64,000 nt of DNA, from positions 62,001 through 126,000 of the forward strand of contig MPCU01000008.1 in NCBI GenBank assembly GCA_001874305.1, read 5' to 3'. The translations under genes were made by a program, and so were the position numbers. The DNA comes from Bacteriovorax sp. MedPE-SWde. Lineage in GTDB: Bacteria; Bdellovibrionota; Bacteriovoracia; Bacteriovoracales; Bacteriovoracaceae. Below, one piece after another: positions 1 to 64,000 of this stretch. Below the pieces are notes generated by a model that saw only the letters and a program-made list of their open reading frames with translations, was not told where the DNA came from and did no database searches. Numbering within the stretch: position 1 is the first letter of the stretch; every line of letters begins with the position of its first letter.

Positions 1-337
1 GGATATTTGAAAGAATACTCTCTAAAGAGTTATAGGCCTTGTCAAAGTCAAACTCTTCATCACTATAGTATGACAGGTGATTATCTATTGCTCTTGAGAC
101 AAAAGAGAGAATCTCTTGAGATGAGGATGGAATACAGTCTTTTGAGTTAAGGGATTTGTCTGACTCAAGGAGAGAAAATTGCTTGAGAGAAATTTCTATT
201 CCGTTATCATAATCATAACGTGACGAGTGTAAAACTTCTCCCAAGTGATAAAGGTCATCAACTGGCCAAAGTACCGAGGCCTGGGAATTGCCGATTAAGG
301 CCATTAAGAATGATAAAAGTAGTAACATTCTTTTCAT
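1..337 (-). CDS. Secreted protein of unknown function (3' end outside the window)
   Basis: The reading frame begins at ATG 337 and runs off the left edge with no stop, so only about 112 N-terminal residues are visible. The start MKRMLLLLSFLMALIGNSQA is a clear Sec signal peptide with likely cleavage after A20. The mature part is acidic and hydrophilic with one Cys and no motif I recognise. Its start lies 4 bases after the stop of the preceding secreted-protein gene, so the two are probably co-transcribed and both act in the periplasm or outside the cell. No function can be assigned. Confidence 0.75.
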   Translation of the reverse strand, partial: MKRMLLLLSFLMALIGNSQASVLWPVDDLYHLGEVLHSSRYDYDNGIEISLKQFSLLESDKSLNSKDCIPSSSQEILSFVSRAIDNHLSYYSDEEFDFDKAYNSLESILSNI

Positions 338-341
338 TTCT

Positions 342-740
342 TTAGTCCCATCTGTTGAAGACAAGGTTAACATTACCTAGCATGTCTTGGTTTACAAAGA
401 AGTAACCAAGTTCAGATTCGGCGATACAGCTACTTGAATAAGCTTTCCCCGGGATAAGTTCTCTACACACAACATTGATATCCATTGGGATACTCTTGTT
501 CTGGTTAGCGCTTACCTTCTCCTGACAACCAGGCGCCTTCTCGATTAAATCAAGAATAGCTTCTTTTACATACGCTATTGGTTCTACTTCAAAGTCAGAT
601 TTAAGATTCTCATCATGAATTACGAAAGATTTAGAATCCTGAATTTCATTAACTTGAAAAAACGAATCGTGACAGTCTACTGAGGCTGAGGCGATCGATT
701 GAAGAAAAACCAACAAAATAATAACTTTTAGTGCTTTCAT
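342..740 (-). CDS. Small secreted protein, unknown function
   Basis: This 132-residue protein starts with MKALKVIILLVFLQSIASAS, a typical signal peptide. The frame stays open to a GTG at 752, but I chose the ATG at 740 because a GGAGG ribosome binding site lies 6 bases before it. The mature chain is acidic and has four cysteines (in VDCHD, PGCQE, VVCRE and SSCIA), enough for two disulfides in the periplasm. I recognise no family. It heads a two-gene unit with the truncated secreted protein downstream. Confidence 0.72.
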   Translation of the reverse strand: MKALKVIILLVFLQSIASASVDCHDSFFQVNEIQDSKSFVIHDENLKSDFEVEPIAYVKEAILDLIEKAPGCQEKVSANQNKSIPMDINVVCRELIPGKAYSSSCIAESELGYFFVNQDMLGNVNLVFNRWD

Positions 741-859
741 TTCTACCTCCACAGTATTTATAACTCTTTAAGCATGGGGATAAAACAATATTATTGGGAT
801 AGTATCAATACAATAATTAGATAGAAGTTGAACTATTTCGCTAATGAATGATTAATGAT

Positions 860-1285
860 TTAGACCATTTTATCGTCTTTAGAGAGGATAATTCTTTCAT
901 CATCAATCATCTTTCTAAAAACACTAAGTACAAGTGCATTTGCTTCGTCACATTCTGACTGGCGCCGTTTAGGTCCATTGAGAATGTCGTTAATATCAGT
1001 TGCCATTGATTTTGAAACATTGGCAAGTAGGTAGTCTTGAAGATCTTTTGAGTAGAGTTTTAATGCTAATGCTAAATCTGTTAATTTAATCTCGCGAAGA
1101 AATTCAACGAGCATCTTAGGAGATATATCTGTGAGTTGTTCAAGAGTAAAAAGCTTACTCTCTATTGCACTGGCCATTGCTGGATCTTTATTGGCAAGAT
1201 TTTGTAAGAGTGTCTTTCTCTCAGTTGTAGACATAAGCTGTAGGGCCTTGACCATTTCATCAAGGCCGCCTTGAAACTTAGCCAT
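860..1285 (-). CDS. Stand-alone FliG C-terminal-domain protein
   Basis: The whole 141-residue protein resembles the C-terminal domain of the flagellar switch protein FliG. It has the family's 'F-x-x-E-x-L-x-x-I' helix (FTLEQLTDI, about 46-54), the 'LALALKLYSKDLQDYLLANVSKSMA' region that matches the charged torque helix 'LA.ALKGA.....FL.NMS..A', and an end resembling 'A...I....R.L...G.I'. FliG N and middle domains are absent, although full FliG is about 330 residues. Its start overlaps the hldD stop by 8 bases, so it is translationally coupled to an LPS gene rather than a flagellar operon. It may modulate the flagellar rotor or have another role. The fold call is by eye. Confidence 0.65.
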   Translation of the reverse strand: MAKFQGGLDEMVKALQLMSTTERKTLLQNLANKDPAMASAIESKLFTLEQLTDISPKMLVEFLREIKLTDLALALKLYSKDLQDYLLANVSKSMATDINDILNGPKRRQSECDEANALVLSVFRKMIDDERIILSKDDKMV

Positions 1286-2267
1286 TATAGTTTTGATCTT
1301 CCTTTAAGAGAAAGCTCTTAACATAATCAGTAACTCCTTCTTCTAAGTTTTGAAACTTAAACTCAGGAAAGACTTTATTAAACTTATTCATATCTGCTTC
1401 TGTAAAGTACTGATACTGCTTTCTAAGACGTTCTGGCATATCAAAGAACTCAATATTTGGAGTTTTTCCCATTGCCTTAAAAGTGGCAACAGCGAGATCA
1501 TAGAAGCTACCGGCCTTTCCAGTACCAAGATTAAAGATTCCTGAATGTTCCCCTAGTTTCGAATCCATCATAGGAATCATGGCATTCACAACATCAACAA
1601 CATAGATAAAGTCACGTAGTTGCTTTCCATCTTCAAAACCATCTTTATGAGATTTAAAAAGTCTTACCTTTCCAGAGTCTTCAATCTGACCGAAGGCCTT
1701 ATGAACTAAAGATCTCATATCTTCTTTATGGTACTCATTTGGCCCATAAACATTGAAGAACTTAAGCCCAAACCAAGTAGAAGGTTTATGAACTTGTTTA
1801 AGTACCCACTCATCAAAGAGCTGCTTTGAGTAACCATATGGATTTAAAGGTTTTAATTTCGAGATTCCATCGTGACTATCACTATAACCAAGATCACCAT
1901 CTCCATATGTTGCTGCAGATGAAGCATAGATAAATGGAATATCTAATTCTGTTGCTATGTTGAAGAGATTTTTAGAGTAGAGAACGTTATTCTTCATGAG
2001 ATAGTCCATATCCATCTCAGTTGTAGCGGAACATGCACCCATATGATAAATGGCAGTCACTGATTCAAAGATTTCACCATAACCATATTCCGCCAAAAAT
2101 AACTCATCCGCATGAATATACTCTTCATACTTTAAGTTTCTAAGGTTCTTCCATTTTTCAGTGTCACTTAAACGATCTACAATTATGATATCTTCACGAC
2201 CCTGCTTATTTAACTCTCCAACAAGAACGCTACCAATAAACCCTGCTCCACCCGTTACTAAAATCAT
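1278..2267 (-). CDS. hldD: ADP-L-glycero-D-manno-heptose 6-epimerase
   Basis: HldD (RfaD) epimerises ADP-D-glycero-D-manno-heptose to the L,D form used for the inner core of lipopolysaccharide, acting in the cytoplasm. The 329-residue length is normal. The N-terminus MILVTGGAGFIGSVL is the NAD(P)-binding GxxGxxG Rossmann motif of extended SDR enzymes. The catalytic Y-x3-K is YGYSK near residue 143, and ASSAATYG before it carries the SDR serine/threonine. FNVYGPNEYHK is characteristic of the family. It overlaps the upstream DUF4149 gene by 4 bases (ATGA) and the downstream FliG-C gene by 8, so the three genes form one operon. Confidence 0.93.
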   Translation of the reverse strand: MILVTGGAGFIGSVLVGELNKQGREDIIIVDRLSDTEKWKNLRNLKYEEYIHADELFLAEYGYGEIFESVTAIYHMGACSATTEMDMDYLMKNNVLYSKNLFNIATELDIPFIYASSAATYGDGDLGYSDSHDGISKLKPLNPYGYSKQLFDEWVLKQVHKPSTWFGLKFFNVYGPNEYHKEDMRSLVHKAFGQIEDSGKVRLFKSHKDGFEDGKQLRDFIYVVDVVNAMIPMMDSKLGEHSGIFNLGTGKAGSFYDLAVATFKAMGKTPNIEFFDMPERLRKQYQYFTEADMNKFNKVFPEFKFQNLEEGVTDYVKSFLLKEDQNYNG

Positions 2268-2752
2268 ATATTATCCTCTTTATTTATGTCTTTAATTTGA
2301 ACTATTACAAAAGCTAAAAGCCCTAATATTTTAACAGAATCTGCTCGTACATAGAAGTTATGGTAGAAGTCCAAGCTGCTTTGAACAAGCTCCATTTTTA
2401 TATCATCTTCCATTAAGTTTGCCTTCTCATTATTTAGCTTATCCAAGTTTGGAGAAAGTATAAACGTATACAAAATAGGAAAGATTAAAAGAATAAGAGA
2501 AGCAAGCATATTACGTACTTTCTTAACACTGGTCATCATCAATACAATTGATAGAATGGCCACTGCTACAAGAAGCTCAACGTAGTTAAAGAGAGTAAAA
2601 ACCTTTACTCCTAAGGATGCTGCTTCATCGCGAGATGTGATAGTTGAAAATATAGCTGGAGCTGCAAAGAAGTCGATAAAAACCGAGGCGACAAGCCATG
2701 AAAGAGAAAGGCCTAGAAGCAAAGCTAGAGATAAATGATACTTATTTTTCAT
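2264..2752 (-). CDS. DUF4149-like integral membrane protein
   Basis: This 162-residue protein has about four hydrophobic segments (roughly residues 6-33, 50-72, 80-102 and 140-155). The layout, with FIDFFAAPAIF in the first helix and a polar loop before the last, resembles DUF4149/TMEM205-like proteins, whose function is unknown. It would sit in the inner membrane. It is first in the operon with hldD, sharing an ATGA overlap. The family assignment is moderate and the membrane topology is seen directly from hydrophobicity. Confidence 0.65.
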   Translation of the reverse strand: MKNKYHLSLALLLGLSLSWLVASVFIDFFAAPAIFSTITSRDEAASLGVKVFTLFNYVELLVAVAILSIVLMMTSVKKVRNMLASLILLIFPILYTFILSPNLDKLNNEKANLMEDDIKMELVQSSLDFYHNFYVRADSVKILGLLAFVIVQIKDINKEDNI

Positions 2753-2791
2753 AGATCTATTATAGCAACTTTAGCTTCTCGCTGGCAATTA

Positions 2792-4129
2792 TCACATATT
2801 GGGCTTTATCTCTTCTTCTAGAGCGACAGAAAAGGCCTGAACAACTGGTTTAAAGTTACCTGATGAGTATTTTTCAGCTACGGCATCATAGGCCTTTTGA
2901 ATTTTCTTAGTATTAAAGGCAATTTTATAAAGCTCTAATACAAAAGCATGCGCCACGATAAAGACACACTCAAGTTGAGTAATACTAACACCAGAGTTCC
3001 CTTTCGGATAAGACTCATCTGGGCCAAGTCCTTCATGATGATTAAGGCAAATATTAATAACTTCTTGAGGTAAATTCTCATCTTCTTCCAAGAGTTTTGC
3101 AATAACTTTTCCGTGATCGAGAATTTCATCACTAAGCTCTTTATTCATTGATAAGATATTTTGCTTTCCGGCACCTTCGTAAAAGGCTTTCTTTGGATTT
3201 TCAATTCCCAAGTCATGAAACATTGAGGCCATGGCAAGCTTATCTCTAACCTGCTTACTTTCCCAATCCATATGCTTACAAAGGATATTACAAAACATAA
3301 GAGTTAAGTAACTATGATCATAAATAAAAGTTCCTTTTTGCTTATTAAAGAGATCAAAGACCTTTTTAAGCTCAGGCTTATTTAATTCTTCTTCAACTAC
3401 ATTTAGAGACTCTGTTACCTGATTAATAATATGTTCAGTAACACCAAGATCTTTCACCATATCATGTAAGATCTCTTGACTCTTTCTAATGAACTCTTCT
3501 TTGGTATCAAAGAGGTCAACATTTGCAATTTTGTCCGCAAATAGCTCAGTACATTTATCGTAAAAATCAGCATCTTTAACATAGAGTGATTCAACTCTCT
3601 TAGACTTATACTTTTGTATAAAGTCGTCTTCAATAGACTCTTTTTCGTGTGCTACCTTGATATACTTATCTACACCTAACTTAATATAGGCATCACATGG
3701 GAAAGTTGTAACTTTATAGAAGTTATTAATTGTAATTGGAAAATAGTCACTTCCTGATTCAGATCGTAAATCACTTATAAGCGACGTTAACTCAATTAAG
3801 CGAAACTTTTGATCAAGTAGGTTTTCTCCAACTGAAGAGAGATTCTTATCAGATCTCAATTCTTCATTTATAAGAAAGATGACATTCTTATCATAGTTAG
3901 TAGCTATGTCTTGTGCTTTCGCTTTAATATTTTGAAACTTTTCAGATGTAAGGTCGATGATAAAGAATTGGTTCTTATCTGCGAGTTCAGTGAAAGACTT
4001 TAGCTCCTGATAATCAAGAGCATTCTTTATAGTTCCAACATCTTTAAATGATTTAACGATTGAGCTAACTTTATCAAAAGTCGCTTTTTCAGAAATCGCC
4101 AATGTCACATTTATTTTATTAGGTAACAT
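2792..4129 (-). CDS. Pseudo-receiver / HD-domain signalling protein
   Basis: A 445-residue cytoplasmic protein. Residues 5-120 look like a response-regulator receiver fold with alternating strands and helices and one acid at the usual phosphorylation strand (FFIIDLTS, D59), but most surrounding acidic-pocket residues are not evident. Residues 265-400 form an HD-type metal phosphohydrolase domain with H272, H305-D306, H339 and H364-H365. The arrangement follows HD-GYP c-di-GMP phosphodiesterases, but HDIGK is HDLGIE and the GYP loop reads SYP, so activity is uncertain. Its start is 3 bases after the stop of the Hpt gene, so the two proteins probably work together. Confidence 0.7.
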   Translation of the reverse strand: MLPNKINVTLAISEKATFDKVSSIVKSFKDVGTIKNALDYQELKSFTELADKNQFFIIDLTSEKFQNIKAKAQDIATNYDKNVIFLINEELRSDKNLSSVGENLLDQKFRLIELTSLISDLRSESGSDYFPITINNFYKVTTFPCDAYIKLGVDKYIKVAHEKESIEDDFIQKYKSKRVESLYVKDADFYDKCTELFADKIANVDLFDTKEEFIRKSQEILHDMVKDLGVTEHIINQVTESLNVVEEELNKPELKKVFDLFNKQKGTFIYDHSYLTLMFCNILCKHMDWESKQVRDKLAMASMFHDLGIENPKKAFYEGAGKQNILSMNKELSDEILDHGKVIAKLLEEDENLPQEVINICLNHHEGLGPDESYPKGNSGVSITQLECVFIVAHAFVLELYKIAFNTKKIQKAYDAVAEKYSSGNFKPVVQAFSVALEEEIKPNM

Positions 4130-4132
4130 ATC

Positions 4133-5002
4133 CTATTTCCTCATCTTCGCCTTAACTTCCATCAACTCTTTGATTTCAATTTTTAAGGTCTTTAAAATAT
4201 GACTCTTATTCTTTTCAACAAGAAAGTCTTCAATATCACTTAGTTGATATAATAAGAGCATTACCGCCTTACTAAAGGCGAATTTTAAAACTTTATTTTC
4301 ACCCAAAGCTTCTATAAATATAGAAAGTGCTTCAGGGTGCATCTCTTCATTCCACGACAAATAGTCGGTATGCTTCTTGGAGCCCCAAATAATAATTCCA
4401 TGATCACTCTTCTTATCACCAAGGTAAGTAAGAACATCATCAAGCATTTCTTCTTTTACTATCAGTGTGATTGGTCTTGCCAGTTCTTTAACTGTGGAAA
4501 GCTTATTTGCAGTTGCAATACAAAAGACATCTCTTTCACTAAGGGCATCAATTATAGGTTTTGAGCCAACTTTACCTGCGCCAACCACAAGAGTCGGAGT
4601 ATCTAATCTTTTAAAAAGATCAACAGAGATTTCATCAAAGCTATCTCCTAAAGAAGGATCTTCTTCAACTTTATTCATTCTATAATCGAAGTCTATTTTA
4701 TTTCCTTTAAGGATTTCCCTCGCAACATCGATTCCCATAAGGAAGTAGTCAATGGTACTAGGAAGCTCAGTGAGATTGTCAGAGTAAGACTGGAAACGGT
4801 CTTCAATGAGGTGCATGTGTTTTTGCATTTCATCAAGGCCCATCATTCCGGCAGAACCTTTTAAACTATGAAAGCATCTAAAAACTAAGTTATAACATTC
4901 TTGGGCATCACTACCCTTGTCTAGCGCCAGTAAGGAATCCTCACTCTCATCCAAGAGCTCTCCTGCCTCTAGTGCAAATTCTTCTAATAACGGGTTATCC
5001 AT
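4133..5002 (-). CDS. Hpt (histidine phosphotransfer) domain protein
   Basis: Residues 1-110 form an Hpt/CheA-P1-like four-helix domain with the phosphoacceptor motif FHSLKGSAG, H45. Hpt domains relay phosphoryl groups between histidine kinases and receivers. The remaining 180 residues include an alpha/beta stretch (TLVVGAGKVGSKPIIDAL onward) that may be a degenerate receiver-like domain; no phosphorylatable aspartate is obvious. The frame starts at ATG 5002 after a GGAGATGAGAC ribosome site. It is followed after 3 bases by the pseudo-receiver/HD protein, which is the likely partner. No kinase gene is nearby. Confidence 0.75.
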   Translation of the reverse strand: MDNPLLEEFALEAGELLDESEDSLLALDKGSDAQECYNLVFRCFHSLKGSAGMMGLDEMQKHMHLIEDRFQSYSDNLTELPSTIDYFLMGIDVAREILKGNKIDFDYRMNKVEEDPSLGDSFDEISVDLFKRLDTPTLVVGAGKVGSKPIIDALSERDVFCIATANKLSTVKELARPITLIVKEEMLDDVLTYLGDKKSDHGIIIWGSKKHTDYLSWNEEMHPEALSIFIEALGENKVLKFAFSKAVMLLLYQLSDIEDFLVEKNKSHILKTLKIEIKELMEVKAKMRK

Positions 5003-5059
5003 GTCTCATCTCCTACCCAATATTCTATCAGAATAATAAGTATTTAGAAGAGTGAAATT

Positions 5060-5782
5060 TTATGAATGTTGTTTTGCGAGATAAGGATGAACTATCATTG
5101 CAACCGCAATAATACCCACCTCAAAGAGTACGACAAGAGGAAGCCAAAGCCCCATCATAGTATAAGGGTCCGGTGGAGTTAGCATCGCTGAAAGTACAGC
5201 AAATCCCACATAGACATAGCTTCGCATTTTACGCAGAGACTGTTTTGTGACAATTCCCATAAAGCCTAAGATCAATAATAGGTTTGGTAACTGAAATAAA
5301 ATACCAAGAAAAACTAAAACCTTGGTAGAGAGAACCAAGTATTCCTTCAGACTAATTGTGGCATCTACTCCTGATACTCCAAAGCTTAGAAGCGTTTCAA
5401 AAGTTAATGGAAAGACAATGAAATATCCAAAAGAAACTCCAAGAGCAAAGAATATAAAGGCGACAAAAATGAATGGCCTCACCGCCTTAACCTCATAATC
5501 ATAGAGACCAGGCTTTATAAACTTCCAAACTTGATAGAACCAAAATGGACTCGATACAATTACCGAAGAATAGAAGGCAACTTGAAACTGTGAAAGTACC
5601 TTGTCCAGAAGTCCAAGGTAGACGACTTTTCCACCACTATTTAGTGCATTTCTAAGAGGCTTTAAAAGGATCTCCTGAATTACTTCACCATAGTTATAAC
5701 AGAGAAAGAAAGTCAGAAATAGAATGATCACGACCTTTATAAGGGTCGATCTAAGCTCTTCTAAATGATCAACTAATGACAT
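5060..5782 (-). CDS. tatC: Sec-independent protein translocase TatC
   Basis: TatC is the multispanning core of the twin-arginine translocase, which exports folded proteins across the inner membrane. The N-terminus MSLVDHLEELRSTLIK is the family's cytoplasmic signature, and six hydrophobic segments follow, with the periplasmic FWYQVWKFIKPGLYDYE and the AMLTPPDP motifs typical of TatC. The frame extends to a GTG at 5803, but the ATG at 5782 gives the conserved start and a 240-residue protein, the usual size. tatA and tatB are not in this window. The downstream Hpt gene begins 57 bases away. Confidence 0.95.
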   Translation of the reverse strand: MSLVDHLEELRSTLIKVVIILFLTFFLCYNYGEVIQEILLKPLRNALNSGGKVVYLGLLDKVLSQFQVAFYSSVIVSSPFWFYQVWKFIKPGLYDYEVKAVRPFIFVAFIFFALGVSFGYFIVFPLTFETLLSFGVSGVDATISLKEYLVLSTKVLVFLGILFQLPNLLLILGFMGIVTKQSLRKMRSYVYVGFAVLSAMLTPPDPYTMMGLWLPLVVLFEVGIIAVAMIVHPYLAKQHS

Positions 5783-5875
5783 TTCTCTCAATGTTGTCCC
5801 CACAGATTTAAGTATTGGAAATTACTGTCCGATATTATAAATATATAGAATAATTTAACGAGATAGTAAAAGAAA

Positions 5876-6463
5876 ATGAAAAAGTTCCTACTTATATACG
5901 TAATTCTAACATCTTACACTTTTGGCCAGAGCCTTCTTCATTGTCTTGGTAAAGAAGAGGCCCATTACGCAAAACTCAAATACACGGGGCCAAACTATAA
6001 ACTCAATCAAATCATGATTGAAGAGATCTCCGCTCTTAGTGACCTAGAAATCCTACCGGCCGCATACAGAAGAATTTGTCGTGATCCAAAGGCCTACCCC
6101 TCTCTCCTACTTTTGGAGACATTAATGAGAAGACAAACAAAACTATTTAAGAGTAGTGAGAATATGAAGTTTCAACATTCTACATTTCAATCAATTAGAG
6201 AAAAAAGTGGAAGGCTCCTTATAAACTACCTAAGCTATATTCAATCTGTCGCTCCTACTGCGAAGTGTGTGGAAAACAAAATCCCAGGAGTGAAGATTCT
6301 CTACTCAAGATATCACTATCTACAAGATGTAGTGGATGAAAAGGATCTCAATGGATCAATGCAGGAACTAAAGATGATCTTTACAAAATTAAAGAATGTA
6401 GATGGGCTACTTAATTCCTGTAAGCAAAAGCGTGCTAAGAAAACTAAGAATAGAAAACTTTAA
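5876..6463 (+). CDS. Secreted protein, unknown function
   Basis: A 195-residue protein beginning with the signal peptide MKKFLLIYVILTSYTFGQS. The mature part is mostly helical in appearance and strongly basic towards the C-terminus (SCKQKRAKKTKNRKL), with four cysteines. I recognise no family. It is a single gene, divergent from tatC, with a start 16 bases after an AT-rich stretch, and it overlaps the end of the convergent BFD-domain gene by 20 bases. Confidence 0.7.
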   Translation: MKKFLLIYVILTSYTFGQSLLHCLGKEEAHYAKLKYTGPNYKLNQIMIEEISALSDLEILPAAYRRICRDPKAYPSLLLLETLMRRQTKLFKSSENMKFQHSTFQSIREKSGRLLINYLSYIQSVAPTAKCVENKIPGVKILYSRYHYLQDVVDEKDLNGSMQELKMIFTKLKNVDGLLNSCKQKRAKKTKNRKL

Positions 6464-7220
6464 GATCGATCTCTTCGCTTTTAATATAATCATCTAATTT
6501 AGAAACACACTTCATTTGAGTGCCTTCAAAGTTATTCTTTATATAAAGATGATCTTCAACCAGGGCCGAGACTTCCCACTGCTCTGAAGAGTTTAAATTA
6601 CTCTCATTTAAAAATGGTATTACAGTGGATCTAAGAAATTGTGCTGGCCACTGTCCCTTTATCTTTACTCTAGGGTACTTACATTTAAAGACAGACTTTA
6701 CCTCAGATTCATCTTCGGCCGGTCTATCAATATGATCCTCAGCTTGACCTAGTAGTTCTCTAATATCCTTAACACAATTACCACAGCCACCTCCGGCCTT
6801 GCCAATATTTGTAACTGTTAAGACATCATTCGCACCTTTATTGATAACATCTACTATCTCATTACGTGAGACGTTGAAGCAGCGACATATCAAGTCCTCT
6901 TCCGCAAAGTTTACAACTTCTGTAAGACTAGGAGAAAAGTGAAAGTGTACCTCGTCTAGTAATTGCCACCAATAAGACTTTACAAGCTGGTCATCACTAT
7001 AACGATAGATATCAGCAGGAGAAGTAGCTTGTGAGAAAATTTTTCCAACACAACTCTCCAGAAGATTGGTAAAGAGGGTTGTTAAAGTCTCCTCACCCTT
7101 TACAGAGAAATCCTCAAGCTTGCCCTTAGGGTTAACAAGAAGCTCGATATCAACACTTCCAGTAAGAGCTTGAATTGTTTGGCGAAAGTTTGCGCCTATT
7201 ATTTTCTCTGTTCTATCCAT
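6444..7220 (-). CDS. BFD-like [2Fe-2S] domain protein
   Basis: The middle of this 258-residue cytoplasmic protein (about 110-155) is a bacterioferritin-associated-ferredoxin-like / NifU-middle [2Fe-2S] domain: ICRCFNVSRNEI gives C112 and C114, and GGGCGNCVKDI gives C146 and C149. The N-terminal 100 residues and C-terminal 100 residues do not match IscU or the thioredoxin-like Nfu fold as far as I can tell. The C-terminus (KIKGQWPAQFLRSTVIPFL) is unfamiliar. BFD domains carry electrons or iron-sulfur clusters; a role in Fe-S or iron handling is inference. Its ATG overlaps the map stop by one base (TAATG), indicating translational coupling. Confidence 0.72.
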   Translation of the reverse strand: MDRTEKIIGANFRQTIQALTGSVDIELLVNPKGKLEDFSVKGEETLTTLFTNLLESCVGKIFSQATSPADIYRYSDDQLVKSYWWQLLDEVHFHFSPSLTEVVNFAEEDLICRCFNVSRNEIVDVINKGANDVLTVTNIGKAGGGCGNCVKDIRELLGQAEDHIDRPAEDESEVKSVFKCKYPRVKIKGQWPAQFLRSTVIPFLNESNLNSSEQWEVSALVEDHLYIKNNFEGTQMKCVSKLDDYIKSEEIDLKVFYS

Positions 7221-7984
7221 TATTTCTTTTCTTCTTCTCTTAATGTTAAAATCTCATAACCAGTTTCAGTTACAAGAATAGTGTGCTCAAACTGAGCAGA
7301 GTTCTTCTTATCTTTAGTTAGAACTGTCCAACCATCTTTAAGAACTTTACAGTGCTTTACTCCAAGATTGATCATTGGCTCAATTGTAAAAGTCATACCT
7401 GGCTTAATTAATGCACCAGTACCTCTTTTTCCTACATGAACAACTTGTGGATCCTCGTGGAACTCACGACCAATCCCATGTCCACAGTAATCCTCTACAA
7501 CAGAGTAACCGTGACTGTGGGCCAATTCTTGAATTGCCGCTCCGATATCTCCAATATGACCACCAGGCTTAACTTGCTCAATACCGATCATCATACATTC
7601 ATATGTTACTTCAACTAACTTCTTATTCTCTTCAGATACTTCCCCTACAAAGAATGTCTTATTAGTATCACCATGAAATTTATTAAGATAAGTCGTTACG
7701 TCTATATTTAAAATATCACCATCTTTAAGAACATCTTTCTTACTTGGGATCCCATGACAAATAACATGGTTCAAAGACGTACAAACTGACTTTGGAAAAC
7801 CGTGGTAATTAAGTGGAGATGGATATGCTCCATGCTCAACTATATAGTCATGACATAGCTGATTGAGCTCTTCTGTAGAAACACCTGGTTTTACGAATGG
7901 TTCAATATACTCAAGAGTACTTGCTGCCAGACGACTAGTGGCCTTCATTAGTTCTATTTCACGCTTAGACTTGATAGAGATCAT
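7220..7984 (-). CDS. map: Methionine aminopeptidase, type I
   Basis: Map removes the initiator methionine from nascent proteins. The 254-residue length fits type Ia enzymes without an N-terminal extension. Conserved metal-binding segments are present in order: NHVICHGIPSKK (catalytic His), ILNIDVTTYL with its Asp, FHGDTNKTFFVG with the second Asp, YCGHGIGREFHEDP with the His ligand, GMTFTIEPM with Glu, and SAQFEHTILVTE with the last Glu. Its stop codon overlaps the start of the BFD-domain gene. Confidence 0.96.
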   Translation of the reverse strand: MISIKSKREIELMKATSRLAASTLEYIEPFVKPGVSTEELNQLCHDYIVEHGAYPSPLNYHGFPKSVCTSLNHVICHGIPSKKDVLKDGDILNIDVTTYLNKFHGDTNKTFFVGEVSEENKKLVEVTYECMMIGIEQVKPGGHIGDIGAAIQELAHSHGYSVVEDYCGHGIGREFHEDPQVVHVGKRGTGALIKPGMTFTIEPMINLGVKHCKVLKDGWTVLTKDKKNSAQFEHTILVTETGYEILTLREEEKK

Positions 7985-8047
7985 GTTCTATTTCCTGTTA
8001 AATTTTTCGAAACCATAACAAATACTTACAATGTATGGCCAATCCGT

Positions 8048-8098
8048 TTTGTATTATCAATAGTTTATATATAATACACCCCATGTAAAAAGTACATG
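8048..8098 (+). promoter_or_regulatory. Candidate sigma-70 promoter with downstream dyad
   Basis: A TATAAT box lies at 8070-8075, with a weak -35 match TTTGTA at 8048-8053 (spacer 16). Immediately downstream is the 6-bp inverted repeat CATGTA/TACATG at 8082-8098 (5-base loop), which could be an operator or the start of a structured leader. The next start codon I accept is the TTG at 8177, leaving a leader of about 95 bases. This is motif matching only. Confidence 0.4.
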
Positions 8099-8176
8099 AT
8101 AGCTACAACTGCACGACGCAGTGCGATATATTTATATAAATCATTTATATATCGTTTATTAACTCAGGAGAGAGAA

Positions 8177-9817
8177 TTGCAAAAGCTAAAACTAATCCCC
8201 CTACTACTTTGCATGCTTCTAGGCTTAACTGCCCAGGCAAATTCTACTAATTTCAAGATCTTAGACATCATTGATAGAACCGGCGAAATTAATGTCGAAA
8301 GAGATGCCTCGAAGGATCACACTGGAATCAACACTCTAAATGTTGTTAAACTTACCAAATTAGGTAATGAGTTTAAGAAAATTAGTAAGGACTACTCTCT
8401 ACACATCGTTAATAAACTAAATAATGGAGATGTACTCAATGGAGCTGAATTAGCAACATTAGACCTCTTTATGAAGGCACTACTCATTGTTACTGACAAG
8501 AATATGGAGATGGGGAAAATCTACTTCTTAAGTATGGATGAGAGAATTTATCAAAAAAATAATGTAAATAGAACGATTGAAAATATGATTTGGTTAACAG
8601 GATATATGAATATATTTGATCTTTATACAAAAGCATATGATCAGTACTTCTCAGAAGGAAAAGTTAGAAGAATTTTAAAAGATATTTATAAGACAAAGAA
8701 GAAAGATCATCCAGCTCTTGGAAGACTTAATACTGTAGTAAAAATGCTAAATGACAAGAAATTCAAGAAGTTTATGAAAACTAAAACTCTTGAAGTATAT
8801 GCTGCAAGAATTCCAATGTTACAAAAAATGCATATTGATTTAACAAAGCTTGTTGCCAAATTTGAAATGGCACAAATAACAACAGAAATTCAAACAAGAA
8901 AGTACCCTAAAATTAAGCTTTGGAGCTTTTGGGATTCAATCGTAAGAGTATTTAATAACTTTACGAACTTTGTAAGTGGAGTATTTGGAAATGTTGTTGG
9001 ATCAGTAAGATGGAGACATGGATACCTTTACGATCACTACTGGGCACATAACTACTTATTAGATAATTTAAGGCCACTAGATATTATTGCAGAGAAAACA
9101 CCATTTGCCCTAACTGACTTATTCATCCCAGGACACTTTGGTCATATTGCAGTGTATATTGGAACAGAAGAAGAACTTAGAGAATTAGGAATGTGGAATC
9201 ATCCAAAAGTAGTTCCTCTACACGCAGATATTAAAGCAGGAAAGACAATCCTAGAGTCAATTAGACCAGGATCAAGAATGACTTCTCTTAGAGCATTTCT
9301 TGAGATTGATGAGATTACAATTGTTAGACAACCAGATATCCTTGAAAACCAGAATCAGTATGAGAAGGTATTTGTAGGAGCAATAGAGCAGTTAAATAAG
9401 AAGTATGACTTTAACTTTGATGTACATACTCTTGAAAAAGTTGTTTGTTCAGAAGTAGTTTACCATGCCTTTGGACATGTTAACTGGCCAACATCTTACC
9501 TATTTGGAAGATATACAATTACACCAGATGAAGTAATCTCTCTGGCTTACTATGATAACTCTCCGATTAACTACGAAATGGCAGTTATCTCAAATAAAGA
9601 AAAGAAAGTTCGCCACATCTCCAAATCAGATATGGGTAAGAACCTTTCATTTAGAAAGAACTCAAAGAGATCTAAAGAGCTTGGAAGAGACGTCTTTGAT
9701 AAGAAAGAGAAAGTATGTAAGACATATAGAAAGAGAAATATTCATAAAAGTGGACCACAGTGGAAGTATGTACGTAGATGTAAGAACGTATATAGCCCAA
9801 TGGTTTATGGCCAATAA
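8177..9817 (+). CDS. Secreted YiiX/NlpC-P60-like cysteine hydrolase
   Basis: The C-terminal half has the permuted papain-like fold of the YiiX/YebB group: GHFGHIAVYIG supplies the catalytic His (H323) and KVVCSEVVYHAF the nucleophile Cys (C424). Such enzymes cleave amide or ester bonds, often in cell-wall or lipid substrates. The N-terminal half (about 25-280) is helical and unfamiliar. The frame is open from ATG 8096, but that would prepend 27 residues. I chose TTG 8177 because AGGAG lies 6 bases before it and it gives a proper signal peptide (QKLKLIPLLLCMLLGLTAQA). Length is then 546 residues. The C-terminus is very basic. A dehydrogenase gene follows 14 bases after the stop. Confidence 0.75.
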   Translation: MQKLKLIPLLLCMLLGLTAQANSTNFKILDIIDRTGEINVERDASKDHTGINTLNVVKLTKLGNEFKKISKDYSLHIVNKLNNGDVLNGAELATLDLFMKALLIVTDKNMEMGKIYFLSMDERIYQKNNVNRTIENMIWLTGYMNIFDLYTKAYDQYFSEGKVRRILKDIYKTKKKDHPALGRLNTVVKMLNDKKFKKFMKTKTLEVYAARIPMLQKMHIDLTKLVAKFEMAQITTEIQTRKYPKIKLWSFWDSIVRVFNNFTNFVSGVFGNVVGSVRWRHGYLYDHYWAHNYLLDNLRPLDIIAEKTPFALTDLFIPGHFGHIAVYIGTEEELRELGMWNHPKVVPLHADIKAGKTILESIRPGSRMTSLRAFLEIDEITIVRQPDILENQNQYEKVFVGAIEQLNKKYDFNFDVHTLEKVVCSEVVYHAFGHVNWPTSYLFGRYTITPDEVISLAYYDNSPINYEMAVISNKEKKVRHISKSDMGKNLSFRKNSKRSKELGRDVFDKKEKVCKTYRKRNIHKSGPQWKYVRRCKNVYSPMVYGQ

Positions 9818-9831
9818 AAAGAAATCTTAGT

Positions 9832-10809
9832 ATGTTGTTTGGCATGATGGCCAAACAACTACTTATTTTAAGACCAGACGTGTCACAATACCAGGGACAG
9901 AACTTCAGAGATATTGAAAAGAAGGCCCTGGAATCAAACTCACAAACAATCTATATCCAAAAAATTGATGAACTAGAAAACTATCCACAAGATAGTGAAC
10001 TCATTATTATATCGACGAGCCAAACAAATACAGAGCTATTAAATAAGAAACTCAAAGATAGAAAAGTATCTCTTTGGATTCATCCAAACTCAGGATATGA
10101 CAATCTCTCACAAGAGTTTGTTAGAGAATCAGACTTTCCTATTGTAGTCGGAAATAATATTCGAGCTAATGCTGTCTACTTATATTCAGTACAATGCTTT
10201 CTTGATTCGATGGGCGCAATTCCTTTTTCTAAGTCTTGGAAGAGTGATAGGTCATTTCCAAGAAAGTCTTTAAATAAAGAGTCTGTTCTTGTAATTGGTA
10301 AAGGGCATATTGGAACCAAATTCTGTGCATTTCTAGAGAGCGCTAACTTTGATTTTCAAATCCTTGATCCTTTCAAAGGTCACGTAGATGTGGACTACTC
10401 AAAAGTCTCTACTGTTGTTGTACTTACTAGTCTTAACGATACTTCCAAGCATATGCTCGATGACAACTTTTTCTCAAAGCTAAAAGAAAATGTTAATATA
10501 ATTAATCCTGCGAGAGGTAAACTTATCGACGAAGAAGCTCTAATTAAATATATGAAGAGCTCACCTGACTCGAAGATTTACCTCGATGTTTTTGAAAAAG
10601 AGCCATGTGATTTTGAGAAATTTCACTTTCACAAATCAATAAACCTCAGCTCACATATTGCTGGTGTTTATAATGATATTGACCAAGTAATAATTGATCA
10701 TGAATTCAATGTTATAAATGACTTTAAAAATACTCAAGAAAGTGTCTTTAAAGCAAAATACTTCGATCTAATTTTAAAGAATAAAATTACAGATGGTATA
10801 CTTATTTAA
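9832..10809 (+). CDS. D-2-hydroxyacid dehydrogenase-family protein
   Basis: A 325-residue NAD(P)-dependent dehydrogenase of the D-isomer-specific 2-hydroxyacid family. The nucleotide-binding GKGHIGTKF (about 151) is the GxGxxG motif, LTSLNDTSKHML corresponds to the 'P.T..T..M' strand, INPARGKLIDEEAL to the catalytic-Arg loop, and SSHIAG to the catalytic His. The substrate is unknown. Start choice is unclear: ATG 9832 has no ribosome site, and ATGs at 9844 and 9847 (the last giving MAKQLLILRPDV) lie in the loop of a perfect 10-bp hairpin. It is followed after 11 bases by an arginase-family gene. Confidence 0.8.
   Translation: MLFGMMAKQLLILRPDVSQYQGQNFRDIEKKALESNSQTIYIQKIDELENYPQDSELIIISTSQTNTELLNKKLKDRKVSLWIHPNSGYDNLSQEFVRESDFPIVVGNNIRANAVYLYSVQCFLDSMGAIPFSKSWKSDRSFPRKSLNKESVLVIGKGHIGTKFCAFLESANFDFQILDPFKGHVDVDYSKVSTVVVLTSLNDTSKHMLDDNFFSKLKENVNIINPARGKLIDEEALIKYMKSSPDSKIYLDVFEKEPCDFEKFHFHKSINLSSHIAGVYNDIDQVIIDHEFNVINDFKNTQESVFKAKYFDLILKNKITDGILI
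9834..9859 (+). promoter_or_regulatory. Perfect 10-bp hairpin over the dehydrogenase start
   Basis: GTTGTTTGGC at 9834-9843 is exactly complementary to GCCAAACAAC at 9850-9859, leaving the six-base loop ATGATG. Both loop ATGs are in frame with the dehydrogenase. No T-run follows, so it is not an ordinary terminator. It could control translation initiation or the processing of the upstream hydrolase message. Confidence 0.5.
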
Positions 10810-10820
10810 AGGTAGAAACT

Positions 10821-11918
10821 ATGAATAACAAAATAATTAATAACTTCAAATCATACTTATGTCCTCCTGGGGCAGGTGTCTTTACTGTAAACACAGCGAA
10901 GGAAAGAAAGGACTCTCTCTACAAATCACTCTATGGAAGCTCTGAAAATGTTGATGAGAAATGGAAGCTTTCTTTTGAAAAACTAGAAAGTGCCAAGGGC
11001 TCAGTTCTTCTCGGAGTCTGCTCAGACTGCGGAGGAGGAATACAAAGAGGTGCTAACTGGGGTCCACTATTTCTTAGAAATACTCTACTAAATGATCACA
11101 AAGAACTTCGCTATCATGACATTGGAGATATAAGAGTTATACCTCACCTCCTTCATGATAAATATCTCAATGAAGGAACAATTCAAAGTTGTAAGAATGC
11201 TCTCTACCAAGAAAAAGATAGTGTCTATCCTGTAGCGCCTTTAAGTATTACAGAGAAGTGCTGTAATGATATTTATGAGCACTATAAGGACGTAGGTATT
11301 TTTGCCATTGGTGGCGACCACTCCGTAAGTTATCCACTAGTAAAAAGCTGGATTCAAAATAAGAGAAAAGATGGAAAGAAAGTTGGAATAATTCACTTTG
11401 ACGCTCATACAGATCTTCTTAGAGAAAGACTTGGAATTGATCTATGTTTTGGCTCATGGCTTACACACGTTCTTGGAGAACTAGAGTCCCCTAAATCATG
11501 TTATCAATTTGGTATTCGCTCAAGTGGTAAAGACAGGGCCTATTGGGAGAATGAATTTGGGCTAAACCAATACTGGGCCAAAGATGTAAAAGAAATAGGA
11601 CCTCAAGAACTCGCCAAAAATGTCACGCAAGAACTTCTTGATCAAGGAATTGACGAAGTTTACGTAAGCTTTGATATCGATGCTATAGATTCATCTCTTG
11701 CACCGGCCACAGGAACACCAGAGGCCGAGGGTCTATTTCCTCACGAATGCCTAATGATTTTAAAAGAGATTAATAGTAAAATAAAGATAACAGCTGCGGA
11801 CATGGTCGAAATCGCACCCCTTGTTGGAAATGATAAAGCTGGATCAGATAGTACACTACAAGTGGGAGCAAGTATTTCGGCCTATTTAATTGAGGCCATT
11901 AATAATGCCCATAATTGA
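10821..11918 (+). CDS. Ureohydrolase (arginase/agmatinase/formiminoglutamase family)
   Basis: The 365-residue protein has all metal-binding motifs of the ureohydrolase family: GGDHSVSYPL (H167), HFDAHTD (D194, H196, D198) and SFDIDAIDSS (D285, D287), which hold two Mn2+ ions that activate water to hydrolyse a guanidino group. Which substrate is used (arginine, agmatine, formimino-glutamate or another) cannot be decided from these motifs. Its N-terminal 60 residues extend beyond a typical agmatinase. It lies 11 bases after a 2-hydroxyacid dehydrogenase gene and overlaps aat, so the three are probably one transcript. Confidence 0.88.
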   Translation: MNNKIINNFKSYLCPPGAGVFTVNTAKERKDSLYKSLYGSSENVDEKWKLSFEKLESAKGSVLLGVCSDCGGGIQRGANWGPLFLRNTLLNDHKELRYHDIGDIRVIPHLLHDKYLNEGTIQSCKNALYQEKDSVYPVAPLSITEKCCNDIYEHYKDVGIFAIGGDHSVSYPLVKSWIQNKRKDGKKVGIIHFDAHTDLLRERLGIDLCFGSWLTHVLGELESPKSCYQFGIRSSGKDRAYWENEFGLNQYWAKDVKEIGPQELAKNVTQELLDQGIDEVYVSFDIDAIDSSLAPATGTPEAEGLFPHECLMILKEINSKIKITAADMVEIAPLVGNDKAGSDSTLQVGASISAYLIEAINNAHN

Positions 11919-12606
11919 TTTTCCATCTATTGAAGATGCCGATGAGAATGGATTAGTCGCCATAGGTGGAGACCTCCATCCTCAATCTCTTCTTCTCGCA
12001 TACTCCAAAGGGATATTTCCATGGCCAGTCGGTCCAGAATATCCTCTGGCATGGTTTTCACCTGACCCTAGAGGTGTCATAAAGTGCAGTGACATGCATA
12101 TTCCTAGAAAATTAAAAAAAGAGCTTAGAAAGCAAAACCTCAAGGTTACATTTAATAAGAATTTTAGAGATGTCATTGAAATTTGCTCGATTGTTCATGA
12201 AAACTCTGATTCAGGAACATGGATCACTGATGAAATAAAACAAGGCTATATAGATTTTCACGAAGCAGGGCACGCATATAGCATAGAAGTCTGGAATGAA
12301 GAGAACCTCGTTGGAGGACTCTACGGTGTTGTGATTGGAAACTTTATTAGTGGTGAGTCAATGTTTCACAAAGAAACAAATGCTTCAAAGCTTGCATTAA
12401 TAACACTACTGTACAATCTCAAATTGAATGATGTACTCCAACTTGATACACAGATGGTAACGAATATAACAAAGTCGATTGGTGCAACTGAAGTTAAGAG
12501 ATCTGATTTCCTTAAGAATGTTCAAACAGAGATCAAAAAGCCAAAGCTAATTTTTGAAAATTTTATAACAGATATTAAACATCTCTATGCAGTGAAAGAT
12601 TCATAG
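11905..12606 (+). CDS. aat: Leucyl/phenylalanyl-tRNA--protein transferase
   Basis: Aat adds Leu or Phe from aminoacyl-tRNA to proteins with N-terminal Arg or Lys, marking them for ClpS/ClpAP degradation. Diagnostic segments are present: FPWPVGPEYPLAWFSPDPRGVI near the N-terminus, GTWITDEIKQGY, and GGLYGVVIGNFISGESMF. The frame opens at TTG 11890, but ATG 11905 has GAGG 9 bases before it and starts with the expected region (MPIIDFPS), giving 234 residues. It overlaps the end of the ureohydrolase gene by 14 bases and its 3' end overlaps the convergent ferredoxin-like gene by 32 bases. Confidence 0.93.
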   Translation: MPIIDFPSIEDADENGLVAIGGDLHPQSLLLAYSKGIFPWPVGPEYPLAWFSPDPRGVIKCSDMHIPRKLKKELRKQNLKVTFNKNFRDVIEICSIVHENSDSGTWITDEIKQGYIDFHEAGHAYSIEVWNEENLVGGLYGVVIGNFISGESMFHKETNASKLALITLLYNLKLNDVLQLDTQMVTNITKSIGATEVKRSDFLKNVQTEIKKPKLIFENFITDIKHLYAVKDS

Positions 12607-12922
12607 CAGAGTATTCTTTACTAAGAATTTCTTTCATCTCAATACCTTTATCTGTCAATTTGGCACAATCACCACATGAATTACAGATACTCATATTGAT
12701 AGAGATTTCTGATTTCTCTTGAGAGAAGGCCTCAACATGACAACTATCATTTAGTTCGATTAAATCATCTGAAGATAGTCTACGAGAACTATAAGGTGCT
12801 CTTCTTAAGTCTTCAGAGTATGTGAGTCTTTGATTACTCCTCATAAAACTAACAAGTCGAACTCTTTTTAAAAAAGATAAGAAGAACTGCGAAGGTGAAT
12901 ATACTTTCTTATCAAAAATCAT
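12575..12922 (-). CDS. Minimal ferredoxin-like subunit (HycF/EchF/NuoI-like), one cluster
   Basis: A 115-residue protein with exactly four cysteines: C61 (SCHVEAF) and C80, C83, C86 (ICNSCGDC). In a 2[4Fe-4S] ferredoxin each cluster uses three Cys from one CxxCxxC motif and the fourth Cys of the other motif. Here C61 occupies the fourth position of motif 1 ('aCPt.AI') and C80/83/86 the first three of motif 2; the other four ligands are gone, including the last of motif 2, which is T90. One complete [4Fe-4S] cluster is therefore predicted. No transmembrane segment is evident. It is the last gene of a three-gene operon after NuoB- and NuoCD-like proteins, overlapping the latter by 4 bases. Family placement rests on this context and on motif order. 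Confidence 0.65.
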   Translation of the reverse strand: MIFDKKVYSPSQFFLSFLKRVRLVSFMRSNQRLTYSEDLRRAPYSSRRLSSDDLIELNDSCHVEAFSQEKSEISINMSICNSCGDCAKLTDKGIEMKEILSKEYSAMNLSLHRDV

Positions 12923-14451
12923 TTACTTACCTCTTCCATATTCATACCAAGACTTACCCAATCAACAACCATTAAATCAAGATCAGAACTATGGTAACTT
13001 TCTTCAAATATCTTAAGAGTTCTCAAAGTTGGGGTCATAATGTGTAAGCGATCAACTTTCGTTGAATCTTTTCGAAGTGCGGTCAAAAAGTTCACCTCAC
13101 CTGAAGACGTTTCACAATATGAATAATAGATTTGATCATTAGCAGGAGGAGAAAAACTATCCGCTTCCCTTAACCCTTCAGCAATTGGAAAGCTTTCAAT
13201 TATCCTAATGATATTTGAAAATGATTCTTGAACTTCTTCTAGTCTAATAAGAATTCGATCATAAGATGTTCCATTTATACCTAGTGGAACATTGAGTTCA
13301 AGCTCGTCATAGAGATAGAACTTATCATTCTTTCTTAGATCATGGCTTACACCAAAGCTTCTAAGAGGCAGACCTGTATATCCACATTTTAAAGCATTCA
13401 TCCTAGCAGATCTAATATGTGACAATTCCAAAACTCGCGAGAGCCTTGTAATATTACTCTTTAGTTTATCAAAGTCTTTAGTAAATGACTTAATTAATAG
13501 AGAACATTTTCTCTTCCAGCCTTCAGGAAGAATAGTCTCAGAGCATGGGCTTACAACTAAAGGATGAGGTCTCGCGGTCCCAAACTCTAATAAGAGAAGC
13601 TTGAATTGATTTAAAAACTCACGACATTTTAAGTGAGAGTCAACTTCGTCAATAACCTTGAATGAGAGAGATAGATATCTAAAGTTTTCAATAACTTTAG
13701 AGAACTCATATAAGAGCATGCGCTTAGTATTCTCATAGTCCCCTATTTCAAAACCCTGAGATTTCTCAAGAGTTTCACTCCAAAGAATTTGATAAGGAAT
13801 AAATGAGTACCCATTAACATGAGAAATATATTTTCTAATATGTTCAATATTGATTTTTTCAAAGAGCTTTTCTAACCCTAGAAAAACACCTTCCTGTGAT
13901 GCTTTTAATCCAACTATTTTTTTTCCATGAACGGCCATATCAAAGTTGGCCCTCTGGCTACGGATTCCATACTCTGTGAGGTTAAGATTTACAACATCAA
14001 TTCCCTTTTCAAACTGACTTTCAGTTTCTACAGAAATTTTATCTCTACCATCATATGACTTTTCCATAAAAGAAGCTTGAGACTTTTCTACAATCTCCTT
14101 TTGAATTCTTTCATGTCTATAAATTGTAATTCCATATAGCTTCTGAATCTCATTTTCAAAATAGAAGAGACTCGGCCAAATATAAGAGTACGACTGAATA
14201 GTTTGTCCGTATAATAGAGAAACTCCAATATGAAACCTCTTCTCTTTATCAAGATTGTGAAAATGATAAACGATGAGAAAGCTTGCACCTGTTAAATTAT
14301 TCTCACTAGAGAAATTACTTAGGTTACTGAGGTCCAAACAAGTTACACCCTTACAAATAAGTCCACTAGTTCTTTCGTAACTACGAAAGAGTGTATCGAG
14401 CTCTTCTTTTTTTATTATTTCAATTGAGTTAGTAATATTTTTAACTTTCAT
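12919..14451 (-). CDS. NuoCD/HycE-like fused large subunit, catalytic residues lost
   Basis: A 510-residue fusion. Residues 15-118 resemble NuoC (30-kDa subunit), with IWPSLFYFENEIQKLYGI matching 'W..A.W.ERE..D..GI'. Residues 150-510 resemble NuoD/group 4 hydrogenase large subunit: GLEKLFE (192-198) matches the end of 'HRG.EKL.E', RSFGVSHDLRKNDKFYLYDE (364-383) matches 'R.SG...D.R...PY..Y', and YDRILIRLEEVQESF matches '..R...R..E..ES'. The nickel-binding RxCGxC and DPCxxC motifs are absent, and the NuoD 'HPxxHG' and 'HRG' loops involved in quinone binding are also missing. So neither hydrogenase nor quinone-reductase chemistry is expected. It overlaps both neighbours by 4 bases. Confidence 0.72.
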   Translation of the reverse strand: MKVKNITNSIEIIKKEELDTLFRSYERTSGLICKGVTCLDLSNLSNFSSENNLTGASFLIVYHFHNLDKEKRFHIGVSLLYGQTIQSYSYIWPSLFYFENEIQKLYGITIYRHERIQKEIVEKSQASFMEKSYDGRDKISVETESQFEKGIDVVNLNLTEYGIRSQRANFDMAVHGKKIVGLKASQEGVFLGLEKLFEKINIEHIRKYISHVNGYSFIPYQILWSETLEKSQGFEIGDYENTKRMLLYEFSKVIENFRYLSLSFKVIDEVDSHLKCREFLNQFKLLLLEFGTARPHPLVVSPCSETILPEGWKRKCSLLIKSFTKDFDKLKSNITRLSRVLELSHIRSARMNALKCGYTGLPLRSFGVSHDLRKNDKFYLYDELELNVPLGINGTSYDRILIRLEEVQESFSNIIRIIESFPIAEGLREADSFSPPANDQIYYSYCETSSGEVNFLTALRKDSTKVDRLHIMTPTLRTLKIFEESYHSSDLDLMVVDWVSLGMNMEEVSK

Positions 14452-14855
14452 GCCCTATCTCCAATCTCTAGGAAGTGACACAACGAAGTTTTGAATTGTT
14501 CAAATGTAGGAGGGCATCCAGGAATAGCGAGATCTATTTTAAAGTTATCAGCTAGTGACGATACTTGAGAGACTTGATGAAATATACCACCAGAGATCGA
14601 GCAGTTTCCAAAGGCCACTAACTTTCGCTCCCTAGTGCTTATCGCTTCTTGAATCTTAATAAGATCGCTTTGTGCCAATTTTGTCCCTACGACTAAAATA
14701 TCACAGTCAGCAAGATTAGTAGAAAACTCAGGAGAAGCAACCTCTTCCATTGACCAGACACTTGTGATGTCATAGCAACAGCTTCCAAGATACCAGTGAA
14801 TCTTTTCACCTGTGCTCTGGTAAACAAACTTGCTTAACTCTTTTGCGGTTTTCAA
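14448..14855 (-). CDS. NuoB/HycG-like small Fe-S subunit
   Basis: This 135-residue protein, shorter than typical NuoB or hydrogenase small subunits, keeps the four ligands of an N2-type proximal [4Fe-4S] cluster: C26-C27 (GSCCYD), C85 (FGNCSISGG) and C114 (PGCPPTFE). The 'DILVVGT' strand also matches NuoB ('DvmiVaGT'). The start is a TTG with GAGGA 4 bases before it. It is the first gene of the operon and a 13-bp palindrome lies just upstream. It would pass electrons between the NuoCD-like protein and the ferredoxin-like protein. The family call is strong; the role is inference. Confidence 0.82.
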   Translation of the reverse strand: MKTAKELSKFVYQSTGEKIHWYLGSCCYDITSVWSMEEVASPEFSTNLADCDILVVGTKLAQSDLIKIQEAISTRERKLVAFGNCSISGGIFHQVSQVSSLADNFKIDLAIPGCPPTFEQFKTSLCHFLEIGDRA

Positions 14856-14877
14856 ATAATCCTCGATATTAAGTGTA

Positions 14878-14890
14878 TAGAATAATTCTA
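14878..14890. promoter_or_regulatory. 13-bp palindrome upstream of the NuoB-like operon
   Basis: TAGAATAATTCTA is a perfect palindrome with one central base, in the 44-base gap between the lipoprotein stop and the NuoB-like TTG. It could be an operator for a dimeric regulator. No matching -10/-35 pair is convincing, and AT-rich palindromes of this size can arise by chance. Confidence 0.3.
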
Positions 14891-14899
14891 GTAATTAGA

Positions 14900-16303
14900 C
14901 TATCTTATGTAAACACTTACATCTTTCTCTTTCGCTTCAGGATTAAAGATAGGCGTCCATGAGACATCATTAGGAAAGACCAAGTCTTCAGTTTTAGACT
15001 TAGTGCACGATTGCTTTTTCCCAGATACAAAGAGCCAGTTATATATTTTATTATGAAGGGACTTCGCCCCGGAGTCATATTCTACGTAGCGATGATATGA
15101 CAGCCCACTTGTAGATAGACCAGTCATCAGGTTAACTGCACGTTCAAAAGCAAGGTTCATACCTTCTTCAGTGCAATACTTTAACTCCGTTGCCTGATTA
15201 TAAAGAGTCTTCCCGTCCACTGAGTTATAATTTCTAACCCATGCCTTTGTCTGACACTGATATACAAACCCTTTATCTTCAGCATGTCCAAATGCAGAGA
15301 TATACTCCATGAACCAGTGATCTTTTTCGTTATACGTTATATTTGACGCACGCACATATTGACGACATGTTTTAAAAGAATCCCAATACTTTAAATAGAA
15401 TTTATGAAATTCCTTAGGAAGGCTTCCTTCGCCAGATTGCACGAGGTCTCTAAGCTTAAATAGCCTTTCATAGACAGATTCACAGCTCTTTCTCAATGTT
15501 GTAATTTCGTTACTTGAAAATAAGTGACCTTTACCTAGAGCATATTTAATCGCCTTCGTTGGATAGATTTGTCCTATTAGGCGAAATGCTGGATAAGAGT
15601 CACCTCCACTAATAGATCTACCTCTTCCATTTTCTATAAAGCCCTTTACTTCTTTCCAATCTAGTATTTTTACTAACTCTCCAAAGGAGCTAATGTTTTT
15701 AAATTTAGGGTCTAGTGTACTAACTGCAAATAATAACAAGCGAGACTTCCACTTCTTATCACTATCGCATGGGAAACGGTCACAAAACTGCTCTAGGGCT
15801 CCGCCAATTATTTTTACACGTATAGTTTCATCTTGTGGAAACTTACCGCTAGAAAGGTATTGAGAGTCTCCAAAGATGATTACTCTCTGAGGCTTTTTAA
15901 TCTGATCAAGTAACCTTGGAACTATGGCCTCTGTATACGGCGGTCTTTCCAAGTCTGGTCCATAGCTTTTCCAGACATCTTTTTCTTTACAGTATTCATG
16001 TGAATAAAATCTCTTTCCGCTGACCAAATCAAAATCATAGTGAAATCGTGAATTCTCAGGAGTAATTACAACTGCATCAATAAGTTTTCTATCAATATCA
16101 ACCATAGGTTTAAAGTCAAAGAAGAGATGACTTACTGGTGAATCCTCTATATCAACAAAGCGATATTTCTGATGAGTTGAAAACCAGGTACCTGTTGGTC
16201 GAATGATTGGTTTAATAACTTCTTTTTTTGCACAGCCACTAACAAGTAGTGTTAAAAAAAGAATTGAATAAATATGTTTTTTAAATTGACAAATACCTAG
16301 CAT
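14900..16303 (-). CDS. Putative lipoprotein, unknown function
   Basis: A 467-residue protein whose N-terminus MLGICQFKKHIYSILFLTLLVSGC ends in a lipobox (LVSGC), so it is probably lipid-anchored in the envelope. The frame continues upstream to 16420, but that part is the antisense translation of tRNA-Leu and is not coding; ATG 16324 is an alternative start 7 codons upstream. The mature chain has about nine cysteines and several Trp/Tyr-rich segments (WFMEYISAFGHAEDKGF). I recognise no domain. The NuoB-like gene follows 44 bases after its stop, on the same strand. Confidence 0.65.
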   Translation of the reverse strand: MLGICQFKKHIYSILFLTLLVSGCAKKEVIKPIIRPTGTWFSTHQKYRFVDIEDSPVSHLFFDFKPMVDIDRKLIDAVVITPENSRFHYDFDLVSGKRFYSHEYCKEKDVWKSYGPDLERPPYTEAIVPRLLDQIKKPQRVIIFGDSQYLSSGKFPQDETIRVKIIGGALEQFCDRFPCDSDKKWKSRLLLFAVSTLDPKFKNISSFGELVKILDWKEVKGFIENGRGRSISGGDSYPAFRLIGQIYPTKAIKYALGKGHLFSSNEITTLRKSCESVYERLFKLRDLVQSGEGSLPKEFHKFYLKYWDSFKTCRQYVRASNITYNEKDHWFMEYISAFGHAEDKGFVYQCQTKAWVRNYNSVDGKTLYNQATELKYCTEEGMNLAFERAVNLMTGLSTSGLSYHRYVEYDSGAKSLHNKIYNWLFVSGKKQSCTKSKTEDLVFPNDVSWTPIFNPEAKEKDVSVYIR

Positions 16304-16332
16304 AAAGTCCAAAATAATCTTCATCTCATAAC

Positions 16333-16419
16333 GGTTCGGTGTTGGAATTGGTAGACAATGTGGATTTAAAATCCATTGGGCGCAAGCCCGTGCGGGTTCA
16401 AGTCCCGCCCGAACCACCA
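16333..16419 (+). tRNA. tRNA-Leu (UAA)
   Basis: An 87-base tRNA with a perfect 7-bp acceptor stem (GGTTCGG with CCGAACC), T-arm GCGGG-TTCAAGT-CCCGC, a long variable arm typical of class II tRNAs, and anticodon loop TTTAAAA giving anticodon TAA, which reads UUA/UUG Leu. The 3' CCA is encoded. It stands alone, 29 bases from the divergent lipoprotein start. UUA is a frequent codon in this AT-rich genome. Confidence 0.96.
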
Positions 16420-16479
16420 ATTCACTTAGTAATTCTTATCTAAATTATCAGTTTTAAATGGAAATTAATCAAGATGTAA

Positions 16480-18225
16480 TTATGCTGCCGAACGGCCGGT
16501 TTTATCTCTATTAATATAGTCAACTATGTACTGACCTAATACCTCGAGATTCTTCTCACTATTGTTCTCAAAAATAAATCCAAAGCCCTTTGGCCTGTTT
16601 TTCGAGGTTCTCTTGATTGCAAGATTACAGATAATTGGCTCGCTGAACGCTGCCCCATCAATGTAGAGAGTCACTTTCTTATCGCGAATATATTCTTCTT
16701 CGTTAAATCTCGTAACTTCAATGAAGCCACCACCAAGACTAATATTTGTCAGATAGCCCTTGTGCTCATTTCCGTCTATTGAAAAATTAACGAGCTCGTG
16801 AACATCAGCTCTATATTCAGATCTCTCAATCAAGTAGACAGAGTTCTCAGGATTTTCCTTATCTTCACTAATTAACTTACTTTCTGCCGACAGCTCTAAG
16901 CAATCAGATAGAGAAGACCAAGTCCCTGCTCCCTTCTTCTTAATAAGAGAATCAAAGTTTACCTTTCTTGTACTCTTTAACTTTAACATCTCATCAAAAC
17001 GGTAAGGACCTTTAACTCCTTCACCATTATCAATTAACCATATAGCATTATTTGTTACTTCAAATGATTTACCATTCTTTAAATCATCCACACCTAGAAC
17101 TTCTTCAAAGTTCTCATCTCTAGCAGGTGCTGGTGCTTTAGACATTTCGATAATTTTAGCAGCTTCACCAACGGGGGCATCCACAAGTTCTTCAAGAGTT
17201 GGTTTTGGTCGTTCTTCTTGTTGTGCTATTACAGATGCTTCATTTACACGCTTATGTAAGATTGTCATTTTGGTTACGGCCTTATCAAGTTTCGACTTCA
17301 AAACTTTATTTTCCATAACCTGATTCTTATATTTTACGTAGAGCTTATCAAATTTTTCTTGATCAGATTTTGACGACTCTCCATGATCATTAATTTTATC
17401 ATCTAATGACTTAAGAGATTTCTCAACTCGAGTTAGTGTCGCACCTGTATGCTGATTCTCTTTTTCTTTTTCTTCAAGAGTTTCAACTAGCTTCTTATTT
17501 GCCTCAAGTAAGGTAGAAAGAATGGTTTCCATCTTATCTAGTTTACTTAAGTCTATTTCGGCATTACTACTTTTTAACTTTTCAGAGAAGCTCTCAAAGA
17601 GACCCTTTATTTCAGAATTATCAACAGGAAGCTTTTCTTCCTTCGCTTCCCTCTTTGCTTCTTGAATCTCGTTTTTAATTTCATTCTTTAAGGAAATTAA
17701 ATTATGTCCAACCTGTTCTACTGTTGAGTTATCTATACTACTTTTTTCAATGACTTCTGTTATTTCTGATTTAAGAGATGTTTGAATCGATGATTCAAGT
17801 TCATTAATTTTCTGAGAAAAGCTATCTGTCAGCTCTGTTTTAAGCTCTTCAATATTGGTTGTATCACCTGGATTAGAATTGATCTCAACTATTTTAGAAT
17901 CAATCTGATTTAGCTTGTCGTCGATAATATCAACGATTGTAAGATCGACATTCCCTATTTCTTTTATAATAATTTCATCTTTAGGTTTGAAGTCTGGTAC
18001 TTCAATTTTGTCAGGACAAAATAAAGCTTCATTCTTAATCTTTGACGGAATATCGTTATGAGAAATAAGGTGTACCCAACGATCCTCATCTTCATTAAAG
18101 ACAAAGCTGTCTTTAAAGACATTGCCTGCAACGACTTCAACAAAGAGGTCGTTAGCATCCAAATGACCATAATCTTGGCCATTTTTTGCAATAAAGAATT
18201 TGGTTTTCGTTATTTTCTTTTCCAT
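16480..18225 (-). CDS. GYF-coiled coil-GYF-PilZ protein
   Basis: A 581-residue cytoplasmic protein. Residues 5-55 (KFFIAKNGQDYGHLDANDL) and 375-435 (IWLIDNGEGVKGPYRFDEML) are GYF_2-type modules. Residues about 95-330 are a long acidic/basic coiled coil rich in E, K, S and L. The C-terminus (about 445-575) is a PilZ domain with RSEYR (RxxxR) and NISLGG (D/NxSxxG), the residues that bind c-di-GMP. It may therefore be a c-di-GMP-responsive scaffold. It is a single gene, divergent from the methyltransferase gene at 18385. A 25-bp imperfect dyad (18262-18286) lies between them. Confidence 0.78.
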   Translation of the reverse strand: MEKKITKTKFFIAKNGQDYGHLDANDLFVEVVAGNVFKDSFVFNEDEDRWVHLISHNDIPSKIKNEALFCPDKIEVPDFKPKDEIIIKEIGNVDLTIVDIIDDKLNQIDSKIVEINSNPGDTTNIEELKTELTDSFSQKINELESSIQTSLKSEITEVIEKSSIDNSTVEQVGHNLISLKNEIKNEIQEAKREAKEEKLPVDNSEIKGLFESFSEKLKSSNAEIDLSKLDKMETILSTLLEANKKLVETLEEKEKENQHTGATLTRVEKSLKSLDDKINDHGESSKSDQEKFDKLYVKYKNQVMENKVLKSKLDKAVTKMTILHKRVNEASVIAQQEERPKPTLEELVDAPVGEAAKIIEMSKAPAPARDENFEEVLGVDDLKNGKSFEVTNNAIWLIDNGEGVKGPYRFDEMLKLKSTRKVNFDSLIKKKGAGTWSSLSDCLELSAESKLISEDKENPENSVYLIERSEYRADVHELVNFSIDGNEHKGYLTNISLGGGFIEVTRFNEEEYIRDKKVTLYIDGAAFSEPIICNLAIKRTSKNRPKGFGFIFENNSEKNLEVLGQYIVDYINRDKTGRSAA

Positions 18226-18384
18226 ATAATATTCTACTTAAATAATATCGGCTTTTTAGAGCTAAAACCTGAGTTTAAGGGTTTAGTTTGAGACAATAAA
18301 AGTTAATAAAAACAAATATTTTAATAATTACGGTAAGTTAAAAAGGAATCATTTATTAATATCAAAGACTTAATTTATAAAGAA

Positions 18385-19362
18385 TTGATCAAACCGATTA
18401 AATCTAGTGATGATTTAATGAGGATTGATAATGCTATTGATGAAGTTCTAGATATGAAGTTTTCAGATATAGAGGCTCAAGTCTTAAACAATCAGAAATT
18501 CTCAGATAGCGACCTCTATATTGGAGAGCTTCCTGCAATTGCCTTGAACACATCTTGGATTGATCTCTATAATATTCTCAATAAAGCCTCAAGTAATAAT
18601 CCACGAGCTGTGATTTGTGATTTAGGAGCTGGAAGCTGTCGCCTCTCATTAATCGCATATTATTTCTTTCCTAAAATAAAAGTTATTTCAATAGAGCCCG
18701 TGGCCCAGAGAATGAAAAGAGCAATTGAGCTTCAACAAGACTCACACAATATTTTCATCGATGCATATTTTGAAGACTACCCACAAGACTTGAAGTTTGA
18801 CTTTACTCTACTCTATTTTCCTAACGGTGTTGTTTTTGAATCAGTTCTGGATAGATTGAAAAACTTTCAATTTCAATTTTCTATTCTCTGTATTGAGTCC
18901 CATGGAGAAATGATTAATAGATTAACAATTGAGCAATCATGGCTAAAAGCAGAGAGTTCTTTACGCCTAATCGCTCCTCGACATAATCAAGACCTTATAG
19001 AGTTTAAAAAGATTGAGGGAAAGAAAAGTCAACTAGAGCACAAATTAGCAGAGATTTTTAAACATAGTGGTGAATTCAAAATTAGAGATACACATGGTGA
19101 ATGGCTGGCCTCATCAAAGGGTCTCAAGATATTCTATGATAAGAAGTTACAAGTTAGTCTGGAGTTTAGTTTGCCTTCAAGAACTATATATTTAAATGAA
19201 AATAACCTTATTGATATTATGCCCATTAATCAGTCTGATATTCCTAATGAAATCATTCCTGCTCTATCACTTCGGGGAGCAAAGCAACCATATAGAAAAG
19301 TTTATCTTGATGGAACGATTGAGTTATCTAATGGAAGTTTCGTACACTTGGACCAACTATAA
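18385..19362 (+). CDS. Class I SAM-dependent methyltransferase-like protein
   Basis: A 325-residue protein with a Rossmann-like SAM-binding motif I (VICDLGAGSCRLSLIAYYF) followed by an acidic residue at strand 2 (VISIEPVAQRM). Substrate is unknown; motif IV is not obvious. The C-terminal 100 residues look beta-rich. The start is uncertain. TTG 18385 has no ribosome site, whereas AGGA at 18344-18347 would best serve an in-frame ATT at 18355, which would add ten residues (INIKDLIYKE); ATG 18418 is a third option. A hairpin terminator follows the stop. Confidence 0.65.
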   Translation: MIKPIKSSDDLMRIDNAIDEVLDMKFSDIEAQVLNNQKFSDSDLYIGELPAIALNTSWIDLYNILNKASSNNPRAVICDLGAGSCRLSLIAYYFFPKIKVISIEPVAQRMKRAIELQQDSHNIFIDAYFEDYPQDLKFDFTLLYFPNGVVFESVLDRLKNFQFQFSILCIESHGEMINRLTIEQSWLKAESSLRLIAPRHNQDLIEFKKIEGKKSQLEHKLAEIFKHSGEFKIRDTHGEWLASSKGLKIFYDKKLQVSLEFSLPSRTIYLNENNLIDIMPINQSDIPNEIIPALSLRGAKQPYRKVYLDGTIELSNGSFVHLDQL

Positions 19363-19366
19363 AAAA

Positions 19367-19388
19367 AGGCCTTCTTAGAAGAAGGCCT
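19367..19388 (-). terminator. Rho-independent terminator of sucAB-lpd
   Basis: A 9-bp perfect stem AGGCCTTCT/AGAAGGCCT with loop TAGA lies 28 bases past the lpd stop. On the minus strand it is followed by seven T residues. On the plus strand it follows the methyltransferase stop with a weaker T-rich tail, so it may work in both directions. Confidence 0.85.
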
Positions 19389-19415
19389 CATTTATTCTTA
19401 TGTTATTTTTTAAAT

Positions 19416-20819
19416 CTAGATATTTAAACCACGCTTATCAGTAGCGACAAGACATGCCTCTTTAAATCCTTCAGAGTATGTCGGGTGAGGGTGACAAATA
19501 CGTCCTACATCTTCAGCAGAAGCTCTAAATTCCATCGCAGTTACTGCTTCAGCAATTAAGTCAGCTGCTCTTGGACCGACCATATGAACACCAAGAATCT
19601 CATCAGTTTCTTTATCCGCTAAAACCTTGATAAATCCATCTGACTCAGCTGATGCCATTGCTCTACCAGAGGCCTTAAATGGAAATTTACCGGCCTTATA
19701 AGCAATCTTAGACTCTTTAAGCTGTTGCTCAGTTTGACCAACAGACGATACCTCTGGCCAAGTATAAACAACACCAGGAATAAGATTGTAATTCATGTGT
19801 GGGATTTGTCCGTCCATTAGTTCAGCAACAAAGACACCTTCTTCTTCAGCTTTATGAGCTAACATAGCACCTTTAACAACATCACCAATTGCATAGATAT
19901 GTGGTACAGAAGTTTGGAGGTGATCATTAGTTTCAACTCTCCCTCTCTCATCTAGCTTAACACCTGCATTCTCAAGTCCTAAACCATCAGTATAAGGTCT
20001 TCTGCCTACAGCAACTAAGCAGTAGTCACCTTCTAATACTACTTCACTATCATCTTTTTTAGACTTAGCTTTAACTGTAACCTTCTTACCTTTTGCTGTC
20101 GCTTCAGTAACTCCGTGTCCAGTATATAGCTCCATCCCTTTCTTCTTAAAGATCTTAGTCATTTCTTTTGAACAATCTTTATCCATAGTCGCTAGTACAG
20201 AATCAGCATATTCAACAACTGAAACTTTAGCACCTAGTCTGTGAAACACAGAACCAAGCTCTAGACCAATCACACCACCACCAATTACGATCATGTGCTT
20301 AGGACATTCTTCTAACTTAAGTGCTTCAGTAGAAGTAATGATTCTCTCTTTATCAATTTCTACACCAGGCAGTGAAGATGGCTTTGATCCAGTTGCAATA
20401 ACAATTTTCTTTGCCTTTAGAGTCGTCTCCTTCTCCCCTGCAACTTTAATTGTATTCGCATCTACAAATGATCCAAGACCATTGAAGACTTCGATCTTAT
20501 TCTTTTGCATAAGATAGTTAACACCACCGCAAATATTATCTACGACACCTGTAACTCTCTTAGACATTGCCTTTACATCGACTTTTACTTTTCCAGTTGT
20601 AATTCCATGCTCTAGAGCATGGTGAACTGTCTCGTAATATCTTTCTGATGAATCTAGCCATGCTTTAGAAGGGATACACCCAACATTTAAACATGTTCCA
20701 CCAAGAGTATTATATTTTTCAACAATAGCAGTTTTCATACCAAGTTGAGCACATCTGATGGCACAAACGTAACCACCAGGACCTGAACCTATTACAACAA
20801 CATCAAATTCGTTACTCAT
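19416..20819 (-). CDS. lpd: Dihydrolipoyl dehydrogenase (E3)
   Basis: E3 reoxidises the dihydrolipoyl group of the E2 subunit and makes NADH. The 467-residue protein has the FAD motif VVVIGSGPGGYVCAIRCAQLG, the redox disulfide GGTCLNVGCIPSK, the NAD motif VIGGGVIGLELG, the second FAD segment YAIGDVV, and the C-terminal HPHPTYSE with the active-site His-Glu pair. It is the third gene of sucA-sucB-lpd, 13 bases after sucB, and may also serve pyruvate dehydrogenase or glycine cleavage if those lack their own E3. Confidence 0.97.
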   Translation of the reverse strand: MSNEFDVVVIGSGPGGYVCAIRCAQLGMKTAIVEKYNTLGGTCLNVGCIPSKAWLDSSERYYETVHHALEHGITTGKVKVDVKAMSKRVTGVVDNICGGVNYLMQKNKIEVFNGLGSFVDANTIKVAGEKETTLKAKKIVIATGSKPSSLPGVEIDKERIITSTEALKLEECPKHMIVIGGGVIGLELGSVFHRLGAKVSVVEYADSVLATMDKDCSKEMTKIFKKKGMELYTGHGVTEATAKGKKVTVKAKSKKDDSEVVLEGDYCLVAVGRRPYTDGLGLENAGVKLDERGRVETNDHLQTSVPHIYAIGDVVKGAMLAHKAEEEGVFVAELMDGQIPHMNYNLIPGVVYTWPEVSSVGQTEQQLKESKIAYKAGKFPFKASGRAMASAESDGFIKVLADKETDEILGVHMVGPRAADLIAEAVTAMEFRASAEDVGRICHPHPTYSEGFKEACLVATDKRGLNI

Positions 20820-20832
20820 AAAAATTCCTTTT

Positions 20833-22053
20833 TTATACGTCTAGTAGCATTCTTTCTGGGTTTTCAATTAGTTCTTTAACCATCTTTAGGAAAGTAACTG
20901 ATTCTTTACCATCAACGATTCTGTGGTCGTAAGAAAGTGCTAAATACATAACTGGGTGAATAACAACCTCACCATTAATGGCCACTGGTCTCTCTACGAT
21001 ATTATGCATACCAAGGATTGCAGATTGAGGAATATTGATAATTGGAGTTGAAAGCATTGAACCAAAAACACCACCATTTGTGATTGTAAATGTTCCCCCA
21101 GTCATTTCATCAACTGTCAGCTTTCCATCTCTACCTTTTAATGCAAGTCTTCTAATTTCTTTCTCAATTTGAGCAAGGCTTAGAGCTTCTGCACTTTGTA
21201 CAACTGGAACAACAAGTCCTTTTGGAGTCGATACCGCGATACCAACATCTGCATAATCATGATAAATGATTTCTTCACCATTAATTTGTGCATTTACTCC
21301 AGGAACCTCTTTAAGCGCCATTGTCACGGCCTTTGTAAAGAAACTCATGAACCCTAGTCCAATCTCGTGCTTATCTTTGAATGCGTCTTTATACTTCTTA
21401 CGCATTTCCATTACATTATACATATCAACTTCGTTAAAAGTTGTGAGCATTGCTGTTGAGTTCTTAGCCTCAGTCAGTCTCTTAGCGATTGTCTTTCTAA
21501 GACGAGACATCTTCTCAACTCTAGTTCCTCTACTCACTCCACCTTGTGGAACTTGAGCAGCTATTTCAGCAGGTGCTGCAGGTTTAGCAGCAGGAGCACT
21601 TGCGGCAGCTGGTTTAGAGGCATTCATAGCATCTGCTTTTGTAATTCTTCCATCTTTACCAGATCCAGAAACTGAATTTGCATCAATTCCTTTTTCAGCT
21701 AGAATCTTTCCAGCCGCTGGAGAAGGATAGTTCTTATCTCCACCTGTTGCTGCTGGAGTAGTTGCCGCGGCTGGTGCAGCAGTTGTCTCTTCAGGCTTAC
21801 TTGCCGCCGGAGCAGCTGATGTATCTAGTTCTGCAACGACAGCGCCAATTTCAAGGTCTGTCCCCTCTTCTACTAAAATCTTTACTACACCACTCTGCTC
21901 AGCAGGTAGTGGAAGAGTTGCTTTATCTGATTCAACTTCTACAAGTTCATCACCCTCTTCAACAAAGTCACCGTCAGCGACAATCCATGCTCCAAGAGTT
22001 ACTTCGTTAATTGACTCTCCAATTGGTGGTATTGTAATTTTAACAATTGCCAT
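20833..22053 (-). CDS. sucB: 2-oxoglutarate dehydrogenase E2, dihydrolipoyl succinyltransferase
   Basis: SucB is the core of the 2-oxoglutarate dehydrogenase complex and moves the succinyl group to CoA. The 406-residue protein has one N-terminal lipoyl domain (about 1-76) with the lipoylated Lys in VESDKATL, an Ala/Pro/Thr-rich linker, a peripheral subunit-binding domain ([16 protein letters not shown]), a second Ala/Pro linker, and the catalytic domain ending in SYDHRIVDG with the active-site His. A ribosome site (AAGGA) precedes the ATG. It lies 9 bases after sucA. Confidence 0.97.
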
Positions 22054-22062
22054 AATATATCC

Positions 22063-24813
22063 TTACTTATTTTTTAGGTTAAATGCTTTTTCTACGATTT
22101 CGTTCTGTTCTCTTAAGTGTACCGATGCATATCCTGTTGCAGGTGAAGCCGATGACTTTCTTGAAACGCATTCGATTTCTTTATCAAATAAGTCTCTCCA
22201 TCTAAGAAGGTATGTCCAAGCACCCATATTATAAGGCTCTTCTTGTGCCCAACAGATTGATGCACCTTTATACTTCTTTTTAATAGCTTCAATTTGTTCA
22301 ACAGGCAGTGGATAGAGTTGCTCTAGTCTTACAACGGCAACATTTTTTCTATCGTTCTCTTGTTGATACTTGAAGAGATCGTAATAAAGCTTTCCTGTAC
22401 AAAGGACAACTTTCTTAACGTCTTTAGCCTTAACCCAACTATCATCAATTACTTCCTGGAAAGATCCTGTTGTGAACTCCTCAACTTTTGAAACACACTG
22501 TGGATGTCTAAGAAGTGACTTAGGAGTAAAAACAACTAGTGGCTTTCTAAAATCCCAAGCAATTTGACGTCTTAATAAGTGGAACATATTCGCTGGCGTT
22601 GTAACATCACAAACGACCATATTATATTCAGCGCAAAGCTGAAGATATCTTTCAGGTCTACATGAAGAGTGTTCAGGTCCTGCTCCTTCATACCCATGAG
22701 GTAGAAGCATAACAAGATCACTCATTCTTCTCCACTTACTTTCAGCTGCTGAGATGAACTGATCGATCATGATCTGTGCACCGTTTGAAAAATCTCCAAA
22801 CTGTGCTTCCCAGATATTTAGAGAACTTGGTGAAGCTTGAGAGTAACCATACTCAAAGGCAACTACCGCATACTCAGATAGTAGAGAGTTATAAATATGG
22901 ATACGACCTTGGTCATCATCCTTCTCTGTAATATTATCTAGACCACAGTAAGCTGTATTTGTATTTTCATCAAATACCTTGGCATGTCTATGTGAGAAAG
23001 TTCCTCTAATAACATCCTGACCTGTGAATCTTATATTCTTACCTTCAGTTAAAAGAGAACCGTAAGCAAACATTTCGGCCATCGCCCAGTCAACTGTATC
23101 AGTGTCAAATCTCTTCTTTCTGTCATCAAGAAGCTTCTGCGCTTTTCTAAGAGTTTTAAACCCTTCTGGCGTTGAAGTCATTGCATTACAAATAGAAGTA
23201 AGGGTTTTCTTATCAACAGCAGTCTTTGGAGAAGTTACAAAGTCTTCAGGTTTTGACCATCTTAGGTTTAGCCATTCTTTGTGAGGACCTTTTACTCTCT
23301 TAGGAAGTTCACTCTGCTTAACATTATTAAAACGATCAGAGAGAAGCTTCTTAAACTCATCCTGCATTTCTTTTGCAATACTCTTGTCAAGGGTTCCACT
23401 TTCAGTAAGTTCTTGAAGGTAAAGCTCTCTTGGATTCTTCTGCTTAGCAATTAGTCCATAGAGATGTGGTTGTGTATACTTCGGCTCATCACCTTCATTG
23501 TGACCGTGCTTTCTATAACAAACCATATCGATGAAAACATCTTTCTTAAACTCTTGTCTGAACTTCATTGCTAGCTCACAAGCGTAGACAACATCTTCAG
23601 GACTATCTCCATTTACGTGAATAATTGGGATATCAAGCATCTTTGCAACAGATGTACAGTAGTGAGAACTTCTCGCATCCGTAAAATCAGTCGTAAAACC
23701 AATTTGGTTATTAATTACAAAGTGTACTGCTCCCCCAGTTCTATAACCGTCAAGCTCTGACATTTGAACCATCTCATAGACGATCCCTTGTCCAGCAACA
23801 GCTGCATCACCGTGGATAATGATTGGAATAATTTTTGATTCATCACCTTTATAAGCGATATCAATTTGAGCTCTAGCATAACCAGAAGCAACAGGACCAA
23901 CAGTCTCTAAGTGAGATGGGTTTGGAAGTAGTTTTAGATAAACATCTTTTCCAGTTGCTGTCTCTTGTGCCGACGTATAACCCATGTGGTATTTAACATC
24001 GCCATCCCCTTGTCCTTCAAGTTGCTCTAGAGAGTTTCCTTCGAATTCAGAGAAAATATACTCATAAGTTTTACCTAGAGTGTTTGCTAGAATATTTAGA
24101 CGACCTCTGTGGGCCATACCAATAACAAATTCTTTTGCTCCAAGTTCTGCACCTTCATTTATGATGGCATCTAGAGCAGGAATTGTTGATTCTCCCCCTT
24201 CAAGAGAGAATCTTTTTTGACCTGTATACTTAGTTTGAAGAAAGCTTTCGAAAACATTGGCCTCATTGAGCTTGTGTAGAATTCTTTTCTTCTTATCTGT
24301 AGAGAAGTTCTTATTTAAATAAGTAGACTCGTATTGCTTACGAACCCATCTTCTCATGTCTGTATCATTTGAATGCATATACTCAATACCGATCTTTCCA
24401 CAGTAGAGCTTTTGCATGTGATCGAAGATCACTTTTAGTGTAACCGGACCGAGTCCAACAAATTCACCACACTGAAAAACAGTGTTTAAATCTGATTCCT
24501 CTAGATCGTAGTCTTTCAGTGAGATTCGAGCACTTCTGTCGATTCTCTCTCTAATAGGGTTTGTGTCAGAAAGCAGATGCCCTCTTGCCCTAAAAGACTG
24601 AACTAGTCTAAATACGTTAAATTCTTTTTTAAGAGCGTCTTCTGAAATATCAGATCCACCAGATGTTCCTTTACCCGCACCAAACTCAAAACCTAAGAAG
24701 AAGTTTTTCCAACTTTCTTCAGCAGATTCAGGGTCTGTCTTGTACTGTTCGTAAAGGGAATCGATGTAACTAATGTCAGAACTTGCTAGGTGTGAAAAAT
24801 CCATAGTTTTCAT
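22063..24813 (-). CDS. sucA: 2-oxoglutarate dehydrogenase E1 component
   Basis: SucA is the thiamine-diphosphate-dependent decarboxylase of the TCA-cycle enzyme. The 916-residue protein begins with the E1o N-terminal segment (SYIDSLYEQYKTDPESAEESWKNFF), then FVIGMAHRGRLNIL, the ThDP motif region HGDAAVAGQGIVYE with VINNQIGFTTD, CYRKHGHNEGDEP, and the transketolase-like C-terminal half with LLPHGYEGAGPEHSS and CAQEEP-type WAQEEPYNMGAW. ATG 24813 has no strong ribosome site; ATG 24804 is an alternative. A TATAAT sequence reads on the minus strand at 24898-24893. Confidence 0.97.
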   Translation of the reverse strand: MKTMDFSHLASSDISYIDSLYEQYKTDPESAEESWKNFFLGFEFGAGKGTSGGSDISEDALKKEFNVFRLVQSFRARGHLLSDTNPIRERIDRSARISLKDYDLEESDLNTVFQCGEFVGLGPVTLKVIFDHMQKLYCGKIGIEYMHSNDTDMRRWVRKQYESTYLNKNFSTDKKKRILHKLNEANVFESFLQTKYTGQKRFSLEGGESTIPALDAIINEGAELGAKEFVIGMAHRGRLNILANTLGKTYEYIFSEFEGNSLEQLEGQGDGDVKYHMGYTSAQETATGKDVYLKLLPNPSHLETVGPVASGYARAQIDIAYKGDESKIIPIIIHGDAAVAGQGIVYEMVQMSELDGYRTGGAVHFVINNQIGFTTDFTDARSSHYCTSVAKMLDIPIIHVNGDSPEDVVYACELAMKFRQEFKKDVFIDMVCYRKHGHNEGDEPKYTQPHLYGLIAKQKNPRELYLQELTESGTLDKSIAKEMQDEFKKLLSDRFNNVKQSELPKRVKGPHKEWLNLRWSKPEDFVTSPKTAVDKKTLTSICNAMTSTPEGFKTLRKAQKLLDDRKKRFDTDTVDWAMAEMFAYGSLLTEGKNIRFTGQDVIRGTFSHRHAKVFDENTNTAYCGLDNITEKDDDQGRIHIYNSLLSEYAVVAFEYGYSQASPSSLNIWEAQFGDFSNGAQIMIDQFISAAESKWRRMSDLVMLLPHGYEGAGPEHSSCRPERYLQLCAEYNMVVCDVTTPANMFHLLRRQIAWDFRKPLVVFTPKSLLRHPQCVSKVEEFTTGSFQEVIDDSWVKAKDVKKVVLCTGKLYYDLFKYQQENDRKNVAVVRLEQLYPLPVEQIEAIKKKYKGASICWAQEEPYNMGAWTYLLRWRDLFDKEIECVSRKSSASPATGYASVHLREQNEIVEKAFNLKNK

Positions 24814-25007
24814 GGTGCAAAATCCAATTTAAAGGCGTAAATACGCGTTTAGTAAAAATGTGTGGGCCAAATGACCCGCATAAGTTATTTATATTATAAA
24901 TGATATCAGTTCGTGAAGTATCTTTTTAGGTAGGAATCATTTGCTGAAACGCACAAAAGGGTTACTGAATCGGTTCTCTATTGGATTTATTTATGACAAA
25001 CAAAAAA

Positions 25008-25024
25008 GGACCGTCGAACGGTCC
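25008..25024 (-). terminator. Rho-independent terminator after nqrM
   Basis: A 7-bp stem GGACCGT/ACGGTCC with loop CGA, followed on the minus strand by six T residues, lies 23 bases after the nqrM stop. Confidence 0.82.
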
Positions 25025-25046
25025 CTATTGTTATATTTGACTTTTT

Positions 25047-25280
25047 TTAGCAACTTTTTGAGTCACAAGTTGAAACGCCTTCTAGGTCGAGACATTCTTC
25101 AGCAATCTCTGGGTTATCCTTACATTCTTCTTTCTTCTCACAGAACATACAGTCTTCATCCATAACCTTATTCAGGCCACCACAAGAGCCTTTCAACTCA
25201 CGATTAGAAAGAATTACACCTACGGCCATTCCAGTTATAGATATAAGGAGAACACCAAGTGTGACAAAGAACATTTCCAT
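25047..25280 (-). CDS. nqrM: NqrM, Na+-NQR maturation factor
   Basis: The 77-residue protein has one N-terminal membrane helix ([21 protein letters not shown]), then the conserved GSCGGLN, and a Cys-rich tail (C44, C47, C53 and further C63, C72 and C77). This is the layout of NqrM (DUF539), needed for maturation of Na+-NQR, probably by delivering iron for the NqrD/NqrE centre. The tail is longer and carries more cysteines than the short Vibrio protein. It lies 13 bases after apbE. Confidence 0.87.
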
Positions 25281-25293
25281 AAAAACCTCTTAA

Positions 25294-26304
25294 CTATTTT
25301 ACCACTTTGTTAAACTCTGAAGTGGCCTTTTGAGCAAATTTCTTTTGACCCGTTGGGTCTCTAAAGATGAAGTAAGCTTTGATAGCATTTTTCTTGGCAT
25401 ATTCAAACCCTTTTTCGGTGCCCATCGCCATAAGAGCAGTGGCCACAGCATCCGCATCCATACAACTTGTAGAGATAACACTAACCGATAAGAGCGTATG
25501 CTCTACTGGCCTTCCAGTTCTATAATCTATTGTATGAGAATAGACCTTATCACCATACTTAAAGAAGTTTCGATAGCTTCCAGAGGTAGCAAGAGCGAAG
25601 CCTTCTAATTGAATAACTTTAAGAATTCCTTTTTCACTAGCGCTAGCGCTTGGAGTCTCAACACCAATCTTCCATGGTCTTGAAAGAGACTTCCCCATCG
25701 TTCTAACTTCACCACCAATTTCGACCATATTGTTTTTGAGGCCGCGAGACGAAAGAAGCTTCGTTATCGCATCAACACCAAAGCCTTTAGCAGATGCAGA
25801 GAGATCAATATATGTTTTTGAGAAGTTCTTCTTAAGTGACTTTCCATCTAGGCTAATTTTCTTATAACCAACAACTTTTATCGCTTCATTAATCTTTGCT
25901 GTCTCTGGAACTTTACGCTTTCCATTTGGCCCAAAACCCCAAAGGTTAACGAGAGGCCCAATAGTTGGATCAAAAATACCTTCTGTATCTTTTGCAAGAT
26001 CAAGAGCATGAGAAAGTACAAATCTAAAATCATCTGATATTTCAATCGCCTGATTTGCCTTAGCTCCATTAACTTTTGAAATTTCAGAAGTAGGAATATA
26101 AGTACTCATACTCATATTCACTGCCTTAAGCCTATCATCAACATCAGTCTTTAACTGCTCTGTTGAATAATCACTAGGGGCAACAAACTTAATATTATAA
26201 GTTGTCCCCATAGTTCTTCCACTAAGGTGGTGCATCTTAATACCTGATTCCTTTTGACATGAAGTCATAAGGATTACCAGTGCCAGTCCTGCAAAATATT
26301 TCAT
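25294..26304 (-). CDS. apbE: FAD:protein FMN transferase ApbE (lipoprotein)
   Basis: ApbE transfers FMN from FAD to a threonine of NqrB and NqrC in the periplasm, using Mg2+. The 336-residue protein has a lipobox (LVILMTSC), the GRTMGTTYNIKF start of the domain, STYIPTSEISKVN, FDPTIGPLVNLWGFG, the DLSASAKGFGVD segment and the C-terminal SVISTSCMDADAVATALMAMG with conserved metal ligands. It is the middle gene between a MazG-like enzyme (9 bases upstream) and nqrM. Confidence 0.95.
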   Translation of the reverse strand: MKYFAGLALVILMTSCQKESGIKMHHLSGRTMGTTYNIKFVAPSDYSTEQLKTDVDDRLKAVNMSMSTYIPTSEISKVNGAKANQAIEISDDFRFVLSHALDLAKDTEGIFDPTIGPLVNLWGFGPNGKRKVPETAKINEAIKVVGYKKISLDGKSLKKNFSKTYIDLSASAKGFGVDAITKLLSSRGLKNNMVEIGGEVRTMGKSLSRPWKIGVETPSASASEKGILKVIQLEGFALATSGSYRNFFKYGDKVYSHTIDYRTGRPVEHTLLSVSVISTSCMDADAVATALMAMGTEKGFEYAKKNAIKAYFIFRDPTGQKKFAQKATSEFNKVVK

Positions 26305-26313
26305 AGTAACCTA

Positions 26314-26706
26314 TTAGCTAAATGATTGCTCTTCAAGAATTTCTCTTTCAGTATCAAGATCTCTTTTCTCAGCTTTTTCTTCAGTAAATTTATCACCATA
26401 TCTAGCTTTAAGCTTAGTGATATTACGCTCCATTACTTCTTCGAATTCAAAACCTAATTCATCTGCAACAATCGCCATATACCAAAACAGATCACCCATT
26501 TCTTCTGCTAAGTTTACCTTGTCTAATTCTTTACCATAGAAGATATGTTTCTTCAGTGCATCTAAGAATTCACCAGACTCAGTCGATAGACCAATTCCAG
26601 CATGAAGAAGTCTTTTAAGACCATCATCATTTAATCTTGTATTCATTGCTTCGAAGTTCGTAGACTCTGTTCTTGTAGCGTCACTGATGTATTGTTTAGA
26701 ATTCAT
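26314..26706 (-). CDS. MazG-like nucleotide pyrophosphohydrolase
   Basis: This 130-residue protein has the all-alpha NTP pyrophosphatase core: STESGEFLDALKKH and LAEEMGDLFWYMAIVADELG supply the ExxE and ExxD metal ligands. Such enzymes hydrolyse nucleoside triphosphates to monophosphates and pyrophosphate, often cleaning up aberrant nucleotides. It is the first gene of the mazG-apbE-nqrM group; no functional link to Na+-NQR is implied. Confidence 0.85.
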   Translation of the reverse strand: MNSKQYISDATRTESTNFEAMNTRLNDDGLKRLLHAGIGLSTESGEFLDALKKHIFYGKELDKVNLAEEMGDLFWYMAIVADELGFEFEEVMERNITKLKARYGDKFTEEKAEKRDLDTEREILEEQSFS

Positions 26707-26867
26707 ATATTCCCCTTATTTCATTAAAAACACAGCGCCATAATGGCCATTTTTACTCAACTCGTCACGACACATTGGAGCAATTTAGTCGCCCTATCCA
26801 CATATTAAATAGTTAGAGATAAGAAGATTTGTCTTCCAATTATTCTAATACCTATTAATAATAAAGT

Positions 26868-27359
26868 ATGGCAAAAATGAAAGCGTATACCGAGAGAGAA
26901 CTTTATAATTACTATCATCAGGTACTAAGAGAAGTTAGTATCACTGAGGATGAAATAGTCCAAACTATCCAAAAAACTTTGGACATGATGATAAAGAATC
27001 AAGAAGATCAAATCCTTGGCCTTGGTCGAGAGAATCCTTTTGATAAACTTTCAAAAGATAAAGCTAACTCTGTAGATGATTTGATGACATCTTTTCAGGA
27101 GTCTCTTATTCAAGCTGAAAATGATGAAGGGCAAAGGAAGAAGCTCAACATAAAGCTCAGCCCCGAAACAATAGAACACACAAAAAAAGAAGTAAGAGCT
27201 GAATTTGAAAAAGGTACTAGTCTCTTTCAAGCTTCAAAAGTGTACAGTTATCTAAAAGAAGATAAGAGTGACCTGGCCTCAGAGTTAAAGCTACGTGCGA
27301 GTAGTCCGTTTAATTTACATCTTCAAATGTTAAAACTTTGGCATGAATTTAATCAATAG
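26868..27359 (+). CDS. Cytoplasmic protein of unknown function
   Basis: A 163-residue hydrophilic, probably helical protein without a signal peptide or cysteine. It starts MAKMKAYTERELYNYYHQVL and is rich in E, K and L. No ribosome site is clear before ATG 26868. I recognise no domain. It is a single gene that converges on the giant repeat protein, with one base between the two stop codons. Confidence 0.6.
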   Translation: MAKMKAYTERELYNYYHQVLREVSITEDEIVQTIQKTLDMMIKNQEDQILGLGRENPFDKLSKDKANSVDDLMTSFQESLIQAENDEGQRKKLNIKLSPETIEHTKKEVRAEFEKGTSLFQASKVYSYLKEDKSDLASELKLRASSPFNLHLQMLKLWHEFNQ

Positions 27360-27360
27360 A

Positions 27361-30300
27361 TTATAGGAAGAACTCTCCTACTCCCACAAGACCATTTTGA
27401 TGGTAGATAAAGATAATAGAATGACTTACGTTATTATAGAGAATTTTCTTTTGTCCAAAAGAACAACTCATTGTTCCAGAACCCCAAGCAAGTTCTGTTC
27501 GAGTTGTAGTAGATTTATTATACTCAATCATTTTTCCATTCGAAGCACAGTAGTAAATTTTCTCATGTCCTCCATGCCTAATCATAGCAGTTCCATATAC
27601 AGTATCAGGTAAAGTAACATAGTCATTTAGAGTTCCGTTAGGATGAGCATTTACCATACGGCTTGAGTTCGATTGCTTAAAGATCCACCCAAGAGTTGCA
27701 TCATACTGTGATGCCATCAGCCCACCGTAAGTAGGAACTCTTGTTGTTCCAACATTTATTCCGGCCGCTTCTAAGTTTCCTCTATCTGTATTATCCTGAC
27801 CCGCAAAATGACTTTGCCTATAACTATCTGCCGTATCATAAAGCTTCACGTAAGCATGAGAAGTTGTTGAGCCATTCCAACGAGACTTGTGCATCATGAC
27901 CTTTCCGTTACCATATCCAAGAATCTGGGCCGTGTACCAATCAAACTTAATATCTGAACCAATTTTACCATCTGCATTTGCGACATCATGATACCAAGTG
28001 GCACCGCCACCAACGATTGTAGACCATGAGGTACTTGAGCGAATATACCTTGCGACAGATGAGCCTGTCCCATCAAAGATATCACCAGTTGCCGGATCAG
28101 TAGAAAAAACATAGTCAGTAGTTCCATATCCTGAAGTTACATAATTAATATTTCCACCGATATTAAATTCACGATATGAGCCAGAGATATAATCACCAAT
28201 AATAAAAGTATCCATTGAAGCATTACTCTTACCAAAATTAATCATATGTGAGCCAGCAATTCTTGCAGAGAGTGCTGTACCTCCATCACCACTAGATGGG
28301 AATTGCCCAGAAATTGTAACGATATTTCCTGCATCATCAATAGTTCTAATTAATCCATGGTCATTCATAAAGACTTGACCTTTTTTACTAACATGAAATC
28401 CTTCAAGGTATATAGAACATGACGTGGCCAAAGTACCATCGGCACATGGTGTAGGAGTATATGATCCTGTACCAGCTATTCTTATAAAGGTATTTGTATT
28501 GTGATCATATTTAAAAATCTCTCGCCTTAACTGACTATCTGCATATACATAACCGTCTAATCCTGATTTGTATGAAGCATAGACATTACCCGCAATATCA
28601 AAAGGAGCAATCGCTTTATATGTTGTATTTGGACTACCATTACCGAAGTCTAATCTTGCGACTCTATTTAAAGTATTCCCTGGGACATTCTGTCTTACAG
28701 AAATTTGCATATGTTCTAGTGCTGAAGATAATGGATTGTAAGCAACTGCTAAACTTACGGTTGGTTTCCCGGCCCATGAATAAGCGGCATCAGTATACAT
28801 CCCAGGTCCTTCAACTTCGACTTTATAAACTCTCTTATTAGAGGCCTTATAATGTCTCCACTTAGTCCCTGTATATGATCCACTTTTAAAATAGATATCA
28901 CCATTTGGTAGTGGATTAATCGCAGAGAACTTATAACTATAGTCTGTAATTTTAATTTGATTAAATGCAACGTCATTTCCAGGATCACTTGAAGATCCTC
29001 CACCAATAATAGTATCAATAGTCCATGGTGTTGTGTTCATATCAATTCTTCTAATACGATCACTATCAAGAACAAGTAGCCCATTATCATGATCAAGAAC
29101 AATTGCTTGGATATATTTAAATTGTGCCCCGGAGATTGGACCTCCATCCCCTACGGACGCCCCAGTCACAGGAATTAATTCATTAGCAACACCTGTTGCA
29201 GGGTTTACCCAAATAAGTCCAACATCACTATCTCTTACAAAGATATCACCTTTTTCAGTTACAACTAATGAGTTCATATCATCATAATGTGAAGAAGATC
29301 GTGTTCTATAGACAACAGAACGTCCTGAACCGCCAACACCTTTTTCAGTGTTACCGGCAATAACTCTAAACTGATTCTCATTCATAGGTACAGAAGTTAA
29401 GAAAGTTTCAGCACTACTTGTATCTTCTGCTACAACTCTTACTTTAAAATACCCTGAACTCGGAGCAGCTGCTGTCAATTTAAGACAACCAGTTTCTACA
29501 CCGCTAATAGTACAACCTGTTCCCTGAACATTCGGTACTGAAGATTGAAGTAATGTGTAGTTAACATCATCTGTTGTATAGAAAATACTTATAGGACTAG
29601 CAATAAAGCCTTCTAGATCATATGCTCTCCACTTCACATAAATATCTGCCCCTGCTGCAAACTGTAGCTGCCCTAGAGTCGCAGGACTTGCCGGAGTATT
29701 TGTATTTGCAACAGTTAAATCTGAAACTTGAGGAGGTGAACCTGGAGAATAGATTACAGAAGCTTTATCAACACCGATTGTATTTGTATTAACAGAAATA
29801 TTTCCAGCAGCATCAGCTACCCATGCATAGACATCATACGATTTAGCAACAAACCCAACTCTAAAGTAATAACTATCAGTTGTTTGGATATTAAGAGCTG
29901 TACTTCTTAGTCCTACAGGTAGAGCACTCCAACAAGAGTCATTCATATCCGTAGGAGCAGTTGAGTTATCGTACCTCATACACATATATGTTATTTTTGA
30001 TGATGCATCTGCACCAGTTGTTGTAACGAGAATATTGTTATTTTCAGCAACAGCAACTCCATCATTCACATCAAATGAAGAAAGTGTTGGTGTACTACCA
30101 TCAATAACTAAACTCTTAACAGCAGTAGTTGAGTTACCTGCTTGATCAGTAAATGAGACTTCTAATTGAGCAGTAAGTGTAGTTCCACCAGGATTAAAGT
30201 TAATAGAATAACCTTGATTTGATAATGGCCCAGCACCACTAGAAACACTTCCTAGAGTTGTCCAAGATGAGCCATTAAAATAACGAGTTACAAATGAGTC

Positions 30301-33300
30301 CCCTGCTCCAGCGTGAAGCTCACTCATTGTCCAAGAGAAATTTTGTGCTATATTCGCCTTATAGGCCTCATTGAATGCAATATTAATGATTGGTGCTGTA
30401 GAATCGATTGTAAATACACCAGACTCTGTCGTTGTTGAATTTCCAGCTAGATCCGTATAGTTAACTCTATACTTAACAACACTTGAATCAATAGAAGCAA
30501 TCGTCCAACTATAATTGAATCCTGTTGTAGAGAGTGGCCCATTTAATAATGCTTTATTTCCAATAGAAACCCAGCTAGATCCATTATAATATTCAAGACT
30601 CATATTCTGTGAAGAACTAGAGTTAACTTCTGTTACAGTCCAAGCTAAATTTTGGGTCGCACCACCTTTTAATAATGCTGGAGTCGTTAAACTAAGTACA
30701 GGAGAAGTAACATCATAGATGATATTTAGATCTGTAGAAGTAAGGGATACATTATTTTGAGCATCCTTAGTCCAGGCCTTTAATGTATGACTTCCCTCTG
30801 TCGCAGACGCGAGTGTATAAGAAGTACCTCCGGCCACTGTAGTACAAGTAACCCATGAAGCGTCACCACTGGCCGGCCTTGCTCCTTCATTTACTAAGAC
30901 TTCAGCAAAGTCTGTACATGAAGATACAGTAAGAGTGTTTGAAGTACTATTTGTATACTGATTAGAATGTAGAGCTATGCCAGGTGCTGCAGGAGGTGTT
31001 TTATCTGAAACATTGATAGTAACTGTAGCAACAGATGACGAGTCTACTGTCCCATCATATACAAGATATGTAAATGTATCTGCACCATGAAAGTTAGTAT
31101 TTGATATATAGCTACATGATAGATCTGTCCCATATGATCCAGCAGTAATACAATTAGAAAGTACTCCATTGGATGGCGCAGAGATTACTTTATAAGATAA
31201 TGAATCTAAATCAACATCACTTCCGGAGTTTAATGTGAAATTGATATTGATATTGTCATCAACATTAAAACTTTGATTTGCACCAATTAGAGGTAAATCG
31301 TTTATCGGATTTATTGTAATATTGACAGTAGTTACAGATGCCGAGTTAGCAATTCCATCATTAACCCTATAGGTAAAACTATCTGCACCATTTTCATTAA
31401 GATTTGGAGTATAGCGACATGATAGATCAATAGTTCCACCCATACAATTACTAAGAACACCTTTGCTTGGCCCAGTAACAACAGTATAAGTTAGAGTTTG
31501 AGGGTCGACATCCGTCCCAGGATTCGCATTAAAGTCTAGTAGCGTATCTTCATTAGTCGCAAGATTCATATCGCTTCCAACGACAGGTAAATCATTAACA
31601 GAGTTAACAGTGATATTTACAGTCGTTAAAGCGGAGTTTAGCGCGCCATCATTTGCTCTATAAGTAAAACTGTCTACCCCATTAAAGTTCAATGCTGGAG
31701 TGTATGTACAAGTTACATCAGCATCAGATGCCATACAGTTTGAAAGAGCTCCATTTGAAGGTGAACTTACTACACTATATGTTAAAGAATCAAGATCAAC
31801 ATCTGTTGCAACATTGGCCGTAAAATTTAATACGACATCTTCATTTGTTGCAAGATTCATTGTCGCACCTGCAACTGGAGCGTCGTTTACTGGGTTCACA
31901 GTAATCGTAACTGTAGTATTAGCTGTATTTAGCGATCCATCTGTCGCACGATAAACGAAAGTATCAGTTCCATAGAAATTTAAATTAGGAGTATATGTAC
32001 AAGTAACATCGGCATCACTACTCATACAGTTGCTTAACGTACCATTAGTTGGTGCTGTTACAACTGAATAAAAAAGAATATCTAAGTCAATATCTGAAGC
32101 TGAATTAGCTGTAAAATTTAAGACTGTATCTTCATTTGTAGATATCGCCAAATTTGCTGCGGCCACTGGTCCATCATTAATAGGGTTAACTGCAATTGTC
32201 ACAGTAACAATCGCAGAGTCCAATGCTCCATCATTTGATTTATAAGTAAAAGAATCAGCGCCATTAAAGTTTGCAGTTGGACTATATGTACAACTGATAT
32301 CACCATCTGAGGCCATACAATTTGTTAAAGTTCCATTTGTTGGAGCAGTAACTATAGAATAAGATAAAGTATCTAGGTCAACATCCGTATGTAGTGTTGC
32401 CGTAAAATTAAGAACTGTATCTTCGTTAGTTGCTATAGCGTAGTTAGCAGGAGAAACTGGTTGATCATTTACAGGGTTAACAGTTATTGAAACGGTGGCC
32501 ACTGAAGAGTTAATAGTTCCATCATTAATTCTATAAGTGAAGGAATCAGATCCATTAAAATTTAGATTTGGTGTATACACACAATCAAGGTCTGTATCAC
32601 TTGCCATACAAGCAGATAAAGTTCCATTCGCTGGCCCAGTTACAACAGAGTAAGTTAAAGCGTCGAGATCAATATCACTACCTGCATTGATTGATATATT
32701 TAATATATTATCTTCATTTACAGCAACATTCTGATTTGCTCCAGTTGTCGGTGTATTATTCGATGATGTAAAACTTAGAGAACTTGATACACTATCTGGT
32801 CCACAGGCCCAGCCAAGACTTGCAACCTTAGCCCCTTTTGAAGTTGGTGCTGCCGAAATAGAGACAGTACAACTTGCACTGACTCCTAGATCATTATTTG
32901 AGCATGTAGTACTAACAAGATTAAATTCTGAAGCATTCGCTCCTGTTAAGGCGACTGACCCACAGCTATCCCCTGCTGCGGTCCCACTATTTGTTATAGT
33001 AAATAATTGCGGAGCTGTCGTTGACTTGGAAAGTACACTTCCAAAATCATGTGATGCTAAAGAGATACCAAGACTTGGTTTATCAATGCTAAAGCTACTT
33101 GATTCAACGACTGTCGATCGAGCGGCAAGGTCAGTATAAGAAACTCTTATTTTGGCATTAGCAATAAATGTATTTGCAAGAAAATTCGTCGAGCTAAATA
33201 TAGTTCCACCATGCGGACCATTTGTTACAGCAATATTTGGAAGCGCAGACCAAGTAGCTCCATTGTAGAAGTCGACACTAAAATTCTGTGAATTATCTGC

Positions 33301-35142
33301 ATTGGCCTCAACTAAGGACCAGCTAAATGTATGACTTTGATTAGCTCTATAGCCTGCAACAATATTAGTGAATACAATAGCAGGGTCCGTATTATCCAAT
33401 ATAAGTGGAGTATCTTGTGATAATAAGCTCATTCTTCCAGCACTATCTCTAGACCATACTTCTACGCTTACAGGACCTTCCGGTGAAGTAATTGAATATG
33501 GTATAGTCTGAGTCCCTGGAGTATTACATGAGTATGTAAAATCACCATTTACAGGAGTAACACCATTTTCAACAATCGCAAGGTTAGAAAATGTCTCACA
33601 GTTCGCATAAACACCACCACCAAGATCTGCCCCATTATTCATATCAAGAAGTATATTTCTTGTAGAAGAGGGACTAGCGCTTCCAACATTTAATGTAATT
33701 GACGGAACTATCGCAGGAAAAATATCTGTGTTAGAAATTGCATAATTAAATTCATGGTACGGAACACTTGTATCAACGTTAGCATCTCCACCATTCTTAC
33801 GCCCTACCCTCAAGGTAACATTTGTCACTAGGCCAGCATTTGCAGAAGGAGCATATAGGTATGTAGTTGAGTTAGATTCTGTACTACCTTCAACTATCCA
33901 CTGATAAGCAATCGCATATGTTCCTAACCAGTGTGAAGCTTGGATATTAAAAGTTCCATTCGACTTTTCATTTAAAGAGTTTGGAATAGTTATAAGATCT
34001 ATTTCTGGCGCTGCCTCAGCTAGAACACTGTGGCTATTTCCGTCAAAGGCCTTACCAAAAGAAGCTTGTCCATCAGTATTTGAAATAAGGTCATTATAGG
34101 CATCTTCTGGAGTATCATCCATTGTGATATTACTTTGAATTACAGCAATTGCTTTTTCCATGTCTTCAGCTGAGGCAGTTGGAATATCATTTACTAAAGG
34201 TGTTTTTACAACTTTAGAAATCAAAGTTGATGCCGGTGAAAGCTCTTGATTAGAATAAAAGCTTGTTACAATTCTCTCGTATGATTCAGTACAACCGATC
34301 GTTCTTAACATGTAGCGAGTCGGTGTTGAGATATCTAATCCGAGAGCGACGGGATCAAATTCAAAAGCTACATCACTTTCTAAATCTTTCGCTCCAAGAG
34401 GATTATCGGCCAGAACAGTCATTGACAGAATATCAAATAATTCAATTTTAGGTGTCGTACATGTAACAGCAGCATATGCTGAAGAAGATAGCTTTCGTAT
34501 CAATGGGGCTTGATAAACAACCTTTCCAGATAAAGGCGTAACCTGCCCCTTTATTCTCGCAGGCACAGAGGCCTCTACTTTATTGCTACTTTCACTATTA
34601 ACTGTAGAGCTAGTGTCTTCTTCAATACTGTTTTTAGAATTTTCAGAGTCTGAGCTTAAAGTATTCGAAGAAAATACCACTGGATTATTTCCACCAAGCC
34701 CATCATCTTTTAATGCATGAGCAGGCTTTCGATTTCCAGAAATCTCCTCTTCTATTTGAAGCTGCGCTTTAACATTCTTATGATTTTTTTCACTTCTTCC
34801 AACTCGAGAGACTTTTTCTTTCTTCGAGTCATCTGAATAATAAGACTTACCTGAAGTACCGTGGATACCTCCACTCTTTGAAGCTCCTTTAAATAAAGAT
34901 TCTTCGCCTGCTTTATCAAATGACTTTGAAGAAGGTCTTCTACTTGTTTGACTTAAAGTTTTATTTCCAACCTTCAGAGAATATTTCTCAATTCTCGTTA
35001 GTGGAAGTCCATTTTCATCAATTAGATTTATACTTTGAGGACTTTTTGAAAGGTCACTTGCAATATACACCACTGCCCCACACAAAACAGAGAGCGCAGC
35101 TAGGGTATTCTTAAATTTAAGTAGTAAACCTACTATCTTCAC
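27361..35142 (-). CDS. Giant secreted tandem-95 / Ig-like / NHL repeat protein
   Basis: A 2593-residue protein starting at GTG 35142. Residues 8-30 are a hydrophobic signal-anchor or signal peptide, then a charged, low-complexity stretch to about 200. After a beta-rich region (200-580) come an Ig-like domain (about 590-690), an ASPM/SPD2/Hydin-like domain (GISLASHDFGSVLSKST, about 690-790), six tandem-95/cadherin-like repeats (about 794-1377), further Ig-like domains (1380-1790), and a C-terminal beta-propeller-like region with NHL-type repeats (about 1940-2593, for example GDGGPISGAQF and GDGGTALSARI). It is probably exposed on the cell surface or secreted and may mediate adhesion, with Ca2+ bound by the DxDLD motifs. 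No sorting signal is evident at the C-terminus. Confidence 0.82.
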   Translation of the reverse strand: MKIVGLLLKFKNTLAALSVLCGAVVYIASDLSKSPQSINLIDENGLPLTRIEKYSLKVGNKTLSQTSRRPSSKSFDKAGEESLFKGASKSGGIHGTSGKSYYSDDSKKEKVSRVGRSEKNHKNVKAQLQIEEEISGNRKPAHALKDDGLGGNNPVVFSSNTLSSDSENSKNSIEEDTSSTVNSESSNKVEASVPARIKGQVTPLSGKVVYQAPLIRKLSSSAYAAVTCTTPKIELFDILSMTVLADNPLGAKDLESDVAFEFDPVALGLDISTPTRYMLRTIGCTESYERIVTSFYSNQELSPASTLISKVVKTPLVNDIPTASAEDMEKAIAVIQSNITMDDTPEDAYNDLISNTDGQASFGKAFDGNSHSVLAEAAPEIDLITIPNSLNEKSNGTFNIQASHWLGTYAIAYQWIVEGSTESNSTTYLYAPSANAGLVTNVTLRVGRKNGGDANVDTSVPYHEFNYAISNTDIFPAIVPSITLNVGSASPSSTRNILLDMNNGADLGGGVYANCETFSNLAIVENGVTPVNGDFTYSCNTPGTQTIPYSITSPEGPVSVEVWSRDSAGRMSLLSQDTPLILDNTDPAIVFTNIVAGYRANQSHTFSWSLVEANADNSQNFSVDFYNGATWSALPNIAVTNGPHGGTIFSSTNFLANTFIANAKIRVSYTDLAARSTVVESSSFSIDKPSLGISLASHDFGSVLSKSTTAPQLFTITNSGTAAGDSCGSVALTGANASEFNLVSTTCSNNDLGVSASCTVSISAAPTSKGAKVASLGWACGPDSVSSSLSFTSSNNTPTTGANQNVAVNEDNILNISINAGSDIDLDALTYSVVTGPANGTLSACMASDTDLDCVYTPNLNFNGSDSFTYRINDGTINSSVATVSITVNPVNDQPVSPANYAIATNEDTVLNFTATLHTDVDLDTLSYSIVTAPTNGTLTNCMASDGDISCTYSPTANFNGADSFTYKSNDGALDSAIVTVTIAVNPINDGPVAAANLAISTNEDTVLNFTANSASDIDLDILFYSVVTAPTNGTLSNCMSSDADVTCTYTPNLNFYGTDTFVYRATDGSLNTANTTVTITVNPVNDAPVAGATMNLATNEDVVLNFTANVATDVDLDSLTYSVVSSPSNGALSNCMASDADVTCTYTPALNFNGVDSFTYRANDGALNSALTTVNITVNSVNDLPVVGSDMNLATNEDTLLDFNANPGTDVDPQTLTYTVVTGPSKGVLSNCMGGTIDLSCRYTPNLNENGADSFTYRVNDGIANSASVTTVNITINPINDLPLIGANQSFNVDDNININFTLNSGSDVDLDSLSYKVISAPSNGVLSNCITAGSYGTDLSCSYISNTNFHGADTFTYLVYDGTVDSSSVATVTINVSDKTPPAAPGIALHSNQYTNSTSNTLTVSSCTDFAEVLVNEGARPASGDASWVTCTTVAGGTSYTLASATEGSHTLKAWTKDAQNNVSLTSTDLNIIYDVTSPVLSLTTPALLKGGATQNLAWTVTEVNSSSSQNMSLEYYNGSSWVSIGNKALLNGPLSTTGFNYSWTIASIDSSVVKYRVNYTDLAGNSTTTESGVFTIDSTAPIINIAFNEAYKANIAQNFSWTMSELHAGAGDSFVTRYFNGSSWTTLGSVSSGAGPLSNQGYSINFNPGGTTLTAQLEVSFTDQAGNSTTAVKSLVIDGSTPTLSSFDVNDGVAVAENNNILVTTTGADASSKITYMCMRYDNSTAPTDMNDSCWSALPVGLRSTALNIQTTDSYYFRVGFVAKSYDVYAWVADAAGNISVNTNTIGVDKASVIYSPGSPPQVSDLTVANTNTPASPATLGQLQFAAGADIYVKWRAYDLEGFIASPISIFYTTDDVNYTLLQSSVPNVQGTGCTISGVETGCLKLTAAAPSSGYFKVRVVAEDTSSAETFLTSVPMNENQFRVIAGNTEKGVGGSGRSVVYRTRSSSHYDDMNSLVVTEKGDIFVRDSDVGLIWVNPATGVANELIPVTGASVGDGGPISGAQFKYIQAIVLDHDNGLLVLDSDRIRRIDMNTTPWTIDTIIGGGSSSDPGNDVAFNQIKITDYSYKFSAINPLPNGDIYFKSGSYTGTKWRHYKASNKRVYKVEVEGPGMYTDAAYSWAGKPTVSLAVAYNPLSSALEHMQISVRQNVPGNTLNRVARLDFGNGSPNTTYKAIAPFDIAGNVYASYKSGLDGYVYADSQLRREIFKYDHNTNTFIRIAGTGSYTPTPCADGTLATSCSIYLEGFHVSKKGQVFMNDHGLIRTIDDAGNIVTISGQFPSSGDGGTALSARIAGSHMINFGKSNASMDTFIIGDYISGSYREFNIGGNINYVTSGYGTTDYVFSTDPATGDIFDGTGSSVARYIRSSTSWSTIVGGGATWYHDVANADGKIGSDIKFDWYTAQILGYGNGKVMMHKSRWNGSTTSHAYVKLYDTADSYRQSHFAGQDNTDRGNLEAAGINVGTTRVPTYGGLMASQYDATLGWIFKQSNSSRMVNAHPNGTLNDYVTLPDTVYGTAMIRHGGHEKIYYCASNGKMIEYNKSTTTRTELAWGSGTMSCSFGQKKILYNNVSHSIIFIYHQNGLVGVGEFFL
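31005..32760 (-). repeat. Six ~97-residue tandem-95 repeats in the giant protein
   Basis: Six consecutive units of about 291 bases encode cadherin-like repeats with consensus NEDTVLNF, a D-[IV]-DLD acidic motif, LSNCM..D...CTY, F.G.DSFTYR..DG and a VNP[IV]ND end. Each unit carries one conserved Cys pair. Units 2-4 are closest to each other; the first and last are more diverged. Confidence 0.85.
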
Positions 35143-35331
35143 AACAAACGTACCTCTAGTTGAAGATTCTTAAGCTATCTTAACTCAATAGCATCACTCC
35201 CTATTCGGTCGAATGATATCAAATACTTAGTATATTTTAATAACGTGCTTTCTTGAGATAGTGCCAAGAATGATTGGTAAAAGGTCTAAATTTATGGAAT
35301 TGCTAGGAAAAACTGATTTTATTTACTTACT

Positions 35332-37065
35332 TTAACTTAAGAAAATCTTCTCTCTAACTTTCCAAAAGTGCTTTGCATGCCTCGCAATGACAAACTTGGG
35401 CATCCTAAATAGCTCGGACTGCTCAATTACACTTTCAGGCGTTTCAAAGCGCAACTTCTTTTCGCCAACACCAGGGTTTCTCAAATGTCTTTTTACAAAT
35501 CCATGATAGAAGGCCCCATTAGAGCTATAGTCGCCCATATAAAAGAACTCACTTAAGTGCTCACCATCAAGATCATAGTATCGAACCTCAAGTCTTGTAT
35601 TCCCTTTTTTGTCAGGAGAATCGAAGAAGTACATCGAATCAGGCTTCATAATATGGGCATCTTTTAATTGCATCGCTTCTTTCAACTTACTATCCGGATC
35701 AGAGAGTATATGATCACATTCTCTACAGTTTCTTGCTGCAATATCATTTTCAGCACCGCACTTATCACACTCTTTGAATCGAAAACGATAACCACACTTT
35801 ATCAGTTTCAGTTCACCATTTTCTTCTAGCTCATGTGCACCCTGACATTGTCTTCCAAAGTGCTCAACAACCTCACCAAACTCATCTTTCTTACCCCAAA
35901 AAATATTTGTGATTCCACATTGAGGACAGAGAATATCGACAGGTTCTGTATCTTCACAAGGCCTGTATTCCCCTACTTCAGGGCTAAAGAGATTATGATC
36001 CTGTCCCGTGTAATCAAGAATAAGACAGTCCTCTTTTCCTTCACTTAGTCTAAGTCCACGGCCAACAATTTGTTGATATAAACTTACAGATTCGGTAGGT
36101 CTAAGCACTGCAATGAGATCAACATGGGGAGCATCAAATCCAGTCGTAAGAACTGATACATTCACCAGATACTTATACTCACGTGCCTTAAATTTTCGAA
36201 TAATTTCGTCACGCTCTATCTGGGGAGTTTCTCCTGTAACAATGACACTAATATCTTTTGGTAAGTTAGAAAGAATTTCATTTGCATGTCTTACAGTTGA
36301 AGCAAAAATCATGACACCATTTCTCTCTGTAGACTCTTCCATGATATGACCAACTATACCGGGAGTCACTCTCGCCTGATCGTGAAGAATTTTCTCAATC
36401 TCTCTTTGTGCATGTCCTGCCTCATCAAGGCTTGAGAAATCATAACAGGCCACAGGGGCATCAACTTTTATAGGAGGTGTTAAATATCCGTTCTTAATCA
36501 TAAATGATAAAGGAAGTTCAAAAATACATTTCTTAAAGAAACGATCAGCATCAGTTTTCATATGCCCTTTGTGATGGAAATTAAATATCCACCCAAGACC
36601 AAGTCGATAAGGAGTAGCAGTCAATCCAAGAATACAAAGTCTCTTAGAGCCTTCTTTAAGCTTTGAAATAACTTTATGATATTGAGTGTCTCCAGAAATA
36701 GAAACACGGTGGCACTCATCTATGATCACAAGAGAGAAGTTTTCAAAGAACTCATCATCTGCTCTCGCAATAGATTGAATGCTTCCAAAAATTACTTTCT
36801 TTGAAGAGTCTTTTCTATTAAGGCCCGCTGAATATATTCCGGCCTTAAGATCATAGCTTTCATATTTTTGATGATTTTGCTCTACGAGTTCTTTTACATG
36901 GGCCAAGACAAGAACACGCCCATTTGCAATTTTTGCTAGTTCAGCAATAACGAGCGATTTTCCAGCACCTGTTGGAAGAACAACAACCGCAGGATCAATA
37001 GTTTTTCTAAAATGTTCAATTGTCTTATCAACAGACTCTTGTTGGTATGGTCTTAGCTTGTACAC
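35332..37065 (-). CDS. radD: RadD-like superfamily 2 DNA helicase
   Basis: The 577-residue protein follows E. coli RadD (YejH) closely through its N-terminus: LRPYQQESVD, Walker A LPTGAGKS (30-37), VLVLAHVKELVEQNH, D116ECH, GLTATPYRLGLGW and the late motif QQIVGRGLRLSEG. RadD is a DNA-dependent ATPase linked to double-strand break repair and to RecA and SSB. The C-terminus contains zinc-binding cysteines (LCPQCG and CDKCGAEN..CREC). It is transcribed alone and downstream of nothing obvious; the giant repeat protein gene lies 189 bases on. Confidence 0.92.
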   Translation of the reverse strand: MYKLRPYQQESVDKTIEHFRKTIDPAVVVLPTGAGKSLVIAELAKIANGRVLVLAHVKELVEQNHQKYESYDLKAGIYSAGLNRKDSSKKVIFGSIQSIARADDEFFENFSLVIIDECHRVSISGDTQYHKVISKLKEGSKRLCILGLTATPYRLGLGWIFNFHHKGHMKTDADRFFKKCIFELPLSFMIKNGYLTPPIKVDAPVACYDFSSLDEAGHAQREIEKILHDQARVTPGIVGHIMEESTERNGVMIFASTVRHANEILSNLPKDISVIVTGETPQIERDEIIRKFKAREYKYLVNVSVLTTGFDAPHVDLIAVLRPTESVSLYQQIVGRGLRLSEGKEDCLILDYTGQDHNLFSPEVGEYRPCEDTEPVDILCPQCGITNIFWGKKDEFGEVVEHFGRQCQGAHELEENGELKLIKCGYRFRFKECDKCGAENDIAARNCRECDHILSDPDSKLKEAMQLKDAHIMKPDSMYFFDSPDKKGNTRLEVRYYDLDGEHLSEFFYMGDYSSNGAFYHGFVKRHLRNPGVGEKKLRFETPESVIEQSELFRMPKFVIARHAKHFWKVREKIFLS

Positions 37066-37123
37066 AAACTAACTATATCAATATGGACATTACAATTCTA
37101 GACCAATATTAAAGTCATTTTCT

Positions 37124-37600
37124 CTACTTAGAAAAATCGATTTCAAGATTTTCCAGATCATCTAGAGCAGTATCAATCTCTTCACGAGTAGCTCCATCAC
37201 ATGGGATTGTTATATATTCTGCGATATCAAATCCTCTTGAGTTTCTAAACCCGGGTGCCTCAACAGATAGGTAGCAGCGAAATTCTGCCCCCTCTAAGCT
37301 AAATTCTTTAATTGAAGGAAGATCAAATTCTCCATTCTCTCTTATTCCAATATCATATTCAACGTTATCATCAGCACAATTAGTTAGCGTCATTCCGTGA
37401 TCATAACCAGAAAGAGATGCCGTCTTATGACCTATACAAGATACGAGATAAGTCATACGTAAGTTATCGATTTCAAGTCCTTCTCTACCTTCAGTAATCA
37501 AATTAATTTGACCAGTGGTCTCTGGAAAACTTGCCTGAGATAAAAGAGCAAAGGAATTTGTACTTAATAGAATTAGAGTGACCGTGATAAGCTTCTTCAT
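37124..37600 (-). CDS. Secreted protein, unknown function
   Basis: A 158-residue protein with signal peptide MKKLITVTLILLSTNSFA. The mature chain is acidic, beta-rich in appearance, with four cysteines (SCIGH, NCADD, RCYLS, PCDGA), probably paired in the periplasm. No family is recognised. It is transcribed in the same direction as radD with 58 bases between. Confidence 0.7.
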   Translation of the reverse strand: MKKLITVTLILLSTNSFALLSQASFPETTGQINLITEGREGLEIDNLRMTYLVSCIGHKTASLSGYDHGMTLTNCADDNVEYDIGIRENGEFDLPSIKEFSLEGAEFRCYLSVEAPGFRNSRGFDIAEYITIPCDGATREEIDTALDDLENLEIDFSK

Positions 37601-37700
37601 TTATTCTCTCCAGATAATTGAATTAGTAATAGAGAGTTTACTAGAAACTGAATAAGTTACCTGGAAATTGGAAGATTTACTTAAGGTGTATAAAGAGTTG

Positions 37701-38483
37701 TCACTTTCCTGCTTTAACTAAAGAAACCTTACGTCGAACACCATATCGTGAGTAAATTTTTTGAAGAGCTCCGCTCTTATATAGTTTTATAAACTGACTA
37801 TTTAGCTGAGACAGAAGCTTCTCGGCCCTCTTAGACTTAGGAGAAATGGAAATATAGTTGTTAAAAACACCAATATCCTTTGAAGCAGGAACGATTTCAT
37901 CACTAAGCTTATATTCCTTAAGGTAGTACTCAGTTGGGAACTCTCCTCCAATAAATGAATCGACTCTGCCCTTTCTCAGTAAATTGATATACCTCTTTAC
38001 GTGATTTTTTTCACCGATTAGCACGACATTCTTCTTTTTAGACTGAAGATAGTTATCGACTTCAGCATTTGCATGCTTATAAGTTCCTACAGCTGCAATT
38101 CTAACATTATTCAAAGAGTCTATATTTTTATACTGCCAAGGGTTGGTCTTTAATTTATAGAATATAGGAGAATGAGGCGAAGTAACATATTCAGGAAAGA
38201 GGTTCTCTGACAGCTGGGCCTTATTTCCACCAATAAACCCGTCGTATAGGCCATTCTTATATTCTACAAATGCACGTTTAATAGGCATGAAAGTAATATC
38301 TATTTTATAACCAAGGGGCCCATATATCTCATGAAGAAAGTCCGCCAAGATTCCACGTTGCTGACCTGTTTTACAAATTAATGGACAATAATCTAGAGTT
38401 AGAAACTTAAGTTTTTTCTCAGCAAACGAGCTCACATGAAAAGTAAGGCAGGCAAAGAGAATTAAGATAGTAATCTTGTTCAT
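37701..38483 (-). CDS. Periplasmic solute-binding protein, family 3
   Basis: A 260-residue protein with signal peptide MNKITILILFACLTFHVSSFA and the two-lobed layout of bacterial extracellular solute-binding family 3: a first lobe with GILADFLHEIYGPLGYKIDI and GLYDGFIGGN, then RIAAVGTYKHANAEVDNYL and the second-lobe GRVDSFIGGE. Members bind amino acids or other small polar ligands for ABC uptake or sensing. No permease or ATPase gene is adjacent, so it could work with a transporter elsewhere or stand alone as a sensor. Confidence 0.85.
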   Translation of the reverse strand: MNKITILILFACLTFHVSSFAEKKLKFLTLDYCPLICKTGQQRGILADFLHEIYGPLGYKIDITFMPIKRAFVEYKNGLYDGFIGGNKAQLSENLFPEYVTSPHSPIFYKLKTNPWQYKNIDSLNNVRIAAVGTYKHANAEVDNYLQSKKKNVVLIGEKNHVKRYINLLRKGRVDSFIGGEFPTEYYLKEYKLSDEIVPASKDIGVFNNYISISPKSKRAEKLLSQLNSQFIKLYKSGALQKIYSRYGVRRKVSLVKAGK

Positions 38484-38577
38484 AGCAAGTTCGACAAATT
38501 AGTTATTTTCTATATCACTAGTCTACAATAAAATAAGTTTTTTACAACGAACTAAGCACACATACATTAAAAAAAAA

Positions 38578-38593
38578 GCCCTCTTTCGAGGGC
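38578..38593 (-). terminator. Rho-independent terminator of nqrABCDEF
   Basis: A 6-bp stem GCCCTC/GAGGGC with loop TTTC lies 26 bases after the nqrF stop and is followed on the minus strand by a run of nine or more T residues. Confidence 0.85.
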
Positions 38594-38618
38594 CTCTTTT
38601 ATATAATTAATTTCTTTT

Positions 38619-39845
38619 CTATCCACCGAAGTCATCAAGCATAATATCATCACGCTCAACACCCATTGAAACAAGCATGTCGATAACACACTTATTCATG
38701 ATTGGAGGCCCACAAAGGTAGTACTCACAATCTTCTGGAGCAGAATGCTTACTTAGGTATTCATCAGCAAGTACTTGGTGAATGAATCCTGTGTAACCTT
38801 CCCAATTATCTTCTGGAAGAGCATCTGAAAGTGCACAATGCCAAGAGAAGTTATCATTCTCAGCTTGTAGACCATCAAAGTCCTCAACATAGAACATTTC
38901 TCTCTTAGAACGTGCTCCATACCAGAAAGTAATCTTTCTATCTGTCTTTAGTCTCTTTAGTTGATCAAAGATATGTGATCTCATTGGCGCCATACCTGCA
39001 CCACCACCAACAAATACCATTTCTTTCTTTGTGTCTCTTGCGAAGAACTCTCCGAAAGGACCTGAAATAGTAACCTTGTCACCTTCTTTACAGTCAAAGA
39101 TGTAAGATGACATTTTCCCTGGAGGAGTTCCCTTAGGAGCTCTTGGAGGAGGAGAAGCGATACGCACATTAAGCATAATCATTCCCTCTTCTTCCGGGTA
39201 GTTTGCCATAGAGTAAGCTCTAATTGTTTCTTCAGGCTCAGTTGAGATATTATCCCATACATTGAACTTGTCCCAATCTTCTCTATACTCTTCACCAATA
39301 TCAAAGTTCTTATAATCAATTGATAGACCAGCAGGTCTTTCAATCTGAATAAATCCACCAGCTCTAAAAGGAACTGACTCACCTTCAGGAAGACCAAGCT
39401 TAAACTCTTTAATAAAAGTAGCAACGTTGTCATTAGAAAGAACAGTACATTCCCACTTCTTAACACCGAATACTTCTTCAGGTACTTCGATCTTCATGTC
39501 TTGCTTAACAGCAACTTGACATGCAAGTCTCTCACCTTCACGAGCTTCTTTCTTAGAGATGTGAGACATTTCTGTTTCAAGGATTTCTCCCCCACCCTCA
39601 GTAACTTTTACGATACATTGTCCACATGTACCCCCACCACCACAGGCAGAAGATACGAATAGCTTTTGATCAGCTAGTGCATTTAGTAGTTTTCCACCTG
39701 CTGCTATCTCAACTGTCTTCTCACCATTAATTGTAAGTTTAATGTCACCAGTGCTGACAAGCTTACTCTTAGCGAAAAGAATAACAAGTACTAGAGCAAG
39801 TACAACAGCGGTAAACATTAAAACGCCAAGTACAATTTCATTCAT
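38619..39845 (-). CDS. nqrF: Na+-NQR subunit F (NADH dehydrogenase, FAD/2Fe-2S)
   Basis: NqrF takes electrons from NADH through FAD to a [2Fe-2S] centre, the entry point of the sodium pump. The 408-residue protein has an N-terminal membrane helix ([21 protein letters not shown]), a plant-type ferredoxin domain with C68, C74, C77 and C109, and a ferredoxin-NADP reductase-like domain with RAYSMAN (FAD), [11 protein letters not shown] (NADH) and the final DDFGG. It is the last gene of nqrABCDEF, 39 bases after nqrE. Confidence 0.97.
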
Positions 39846-39884
39846 TTTATTACTCTCTTTTTAATCCGTTAAATTAACAAACTC

Positions 39885-40496
39885 TTAAAGTTGGATACCT
39901 GAAAATGATAGGAATCCAAGTGCCATAAGACCAACAGTGATAAATGTAATCCCTAGACCTCTAAGACCTTCAGGAACATCACTGTATTTCATCTTCTCTC
40001 TAATACCAGCAAGTGCAGCAATTGCTAAGGCCCAACCAATACCAGAACCTAGACCAAATACTACAGACTCACCAAAGTTATAATCTCTTTCAACCATAAA
40101 GAGTGACCCACCAAGGATAGCACAGTTAACTGTGATCAGAGGTAAGAAGATCCCTAGAGCGTTATAAAGAGCTGGCATAAATTTATCGAGTACCATCTCG
40201 AGAATTTGTACCATCGCTGCAATAACACCGATGTAAGAGATAAGACCTAAGAAGCTTAGATCAACTCCATTAATACCGGCCCATTGAAGAGCGTTATCTT
40301 TTAGAAGATAAGTATAGAGTAAATTATTCACTGGAATTGTGATCGTTTGTACAACTACAACCGCTACACCAAGACCTAGTGATGTTTTAACTTTTTTCGA
40401 TACAGCTAAGAAAGTACACATTCCTAAGAAGAATGATAGTGCCAAGTTCTCAACAAATACCGCTTTTACAAATAAACTTAAATAATGTTCAAGCAT
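39885..40496 (-). CDS. nqrE: Na+-NQR subunit E
   Basis: A 203-residue, six-helix membrane subunit. C27 (LGMCTFL) and C125 (TVNCAIL) correspond to the cysteines that, with those of NqrD, bind the intramembrane iron centre between NqrF and the NqrC flavin. The sequence follows NqrE through [12 protein letters not shown] at the start. It is paired with nqrD, which is 14 bases upstream. Confidence 0.96.
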
Positions 40497-40510
40497 TTTA
40501 CACCCCTTCC

Positions 40511-41131
40511 CTAGTTAGTTTCTTCAACCTGGTCTTTCTTCCAAGTTCTAAGGATCCAAATAAAGATCCCGATTAGGAAGAATGCCGATGGTGATAATAG
40601 GGCCATACCGTTTGGCATATACCATCCCCCCTCACTAATTGTTTGGAAGATAGTAATACCGAAAAGTTTTCCAGAACCAAGAAGTTCTCTAAAGAAACCT
40701 ACAAAGATTAGAACGATTGAATAACCTAAACCGTTACCAATACCGTCTAAGAACGCCATACCTGGAGTGTTCTTCATTGCGTAAGCTTCTGCACGTCCCA
40801 TAACGATACAGTTAGTAATAATTAAACCGATATAAACTGACATTGATTTAGCAACATCATAAACAAAGGCCTTTAGAACTTGATCAGTCACGATAACAAG
40901 TGAAGCAATAACAGTCATCATAACGATGATACGAATTGCACTTGGAACGTGGTTTCTAATAACAGAAACGAAGAAGTTTGAAAGTGCACAAACGACTGTT
41001 ACCGCGAGACACATAACAAATACTGATTCAAGTTTTGTAGTTACCGCAAGAGCAGAACAGATACCTAGGATCTGAAGTGCGATTGGGTTATTTTCAAATA
41101 GTGGACTAAATATAGCTTTTTTAACACTCAT
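40511..41131 (-). CDS. nqrD: Na+-NQR subunit D
   Basis: A 206-residue, six-helix inner-membrane subunit homologous to NqrE in inverted topology. C25 (LGICSALAV) and C107 ([12 protein letters not shown]) are the iron ligands. [18 protein letters not shown] is the family's first helix. Its start overlaps the nqrC stop by one base. Confidence 0.96.
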
Positions 41132-41901
41132 TAGTTAGACCCTCCTGCTCTCCATTTCGAAAGAAACGGACCAAATCCATCTTGACCAAGCCAGTATTGA
41201 ACCATACCAGTAACACCGTTTGCAGTAAGAGTTGCTCCCGAAAGACCATCAATCTCATGCTCAGATCCAGCTGGCGCTTGTCCTTTAATAACCTTAAGTG
41301 CCGGTTTCCAGTTAGCATCAAATGCCTTCTTTCCAACCCATAGCTTCTTCCAGTTAGGATTATCAATCTCACCACCAAGCCCTGGAGTTTCTCCATGCTC
41401 GTAGAACCCAAGACCTTTAACTGTAACAGTATTTGGCTCAAGTACGATAAAACCATACATTGTTGACCAAAGCCCCTTTCCAAAAGCAGGAAGAACGATC
41501 ATTTTCGTTTCACCATTTTCTTTTACAAAGTAAACTTTCTCAAGCTTAGCTCTTCTCTTAATTTTCCCAACGTCAGTTTTAGAATCGATAATATGATTTT
41601 GACCTGGAGTCTTAGCTGCTTTTCTAGCGTCATAGTTTCCTGGATCAACATCTGAGTACTCACCAGTAGAAAGATCTACTACTTTCGTCTCAATTGATTC
41701 GAATGCTTTGTTGATTTCCACTTCCGTAACTTTTCCTGAAATAAGTCCAGCAGTCATTAGAAGGTTCTTTTTAATATCTAATTTTTTATTCTTTATTTGT
41801 TGTGGCTTAAGCGATACCGCTGACCATGAAACAACTACAGAACATACGACACAAAGAAGAGTCGCAACGATTAGTGTTTTAGCTGTGCTATCATTACCCA
41901 T
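41131..41901 (-). CDS. nqrC: Na+-NQR subunit C (covalent FMN)
   Basis: The 256-residue subunit has one N-terminal membrane helix and a periplasmic FMN-binding domain. FMN is expected to be linked by phosphoester to T224 in the motif DGLSGAT, the target of Apb[15 protein letters not shown] and [12 protein letters not shown] are typical of the family. It lies between nqrB and nqrD. Confidence 0.97.
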
Positions 41902-41910
41902 TCGATCCCC

Positions 41911-43113
41911 CTATACCTTAGCTCTTTCAAGTCTTCTCTTAATATTTGCCTGAACAACAAAGTAGTCGATCAGTGGTGCAAACATATTACCGAAAAGAAT
42001 TGCCAGCATTGTTCCTTCAGGGAACGCTGGGTTAACAACACGAACAAGGATTACCATTAGCCCAATAAGAGCTCCGTATACCCAATGTCCTGTATGAGTC
42101 ATTGCTGCAGATACTGGATCTGTTGCCATGAAAACTGTACCAAATGCGAAACCACCAATTACCAGGTGCCACATTGGAGTCATCCCAAACATTGTATTTG
42201 TTTCTGAACCAATAACATTAAACAGTGCAGAGAAAACCACAGCTGAAAGAGTCATTGAAAGCATAATTCTCCAAGATCCGATTCCTGAAATTATAAGAAC
42301 CGCTGCTCCGATTAAACAAGCAAGAGCTGAAGTCTCACCCATTGAACCTGGCATAAAACCAAGAAAAGCATCTTGCCAAGAAACAGAGATTGCAGCGATA
42401 CCACCAAGAGCAGCTTCACCTAGAGCAGTAGCTCCTGTAAAACCGTCTACCGCAGTCCAAACCGCATCACCAGAAATTTGTGCAGGATATGCAAAGAAAA
42501 GAAACGCTCTAGCAGTAAGAGCAGGGTTAAGAAAGTTCTTCCCTGTTCCACCAAATACTTCTTTACCAATAACAACACCAAAACTAATCCCGATAGCAAC
42601 TTGCCATAGAGGTATTGTCGGAGGAAGAATTAATGGAAAAAGAAGACCTGTAACTAGGAAACCTTCATTAATTTCGTGTTTTCTAACAGTAGCAAAGATT
42701 ACTTCCCAAGTACCACCAGCGATTTGAGTCACTAGAAAGATAGGTAGAAAATAAAGAGCTCCGTGAACCATATTAGACAGACAACTTGCAGAATCAAAAG
42801 CAAGACCTAATGACATCATTAGTCCAGCTCTCCAACCTTCAGGAGTTGCTCCTGTCATAGCTAATACTTTATTCGCTTGGAATCCAGTATTATATAGTGC
42901 CATAAGAACACATGGCATAAGTGCCATAGCAACTGTAATCATAGTACGCTTAAGATCAATTGCATCTCTTACGTGAACAGTACCTTTTGCCACATCACTT
43001 GGTGTATAAACGAAAGTGTCGATCATCTCATAAAGAGGATAGAACTTTTCAAGCTTTCCACCTGTTGCGAAGTGATGGTGCTGAGTATCTAGAAAATCTC
43101 TTAGAAACTTCAT
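41911..43113 (-). CDS. nqrB: Na+-NQR subunit B (covalent FMN, riboflavin, Na+ channel)
   Basis: NqrB is the largest membrane subunit, carrying covalent FMN and the sodium pathway. The 400-residue protein has about ten hydrophobic segments. T229 in DGFTGATAL is the likely flavinylation site; the motif starts with T-G-A-T where Vibrio has S-G-A-T, still within the accepted pattern. [23 protein letters not shown] is highly conserved. Its start follows the nqrA stop directly. Confidence 0.97.
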
Positions 43114-44457
43114 TTATCCTTCCTTCTCAATAATTGTTAAATTATTTCTTAGTGCTGGGCCAAAATCCACTTTACCAGGACTTGCGAAAGTACAAAGTGC
43201 GATATCTTCTTCATCTAACTCTAGACAACCAAGTTCTTGTGCATGATCAGTATCATTTGTAACAAGAGCTCTTAGAAGTTGAGTTGGAAGAATATCAAGT
43301 GGCATAACTTGTTCGTATGATCCAACTGGAACCATAGCTCTATCAGAGCCATGAACTTTAGTTGTTAGATCAAAAGTTTGACCTGGTATTAACCAATGTA
43401 GAAAAGTTCTCTTTAAAGAGAATTTTCTAAGACCTGGAGCATGCCAACCAAGGAACTCTCTTTCTCTGTCTTCTTCAAGAAGAGAAATCTGGTTATGAAA
43501 TGCACCAAGAAATGCATATGCACCTTCCATCTTTCTACCACCGAGAACAGAACCAGTTACGACTCTTACTTCTCCAGAACCAACTTTACCGCTAGTAACT
43601 TCACCTAAGTGAGCTCCAACAACAGTTCTTACAAGAGTTGGATTAACGGCCTTTGGACCAGCAATCGCGATAACTCTTTCATTAGAAAGCTTTCCAGTTT
43701 TAAACAGTTTTCCAACTGCAATTACATCTTGGTAACCCATGTGCCATACAGTCTTTGCTGAATGTACAGGATCTACAAAGTGAATGTGCGTTCCAACATT
43801 ACCTGCTGGGTGAACTCCTGCAAATTCCTTCACTTCTACTTTCGTAGTTGAAGGCGCCGGAATATTAGTTCCTGCTGCTTTACATAGGTATGTTCTACCA
43901 TCAGTAAGTTTAGAGATCACCTCTACACCGTTTGCAAAATCTTCTGAGTTCTCAGCAATAACAACTGCCGGATCAGCTGCAAGAGGATTCGTATCCATAG
44001 CAGTGATGAAGATTGACTTTGGTTCAGAACCAAGTGCTGGTGCTTTTGAGAATGGACGCGTTCTTAATGCTGCCCACAGACCTGATTCAACAAGAAGCTT
44101 TTGTGTTTCTTCTTTAGAAAAGTCTTTAATGCTCTTTGCACTGTAATTAGAGAACTCAACCTGCTCGCTACCAGTAACTTCGATAACAAGAGTTTGAAAA
44201 ACTCTCCTTTCTCCACGGTTAATTTCTAATACTTTTCCATTTGCTGGAGAAGTATAAACAACACCTTCAACTTTCTTACAAGAGAAGAGAGGTTGTCCGA
44301 TCTTAACAGTGTCGCCAACTTGAACTAACATAGTTGGCTTCATTCCGACGTAGTCTGGACCAGTCAGAGCAACTTTTGTTACTTGAGGTCCGACCTCAAT
44401 TTTTTGCGCTGGTTTCCCATTAATTGGGAGATCCAATCCTTTTTTAATGTGAATCAT
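43114..44457 (-). CDS. nqrA: Na+-NQR subunit A
   Basis: NqrA is the cytoplasmic subunit implicated in ubiquinone binding. The protein is 447 residues from ATG 44457, which gives the family start MIHIKKGLDLPINGKPAQ; a GTG two codons upstream (44463) is the alternative. KPTMLVQVGDTVKIGQPLFSCKK and VHPAGNVGTHIHFVDPV are typical. It is the first gene of the operon; the 185-base gap to the divergent secreted-protein gene should hold the promoter, but I see no convincing -10/-35 pair. Confidence 0.96.
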   Translation of the reverse strand: MIHIKKGLDLPINGKPAQKIEVGPQVTKVALTGPDYVGMKPTMLVQVGDTVKIGQPLFSCKKVEGVVYTSPANGKVLEINRGERRVFQTLVIEVTGSEQVEFSNYSAKSIKDFSKEETQKLLVESGLWAALRTRPFSKAPALGSEPKSIFITAMDTNPLAADPAVVIAENSEDFANGVEVISKLTDGRTYLCKAAGTNIPAPSTTKVEVKEFAGVHPAGNVGTHIHFVDPVHSAKTVWHMGYQDVIAVGKLFKTGKLSNERVIAIAGPKAVNPTLVRTVVGAHLGEVTSGKVGSGEVRVVTGSVLGGRKMEGAYAFLGAFHNQISLLEEDREREFLGWHAPGLRKFSLKRTFLHWLIPGQTFDLTTKVHGSDRAMVPVGSYEQVMPLDILPTQLLRALVTNDTDHAQELGCLELDEEDIALCTFASPGKVDFGPALRNNLTIIEKEG

Positions 44458-44642
44458 AGTCACTTAATCCCGTTTACTTTGGTTATTAAATACTAGTTAA
44501 ATCTATGGTTTGCCTTCATTTATAACAAATGCCGAAACAATTGAAAACCAAATAAAATGATCAATTTCTTAGCTTTGCACAACAACTTTTTACATTGAGA
44601 GTAATATATGAGAGAAATATTCACACAACACATGGAGGGAAT

Positions 44643-45017
44643 ATGAAAATGCTTTTAATTGCACTTACAATGCTTAGCGCAAGTGCATCAGTACAAGTAG
44701 ACACAATCACAACATCTGAGTTTTCTGAGTTCCTAGAACTTGGTGACGTAATCTTCGAACAAGCCTATCTAGAAAGGGGTGACGTTCAAATTGGTAAAGT
44801 TGTTCAGGCGACGAACTTAGGAAATGTTGATCTTTGTGTCATTTCAAAACTATCACAACAAAGAAACGTAAAGAACGAATTCCTATACTCAGGACGTATG
44901 ATTATTCCAGCAGGATTAACTCTACCTCTTGGTGGGTTTACGCAAATTAATCCAAGAAAAAGTTGGTATACAAAATGGCAACACGCCGTGTCTAAAAATT
45001 TAAGACGTTGTAAATAA
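44643..45017 (+). CDS. Small secreted protein, unknown function
   Basis: A 124-residue protein starting at ATG 44643, chosen because ATGGAGGGAAT immediately upstream supplies a strong ribosome site; the open frame continues to 44595. The signal peptide is MKMLLIALTMLSASAS. The mature part has two cysteines and a basic end (KNLRRCK). It is followed 18 bases later by the repeat protein, and the pair is divergent from nqrA. No family is recognised. Confidence 0.7.
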   Translation: MKMLLIALTMLSASASVQVDTITTSEFSEFLELGDVIFEQAYLERGDVQIGKVVQATNLGNVDLCVISKLSQQRNVKNEFLYSGRMIIPAGLTLPLGGFTQINPRKSWYTKWQHAVSKNLRRCK

Positions 45018-45035
45018 CGAAACTAAGGAGCACAT

Positions 45036-45647
45036 ATGAAGAAATTACTTTTAGCATTACTTGTATTAACAAGCGCAACTGTACTAGCGAAGTTTGTTGC
45101 TCCTCACATTCCACAGGGTAACCAGAGAGTTTGCATAGATAAAGTCTGTTCAATCCTTGGGAGTTACAAGTGTAATGATAAAGACGAAGTCCTTAGAGTA
45201 GCTGACGCTTGTACAAGACAACTAGATCTCTCATGTATTGAAAGCTCAATGAATAAGCTTTCTCGCTATGAGTACGATAGTGAAGATGAAATTCTTTCTC
45301 TTGTTAAGTCATGTCACTATGTAAAATCTCGAACGCTAAAGATGATGACAAAGAACCTCAGCTCTTATGAAACTGACGACCTTGATGAAGTTATTAGGCT
45401 TAACGACGCAGCCTACCTAGTACAACCAAAGTGCTACAAGAGTGCAGTAAAATATCTCAGTAATTACAAAACAGATGATCTTGATGAGGCAGTAAATATC
45501 TCTAAGATGTGCCAAGGTACATTTAAAAAGAACTGCTTTGAAAAGTTATGCTCAAGTAGCTATAAGTGTGATGAGCCAGACGAAGTAAGAAGTGTCATTT
45601 ACAAATGTGTAGATGGACCTAGCTTACAAGATAGAAGAAAACTGTAG
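45036..45647 (+). CDS. Secreted protein with five 33-residue 'YxxDxxDE' repeats
   Basis: A 203-residue protein with a signal peptide (MKKLLLALLVLTSATVLA). The mature chain consists of five units beginning at Y44, Y78, Y111, Y144 and Y176, each with Y-[KE]-x-[DN]-x-x-D-E-[VIA] and a period of 32-34 residues. Paired cysteines recur between units. The repeat looks like a helical hairpin with an acidic loop, perhaps metal-binding. I know no family that matches. It follows a small secreted protein by 18 bases and converges on the pilus tip gene with one base between stops. Confidence 0.72.
   Translation: MKKLLLALLVLTSATVLAKFVAPHIPQGNQRVCIDKVCSILGSYKCNDKDEVLRVADACTRQLDLSCIESSMNKLSRYEYDSEDEILSLVKSCHYVKSRTLKMMTKNLSSYETDDLDEVIRLNDAAYLVQPKCYKSAVKYLSNYKTDDLDEAVNISKMCQGTFKKNCFEKLCSSSYKCDEPDEVRSVIYKCVDGPSLQDRRKL
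45165..45587 (+). repeat. Region encoding five 33-residue repeats
   Basis: Covers the five YxxDxxDE units of the secreted repeat protein. The units are clear at protein level and diverged at base level, so the duplication is old. Confidence 0.75.
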
Positions 45648-45648
45648 G

Positions 45649-46578
45649 CTATTTGGCCTCAGCAGTTATTGTAATGTTGTCGGTGTAAACTCCGGCCTTG
45701 GCCCCCGACACATTACCAATAACGACTCTTATCCTATGATTTTCACCTGATGTTGGTGTAGATCCACTTCCCTCAGCAACTTCACTCTTCTTCTTTTTTA
45801 GTCTCTTCTTGGCACCATTTATAAAGAGGTCATAACTAATTTTAGATTTCTCTGAAATATTTTCTAATTTTCCTTTATTCGCACTCTCCATATAAATACG
45901 ATAACCAGAGTTTGAAAGAACTTTAAGATCGGCCTCCATACTCTCTCCAGTTGTCAGTTCACCAAAGTCCATTGTTTGATGGGTATCCGCGGGGTCAAAT
46001 GCAGATCCAACGTCTACAAGAGAAAGAGAAATTTCCGAAGGAATATTTAGCGATATTGTAAAGTTCTTCGTATCCTCTAAAACCAATGGTGAGCCAGGAA
46101 GGCCACTATAGAGTTTTACTGCGATAGAGTCAGAATAAGTTCCCGCAGGGTATGTCGAGTTTGAATTAGTTTCAACTTTTAGGTCGAATGATTTAACAGC
46201 AGGTTGATTACCTATTGACCAACCCCAAAAGGTTGTACTTATTGGTGTTTGATCTGAAACCTCGACAATCTTATTACCGTTTTTAAATAAGTTATAATAA
46301 ATTCTTTCACCTCTTGAATTTACAAGGAACCGTGTAAATGAATTCGCGTTCCCTGTTCCAAATCCATATGAATACATATAACAAATAAAGCTGTCTGCAG
46401 ACTTTCTTCTTACCATTGAAACAGAGCCAGGAACAGTCGAGCCAAAACTTCCTAAAGTCAAAGAGATATTATTAGTAGATACATCCATCTGACATTTCTT
46501 TCTTGCAAATACACTCTGACTACTAAAAAGAGTAATCACCAAGGCATTTATCACTGCGAAACTTTTCAATGCTTTCAT
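45649..46578 (-). CDS. Pilus tip adhesin-like protein, two SCPU-like domains
   Basis: A 309-residue protein with a signal peptide (to VFA, about 25). The mature part looks like two spore-coat-U-type immunoglobulin-like domains: each ends in a donor-strand-like 'AGTYSDSIAVKL' (about 160) or 'AGVYTDNITITA' (C-terminus). This is the layout of the tip protein (CsuE type) of archaic chaperone-usher pili. It is the last gene of the operon, overlapping the usher gene by 4 bases, the same position as csuE. A short lysine-rich loop (RLKKKKSE) is unusual. Confidence 0.72.
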   Translation of the reverse strand: MKALKSFAVINALVITLFSSQSVFARKKCQMDVSTNNISLTLGSFGSTVPGSVSMVRRKSADSFICYMYSYGFGTGNANSFTRFLVNSRGERIYYNLFKNGNKIVEVSDQTPISTTFWGWSIGNQPAVKSFDLKVETNSNSTYPAGTYSDSIAVKLYSGLPGSPLVLEDTKNFTISLNIPSEISLSLVDVGSAFDPADTHQTMDFGELTTGESMEADLKVLSNSGYRIYMESANKGKLENISEKSKISYDLFINGAKKRLKKKKSEVAEGSGSTPTSGENHRIRVVIGNVSGAKAGVYTDNITITAEAK

Positions 46579-48938
46579 TTAATATTCCCTAAGCTAACTA
46601 TAGTCTTGCTATCTTTTTCTATCGTAAACTTCTTCATGATAATTTTTCCATCAAGCCAAATTTCATAGACACCAGGAAGAACTGATTCAAGAGCAAACTT
46701 ACCTTTTCTATTAGTGAAAAACGGTATTGTGTAACCATCTTTTCTAATAAACTCTCCACTTTTTAGACCACTCTTATTTTTAGAGATTCTTCCAAAAACA
46801 GTATGGCTTTTAACTTTTCCTAGTTCTACTTTTACAACACCTTTATAGGTAGGGTGAATGTAGAAATGGTCATGATCATATGATGTTCCGTGATCTAAAT
46901 GAGTTGGGTCCATATAAATTGGATAATAATGATAAGAGCTTAGCTCAGGTAGAAAAACAGATTGCCTAAACTCTTTAGAGCCAACTCCCCCAACATCGTT
47001 AAGAAGACCAACCTTCTTCTTTTCTAAGGAGTTCTTTCCTTTAATAAATGCAAAACTATTATAAACAGATGGCGAGAAACTTATAAAACCAGGGGCCCAG
47101 ACAATTCCGCCTCTAAGCTTAGCTTTATAGTCATCATGTCCACCCTCGTGACCAACGATGCTTGCCTCCGCATCAAAGTAGCGACTCTTATATCCACCAG
47201 TTGCCGTAGTTGCTTTACTTGTTTCAGTTTTTTCAAGTTGCGCTCTATAGTAGAAAGCATCTTGCTTTTTTTCAGGTGTGTAGTTTACCTGAGCAGTATG
47301 ACGATTATTTTCGGTATCATGAAAAGTATTTATGTGATGGCCTGTCCCAGTTAATGAGTAATTGAAAAAAGCTGTGACCTCATGAGATGTCTCAGCAAAC
47401 TCATTCTTTCTAATACCATAGTTAAAGTTAATTCTCATATCTCTCATTGGACTTAGTCCAACACCGACACTGTAGAACTCTCTATTTACATGTTCATCAA
47501 AACGAGCAAGTGCTCTTGTCGTATCAAATGATAAGTTTACCCATTGGTTAAGGTACCAATTGAAGTCGAATCTAAAATTATGTAGAAATTTTTGTTCTAT
47601 CGCTAAACTGTCAAATGATGAATAAAACGGTGATATATATTGGTACCCTATAGACGATCTAAGGTCTCCGCTTCGTGAATTTAATGCATTTTCGAGCTCA
47701 CTATCTATGGTAATTCCATTTCTATCTGAAAGAGAATTCTTGGAAAAGTCAGACTCAAGTCTTAATGTTCCAATCTTTGTTGACGCAAATAAAGTCGGTC
47801 CCAAGTTAAGCTGATCCTCATTTATCTGAGTAGAAATACCCCCAGTATAAAGAGAGGTAAAACCATACTGATAGAAACCTGAGTATGTAAGTGTTTCAAG
47901 TCCCTCATACTCAGTCTTATCTGATTGCAAAGACTTTACTCCAAGGTTATGAGTAAACATGGAGAGACCCTCTCTCAAGAGTTCACTCGCACCAGACCAA
48001 GAAAACTCAAACTCCTTAGTTTGTCCCGCAACTTCCTTGGCAACAATCTTAATTGCACTACGACCATAATCAAGAACAAGGTCTTCTATCGAGTGCCTTC
48101 CTTTATCGAGGATTTCACTTCGAACTGGACGATCATTTACGTAAACTGTCACATATGATCTCTGATTTAATATAAACTCAAATTTATTTATAGGTTTTAT
48201 TTTCTTGTATGGATTAAGTGAAAAATCTTTAGAGTATGAAAGTCCTAAAAGATTAATTTGGTTTTGTAGGTTTGTAGTAGAGAAATTAATATCTCCGGCC
48301 TGCAAACGAGTTTCCCTCTTAACAAAGTCTTTAACTAATCTTGTCGATTTTCTTATAAACTGATTAGAAGAGCTACTATGATTGAAATCAAAATCGTTCT
48401 CTAGAACATATCCATTTATATTGAGAGATGATTCTAAGTCAACTTGGTGAGTTTGTTCAGAACCAGATAAGTTCTCATACTCGTACCAATAGTTAAGAAT
48501 ATGTGAATACTTCTGGGCAGTAAAAACCTTCTTTCCAAGAATATCAGGTCTATTCTCATAGACTGTTCTTTGCTTAGAGTAATAAGATGCGGGTACTTTA
48601 ACTTCTACATAGAGTGATTCTTGATAGAGGGTTAACTCTATCTGCTTTGGTAATTCACTAACTTTAAGAGATGGTTTATTTGGAATACGAGCAACAAGGG
48701 ATTCATTCACACTTTGTGCAAGAATCATTCTTAGTTTCTCTCCAGAAACACTGAGAATTTCTTTTCCTCGCACAACAAAGTTCATCTCTCCAAGGCTTGC
48801 CCTGTCTAATAACAGAGGAAGAGATAAGGTCTTCTTCGCTTGCTTACTTCCAAAAACTTTCTCAAAAAGATCATTTTCATTTTGAGCATGACTGACTGTC
48901 GAGAGTAGTAAAAGTGTAGAGAATAAAATCTTATTCAT
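46575..48938 (-). CDS. Outer-membrane usher of chaperone-usher pilus
   Basis: A 787-residue protein with a signal peptide ending SHA (about 18). It has the usher layout: an N-terminal subunit-binding part, a beta-barrel with alternating aromatic strands, a plug-like domain around FEFILNQRSYVTVYVNDRPVRSEIL with IEDLVLDYG (the 'V.V.N...V....L..G.H.I.DL' pattern), and a C-terminal PapD-like beta-sandwich domain (GEFIRKDGYTIPFFTNRKGKFALESVLPG). Ushers catalyse ordered subunit assembly at the outer membrane. It overlaps chaperone (8 bases) and tip gene (4 bases). The best match is to the archaic/Csu class, judged by gene order. Confidence 0.85.
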   Translation of the reverse strand: MNKILFSTLLLLSTVSHAQNENDLFEKVFGSKQAKKTLSLPLLLDRASLGEMNFVVRGKEILSVSGEKLRMILAQSVNESLVARIPNKPSLKVSELPKQIELTLYQESLYVEVKVPASYYSKQRTVYENRPDILGKKVFTAQKYSHILNYWYEYENLSGSEQTHQVDLESSLNINGYVLENDFDFNHSSSSNQFIRKSTRLVKDFVKRETRLQAGDINFSTTNLQNQINLLGLSYSKDFSLNPYKKIKPINKFEFILNQRSYVTVYVNDRPVRSEILDKGRHSIEDLVLDYGRSAIKIVAKEVAGQTKEFEFSWSGASELLREGLSMFTHNLGVKSLQSDKTEYEGLETLTYSGFYQYGFTSLYTGGISTQINEDQLNLGPTLFASTKIGTLRLESDFSKNSLSDRNGITIDSELENALNSRSGDLRSSIGYQYISPFYSSFDSLAIEQKFLHNFRFDFNWYLNQWVNLSFDTTRALARFDEHVNREFYSVGVGLSPMRDMRINFNYGIRKNEFAETSHEVTAFFNYSLTGTGHHINTFHDTENNRHTAQVNYTPEKKQDAFYYRAQLEKTETSKATTATGGYKSRYFDAEASIVGHEGGHDDYKAKLRGGIVWAPGFISFSPSVYNSFAFIKGKNSLEKKKVGLLNDVGGVGSKEFRQSVFLPELSSYHYYPIYMDPTHLDHGTSYDHDHFYIHPTYKGVVKVELGKVKSHTVFGRISKNKSGLKSGEFIRKDGYTIPFFTNRKGKFALESVLPGVYEIWLDGKIIMKKFTIEKDSKTIVSLGNIK

Positions 48939-49611
48939 AGATTGCTTTTACTCCCATCCCCTTATTCACACCGATAGCTTTAAAAGAGAAGTTTCTCTTC
49001 TTTCCAGCAAGTATATTTTCACCATCAATACCTTTTAAGTCTTTTCCTTTGAATGAAAGAGAATTTTTATCATTACCAAATATTAGTTTGAGATTTTTTA
49101 AGACCTGATGTTTAGTACCTGCATTAGAGATTTGAATCTTAACCATGTCACCATCAACTGAAGTAACCTTTGTAGAGATAGATGGACTAAACTCTGTCTT
49201 AGTTACATAGAGGGCACCAAGATATTTTAGTAACAATTTTATCCCACTGCTTTTATCTTTCTTAAAATCTATTGGAAGTTGTTCAACTATTATCCTAAAA
49301 GCATTCTCTTTCTTTATATCCCCACCAAGCCACTTGACTTTGATTCCTCTTTTTTGACCAGGCTTTAATATAAGTTGAGTTGGGTATAGGAGAAACTTAC
49401 CATCCTTAACTTCAGGTCTTTTTTCCTTACCATCTGTACCCATGTCTCTATCAGCTAAAGAAATCTCAATGGCCATGGCCTCTTTATTTTTATTTTCAAC
49501 TTGATATATAACCGTCTCACTATTTTTCCCAATAACTATTGATTGAGATAGCGGCGTTAAATTAAAGGCGAATGTAATTTGGGATAATAATATTAGTAGT
49601 GATATTCTCAT
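48931..49611 (-). CDS. Periplasmic pilus assembly chaperone
   Basis: A 226-residue PapD-like chaperone with signal peptide ending TFA. The two-Ig fold is indicated by YPTQLILKPGQKRGIKVKWLGG and AFRIIVEQLPIDF, the G1-F1 loop region used for donor-strand complementation. The chaperone holds each pilin in the periplasm until the usher takes it. It sits between the small pilin-like gene (57 bases upstream) and the usher (8-base overlap). Confidence 0.85.
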   Translation of the reverse strand: MRISLLILLSQITFAFNLTPLSQSIVIGKNSETVIYQVENKNKEAMAIEISLADRDMGTDGKEKRPEVKDGKFLLYPTQLILKPGQKRGIKVKWLGGDIKKENAFRIIVEQLPIDFKKDKSSGIKLLLKYLGALYVTKTEFSPSISTKVTSVDGDMVKIQISNAGTKHQVLKNLKLIFGNDKNSLSFKGKDLKGIDGENILAGKKRNFSFKAIGVNKGMGVKAIYE

Positions 49612-49668
49612 TAAGCATTCCTTGCTGTTACAAGGAATATGATACCAATTTAATTTACTTTTTGAAAA

Positions 49669-49956
49669 CTAATTGATGATTATTGAAACAACTTTATAGT
49701 GTGAGTTCTGACCTTTTATGACACCTGTAGAGGATAGCTTAGCATCAGTTTCGGTAACGCTTCCATAGAATGGAAAGTTTGTTTTTGGTCTGACAGAAGG
49801 CCCTTTATTTGAGTACGAATATTCAAGTCCAAAGTAGTTTGGAACATGGCCTTTTAAATAGAGAGATGATGAGTCAGATGCGTGTGAATAGGTCACGACA
49901 GCTGTGAATAAGAAGAGGAACAAAGAGAATATTAACGCAAAACTGGCAACTTTCAT
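49669..49956 (-). CDS. Short pilin-like secreted protein (minor subunit?)
   Basis: A 95-residue protein with signal peptide ending SHA (about 26). The start of the mature chain (SLYLKGHVPNYFGLEYSYS) matches the first strands of the major pilin (ATLNLKGTVGAVVDIAVV), but the chain stops after the middle of the fold, at about half the usual subunit length, with no frameshifted remainder in the 57 bases downstream. It may be a truncated subunit or a shortened termination/anchor protein. ATG 49956 has no ribosome site and lies in a perfect 12-bp hairpin; TTG 49959 is an alternative start. Confidence 0.6.
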   Translation of the reverse strand: MKVASFALIFSLFLFLFTAVVTYSHASDSSSLYLKGHVPNYFGLEYSYSNKGPSVRPKTNFPFYGSVTETDAKLSSTGVIKGQNSHYKVVSIIIN

Positions 49957-49982
49957 CAATGGCTGTATCGGAAAGTTGCCAG
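49943..49982 (-). promoter_or_regulatory. 12-bp hairpin after the major pilin gene
   Basis: CTGGCAACTTTC and its exact complement GAAAGTTGCCAG flank a 16-base loop. On the minus strand the hairpin begins 28 bases after the pilin stop and is followed by TTTTGCG, so it may act as a partial terminator or a 3'-end stabiliser for the pilin message. The start codon of the next gene lies at the edge of the 3' arm. Confidence 0.6.
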
Positions 49983-50009
49983 CAATACTTTAGTTATTTA
50001 ATCAGTCTT

Positions 50010-50465
50010 TTAGTTTGCAGTGATTGTGAAAGTTACAACATCACTATAAGCACCAGAAACCATTGATGCAGCTGACTTACCTGAGTAAGTTACGTTTACA
50101 TCTTTAGTTTGAACAGATACACCTGTTGTTGCTCTGTTAAAAGTCTTTCCACCATTTGCTAAATCAGCAGCTTCACCACCGTAAGTAAGTGAGTAAGCAA
50201 ATACATCATTATTAGCGTGCTTTAAGTTTCCATTATTTGTAGAAGATACTGCTACTTTGTAACCAACATTTGAGTTAGATTTCTCAGTCACTGTACCTAC
50301 TTTCTTATTTGTTACTCCAGCTGATAAATCCAAAGATTCTGAGTCACCTTCCGCTACAACTGCGATATCTACTACTGCCCCAACAGTTCCCTTTAAGTTA
50401 AGAGTTGCTGTAGTTCCTGCAAAAGTAAGAGTTGAAATTAGAAGTGCTGTAAAAAACTTTGTCAT
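50010..50465 (-). CDS. Major pilin of archaic chaperone-usher pilus
   Basis: A 151-residue protein with signal peptide MTKFFTALLISTLTFA. The mature chain is beta-rich, small-residue-rich, without cysteine, begins TATLNLKGTVGAVVDI and ends with a beta strand (GAYSDVVTFTITAN) of the SCPU-like type. It is the first gene of the operon, preceded by a strong ribosome site (AGGGGGA) and a sigma-54 promoter. As in csu operons, the abundant subunit comes first, then chaperone, usher and tip protein. Confidence 0.78.
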   Translation of the reverse strand: MTKFFTALLISTLTFAGTTATLNLKGTVGAVVDIAVVAEGDSESLDLSAGVTNKKVGTVTEKSNSNVGYKVAVSSTNNGNLKHANNDVFAYSLTYGGEAADLANGGKTFNRATTGVSVQTKDVNVTYSGKSAASMVSGAYSDVVTFTITAN

Positions 50466-50509
50466 ATAATCCCCCTGGATAGCTTATTAAGTATTTCTAC
50501 TATTACTAT

Positions 50510-50525
50510 AGCAATACGCATGCCA
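50510..50525 (-). promoter_or_regulatory. Sigma-54 promoter of the pilus operon
   Basis: The minus strand reads TGGCATGCGTATTGCT, matching the -24/-12 consensus TGGCACG-N4-TTGCW at all but one position, with the invariant GG and GC 10 bases apart. A transcription start near 50499 would leave a 35-base leader before the pilin ATG at 50465. Confidence 0.8.
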
Positions 50526-50593
50526 AGCCAGATAGTTGCTAAAAATATTGCCCCTACTCTAAACCCCTTGAATTTAAAGGTTTCTTAGGAAAA

Positions 50594-50623
50594 TCACATA
50601 AAATTAAATGAAAATTTATGTGA
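50594..50623. promoter_or_regulatory. Dyad, possible enhancer-binding-protein site
   Basis: TCACATAAA at 50594-50602 and TTTATGTGA at 50615-50623 form a perfect 9-bp inverted repeat centred about 109 bases upstream of the predicted sigma-54 start, the usual range for upstream activating sequences. Further TGAC/GTCA half-sites follow to 50670. The same gap precedes the divergent S41 peptidase gene. Confidence 0.45.
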
Positions 50624-50773
50624 CCAATTTGTCATCACTGTCCTAAATTAAGTCACTTTTTGACCCTACTTATGGCCAAACTCAAGACATGACGCACGAC
50701 AAGATATAAAAACATCCCATTTATAAGAGCTCTGTGGTAGAAAAAGCGATTCAAATCAGTCAAGGAGACACAA

Positions 50774-52528
50774 ATGATAAAGTTATTAGCAGGGATTATG
50801 CTAGCGTGGAATGTGTTTGCAGTTGATAAAACGGCATTCTCAGGATCAAAATTTTTCTACTACGATTCAGCAGATAGAGTTGAGATTCTTACTGACATTT
50901 ATAAACAAACAAAATCTGAATATGCCCTTTGGGAAATTAAGAAGAAAAGAATTGGTGTCGATGGTGACAAAGTCTTTAAAGACGCAATCGCTAAAGAACT
51001 ACAAATTGGAGATGTTACCACTCCTCTTTTGCAATCAAGAGCTAACCTAGACTATCTTTCTAGAGTTAAAGAAACGATCGCAAAATTCCAAGACACTCAC
51101 TTTGGAATGAATCCAGTTATTTCGGCCCCTTGGGTTTTAACTGGTCTTGATACAAAACTTGTTGAAGGTAAAATCCTAGTTACTGGTTTTTATGACAAGG
51201 TAATTCAAAAAACTATTCAAATGAGTGACGATGGAGCAACCATTGCTTCAATTGCCCTTGGAGATGAAATTATCTCTGTAAATGGTGTGAGCGCGGTTGA
51301 AAATGCACAAAGCTTTGAAAAGTATGTTGATGGTTCATCTATTGGTTTTAGAAAGAACCAGGCCGGTGGATATGTAATGGCAAGATACTTTGCTTATCCA
51401 ACAAAACCTTATGCAGATGTTGAAGTTAAGATTGCAAAGACAAAGAAGACAGTTAGAGTAAGGCTACCTTGGTATGCTTCTGACAATACAAAGAGAAAAG
51501 ATGCCCTATTCTACTTTAAAGAAACAGGCTTCCCTTCACTTGCAGACCTTAGAATTAAATGGAATGCAAAACTTAGAACTTGGGAAAAGGATAAGTCCTT
51601 AAAGTTTAGAGGTTCTAATGGAGCTGGACTTCCATCAGGAGCAATAGAGCTAGAAAACTGGAAGAGTGCTGCAACTGGTGGATCAACTATCGTAAGATCG
51701 GCGCTAATCCTTAAAGATGCTAAAGCATATGGATTTCTTCAGGTAAATTCATTCTCTGTAAGAGAGCTTTTTAAAGCTGAAGAAAAGAAAGACTTTATCT
51801 CTGCAATTCGTGGTGCTGTTAAGTACTTTAAAGAGCAAGACCTCCAAATGATTCTTGATATTAGAAATAACGGCGGTGGAAATGGTAATTTTCCAGAGCA
51901 AGTTCTTTCACTTATCACTGAAGAAGGAAAGACTTACCAAAATACAACTTGGGCAAAGAGAATTACAAGATATGTAAGACAATTTATTGACTACTATCTT
52001 ACAGATGAGCTTTATAGAGAAATTAGTAATGAAGAATTCTGGCAAGAAATGATAGACCAGATCTATGTTGCTGTTTCTGAAAATAGTAATCACACACCAG
52101 CAATTACTGAAGGTGTTGTTGAAGCTGATAAACTTGTCGGCGGATACGACAAGAAGATAGTTGCTCTTATTTCTCCTAGCTGTATTTCAGCTTGTGATAT
52201 CATGAGTATGCTTTTAAAGGACTCTAAGAGAGCAACTTTAATTGGTACAACTGCTAATGGTACAGGTGCTGGTTACTGGTCAAATGACAAACTATCAACA
52301 AACTTTGAGGATAGATATCATATCTTTAAAACAAATATTCCTAATAGCCTCTTTGGTTATCCAGGAGCTGCAGGAACTGCTGTTTATGGTGCTGATTCAG
52401 CATATGAGTTAAACTCAGAGAATAGACCTGTAATTGCGGATGTAGAATATATCCAAACGAAGAATGACTTTCTCAACGACTCTGAAGATTGGATAGAGAA
52501 AGCTATAGAAGTTTTAAAAGCAGAATAA
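50774..52528 (+). CDS. Secreted S41-family serine peptidase
   Basis: A 584-residue protein with signal peptide MIKLLAGIMLAWNVFA. Residues about 95-235 form a PDZ-like region (GDEIISVNGVSA). The C-terminal domain is S41/C-terminal-processing-peptidase type: LDIRNNGGGNGNF and IALISPSCISACDIMSMLLKDSKRATLIGTTANGTGAG, with the likely nucleophile serine near residue 471-474. These enzymes cleave periplasmic proteins, using a Ser-Lys pair. The ATG follows AAGGAGACACAA. A hairpin terminator lies between it and the RlmM-like gene. Confidence 0.85.
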   Translation: MIKLLAGIMLAWNVFAVDKTAFSGSKFFYYDSADRVEILTDIYKQTKSEYALWEIKKKRIGVDGDKVFKDAIAKELQIGDVTTPLLQSRANLDYLSRVKETIAKFQDTHFGMNPVISAPWVLTGLDTKLVEGKILVTGFYDKVIQKTIQMSDDGATIASIALGDEIISVNGVSAVENAQSFEKYVDGSSIGFRKNQAGGYVMARYFAYPTKPYADVEVKIAKTKKTVRVRLPWYASDNTKRKDALFYFKETGFPSLADLRIKWNAKLRTWEKDKSLKFRGSNGAGLPSGAIELENWKSAATGGSTIVRSALILKDAKAYGFLQVNSFSVRELFKAEEKKDFISAIRGAVKYFKEQDLQMILDIRNNGGGNGNFPEQVLSLITEEGKTYQNTTWAKRITRYVRQFIDYYLTDELYREISNEEFWQEMIDQIYVAVSENSNHTPAITEGVVEADKLVGGYDKKIVALISPSCISACDIMSMLLKDSKRATLIGTTANGTGAGYWSNDKLSTNFEDRYHIFKTNIPNSLFGYPGAAGTAVYGADSAYELNSENRPVIADVEYIQTKNDFLNDSEDWIEKAIEVLKAE

Positions 52529-52534
52529 ATACAG

Positions 52535-52559
52535 GGCCCTTTAATAGAGGGCCTTTTTT
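52535..52559 (+). terminator. Rho-independent terminator after the S41 peptidase
   Basis: A 6-bp stem GGCCCT/AGGGCC followed by six T residues, directly after the peptidase stop. Confidence 0.85.
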
Positions 52560-52574
52560 AATTAGGAGTAACAA

Positions 52575-53600
52575 TTGCATTATTTTTTAGCAAAGAATAC
52601 GGACTGGATAGAAGCATTAAAACTTGAGATCATTCAAACTCTCGGTTGCTCAAAGGATCAAGTAAAGACCTTTCCACAGCTCCCCCTCCTAGCAATTGAT
52701 GATTCATTTGATATTACTAATAAGTATATGGGGTTTTCTACTACCGCACTACTCAACTCAAAAGAAATTCCAGAAGATTCTATTTCTAATCAAGCAAAAG
52801 CAATCTCTTCAGCGATTGTTGAAAAGCTCGGCGCAGGAACTAAAATCAACCTCGATATTTTCAGTATGACAAATAAGTACGGAATTATCGAGACTGGTCG
52901 TGCAGAAATAATAAAAGATAAGGTCATTAAGAACCTTAAGGCAAATAAGATTTTTCCACTAAGAAAGAAAAAAGACTTTGGCCTACCATTTGTCCAAGCA
53001 ATGGTTCATGCAGGAAGAGATGTTGCTCTTTCTATTTTGGATGCAAGTGAAGTCCAAACAAATAGAACCCTTCTCTCTCCTTTTGTTGGTGGTTTCAATA
53101 ACGTAGAAGATGACAAGAAAGCACCTTCTCGCGCATTTAAAAAGATTATTGAAGCACAAACTATCATGGGCCTTACATCCTCTTTAGAAGAGACTCTAGT
53201 CGACCTGGGGGCCAGTCCCGGTGGTTGGAGTTATGTAGGAAGAAAGCAGGGAGCAAAAGTTATTGCCCTAGATAGATCACCTCTTAGAGAAGACCTCATG
53301 GCAGACTCTAAAGTTGAGTTCATGAAGGCCGATGCTTTTAAGTTTGTTACTGATAATAAAATTGACTGGGTAGTTTCAGATATTATTTGTCTTCCACCTC
53401 GAATTATTGAGCTCATTCAAACATGGGTAGTAGCTAAGAAGTGTCGTCGCTTTATATTTACTATTAAATTTCAAGGAAAAGAAGACTATCCAATTCTTTC
53501 AGAGTTTAAAGAGTTAGCAGCAACACTTGATTTCAATGTCATTATTAAGCAGCTTAATGCCAATAAGAATGAAGTAACAATTATGGGCTGGGAAAAATAA
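52575..53600 (+). CDS. RlmM-like rRNA 2'-O-methyltransferase
   Basis: A 341-residue SAM methyltransferase. VDLGASPGGWSYVGRKQGAKVIALDRSPL (about 210-240) is the RlmM-type motif I, followed by VSDIICLPPRIIEL and FTIKFQGKEDY, matching the catalytic K-D-K-type positions. In E. coli RlmM methylates C2498 of 23S rRNA. The N-terminal half is diverged, so the exact target is uncertain. The start is TTG, supported by AGGAG 6 bases upstream. A shared hairpin follows the stop. Confidence 0.82.
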   Translation: MHYFLAKNTDWIEALKLEIIQTLGCSKDQVKTFPQLPLLAIDDSFDITNKYMGFSTTALLNSKEIPEDSISNQAKAISSAIVEKLGAGTKINLDIFSMTNKYGIIETGRAEIIKDKVIKNLKANKIFPLRKKKDFGLPFVQAMVHAGRDVALSILDASEVQTNRTLLSPFVGGFNNVEDDKKAPSRAFKKIIEAQTIMGLTSSLEETLVDLGASPGGWSYVGRKQGAKVIALDRSPLREDLMADSKVEFMKADAFKFVTDNKIDWVVSDIICLPPRIIELIQTWVVAKKCRRFIFTIKFQGKEDYPILSEFKELAATLDFNVIIKQLNANKNEVTIMGWEK

Positions 53601-53601
53601 A

Positions 53602-53623
53602 AGGGCCGTATTTCTACGACCCT
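53602..53623. terminator. Hairpin terminator, probably bidirectional
   Basis: AGGGCCGTA and TACGACCCT pair with one mismatch around a 4-base loop. It overlaps the end of the RlmM-like gene and on the minus strand is followed by CTTTTATTTTT, so it can also end the secreted-protein operon from the other side. Confidence 0.65.
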
Positions 53624-53672
53624 ATTACAACTTTATCACAACATATAGTTTTGCCCGTTAGGGCCAGAGGGT

Positions 53673-54029
53673 TTAATCACGATTACTTTCTTTACACTGA
53701 CCGAAGACAAATCTAATTGAAGCTCGGTAGTATGGCTCAATTACTTGATTATCCGTGATCTTATATAATTTAGTAATTCCGACCCCAGTAACTCTGAAAA
53801 CAGAAATAGGGTTTCTTCTATTTGATCTAAAACGACATTTAGCATATCGCCCTTTAAGAATGATTTTTTTTACATTCATATTTAATACGGAAGGAAGTAT
53901 TGCCTGTGCTTTAGCAACCGCTTGTTCTTCTGTTGGAGCTGTTAAGCTATAAGAGTTTGAATAACTAGTGCTTCTTGCAAAAGTAACGGTGCTTATAAGT
54001 AGTACTGATAAAATAGCTAATAGTTTCAT
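53673..54029 (-). CDS. Small secreted protein, unknown function
   Basis: A 118-residue protein with signal peptide MKLLAILSVLLISTVTFA, then a polar chain with two cysteines (KCRFR and QCKES) and a basic patch (RFRSNRRNP). It follows the GNGG-type secreted protein by 11 bases and is the last gene of the TIGR02147 operon. No family is recognised. Confidence 0.7.
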   Translation of the reverse strand: MKLLAILSVLLISTVTFARSTSYSNSYSLTAPTEEQAVAKAQAILPSVLNMNVKKIILKGRYAKCRFRSNRRNPISVFRVTGVGITKLYKITDNQVIEPYYRASIRFVFGQCKESNRD

Positions 54030-54040
54030 CTCTATATTCC

Positions 54041-54397
54041 TTAATTCTTTGGTTTACAATTATTTAGTTTTACCTTGAGTAGACCTTTATACTCTCGAGG
54101 TCCAATCATTCCGTTTTTAAATGGATAGACCTTTTCTACTTCCATCTCTTTTAACTCGATTCTCTTTGAACAACTATTCTGTGATCTTAAGATCGACAAG
54201 TTGTATAAAGAACCTGCTTCTATATTTAAGGTATTCTCCTGAAGAAAGTCAGCAAGAGCTTCTTCTGAATTGAATCCTTCATCAATTAATACTTTATACT
54301 CTAAAGTCAGCCCACCATTTCCAACATCAACACCACCAGCTTGTGCGCTAAAGTTAAGAATAAGGAGAACAGTAACTGTTAATTTCTGCCAGATCAT
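54041..54397 (-). CDS. Secreted protein with N-terminal 'GNGG' motif
   Basis: A 118-residue protein starting at ATG 54397 with signal peptide MIWQKLTVTVLLILNFSAQA. The first mature residues, GGVDVGNGGLT, are a short motif I associate with exported proteins of Bdellovibrio relatives; its role is unknown. Two cysteines follow (NSCSK and NNCKP). The start overlaps the stop of the TIGR02147 gene by 4 bases (ATGA) with AGAGGAAAT as ribosome site, so the pair is translationally coupled. Confidence 0.72.
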   Translation of the reverse strand: MIWQKLTVTVLLILNFSAQAGGVDVGNGGLTLEYKVLIDEGFNSEEALADFLQENTLNIEAGSLYNLSILRSQNSCSKRIELKEMEVEKVYPFKNGMIGPREYKGLLKVKLNNCKPKN

Positions 54398-55224
54398 TGT
54401 ATTTCCTCTGTTAATGGAAAGAGCTGTATATTCATTTGATATACCTGCGTGCAATCTTCCATCGAACTCGTATACTCATTGATTTCTTTTCGAAATTGTC
54501 TAATCTTCTCTTTTAAAAGAGGCAACTTCTCCTTACTAATAGGAAGAGTCACACCATTGAACTCTCTTTCTTTAATTGGGTCTTTTCTTAGTGAAGTCAG
54601 GCCTAACTTAATCATAGAGCTATGGTATTCATAGAGAGCAATATCTTTTATATCCTCTGAAGTTGAAAGCGCTCCACTAGATTGCTTCCAATTGCCTTCA
54701 GCATTTTTTTCAATAAGTCCTAGAGTTTGAAGAATAACAAATGACTCCTTGGCCATTTTCATTGATACGTCCCCTCTTAGAAGTCTTAATAACTCTTCAT
54801 TGGGACCAGGAAAGTTTCCTATATCAAGGAGAACGTAAATAACAACATTGTGCCAATTGGCAATAAATTGAAATTGAGCATTCTCTATAAGGGTAAGTCC
54901 TTTCTTCTTTTTTTCTTCCATTAGTTGGTGGAAGAAATTCTTCTTAGTATCGAGATCTTTTTCTTGGGAGTATTCAACAAGTAGTTCGAAGAAGTTCTTC
55001 TCTTTCTTTGAAGTAAGACCTAGTGCTTTAATATACTTTGGCACAGTTTTGCTAGTAAGATTCCTCTTACCATCAATGATCATCTTTAAATGAGAAGGCG
55101 ACTTTAAATCTCCACGATTCGTAAATACACGGTAACTATAATCACTTTTGATGGCCTTACGGGCCTCATAGTAATCGCGTAAATACTCTCGATAATCGAG
55201 ATAGTCACAAACTTCAGGAATCAC
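54394..55224 (-). CDS. TIGR02147-family protein
   Basis: A 276-residue cytoplasmic protein of the TIGR02147/DUF4423 family, common in Bdellovibrio relatives and Fibrobacter. VCDYLDYREYLRDYYEARK is the hallmark N-terminus, followed by a helix-turn-helix-like segment (SPSHLKMIIDGKRNLTSKTVPKYIKALG) and the family's repeated helical body. A regulatory role is inferred from the HTH-like part. The frame opens upstream at TTG 55257, but GTG 55224 has AGGAG 5 bases before it and places the conserved region at the start. The downstream secreted gene overlaps by 4 bases. Confidence 0.8.
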   Translation of the reverse strand: MIPEVCDYLDYREYLRDYYEARKAIKSDYSYRVFTNRGDLKSPSHLKMIIDGKRNLTSKTVPKYIKALGLTSKKEKNFFELLVEYSQEKDLDTKKNFFHQLMEEKKKKGLTLIENAQFQFIANWHNVVIYVLLDIGNFPGPNEELLRLLRGDVSMKMAKESFVILQTLGLIEKNAEGNWKQSSGALSTSEDIKDIALYEYHSSMIKLGLTSLRKDPIKEREFNGVTLPISKEKLPLLKEKIRQFRKEINEYTSSMEDCTQVYQMNIQLFPLTEEIQ

Positions 55225-55353
55225 TTTCTCTCCTTCAATTTTTAAATTCAAATGCAAACTAACATGTTTTTATAAAAAGTCACAGTATTTGTGAAAAGAA
55301 AACATACTTTTTTTAGGCTATTTGTGTACAGCGATTAGGCCAGACAAATAAAA

Positions 55354-55373
55354 AAGGGAGCCTAAGCTCCCTT
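55354..55373 (-). terminator. Rho-independent terminator of the Cys/Arg-rich secreted gene
   Basis: An 8-bp stem AAGGGAGC/GCTCCCTT with loop CTAA lies 18 bases after the stop at 55391 and is followed on the minus strand by TTTTATTTG. Confidence 0.78.
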
Positions 55374-55390
55374 CTCTATTATATTTTTAA

Positions 55391-55867
55391 TTACTTACAA
55401 GATGGTACTTCAATTCTAACTTTAGAAAGAGTTCTTCCTCTTCTGTAGTCACCGTCTCTACGGTTACCTTGCCACTTGTACTCTACTTCTGACTTGTAGT
55501 AGTAAGTGTTGTGAAATGCTGTTTGAAGTTCCCACTTAACACATTTGTTATCTCTATCTCTTCCAGATCTTCTTGTTCTAACACATACGTTTTTCTTGTA
55601 TTCAACATCTTTTGTAAAGATTCTTGCTTCTTTAGCAACACATACTCTTTCTCTATCTCCACCTCTTCTAACTGTCTTGTACTTTACACAGATCTCTTTT
55701 GGAGAGATTGTTTCAAGTTGATCGTTAGCGTTAAGACAAAGTTGGTTGTAAGTTAATACTCCTGGACCCATTGCAATTGTAGAGTAAGAAGTTACAACTT
55801 TTGTTTTACCAAAAGCGAAAGTTGATACTGAAGCTGCGATAAGAATCATTGATGCGATTAATTTCAT
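55391..55867 (-). CDS. Basic Cys-rich secreted protein with internal duplication
   Basis: A 158-residue protein with signal peptide MKLIASMILIAASVSTFA. Two similar segments occur: ICVKYKTVRRGGDRERVCV (about 59-77) and VCVRTRRSGRDRDNKCV, both with paired cysteines around an Arg/Asp-rich core. The C-terminus is also basic. No family is recognised; it may be a disulfide-stapled extracellular protein. The start has AGGAG 6 bases upstream. A cluster of TGTRTACA motifs lies upstream at 56004-56045 and one downstream at 55323. Confidence 0.7.
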   Translation of the reverse strand: MKLIASMILIAASVSTFAFGKTKVVTSYSTIAMGPGVLTYNQLCLNANDQLETISPKEICVKYKTVRRGGDRERVCVAKEARIFTKDVEYKKNVCVRTRRSGRDRDNKCVKWELQTAFHNTYYYKSEVEYKWQGNRRDGDYRRGRTLSKVRIEVPSCK

Positions 55868-56003
55868 AATTTCTCCTGAGTTGTGTAATAGTTATTAATT
55901 ACGGTTATTGTTTTTAATCTGTTTTTTCGTTGAACAATAACTATCCAATACGTATTTTCCTGTAAATCAAAAAAACGAAAATGGTCACTTTTCTGTTTAC
56001 AAA

Positions 56004-56045
56004 TGTGTACACCCATAGATTTTTGTATACATGGATTTGTGTACA
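56004..56045. promoter_or_regulatory. Three TGTRTACA sites upstream of the Cys/Arg-rich gene
   Basis: TGTGTACA occurs at 56004-56011 and 56038-56045 and the palindrome TGTATACA at 56024-56031. A further TGTGTACA lies at 55323-55330 before the TIGR02147 gene. They may be binding sites for one regulator; spacing (20 and 14 bases) is not an exact helix multiple. Confidence 0.35.
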
Positions 56046-56098
56046 AAATACTTATTAAACTAATGTATATTACTGAAATTAAAGGCAGAAAAAAGAGA

Positions 56099-56133
56099 AA
56101 GGCCAGAGGTACACAATGTATACGTCTGGCCTT
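56099..56133 (-). terminator. Hairpin terminator of the peroxidase-like gene
   Basis: A 9-bp stem AAGGCCAGA/TCTGGCCTT with a 17-base loop containing TACA-CAA-TGTA, followed on the minus strand by TTTCTCTTTTTT, lies 30 bases after the stop at 56163. Confidence 0.68.
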
Positions 56134-56162
56134 CTTATGGAATTTTAAATGTTACTATACTT

Positions 56163-56873
56163 CTAAATTGCGTTCACTGCTTTTGTCTTTGGCATTTCTG
56201 CATTGAAAAGTCTTACAACATCTTCATACTGAATATGATTATTATCTTTTCCACCTAAGAAGCTAAAGATTAACCCTACTTCTACGTCACCGGGCTTAGT
56301 TATCTTTACCCCCTGCTCTTTACATATTTGTAACTTTACTTTCATAAGATCACTTTTATATAAAGTACCCTGAATCGGGTTAGAATCAGCAATCTGCTTC
56401 ATTCTAGAAAGCGTAGTTGCTATTTGTTTTTCACTAATTTCGCTCGCCCCCTTCTCAAAAGTAAATCCACAATCATGAGCAACACCTGTTGCCTTATGAA
56501 GCTTTGATAAGTTTACGTGTCCAATTCTTGTCGCGAACTTAGTTAGTTGGCCACCAGATACAAGAGTTGCAACGGCACCACAACCAAACTTCTCACAACC
56601 AAATTCAAATGCTTTATCAACTATATTTGATAGAGAAACAATCACGTCGGTTTTCCTAGCAACCTTAATAGCATCAAGCGCTCCAGATCTTTCAATAAGT
56701 CTCCAAAATGGACAAAGGATTTTCTTGTTTTGAGGTCTAGTACTACTCTCTGAAATAGAAGGGTACTTCTCTGTGAGCTCTTCGCTTGTTGCAAATTTTG
56801 CAAATGAGCTTTGAGTAAATATTGTAAGTACAAGTAGCAATATTAATGCTGGCGTAGTTTTAAAGTTCGACAT
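56163..56873 (-). CDS. Secreted peroxidase-family-2-like (heme-thiolate peroxidase-like) protein
   Basis: A 236-residue protein starting at ATG 56873 (AAGGA 9 bases before it) with signal peptide ending SFA. KKILCPFWRLIERSGALD (C54-P55) resembles the 'PCPxLNxLxNHGxL' heme-thiolate segment of chloroperoxidases, GVAHDCGFTF (H133-D134) resembles their 'EHDxS' metal-site motif with Ala for Glu, LYKSDLMKVKLQ matches a following helix, and DVEVGLIFSFLG...DVVRLFNAEMP matches the 'E...LL...F.......FF..ERLP' end. Order and spacing fit the family, but no search was run and identity is low. If real, it would be a periplasmic or extracellular heme enzyme. It is divergent from the gene at 57026. Confidence 0.5.
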   Translation of the reverse strand: MSNFKTTPALILLLVLTIFTQSSFAKFATSEELTEKYPSISESSTRPQNKKILCPFWRLIERSGALDAIKVARKTDVIVSLSNIVDKAFEFGCEKFGCGAVATLVSGGQLTKFATRIGHVNLSKLHKATGVAHDCGFTFEKGASEISEKQIATTLSRMKQIADSNPIQGTLYKSDLMKVKLQICKEQGVKITKPGDVEVGLIFSFLGGKDNNHIQYEDVVRLFNAEMPKTKAVNAI

Positions 56874-56935
56874 TGTAGTTTTCCTTAGTAAATGAATAAT
56901 CATTAGTTGTTTACACTTTTTAGAGCTAACTGGCT

Positions 56936-56953
56936 TAAATCTTGTAAGATTTA
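56936..56953. promoter_or_regulatory. 18-bp palindrome between divergent secreted-protein genes
   Basis: TAAATCTT-GT-AAGATTTA has perfect 8-bp arms and lies midway between the peroxidase-like gene and the gene at 57026. The decamer TTTACACTTT occurs at 56910 and 56950, the second overlapping the palindrome. It is a candidate shared operator. Confidence 0.45.
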
Positions 56954-57025
56954 CACTTTACAACACATCGCGCATAAACCTGTTAATATCAACAAAACTC
57001 ATAGACATAACAAAGGACGGAATAA

Positions 57026-57520
57026 ATGAAGAAACTCATTCTACTAGCAATGATGTTAACAACTTTAGCAGCACCAATTAGAAGTGCATCTGCTGCAGTC
57101 GCACCTCACCTTGGGTTCTTTGTAGTCCTACCTCTAGTTGCTGTTACTGGTCAGGCAATGAATAAGACCAAAGGCTGTAAGTTAGTACTTTGTTTAGACA
57201 AAATTGCAGGACTTGGAGTTATCTATGCAGGAATTCTATTACTAGACGAAGAGACCGGTAATGTGAGTTTTTCTGAAGTATCAAAAGATCTAGCTGTTCA
57301 AGCGGGTATCACTTCAAGTGAAAGAGAATCATTTAACGAATCATTAGAAGAAGTAAATATGATTAAGAACGAAATCGTTCTAGAGATTTCAAAGGTTGAA
57401 ACGGGTCATGCAGACTATGCAAATGAGTTATGGAAAAGTTCAAAAGATATGCTCGATAAGGATGCTTTTAAGGCAGTTCAAAAGTTAAGATCTCACCTTA
57501 GAGGCCAAATTAAATTATAA
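57026..57520 (+). CDS. Secreted or membrane-anchored protein, unknown function
   Basis: A 164-residue protein with signal peptide MKKLILLAMMLTTLAAPIRSASA and a second hydrophobic stretch (LGFFVVLPLVAVTGQAM, LGVIYAGILLL) that may be a membrane hairpin. The C-terminal 90 residues are acidic and helical (FNESLEEVNMIKNEIVLEISKVE). It has two cysteines (KGCKLVLCL). AAGGACGG precedes the ATG. No family is recognised. A bidirectional terminator follows. Confidence 0.68.
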   Translation: MKKLILLAMMLTTLAAPIRSASAAVAPHLGFFVVLPLVAVTGQAMNKTKGCKLVLCLDKIAGLGVIYAGILLLDEETGNVSFSEVSKDLAVQAGITSSERESFNESLEEVNMIKNEIVLEISKVETGHADYANELWKSSKDMLDKDAFKAVQKLRSHLRGQIKL

Positions 57521-57527
57521 TAAAAAA

Positions 57528-57548
57528 AAGGCCTCGTTAAGAGGCCTT
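57528..57548. terminator. Bidirectional terminator
   Basis: An 8-bp stem AAGGCCTC/GAGGCCTT with loop GTTAA. The minus strand continues with six T residues followed by TTA, and the plus strand with GTTATTTTTAG. It sits between the converging gene ending at 57520 and the ychJ-like gene ending at 57556. Confidence 0.85.
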
Positions 57549-57555
57549 GTTATTT

Positions 57556-58044
57556 TTAGTTCTTTCCACAACACTTTTTAAATTTCTTTCCTGAACCACA
57601 AGAACATGGATCATTACGACCAACTTTTGCACCCGCGCGCTTTATTGGCGTTTGAACAGGTTGTCCATCAACAAATAACCAAGCACCATCAACTTTACTA
57701 AAAGTACTTTTCTCATGATGAGATAGAGACTGATCGCCAATTTCAAAGTTTGCTTTGAACTCGACCATTCCAGTGTCGTCACTTTCTTGACCTTCTTCAG
57801 TTTCAACTATTTCAAGCCCAAGCCACTTTGACTGCTCAGACCAAGATGTAATTTCTTTTACATCCATATCACTTCTATGGTCTGCATGTGTAGAATCAAC
57901 GATGAAATCAATATCACCAGTTGTATATGCAGCATATCTTGCTCTCATTAAACTCTCAGCAGTAGGTGCTAACTTACTACCTTTAATAATCGGCTCACAA
58001 CAACCAGTGAACTCACTTCCTGAACCACAAGGACAATTTGCCAT
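57556..58044 (-). CDS. YchJ-like SEC-C domain protein (UPF0225)
   Basis: A 162-residue protein with two SEC-C zinc-binding motifs at its ends: [16 protein letters not shown] at the start and [19 protein letters not shown] at the end, with the UPF0225/NTF2-like middle ([22 protein letters not shown]). Such proteins bind zinc; the cellular role is unknown. It is the last gene of a five-gene operon, 13 bases after the methyltransferase. Confidence 0.9.
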
Positions 58045-58057
58045 CGTCTTCTCCTAT

Positions 58058-58726
58058 TTAAAATCTATATAATAAATCAGTGAAAAATGTATTTTCTTCG
58101 TTAAAGTGTACTTTACTTTCTAAAACTCGACTAGAGATAAAAGTGAAGTGCTTTTTAATCATTTTAATATACTTTGTACGGCTTCTTCTAATAGCGTACT
58201 CATCTTTAAACTCAAGGTCTTCTATTTGCCTATTAAGTTCTTTGTCTGTCGGTACTGTAAAGTATAGGTACTTACATCTCTGAGCAAGTATAGGCAGACA
58301 TTTCTCAATTTCTTCATCTGATAGATACTGAAAAACTGAGGTACATACACCGAGATCAAAACTCTTAATTTTTCTCTTTGATTCACACCAAGAAACGATA
58401 TCAATTTGTTCTAATTTAAATTTAGTACTATCGGCCGGAGAGATATCCCTTTCTTTAACCTTATCAAAAGCAAACTTACTTGGCTCAATCCCATAGGCCT
58501 TATAAGGAACAAACTCCTTTAGCAGACCCTCAAAGAGATGTCCTAAACCAAACCCCAGATCAACAACACTGCTAATGTCTATATACTCCATCCCAAATAA
58601 GTTCTTAATATAACCAACATGGAGATCGACATTACCAATCCCATCCATATCCTCTGGAGCTTCATAGTTTTCGTGCCAATATTCGTCTTTAAAACCTTGA
58701 GCACCATCAGCTTTATCAATAGTCAT
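58058..58726 (-). CDS. SAM-dependent methyltransferase, unknown substrate
   Basis: A 222-residue class I methyltransferase: VVDLGFGLGHLFEGLL is motif I, YGIEPSKFAF holds the acidic strand-2 residue, and FDLGVCTSVFQYLSDEEI matches motif IV/V. LYFTVPTD resembles the following strand. Substrate is unknown. Its ATG follows the MATE gene stop directly, so the two are tightly coupled. Confidence 0.82.
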   Translation of the reverse strand: MTIDKADGAQGFKDEYWHENYEAPEDMDGIGNVDLHVGYIKNLFGMEYIDISSVVDLGFGLGHLFEGLLKEFVPYKAYGIEPSKFAFDKVKERDISPADSTKFKLEQIDIVSWCESKRKIKSFDLGVCTSVFQYLSDEEIEKCLPILAQRCKYLYFTVPTDKELNRQIEDLEFKDEYAIRRSRTKYIKMIKKHFTFISSRVLESKVHFNEENTFFTDLLYRF

Positions 58727-60028
58727 TTAAACCTCTAGCTCCGCTCGTACACAGAAGTAATTTGAAACGAGCCTATACATCCCTATTGCAATTAGCGCTA
58801 TCCAAATCCCAATCAGCGACTTTTGATTATAAGAATAGAATGCCAAGGGAATAAAGATAAATGAGAATGCAATCATCATATGCTTTCGAAGAAAATCAAA
58901 GCGCCCCAGTCCAAAAAGTAGACCATCATATACATAGGCCAGCGAGAGAGGAATTTGAGAGATTGCAATTAAGGCCCAAACCTTTGCGATTGACTCCCTA
59001 ACTTGAATATCGGTTGTAAAACTAGAAAGAATTAAATCATCTAGGAATAAGTACGCTACTGTAAAACCTAGACCGATTTTAACACCCATAAATAATAGTT
59101 TATTAAATATATACTTGAGATCTGCTGCATCAGCTGGCAACTCTGCCCGTGCTCCAATAATATTCCCAGTAGTGGCAACTCCATCAGTGAAGAAAGAAGC
59201 AAAGAGCCAAATTTGTAATACAATCTGATATGACGCTAATTCAACAACACCAATATGTGCAGCAACTTTAGTACATAGAAAGAAGCTAAGAGTAAGAAAC
59301 GCTGAGCGCCCAAAAATATTGAGAGCGTTTGTTCCTAGCTGAAAAACATTCTCTCTAATAATTGGTTGTTTCCAAAAAATAGATTTAATCTCTTCCTGTC
59401 TAATTAAATATATAAAAGACAGAATAAACCCAACTCCGTTACCTACTACTGTTGCAAGCGCAACACCCTTTAATCCAAAACTAAGCTCGTATAAAGAGAG
59501 GTAAGAGAAGATAATATTTATGATCGTAGAAACCGAAATAAAAATCATCGCCGCCTTAACTTTTGCAAAGCCTCTTAACAACGATAAACAAACCGTGAAA
59601 AGTAAAATAAAGGACTGACCGTAGAGTCGAGTCAGAAAGTAATCATCACAAGACTCAACAAGTCCTTTCTCAACACCCATGAAGTCATAGACGTGAAATC
59701 TCAGAGGTACAAAGATAATAACAAGTGCTACCCCTATTCCCAGAGCTAGAAGTAGTGAAACCTTACAAAGAGAAACAACTTCTGAATAATTTTTCTTACC
59801 GATTTTTTCAGAGACCCCCTGAATTGGTGCATGAACTAAGAAGTTGAACATCCAAGTAAGGGAGCTTATTAGGGTTGCACCAATTGCGAGAGCAGCAAGT
59901 AATCTCGTATCAAACCGCCCTACAAAGGCAGTATCAACAACAGAGCTTATCGGCTCAAGCATTGTGGCAATTATAGAGGGAATCGAAAGGGCCCAAAGAC
60001 CCTTATATGATTTCCAAGAATCTTCCAT
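58727..60028 (-). CDS. MATE-family efflux transporter (DinF-like)
   Basis: A 433-residue protein with about 12 hydrophobic segments in two halves. ALSIPSIIATMLEPISSVVDTAFVGRF is the MATE signature, and the second half has a matching FQLGTNALNIFGRSAFLTLSF. MATE exporters remove drugs and other cations using Na+ or H+ gradients; given the Na+-NQR in this window, Na+ coupling is plausible but not shown. It lies 4 bases after the small membrane protein gene. Confidence 0.88.
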   Translation of the reverse strand: MEDSWKSYKGLWALSIPSIIATMLEPISSVVDTAFVGRFDTRLLAALAIGATLISSLTWMFNFLVHAPIQGVSEKIGKKNYSEVVSLCKVSLLLALGIGVALVIIFVPLRFHVYDFMGVEKGLVESCDDYFLTRLYGQSFILLFTVCLSLLRGFAKVKAAMIFISVSTIINIIFSYLSLYELSFGLKGVALATVVGNGVGFILSFIYLIRQEEIKSIFWKQPIIRENVFQLGTNALNIFGRSAFLTLSFFLCTKVAAHIGVVELASYQIVLQIWLFASFFTDGVATTGNIIGARAELPADAADLKYIFNKLLFMGVKIGLGFTVAYLFLDDLILSSFTTDIQVRESIAKVWALIAISQIPLSLAYVYDGLLFGLGRFDFLRKHMMIAFSFIFIPLAFYSYNQKSLIGIWIALIAIGMYRLVSNYFCVRAELEV

Positions 60029-60032
60029 TTAT

Positions 60033-60383
60033 TTACGCAAGCTTTGTAACTGCAACGTAGATCGCAGAAAAGATTAGAACGAGAATAGCGTAGTAACCAA
60101 ACTGACGATTAGACTTTAATCTCTTTGCTAGAATTGGACCTAGAGCTGCAACAAGAACCCAAAGACCAACTTTTACTTTTACCCATAGTGGCCAACCTGT
60201 TCCGTGAGAAACACCAATTCTTGCAAGTAGTCCCATACCACCAACAAAAATTAGGAAACTTGATACACCTGAAATAATTTTTGCACTCTTAGGTGAGTTT
60301 TCAAGAAAAAATTGAATTGCGATTGAACCAACAAATAGAACAATCATAAATACGTGAATAACTTTGTAAAATTCGTATGACAT
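60033..60383 (-). CDS. Small four-helix membrane protein (SirB/CopD-like?)
   Basis: A 116-residue protein with four hydrophobic segments (about 6-25, 33-54, 67-88, 94-114). HVFMIVLFVGSIAIQFF and WPLWVKVKVGLWVLVA resemble small SirB- or CopD-like membrane proteins, but I cannot assign a family firmly. It lies 10 bases after the channel gene and 4 before MATE. Confidence 0.62.
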   Translation of the reverse strand: MSYEFYKVIHVFMIVLFVGSIAIQFFLENSPKSAKIISGVSSFLIFVGGMGLLARIGVSHGTGWPLWVKVKVGLWVLVAALGPILAKRLKSNRQFGYYAILVLIFSAIYVAVTKLA

Positions 60384-60393
60384 TTAATACCTC

Positions 60394-60903
60394 TTATTTA
60401 GTTTCTTTGTTTCCATTCTTATTATCTATATCATCTAAACGCTTCTCTAGTCGAGTAAGAGAGCTATTTAAATTACGAATTTGATTTCCAAGGATTTCCT
60501 CCTCTTCATGAAGTTCAGACTGAATCCCCTGAACATTCTTACCAATCATTGTGACTCTTCTTCCAAGTCTTGTGAATTCCCTTCCGAGCATCGCGTTAGC
60601 AAAGAGTGCCGTATAAGAAACAAAGAGACCTGTTCCCACGATCATGAGTACAATACCAAGAATCTTTCCCCAAAAAGTTATCGGGGTAATATCACCATAA
60701 CCAACAGTTGTTATTGTCGAAAAGGACCACCAAACAGCGTCTATCATGCTATTGACACTAGGGTTAACTGCTTTCTCTAAAGCAAGAAATATCATTGATG
60801 ATATGAAAACTGCAATATTACAGAGAAAAGTCATCATCCAAAAGGGAAATGACACAAGGAGTCCAGTTATTCTCTTAAAAAAGACTAATACATCAATGTC
60901 CAT
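60394..60903 (-). CDS. Two-helix potassium channel (pore-loop domain)
   Basis: A 169-residue protein with TM1 (about 18-38), a pore helix and the selectivity filter TTVGYGD (64-70 region), TM2 (GKILGIVLMIVGTGLFVSYTALF) and a C-terminal coiled coil (about 118-160). It should form a tetrameric K+ channel in the inner membrane. The cytoplasmic RCK/TrkA-N domain is absent, so gating is unknown. It is the first gene of the five-gene operon and is divergent from the gene at 60949. Confidence 0.88.
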   Translation of the reverse strand: MDIDVLVFFKRITGLLVSFPFWMMTFLCNIAVFISSMIFLALEKAVNPSVNSMIDAVWWSFSTITTVGYGDITPITFWGKILGIVLMIVGTGLFVSYTALFANAMLGREFTRLGRRVTMIGKNVQGIQSELHEEEEILGNQIRNLNSSLTRLEKRLDDIDNKNGNKETK

Positions 60904-60948
60904 CTCTACCTCTTCTCTAAAATTGCTTTCAGGTTTATAATATTATTT

Positions 60949-61704
60949 ATGAGCTATTTTGGAAACAAGAAGGAAGGAGAAAAGATATTTCGCGGCGCAT
61001 ATACATATATGCGAAATACGAATATCTACTCCGAAGAATCATTTGAAGTATTCAGAGACAAGAAAGAGATGACATACACTTTTGTTAGTGAAGTCGTATC
61101 TCGAGTTGCAACAGGAGAACTTCTCAATATCAACACAAGGTATGTCATTAACAAAGACTACACCCCACTTGAAGTCACAATCCACAGATCCCTTGGAAAT
61201 CAGTCAGTCAAAGAAGAGTATATTTTTGACATAAGAAGAACCCGTATCAATTACAGTTTTACAGATGCAGAAGGCCAAGTTAGCAAATGTGAGTTAGCAA
61301 CAAATCCAAAATTCTATATTACAACATCAGCAACTTGCTCAAGCATGCTTTATTTAAGAAATAAGAAGTTTGATAACACAGGAAAGAACTACTACTCCAT
61401 AATCGTTAGTAATAATCACTGGGCATATGAAGGGGAACCAACGATAAATAATATTGTCCTGCAAAGAGTTACTCAAACAAGTGAAAATATAAAAGTTGGT
61501 GACAGTAATCTTGAGGCCACACAATACAAGCTCACAGAACAAAGTGAAGATGATGTTGAAATAGACCCACATGGTCCACCAGTGGCCGAAAATGATTTAA
61601 GAATATGGTGTAGTCAACATATGACTATTCCCTATCTGATTAAAGATAATAGTGGGACAAAGATCGAAGTTAAGTATCTTAACAATCTAGATAAAGACCA
61701 ATAA
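60949..61704 (+). CDS. Cytoplasmic protein of unknown function
   Basis: A 251-residue protein without a signal peptide or membrane helix. It is beta-rich in appearance, starts MSYFGNKKEGEKIFRGAYTYMR, and has three cysteines (C106, C122 and the one in RIWCSQHM). No domain is recognised. It is a single gene, 45 bases from the divergent channel gene, and converges on the DinG-type helicase with a shared hairpin. Confidence 0.65.
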   Translation: MSYFGNKKEGEKIFRGAYTYMRNTNIYSEESFEVFRDKKEMTYTFVSEVVSRVATGELLNINTRYVINKDYTPLEVTIHRSLGNQSVKEEYIFDIRRTRINYSFTDAEGQVSKCELATNPKFYITTSATCSSMLYLRNKKFDNTGKNYYSIIVSNNHWAYEGEPTINNIVLQRVTQTSENIKVGDSNLEATQYKLTEQSEDDVEIDPHGPPVAENDLRIWCSQHMTIPYLIKDNSGTKIEVKYLNNLDKDQ

Positions 61705-61718
61705 ATTAAAACTTAAAA

Positions 61719-61746
61719 TGATAGTCAGATTAATTACTGACTATCA
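61719..61746 (-). terminator. Hairpin terminator of the DinG-type helicase
   Basis: TGATAGTCAG/CTGACTATCA is a perfect 10-bp stem with an 8-base loop. It overlaps the helicase stop codon and on the minus strand is followed by TTTTAAGTTTTAATTT. Confidence 0.72.
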
Positions 61747-64000
61747 ATAAATGCCTTAGATTCTTCAAGAGCACCTTTAAGTGTTGTTCTTAAAAGGCGA
61801 TAAGGCTCCATATGTTTAATCAGTTTAGACATTGTCGAGTTCTTCCACTTCTTAATTCTTGAATCAACAATAACTACAGCGCCAAAGTCATTTTCAGTCC
61901 TAAGAAGACGACCTAGCTTCTGATGAAGACTACGGCAGCGGTGTGCGAGATAGTAGTCTTCAAATTCATTTCCAATATTCGTCTCATAGAAATCACGACG
62001 AATTCTTACAACTTGATCCATTGAAAGATCTGGAATTTTATCTATAAAAACAAAGTTTAAAGAGTTTCCAGGAACATCAATCCCCTCTCCAAACGACTCC
62101 ATTCCAACAAGAATTCCGTTTCCGGCCTCTTTAAACTCTTCTACAACATTTGATCCCATACCCTGAACATAGACAGGTAACTTACCTTCAAACCTTTCCA
62201 AGAGGTATTCTACCGCTTTTTCAAATCTAGCTTTAGCAGAAAAGAGAATGAGAGTTCTTCCGTTTATCTCTTCTATAAATGGAGAGAGGTTTTCAAAGAT
62301 ATCAGGGATAAATCTTTGTTCATACAGTGAAGGAGTATCATCACAGAGAAAGACCTTAGTCTTATTTCCGTAATCATAAACAGATGGAAGATACATTCCC
62401 GCCTTAAATCTTCTCTCAGGTTCAGAGTATAGGTAACCTGTCGCCCACTCCATCCCCTTAGTTCCGGTGTCGCCTTTTGCATTTGCTAATGTCGCAGAAG
62501 TATAGACTACAGAAGCGGCACCTTGAAGAAGTTGATCATGAAGAATTCGACCTGTGTTTACTGGGGAAGCGCAAAAAGAGAATCCCTGATCCTGGTGAAA
62601 CTTCATTGAAAGACTATATGGAACTGATGGTTTTTCTACTTTTAGTAGATAAGTTAGAGCAGTAAGGAGATCTTCTAAACCTCCTGTAAAGGCCTCAAAC
62701 CTTGTCCAAGCTGTTACCTCGCCTTCTCCTGTCATATCTGTCGCTTGCCAGCGAATAGTATGAGGATAGACTTGGTCATATACATTTTTTAAAACGTAGT
62801 AAACACTTTCAAGATGATGGAAGACACCTAAACGAATTGGTTCGTTCTCACTTGAAGTTATCATTGGAAGTTCATTCCAATAAAGATCCGTGTAGCGAGG
62901 CATCTTCTTAAAAATTAATTCAAGCTTATCTGGAAGCGCATAAATATGATCATTTAACGTAGTTGCTGTTTCAATTGATAATAGTCTTAGGTTTGCAATA
63001 GTCTCTTCAGCATCACCATCAGCATCTTTATTAGAAAGAAGATAGAATAGAGAACCAAGACCTTGAAGGTTCTGCAATTGCTTTTGCATAGATTCGAGAT
63101 CCGTCCCCGTCACTTCATGACTGAAGGCACGAGTTGATTCACCTTCAATTTTATGGGCCTCATCAACAACAACATACGGAGGACGAGGAAAAGATTTTGG
63201 CCAGCTAAACATTAGAGCATGGTTACCAATAATGATATGGGCATCTTTGGCCTCTTTTAACCCTCGAGTATATGTACATTCGTCTTTAAAAGGACATTGA
63301 GAACCTGAGCAAGCTCTAAAGTCAACGGCAAGCTCCTTGTCCTTATCTTTAAAGTCATCAACTTTCATCTTAAACAAATAAGGAAGATCTACTCTCGAAA
63401 TCATCTCTTCCAGAGGGCTTCTCCCATTATGAAAGAATACTGACTCAAAATACATATCGGAGAATTTATCTTTTAACTCTCCCGATGTTGCAAAGAGAGC
63501 GTCTTCGCTTTGAATTTGAGTAAAGAGAAGCTCACAAAGATGGTTACTTGAGCCAATTAATTGCTTAACTCTTAAGTCCTTTGGATCAATTCCAAGAAGT
63601 TTATGTAGACCAGGAACGTCTTTTTTCATGGCCTGGGCCTGAAGAGTCTTTGTTCCTGTAGCAACGAGAACTTGTTTTTGCTCGGTAAGCGCAAATAAGG
63701 CAGAAGGAATGAGATAACCTAGCGTCTTACCTGTCCCAGTTGGAGCTTGTACCATTGAATGTACATGGTTTTTAAAAGACTGCCCTACTCTTAGAGCAAG
63801 TGCTTCTTGAGATTCTCTATAAGAGTAACCTGGAAATAATGTTTGAACTTTATCCTCATCTCTAAAGATAGTTTTAACATTATCTCCATTAAAATTAAGG
63901 TCGAAGTTCTTATTATATGATTCTAAATTTTTTGATGTTTTAGGATAGAGCCAGTCTCTGGCCTTTTCAATGTTTTCAGTTGGATCAAAATCAATTGCTT
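61734..64000 (-). CDS. DinG/XPD-type ATP-dependent helicase (5' end outside the window)
   Basis: The frame stays open to the right edge, so at least 755 residues are visible and the N-terminus is missing. A start at 63755 would remove the upstream helicase segment FPGYSYRESQEALALRVGQSF (Q-motif-like) that precedes Walker A QAPTGTGKT. The Fe-S ligands C (SNHLCELLF) and CSGSQCPFKDEC follow, then VVVDEAHKIE, SAKARF, GMESFGEGIDVPG and VVRIRRDF-type late motifs. It is a superfamily 2 helicase acting on DNA, probably in repair. It is unrelated to RadD at 35332 apart from the SF2 fold. Confidence 0.88.
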   Translation of the reverse strand, partial: AIDFDPTENIEKARDWLYPKTSKNLESYNKNFDLNFNGDNVKTIFRDEDKVQTLFPGYSYRESQEALALRVGQSFKNHVHSMVQAPTGTGKTLGYLIPSALFALTEQKQVLVATGTKTLQAQAMKKDVPGLHKLLGIDPKDLRVKQLIGSSNHLCELLFTQIQSEDALFATSGELKDKFSDMYFESVFFHNGRSPLEEMISRVDLPYLFKMKVDDFKDKDKELAVDFRACSGSQCPFKDECTYTRGLKEAKDAHIIIGNHALMFSWPKSFPRPPYVVVDEAHKIEGESTRAFSHEVTGTDLESMQKQLQNLQGLGSLFYLLSNKDADGDAEETIANLRLLSIETATTLNDHIYALPDKLELIFKKMPRYTDLYWNELPMITSSENEPIRLGVFHHLESVYYVLKNVYDQVYPHTIRWQATDMTGEGEVTAWTRFEAFTGGLEDLLTALTYLLKVEKPSVPYSLSMKFHQDQGFSFCASPVNTGRILHDQLLQGAASVVYTSATLANAKGDTGTKGMEWATGYLYSEPERRFKAGMYLPSVYDYGNKTKVFLCDDTPSLYEQRFIPDIFENLSPFIEEINGRTLILFSAKARFEKAVEYLLERFEGKLPVYVQGMGSNVVEEFKEAGNGILVGMESFGEGIDVPGNSLNFVFIDKIPDLSMDQVVRIRRDFYETNIGNEFEDYYLAHRCRSLHQKLGRLLRTENDFGAVVIVDSRIKKWKNSTMSKLIKHMEPYRLLRTTLKGALEESKAFIDSQ

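Follow-up and report, generated by a model that had tools for sequence, protein, structure and literature searches.

A probable eroded second complex I in Bacteriovorax and its relatives

What can complex I subunits do when neither an NADH-oxidizing module nor a membrane arm is encoded beside them? The question is raised by three coupled genes in Bacteriovorax sp. MedPE-SWde, which belongs to the Bacteriovoracaceae, a family of mostly predatory bacteria. The genes lie in a stretch of 64,000 nucleotides (the window; G000:C14:62001-126000) from a genome of 3.76 Mb that is 99.7% complete. Here, G000 denotes the window genome, other G numbers the genomes of relatives, and lower-case g numbers genera. 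A preliminary description had portrayed the genes as a membrane-free complex I/hydrogenase-like operon. From the present analysis, they are probably best explained as part of a second complex I ('type B') that was inherited vertically and eroded to a non-respiratory remnant that is still selected. In the papers searched, no complex I that is duplicated, degenerate or membrane-free was reported, whether for Bacteriovorax or elsewhere.

The operon and its lipoprotein

The three ORFs were found on the minus strand at 12575-14855, with a four-base overlap at both the B/CD and CD/ferredoxin junctions, as previously described. The NuoB-like subunit (B; 14448..14855, minus strand) has 135 amino acids, a TTG start and a match to Pfam PF01058 Oxidored_q6 (E 1.6e-11), and it carries the four cysteine ligands of cluster N2 (GSCC..GNC..GCPP). 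The NuoCD-like fusion (CD; 12919..14451, minus strand, 510 aa) matches PF00346 Complex1_49kDa (E 9.2e-22) and PF00329 Complex1_30kDa (E 3.6e-7). The NuoI-like ferredoxin (Fd; 12575..12922, minus strand, 115 aa) has one [4Fe-4S] site, C...CxxCxxC, with an N6b-type ligand set; its match to Fer4_6 (E 0.027) is below the Pfam cut-off. The best NCBIfam models were NuoB for B and NuoD/NuoCD for CD, not hydrogenase models, and the scores were far under the equivalog cut-offs. Pfam, NCBIfam and the sequence motifs thus uphold the gene identities given in the preliminary description.

The features said to be missing from CD are indeed missing. Its translation has no Ni-binding CxxC pair, and an alignment to Thermus Nqo4 identified neither the HPxxHG quinone motif nor an equivalent of Tyr87 (Thermus numbering). 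No membrane, NADH-module or hydrogenase-maturation genes adjoin the operon, and NuoF (PF01512) had no match anywhere in the window genome or its genus. In a Foldseek search, the AlphaFold2 model of CD (pLDDT = 89) overlaid NuoCD of E. coli (E 8e-25, TM ~0.85), and a comparison with HycE of formate hydrogenlyase gave a TM of 0.85. The window genome also encodes an ordinary complex I, with NuoB-C-D-I on contig C8 and NuoA-H-J-K-L-M-N on contig C11, and without NuoF.

The gene group opens, 44 bp ahead of B, with the gene for a predicted lipoprotein (14900..16324, minus strand, ~474 aa) that has eight invariant cysteines besides the cysteine of the lipobox. A longer version of this ORF runs to 16420; however, a tRNA-Leu gene (16333-16419, plus strand) lies antisense to the extension (16325-16420), which is for this reason considered spurious, and the true start is probably at 16324. 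The AlphaFold2 model of the lipoprotein (pLDDT = 88) was matched by Foldseek to an inorganic pyrophosphatase-like fold (E 3e-8), and residues 93-307 of the model adopt the fold of a family I inorganic pyrophosphatase (VIA Z 18.9, 2.7 Å, 179 residues). While the fold is shared with the soluble enzymes, the catalytic aspartates of DGDPxD are absent: in a HMMER alignment, dgDPlD of the enzyme is replaced by lgePqk in the consensus of the lipoprotein family. Upstream of the lipoprotein, a GYF_2-like protein with GYF and PilZ domains is encoded at 16480-18225 (minus strand).

Erosion of the locus across the family

CD was used as the query against 129 genomes of the order, and relatives were present in most genera. 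About 40 fetched loci share an order of lipoprotein (~500 aa), B, CD, NuoE-F-G where present, NuoI-like ferredoxin, and then aat on the other strand; the lipoprotein adjoins CD in 38 loci. A complete NuoB-CD-E-F-G-I set is found at the locus in genera g4 and g28, and NuoE and NuoF lie beside CD on a short contig in g26. The likeness to complex I that had been noted earlier was right; an Ech or hydrogenase origin is contradicted by the locus itself, where the intact relatives have NuoB-CD-E-F-G-I with HPATHG, which points to descent from NADH:quinone complex I. The locus is fully absent from g27. Lone leftovers of the NADH module were also observed at the locus, NuoF-like in G119 (L058) and g42 (G112/G113), and NuoG-like in G128 (L057).

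HPATHG and the Tyr are intact in five of the five genomes that have NuoE-F(-G) at the locus (G004, G006, G015, G069 and G064), as opposed to HPxxHG in none of the 43 CDs that lack NuoEFG (Fisher 6e-7, kinship ignored). An intermediate is offered by G056, which reads HPATQG and has lost NuoEFG, with a second membrane arm of full size. The motif reads HPITKG in g45 and HPxxKG in Halobacteriovorax (g16), and it is wholly gone in further lineages.

The Fe-S ligands vary more widely. The N2 ligands are retained in the window species, in G049 and G050, and in many genera; within the window genus they are gone from G051 and G052, and about a dozen other genera have lost them as well. Most genera have two ferredoxin clusters, the window genus and g36/g10 have one, and G021, G062 and G053 have none; in many genera the ferredoxin clusters outlive N2. 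Four genomes (G048 of the window genus, G022, G058 and G060) have CD at the locus without B and the ferredoxin. At the ferredoxin position, G021 (L039:10438-10749, plus strand) and G062 (L064:8298-8609, minus strand) encode a 103-aa protein whose two CxxC pairs resemble a zinc ribbon rather than a 4Fe-4S site. The window species and its two closest relatives keep all of the N2 and ferredoxin ligands. As the B proteins of G000 and G050 share no more than 35% identity, this retention suggests continued selection for a redox role in the window subclade.

Across these loci, the NADH module and the quinone site were lost together, followed variably by the N2 ligands, the ferredoxin clusters, NuoB and NuoI. 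The lipoprotein is conserved family-wide and is the most persistent part, the last of the group to be lost; the graded loss ends in lipoprotein-only loci (G107, G110 and G111). The preliminary description had named frameshift decay in sister genomes as evidence against its reading; erosion was observed there, in the form of substitutions and lost genes rather than frameshifts, and speaks in part against that reading.

The three intact genera do not group together in a tree built from canonical NuoH/L/M/N but lie scattered over it. A Dollo count, which allows no regain, places nine losses of NuoEFG among the CD-keeping genomes and gave the same number under several roots. Support was 0.996 for the pairing of G069 (intact) with G001 (eroded) and lower at other nodes, with 0.52 for G004 and G056. 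Between G000 and G049, pN is 0.22 and pS 0.75 for CD, B and the lipoprotein are similar, and the ferredoxin is looser (pN 0.39). The A-like membrane ORF described below has a dN/dS of 0.22 at an unsaturated dS of 1.05. For canonical A, H and N, identity between the same two genomes is 87-90%; the type B genes evolve 4-8 times faster than the canonical subunits, with most dS values saturated. The type B genes are thus under purifying selection, with a constraint far below that on a working complex I.

A probable second membrane arm on another contig

In G004 (g4; L074, G004:C1:212000-231500), two complete membrane arms lie in tandem, with the order A-H-J-K-L-M-N occurring twice. In the window genome, the ordinary nuoN on contig C11 is followed on the same strand by seven membrane ORFs of 96, 294, 151, 85, 453, 305 and 333 aa (G000:C11, about 210,023-215,151). 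The same seven-ORF arrangement lies behind nuoN in more than 20 other genomes and ends at a GYF/TPR protein. Family-level annotation misses the entire second membrane arm: Pfam returned only a sub-threshold NuoK match for the seven ORFs of the window genome, and the conserved Glu/Lys residues of the canonical channels are not recognisable in them. Behind the membrane remnant, a GYF_2-like protein of ~1050 aa with TPR-like repeats was seen at L082:13729-16821 (plus strand); GYF_2-like proteins lie beside both halves of the type B system, one each.

The assignment of these ORFs relies on less eroded arms. The second arm of G056 is 27-44% identical to an intact second arm; H, K and N are recognisable in G076/G077/G078, and H in G119 and G002. 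In a comparison of tiered profiles from intact arms to the tier of the window, H was linked with a probability of 92-100 at every step and J with 57-98. N was linked to the tier before that of the window, A and K part-way, and L and M at the first step only; with hhalign, L and M gave no match past the first tiers, and N gave none in the window tier. The H-like ORF of the window genome still shows NuoH's FFGG motif. Iterative HMM searches from the membrane ORFs of the window genus did not cleanly reach other genera, and the H and L runs, which drifted to unrelated membrane proteins, were not used. Sequence thus supports the H-like and J-like ORFs and, more weakly, the K-like and A-like ORFs, while position, order and size are the sole basis for assigning the L-, M- and N-like ORFs.

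The arrangement is kept even where the ordinary complex I is absent. G028, G026, G019 and G123 have no NuoH and no Oxidored_q6 match, and the only Proton_antipo_M matches of G123 lie in an Mrp-like cluster. All four still carry the seven ORFs, either flanked by mfd and the TPR gene or, at the end of a contig, ahead of the TPR gene. Among genomes in which both could be scored, 40 have CD and the arm, 8 CD only, 2 the arm only and 7 neither (Fisher 6e-4, kinship ignored). The CD-only genomes belong to g36, g10 and g6, and one of the two arm-only genomes is 66% complete. Within genus g5, G019 has CD and the arm; G018 has neither and retains the lipoprotein and a desaturase. An arm-less ancestral state was also considered; the scattered distribution of the genera with intact tandem arms led to its rejection.

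The terms 'membrane-free' and 'soluble' are not upheld by this comparison, given that the genome with the operon also has, following its ordinary nuo genes, seven degenerate membrane ORFs ordered as nuoAHJKLMN; the window system is not demonstrably membrane-free. The preliminary description had named missing subunits encoded elsewhere as evidence against its reading; this applies in part, with the degenerate second arm on the other contig. Separate membrane ORFs were likewise found in sister genomes, mostly eroded.

Compared to respiratory complex I (NDH-1), type B retains the CD fold, the B-CD-(EFG)-I order, the N2 ligands in the window species, and the A-H-J-K-L-M-N order of a membrane arm behind the ordinary operon. 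It differs by the absence of NuoEFG and of HPxxHG/Tyr, by one ferredoxin cluster instead of two, and by membrane subunits that have shrunk (L, 453 versus 675 aa; M, 305 versus 493; N, 333 versus 460) and are invisible to Pfam. An NADH module is equally absent from the 11-subunit complex I without NuoEFG, the kind encoded by the ordinary nuo genes of the window genome; however, the ordinary copy retains the quinone motif and the N2 ligands, along with two ferredoxin clusters and an entire membrane arm, and type B does not.

Candidate roles of the remnant

Two readings would keep the operon apart from complex I. An energy-converting [NiFe]-hydrogenase or Ehr-like complex has in its favor the resemblance of CD to HycE and a gene order, B-CD-Fd, that matches Ech. 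Group 4 [NiFe]-hydrogenases (Ech, HycE/F/G) and Ehr have a similar fold and a small subunit set, and the Ni ligands are absent from type B as they are from Ehr, which keeps recognisable membrane subunits. The descent is different, however, the intact syntenic relatives of type B being NADH dehydrogenases. With NuoD/NuoCD and NuoB as the best family models, no Ni ligands, and intact relatives with NuoEFG and HPATHG at the same locus, the hydrogenase and Ehr readings were rejected as scarcely credible. The soluble electron-transfer module with a new catalytic role that had been proposed earlier is very improbable as well. It would suit the Fe-S ligands kept in the window species, the lack of adjoining membrane genes, and g36, g10 and g6, which keep CD while the membrane ORFs are absent. 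Against this, the window genome and nearly all CD-bearing relatives have the second membrane arm in a constant position, and sister species have lost the redox ligands. Nor is a new catalytic role supported, considering that within the window genus the N2 ligands are missing from G051 and G052 and both Fe-S subunits from G048.

Two further readings accept the descent from complex I, and each is unlikely as a general account. In one, the second complex I is slowly and neutrally being lost and the remnants are debris without a current role. Such decay would fit the very fast evolution of the membrane ORFs and the grading of loss in many lineages down to lipoprotein-only loci and the empty locus of g27. 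It does not fit the full-length ORFs in ~40 genera-level loci with conserved gene order and overlaps, pN well under pS for B, CD, Fd, the lipoprotein and the A-like ORF, the complete Fe-S ligands of the window subclade, or the same partial state reached in parallel about nine times by the Dollo count. In the other, a membrane-tethered electron relay, a ferredoxin on a B-CD scaffold would supply membrane enzymes, for instance a fatty acid desaturase, with electrons, and neither quinone nor N2 would be needed. A desaturase gene (PF00487, E 3e-12) does lie directly behind the ferredoxin in g5, g10, g36 and g46 (L050:7000-8085, minus strand; L059, L061 and L069), with a four-base overlap between the two genes in G019 (L050). 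The outlasting of N2 by the ferredoxin clusters also favors a relay, as does G018, where the lipoprotein and desaturase are left after the loss of B-CD-Fd. In the genera with such fused operons it is a serious alternative; however, neither the window genome nor most genera have a desaturase gene next to the operon, and CD persists where the ferredoxin is absent (G048, G022, G058 and G060) or has no cluster motifs (G021, G062 and G053).

The eroded second complex I is the reading preferred here, and its descent from a complete second complex I can be stated with high confidence. The ancestor would have been a 14-subunit NADH:quinone oxidoreductase, encoded as lipoprotein-NuoB-NuoCD-NuoE-NuoF-NuoG-NuoI by aat and as NuoA-H-J-K-L-M-N directly after the ordinary nuo operon. 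Most lineages then lost the NADH module and the quinone site together, their antiporter-like membrane subunits shrank, and Fe-S ligands disappeared to differing extents, with both arms persisting as intact genes. The window species is left with N6b-like and N2-like Fe-S sites and a shrunken arm on another contig, and it has neither an NADH input nor a quinone motif. Because both sites are missing, NADH:quinone activity in this species is very unlikely.

What the remnant does can be suggested only tentatively. CD may sit on the remnant H, A, J and K subunits, with the periplasmic lipoprotein as a putative partner, and the Fe-S clusters may form an optional layer with a redox role retained in some lineages. 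Relatives in which CD persists in the absence of Fe-S subunits make a purely redox role difficult to accept. Since the NADH, quinone and often the Fe-S sites have repeatedly been lost while the genes remain intact, the system probably does something besides respiration. A membrane-anchored scaffold or sensor that neither pumps nor respires is the favored candidate, at somewhat less than even chances. Slightly more doubtful is the broader idea that complex I has become, in several independent lineages, a non-redox, non-pumping trans-envelope structure of CD, a shrunken arm and a lipoprotein with a dead pyrophosphatase fold, selected for a new cellular role. The joining of both arms in one complex is a proposal, and the persistence of CD without a membrane arm in g36, g10 and g6 counts against it. 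As in pseudoenzymes, a scaffold would have been selected after loss of the active site; the difference is that a whole two-arm, multi-subunit membrane complex is concerned, in parallel lineages.

Complex I is usually seen as either whole or lost. The Bacteriovoracaceae present a natural graded series from a complete NADH dehydrogenase down to one or two proteins, in which the NADH module, quinone histidine, N2 cluster, ferredoxin clusters and antiporter helices were lost stepwise in parallel lineages while the ORFs stayed intact. The question of which part of complex I can serve once electron transfer is gone, and of the order in which its functions are lost, thereby becomes testable. As cultured Halobacteriovorax carries the type B system, such experiments are possible.
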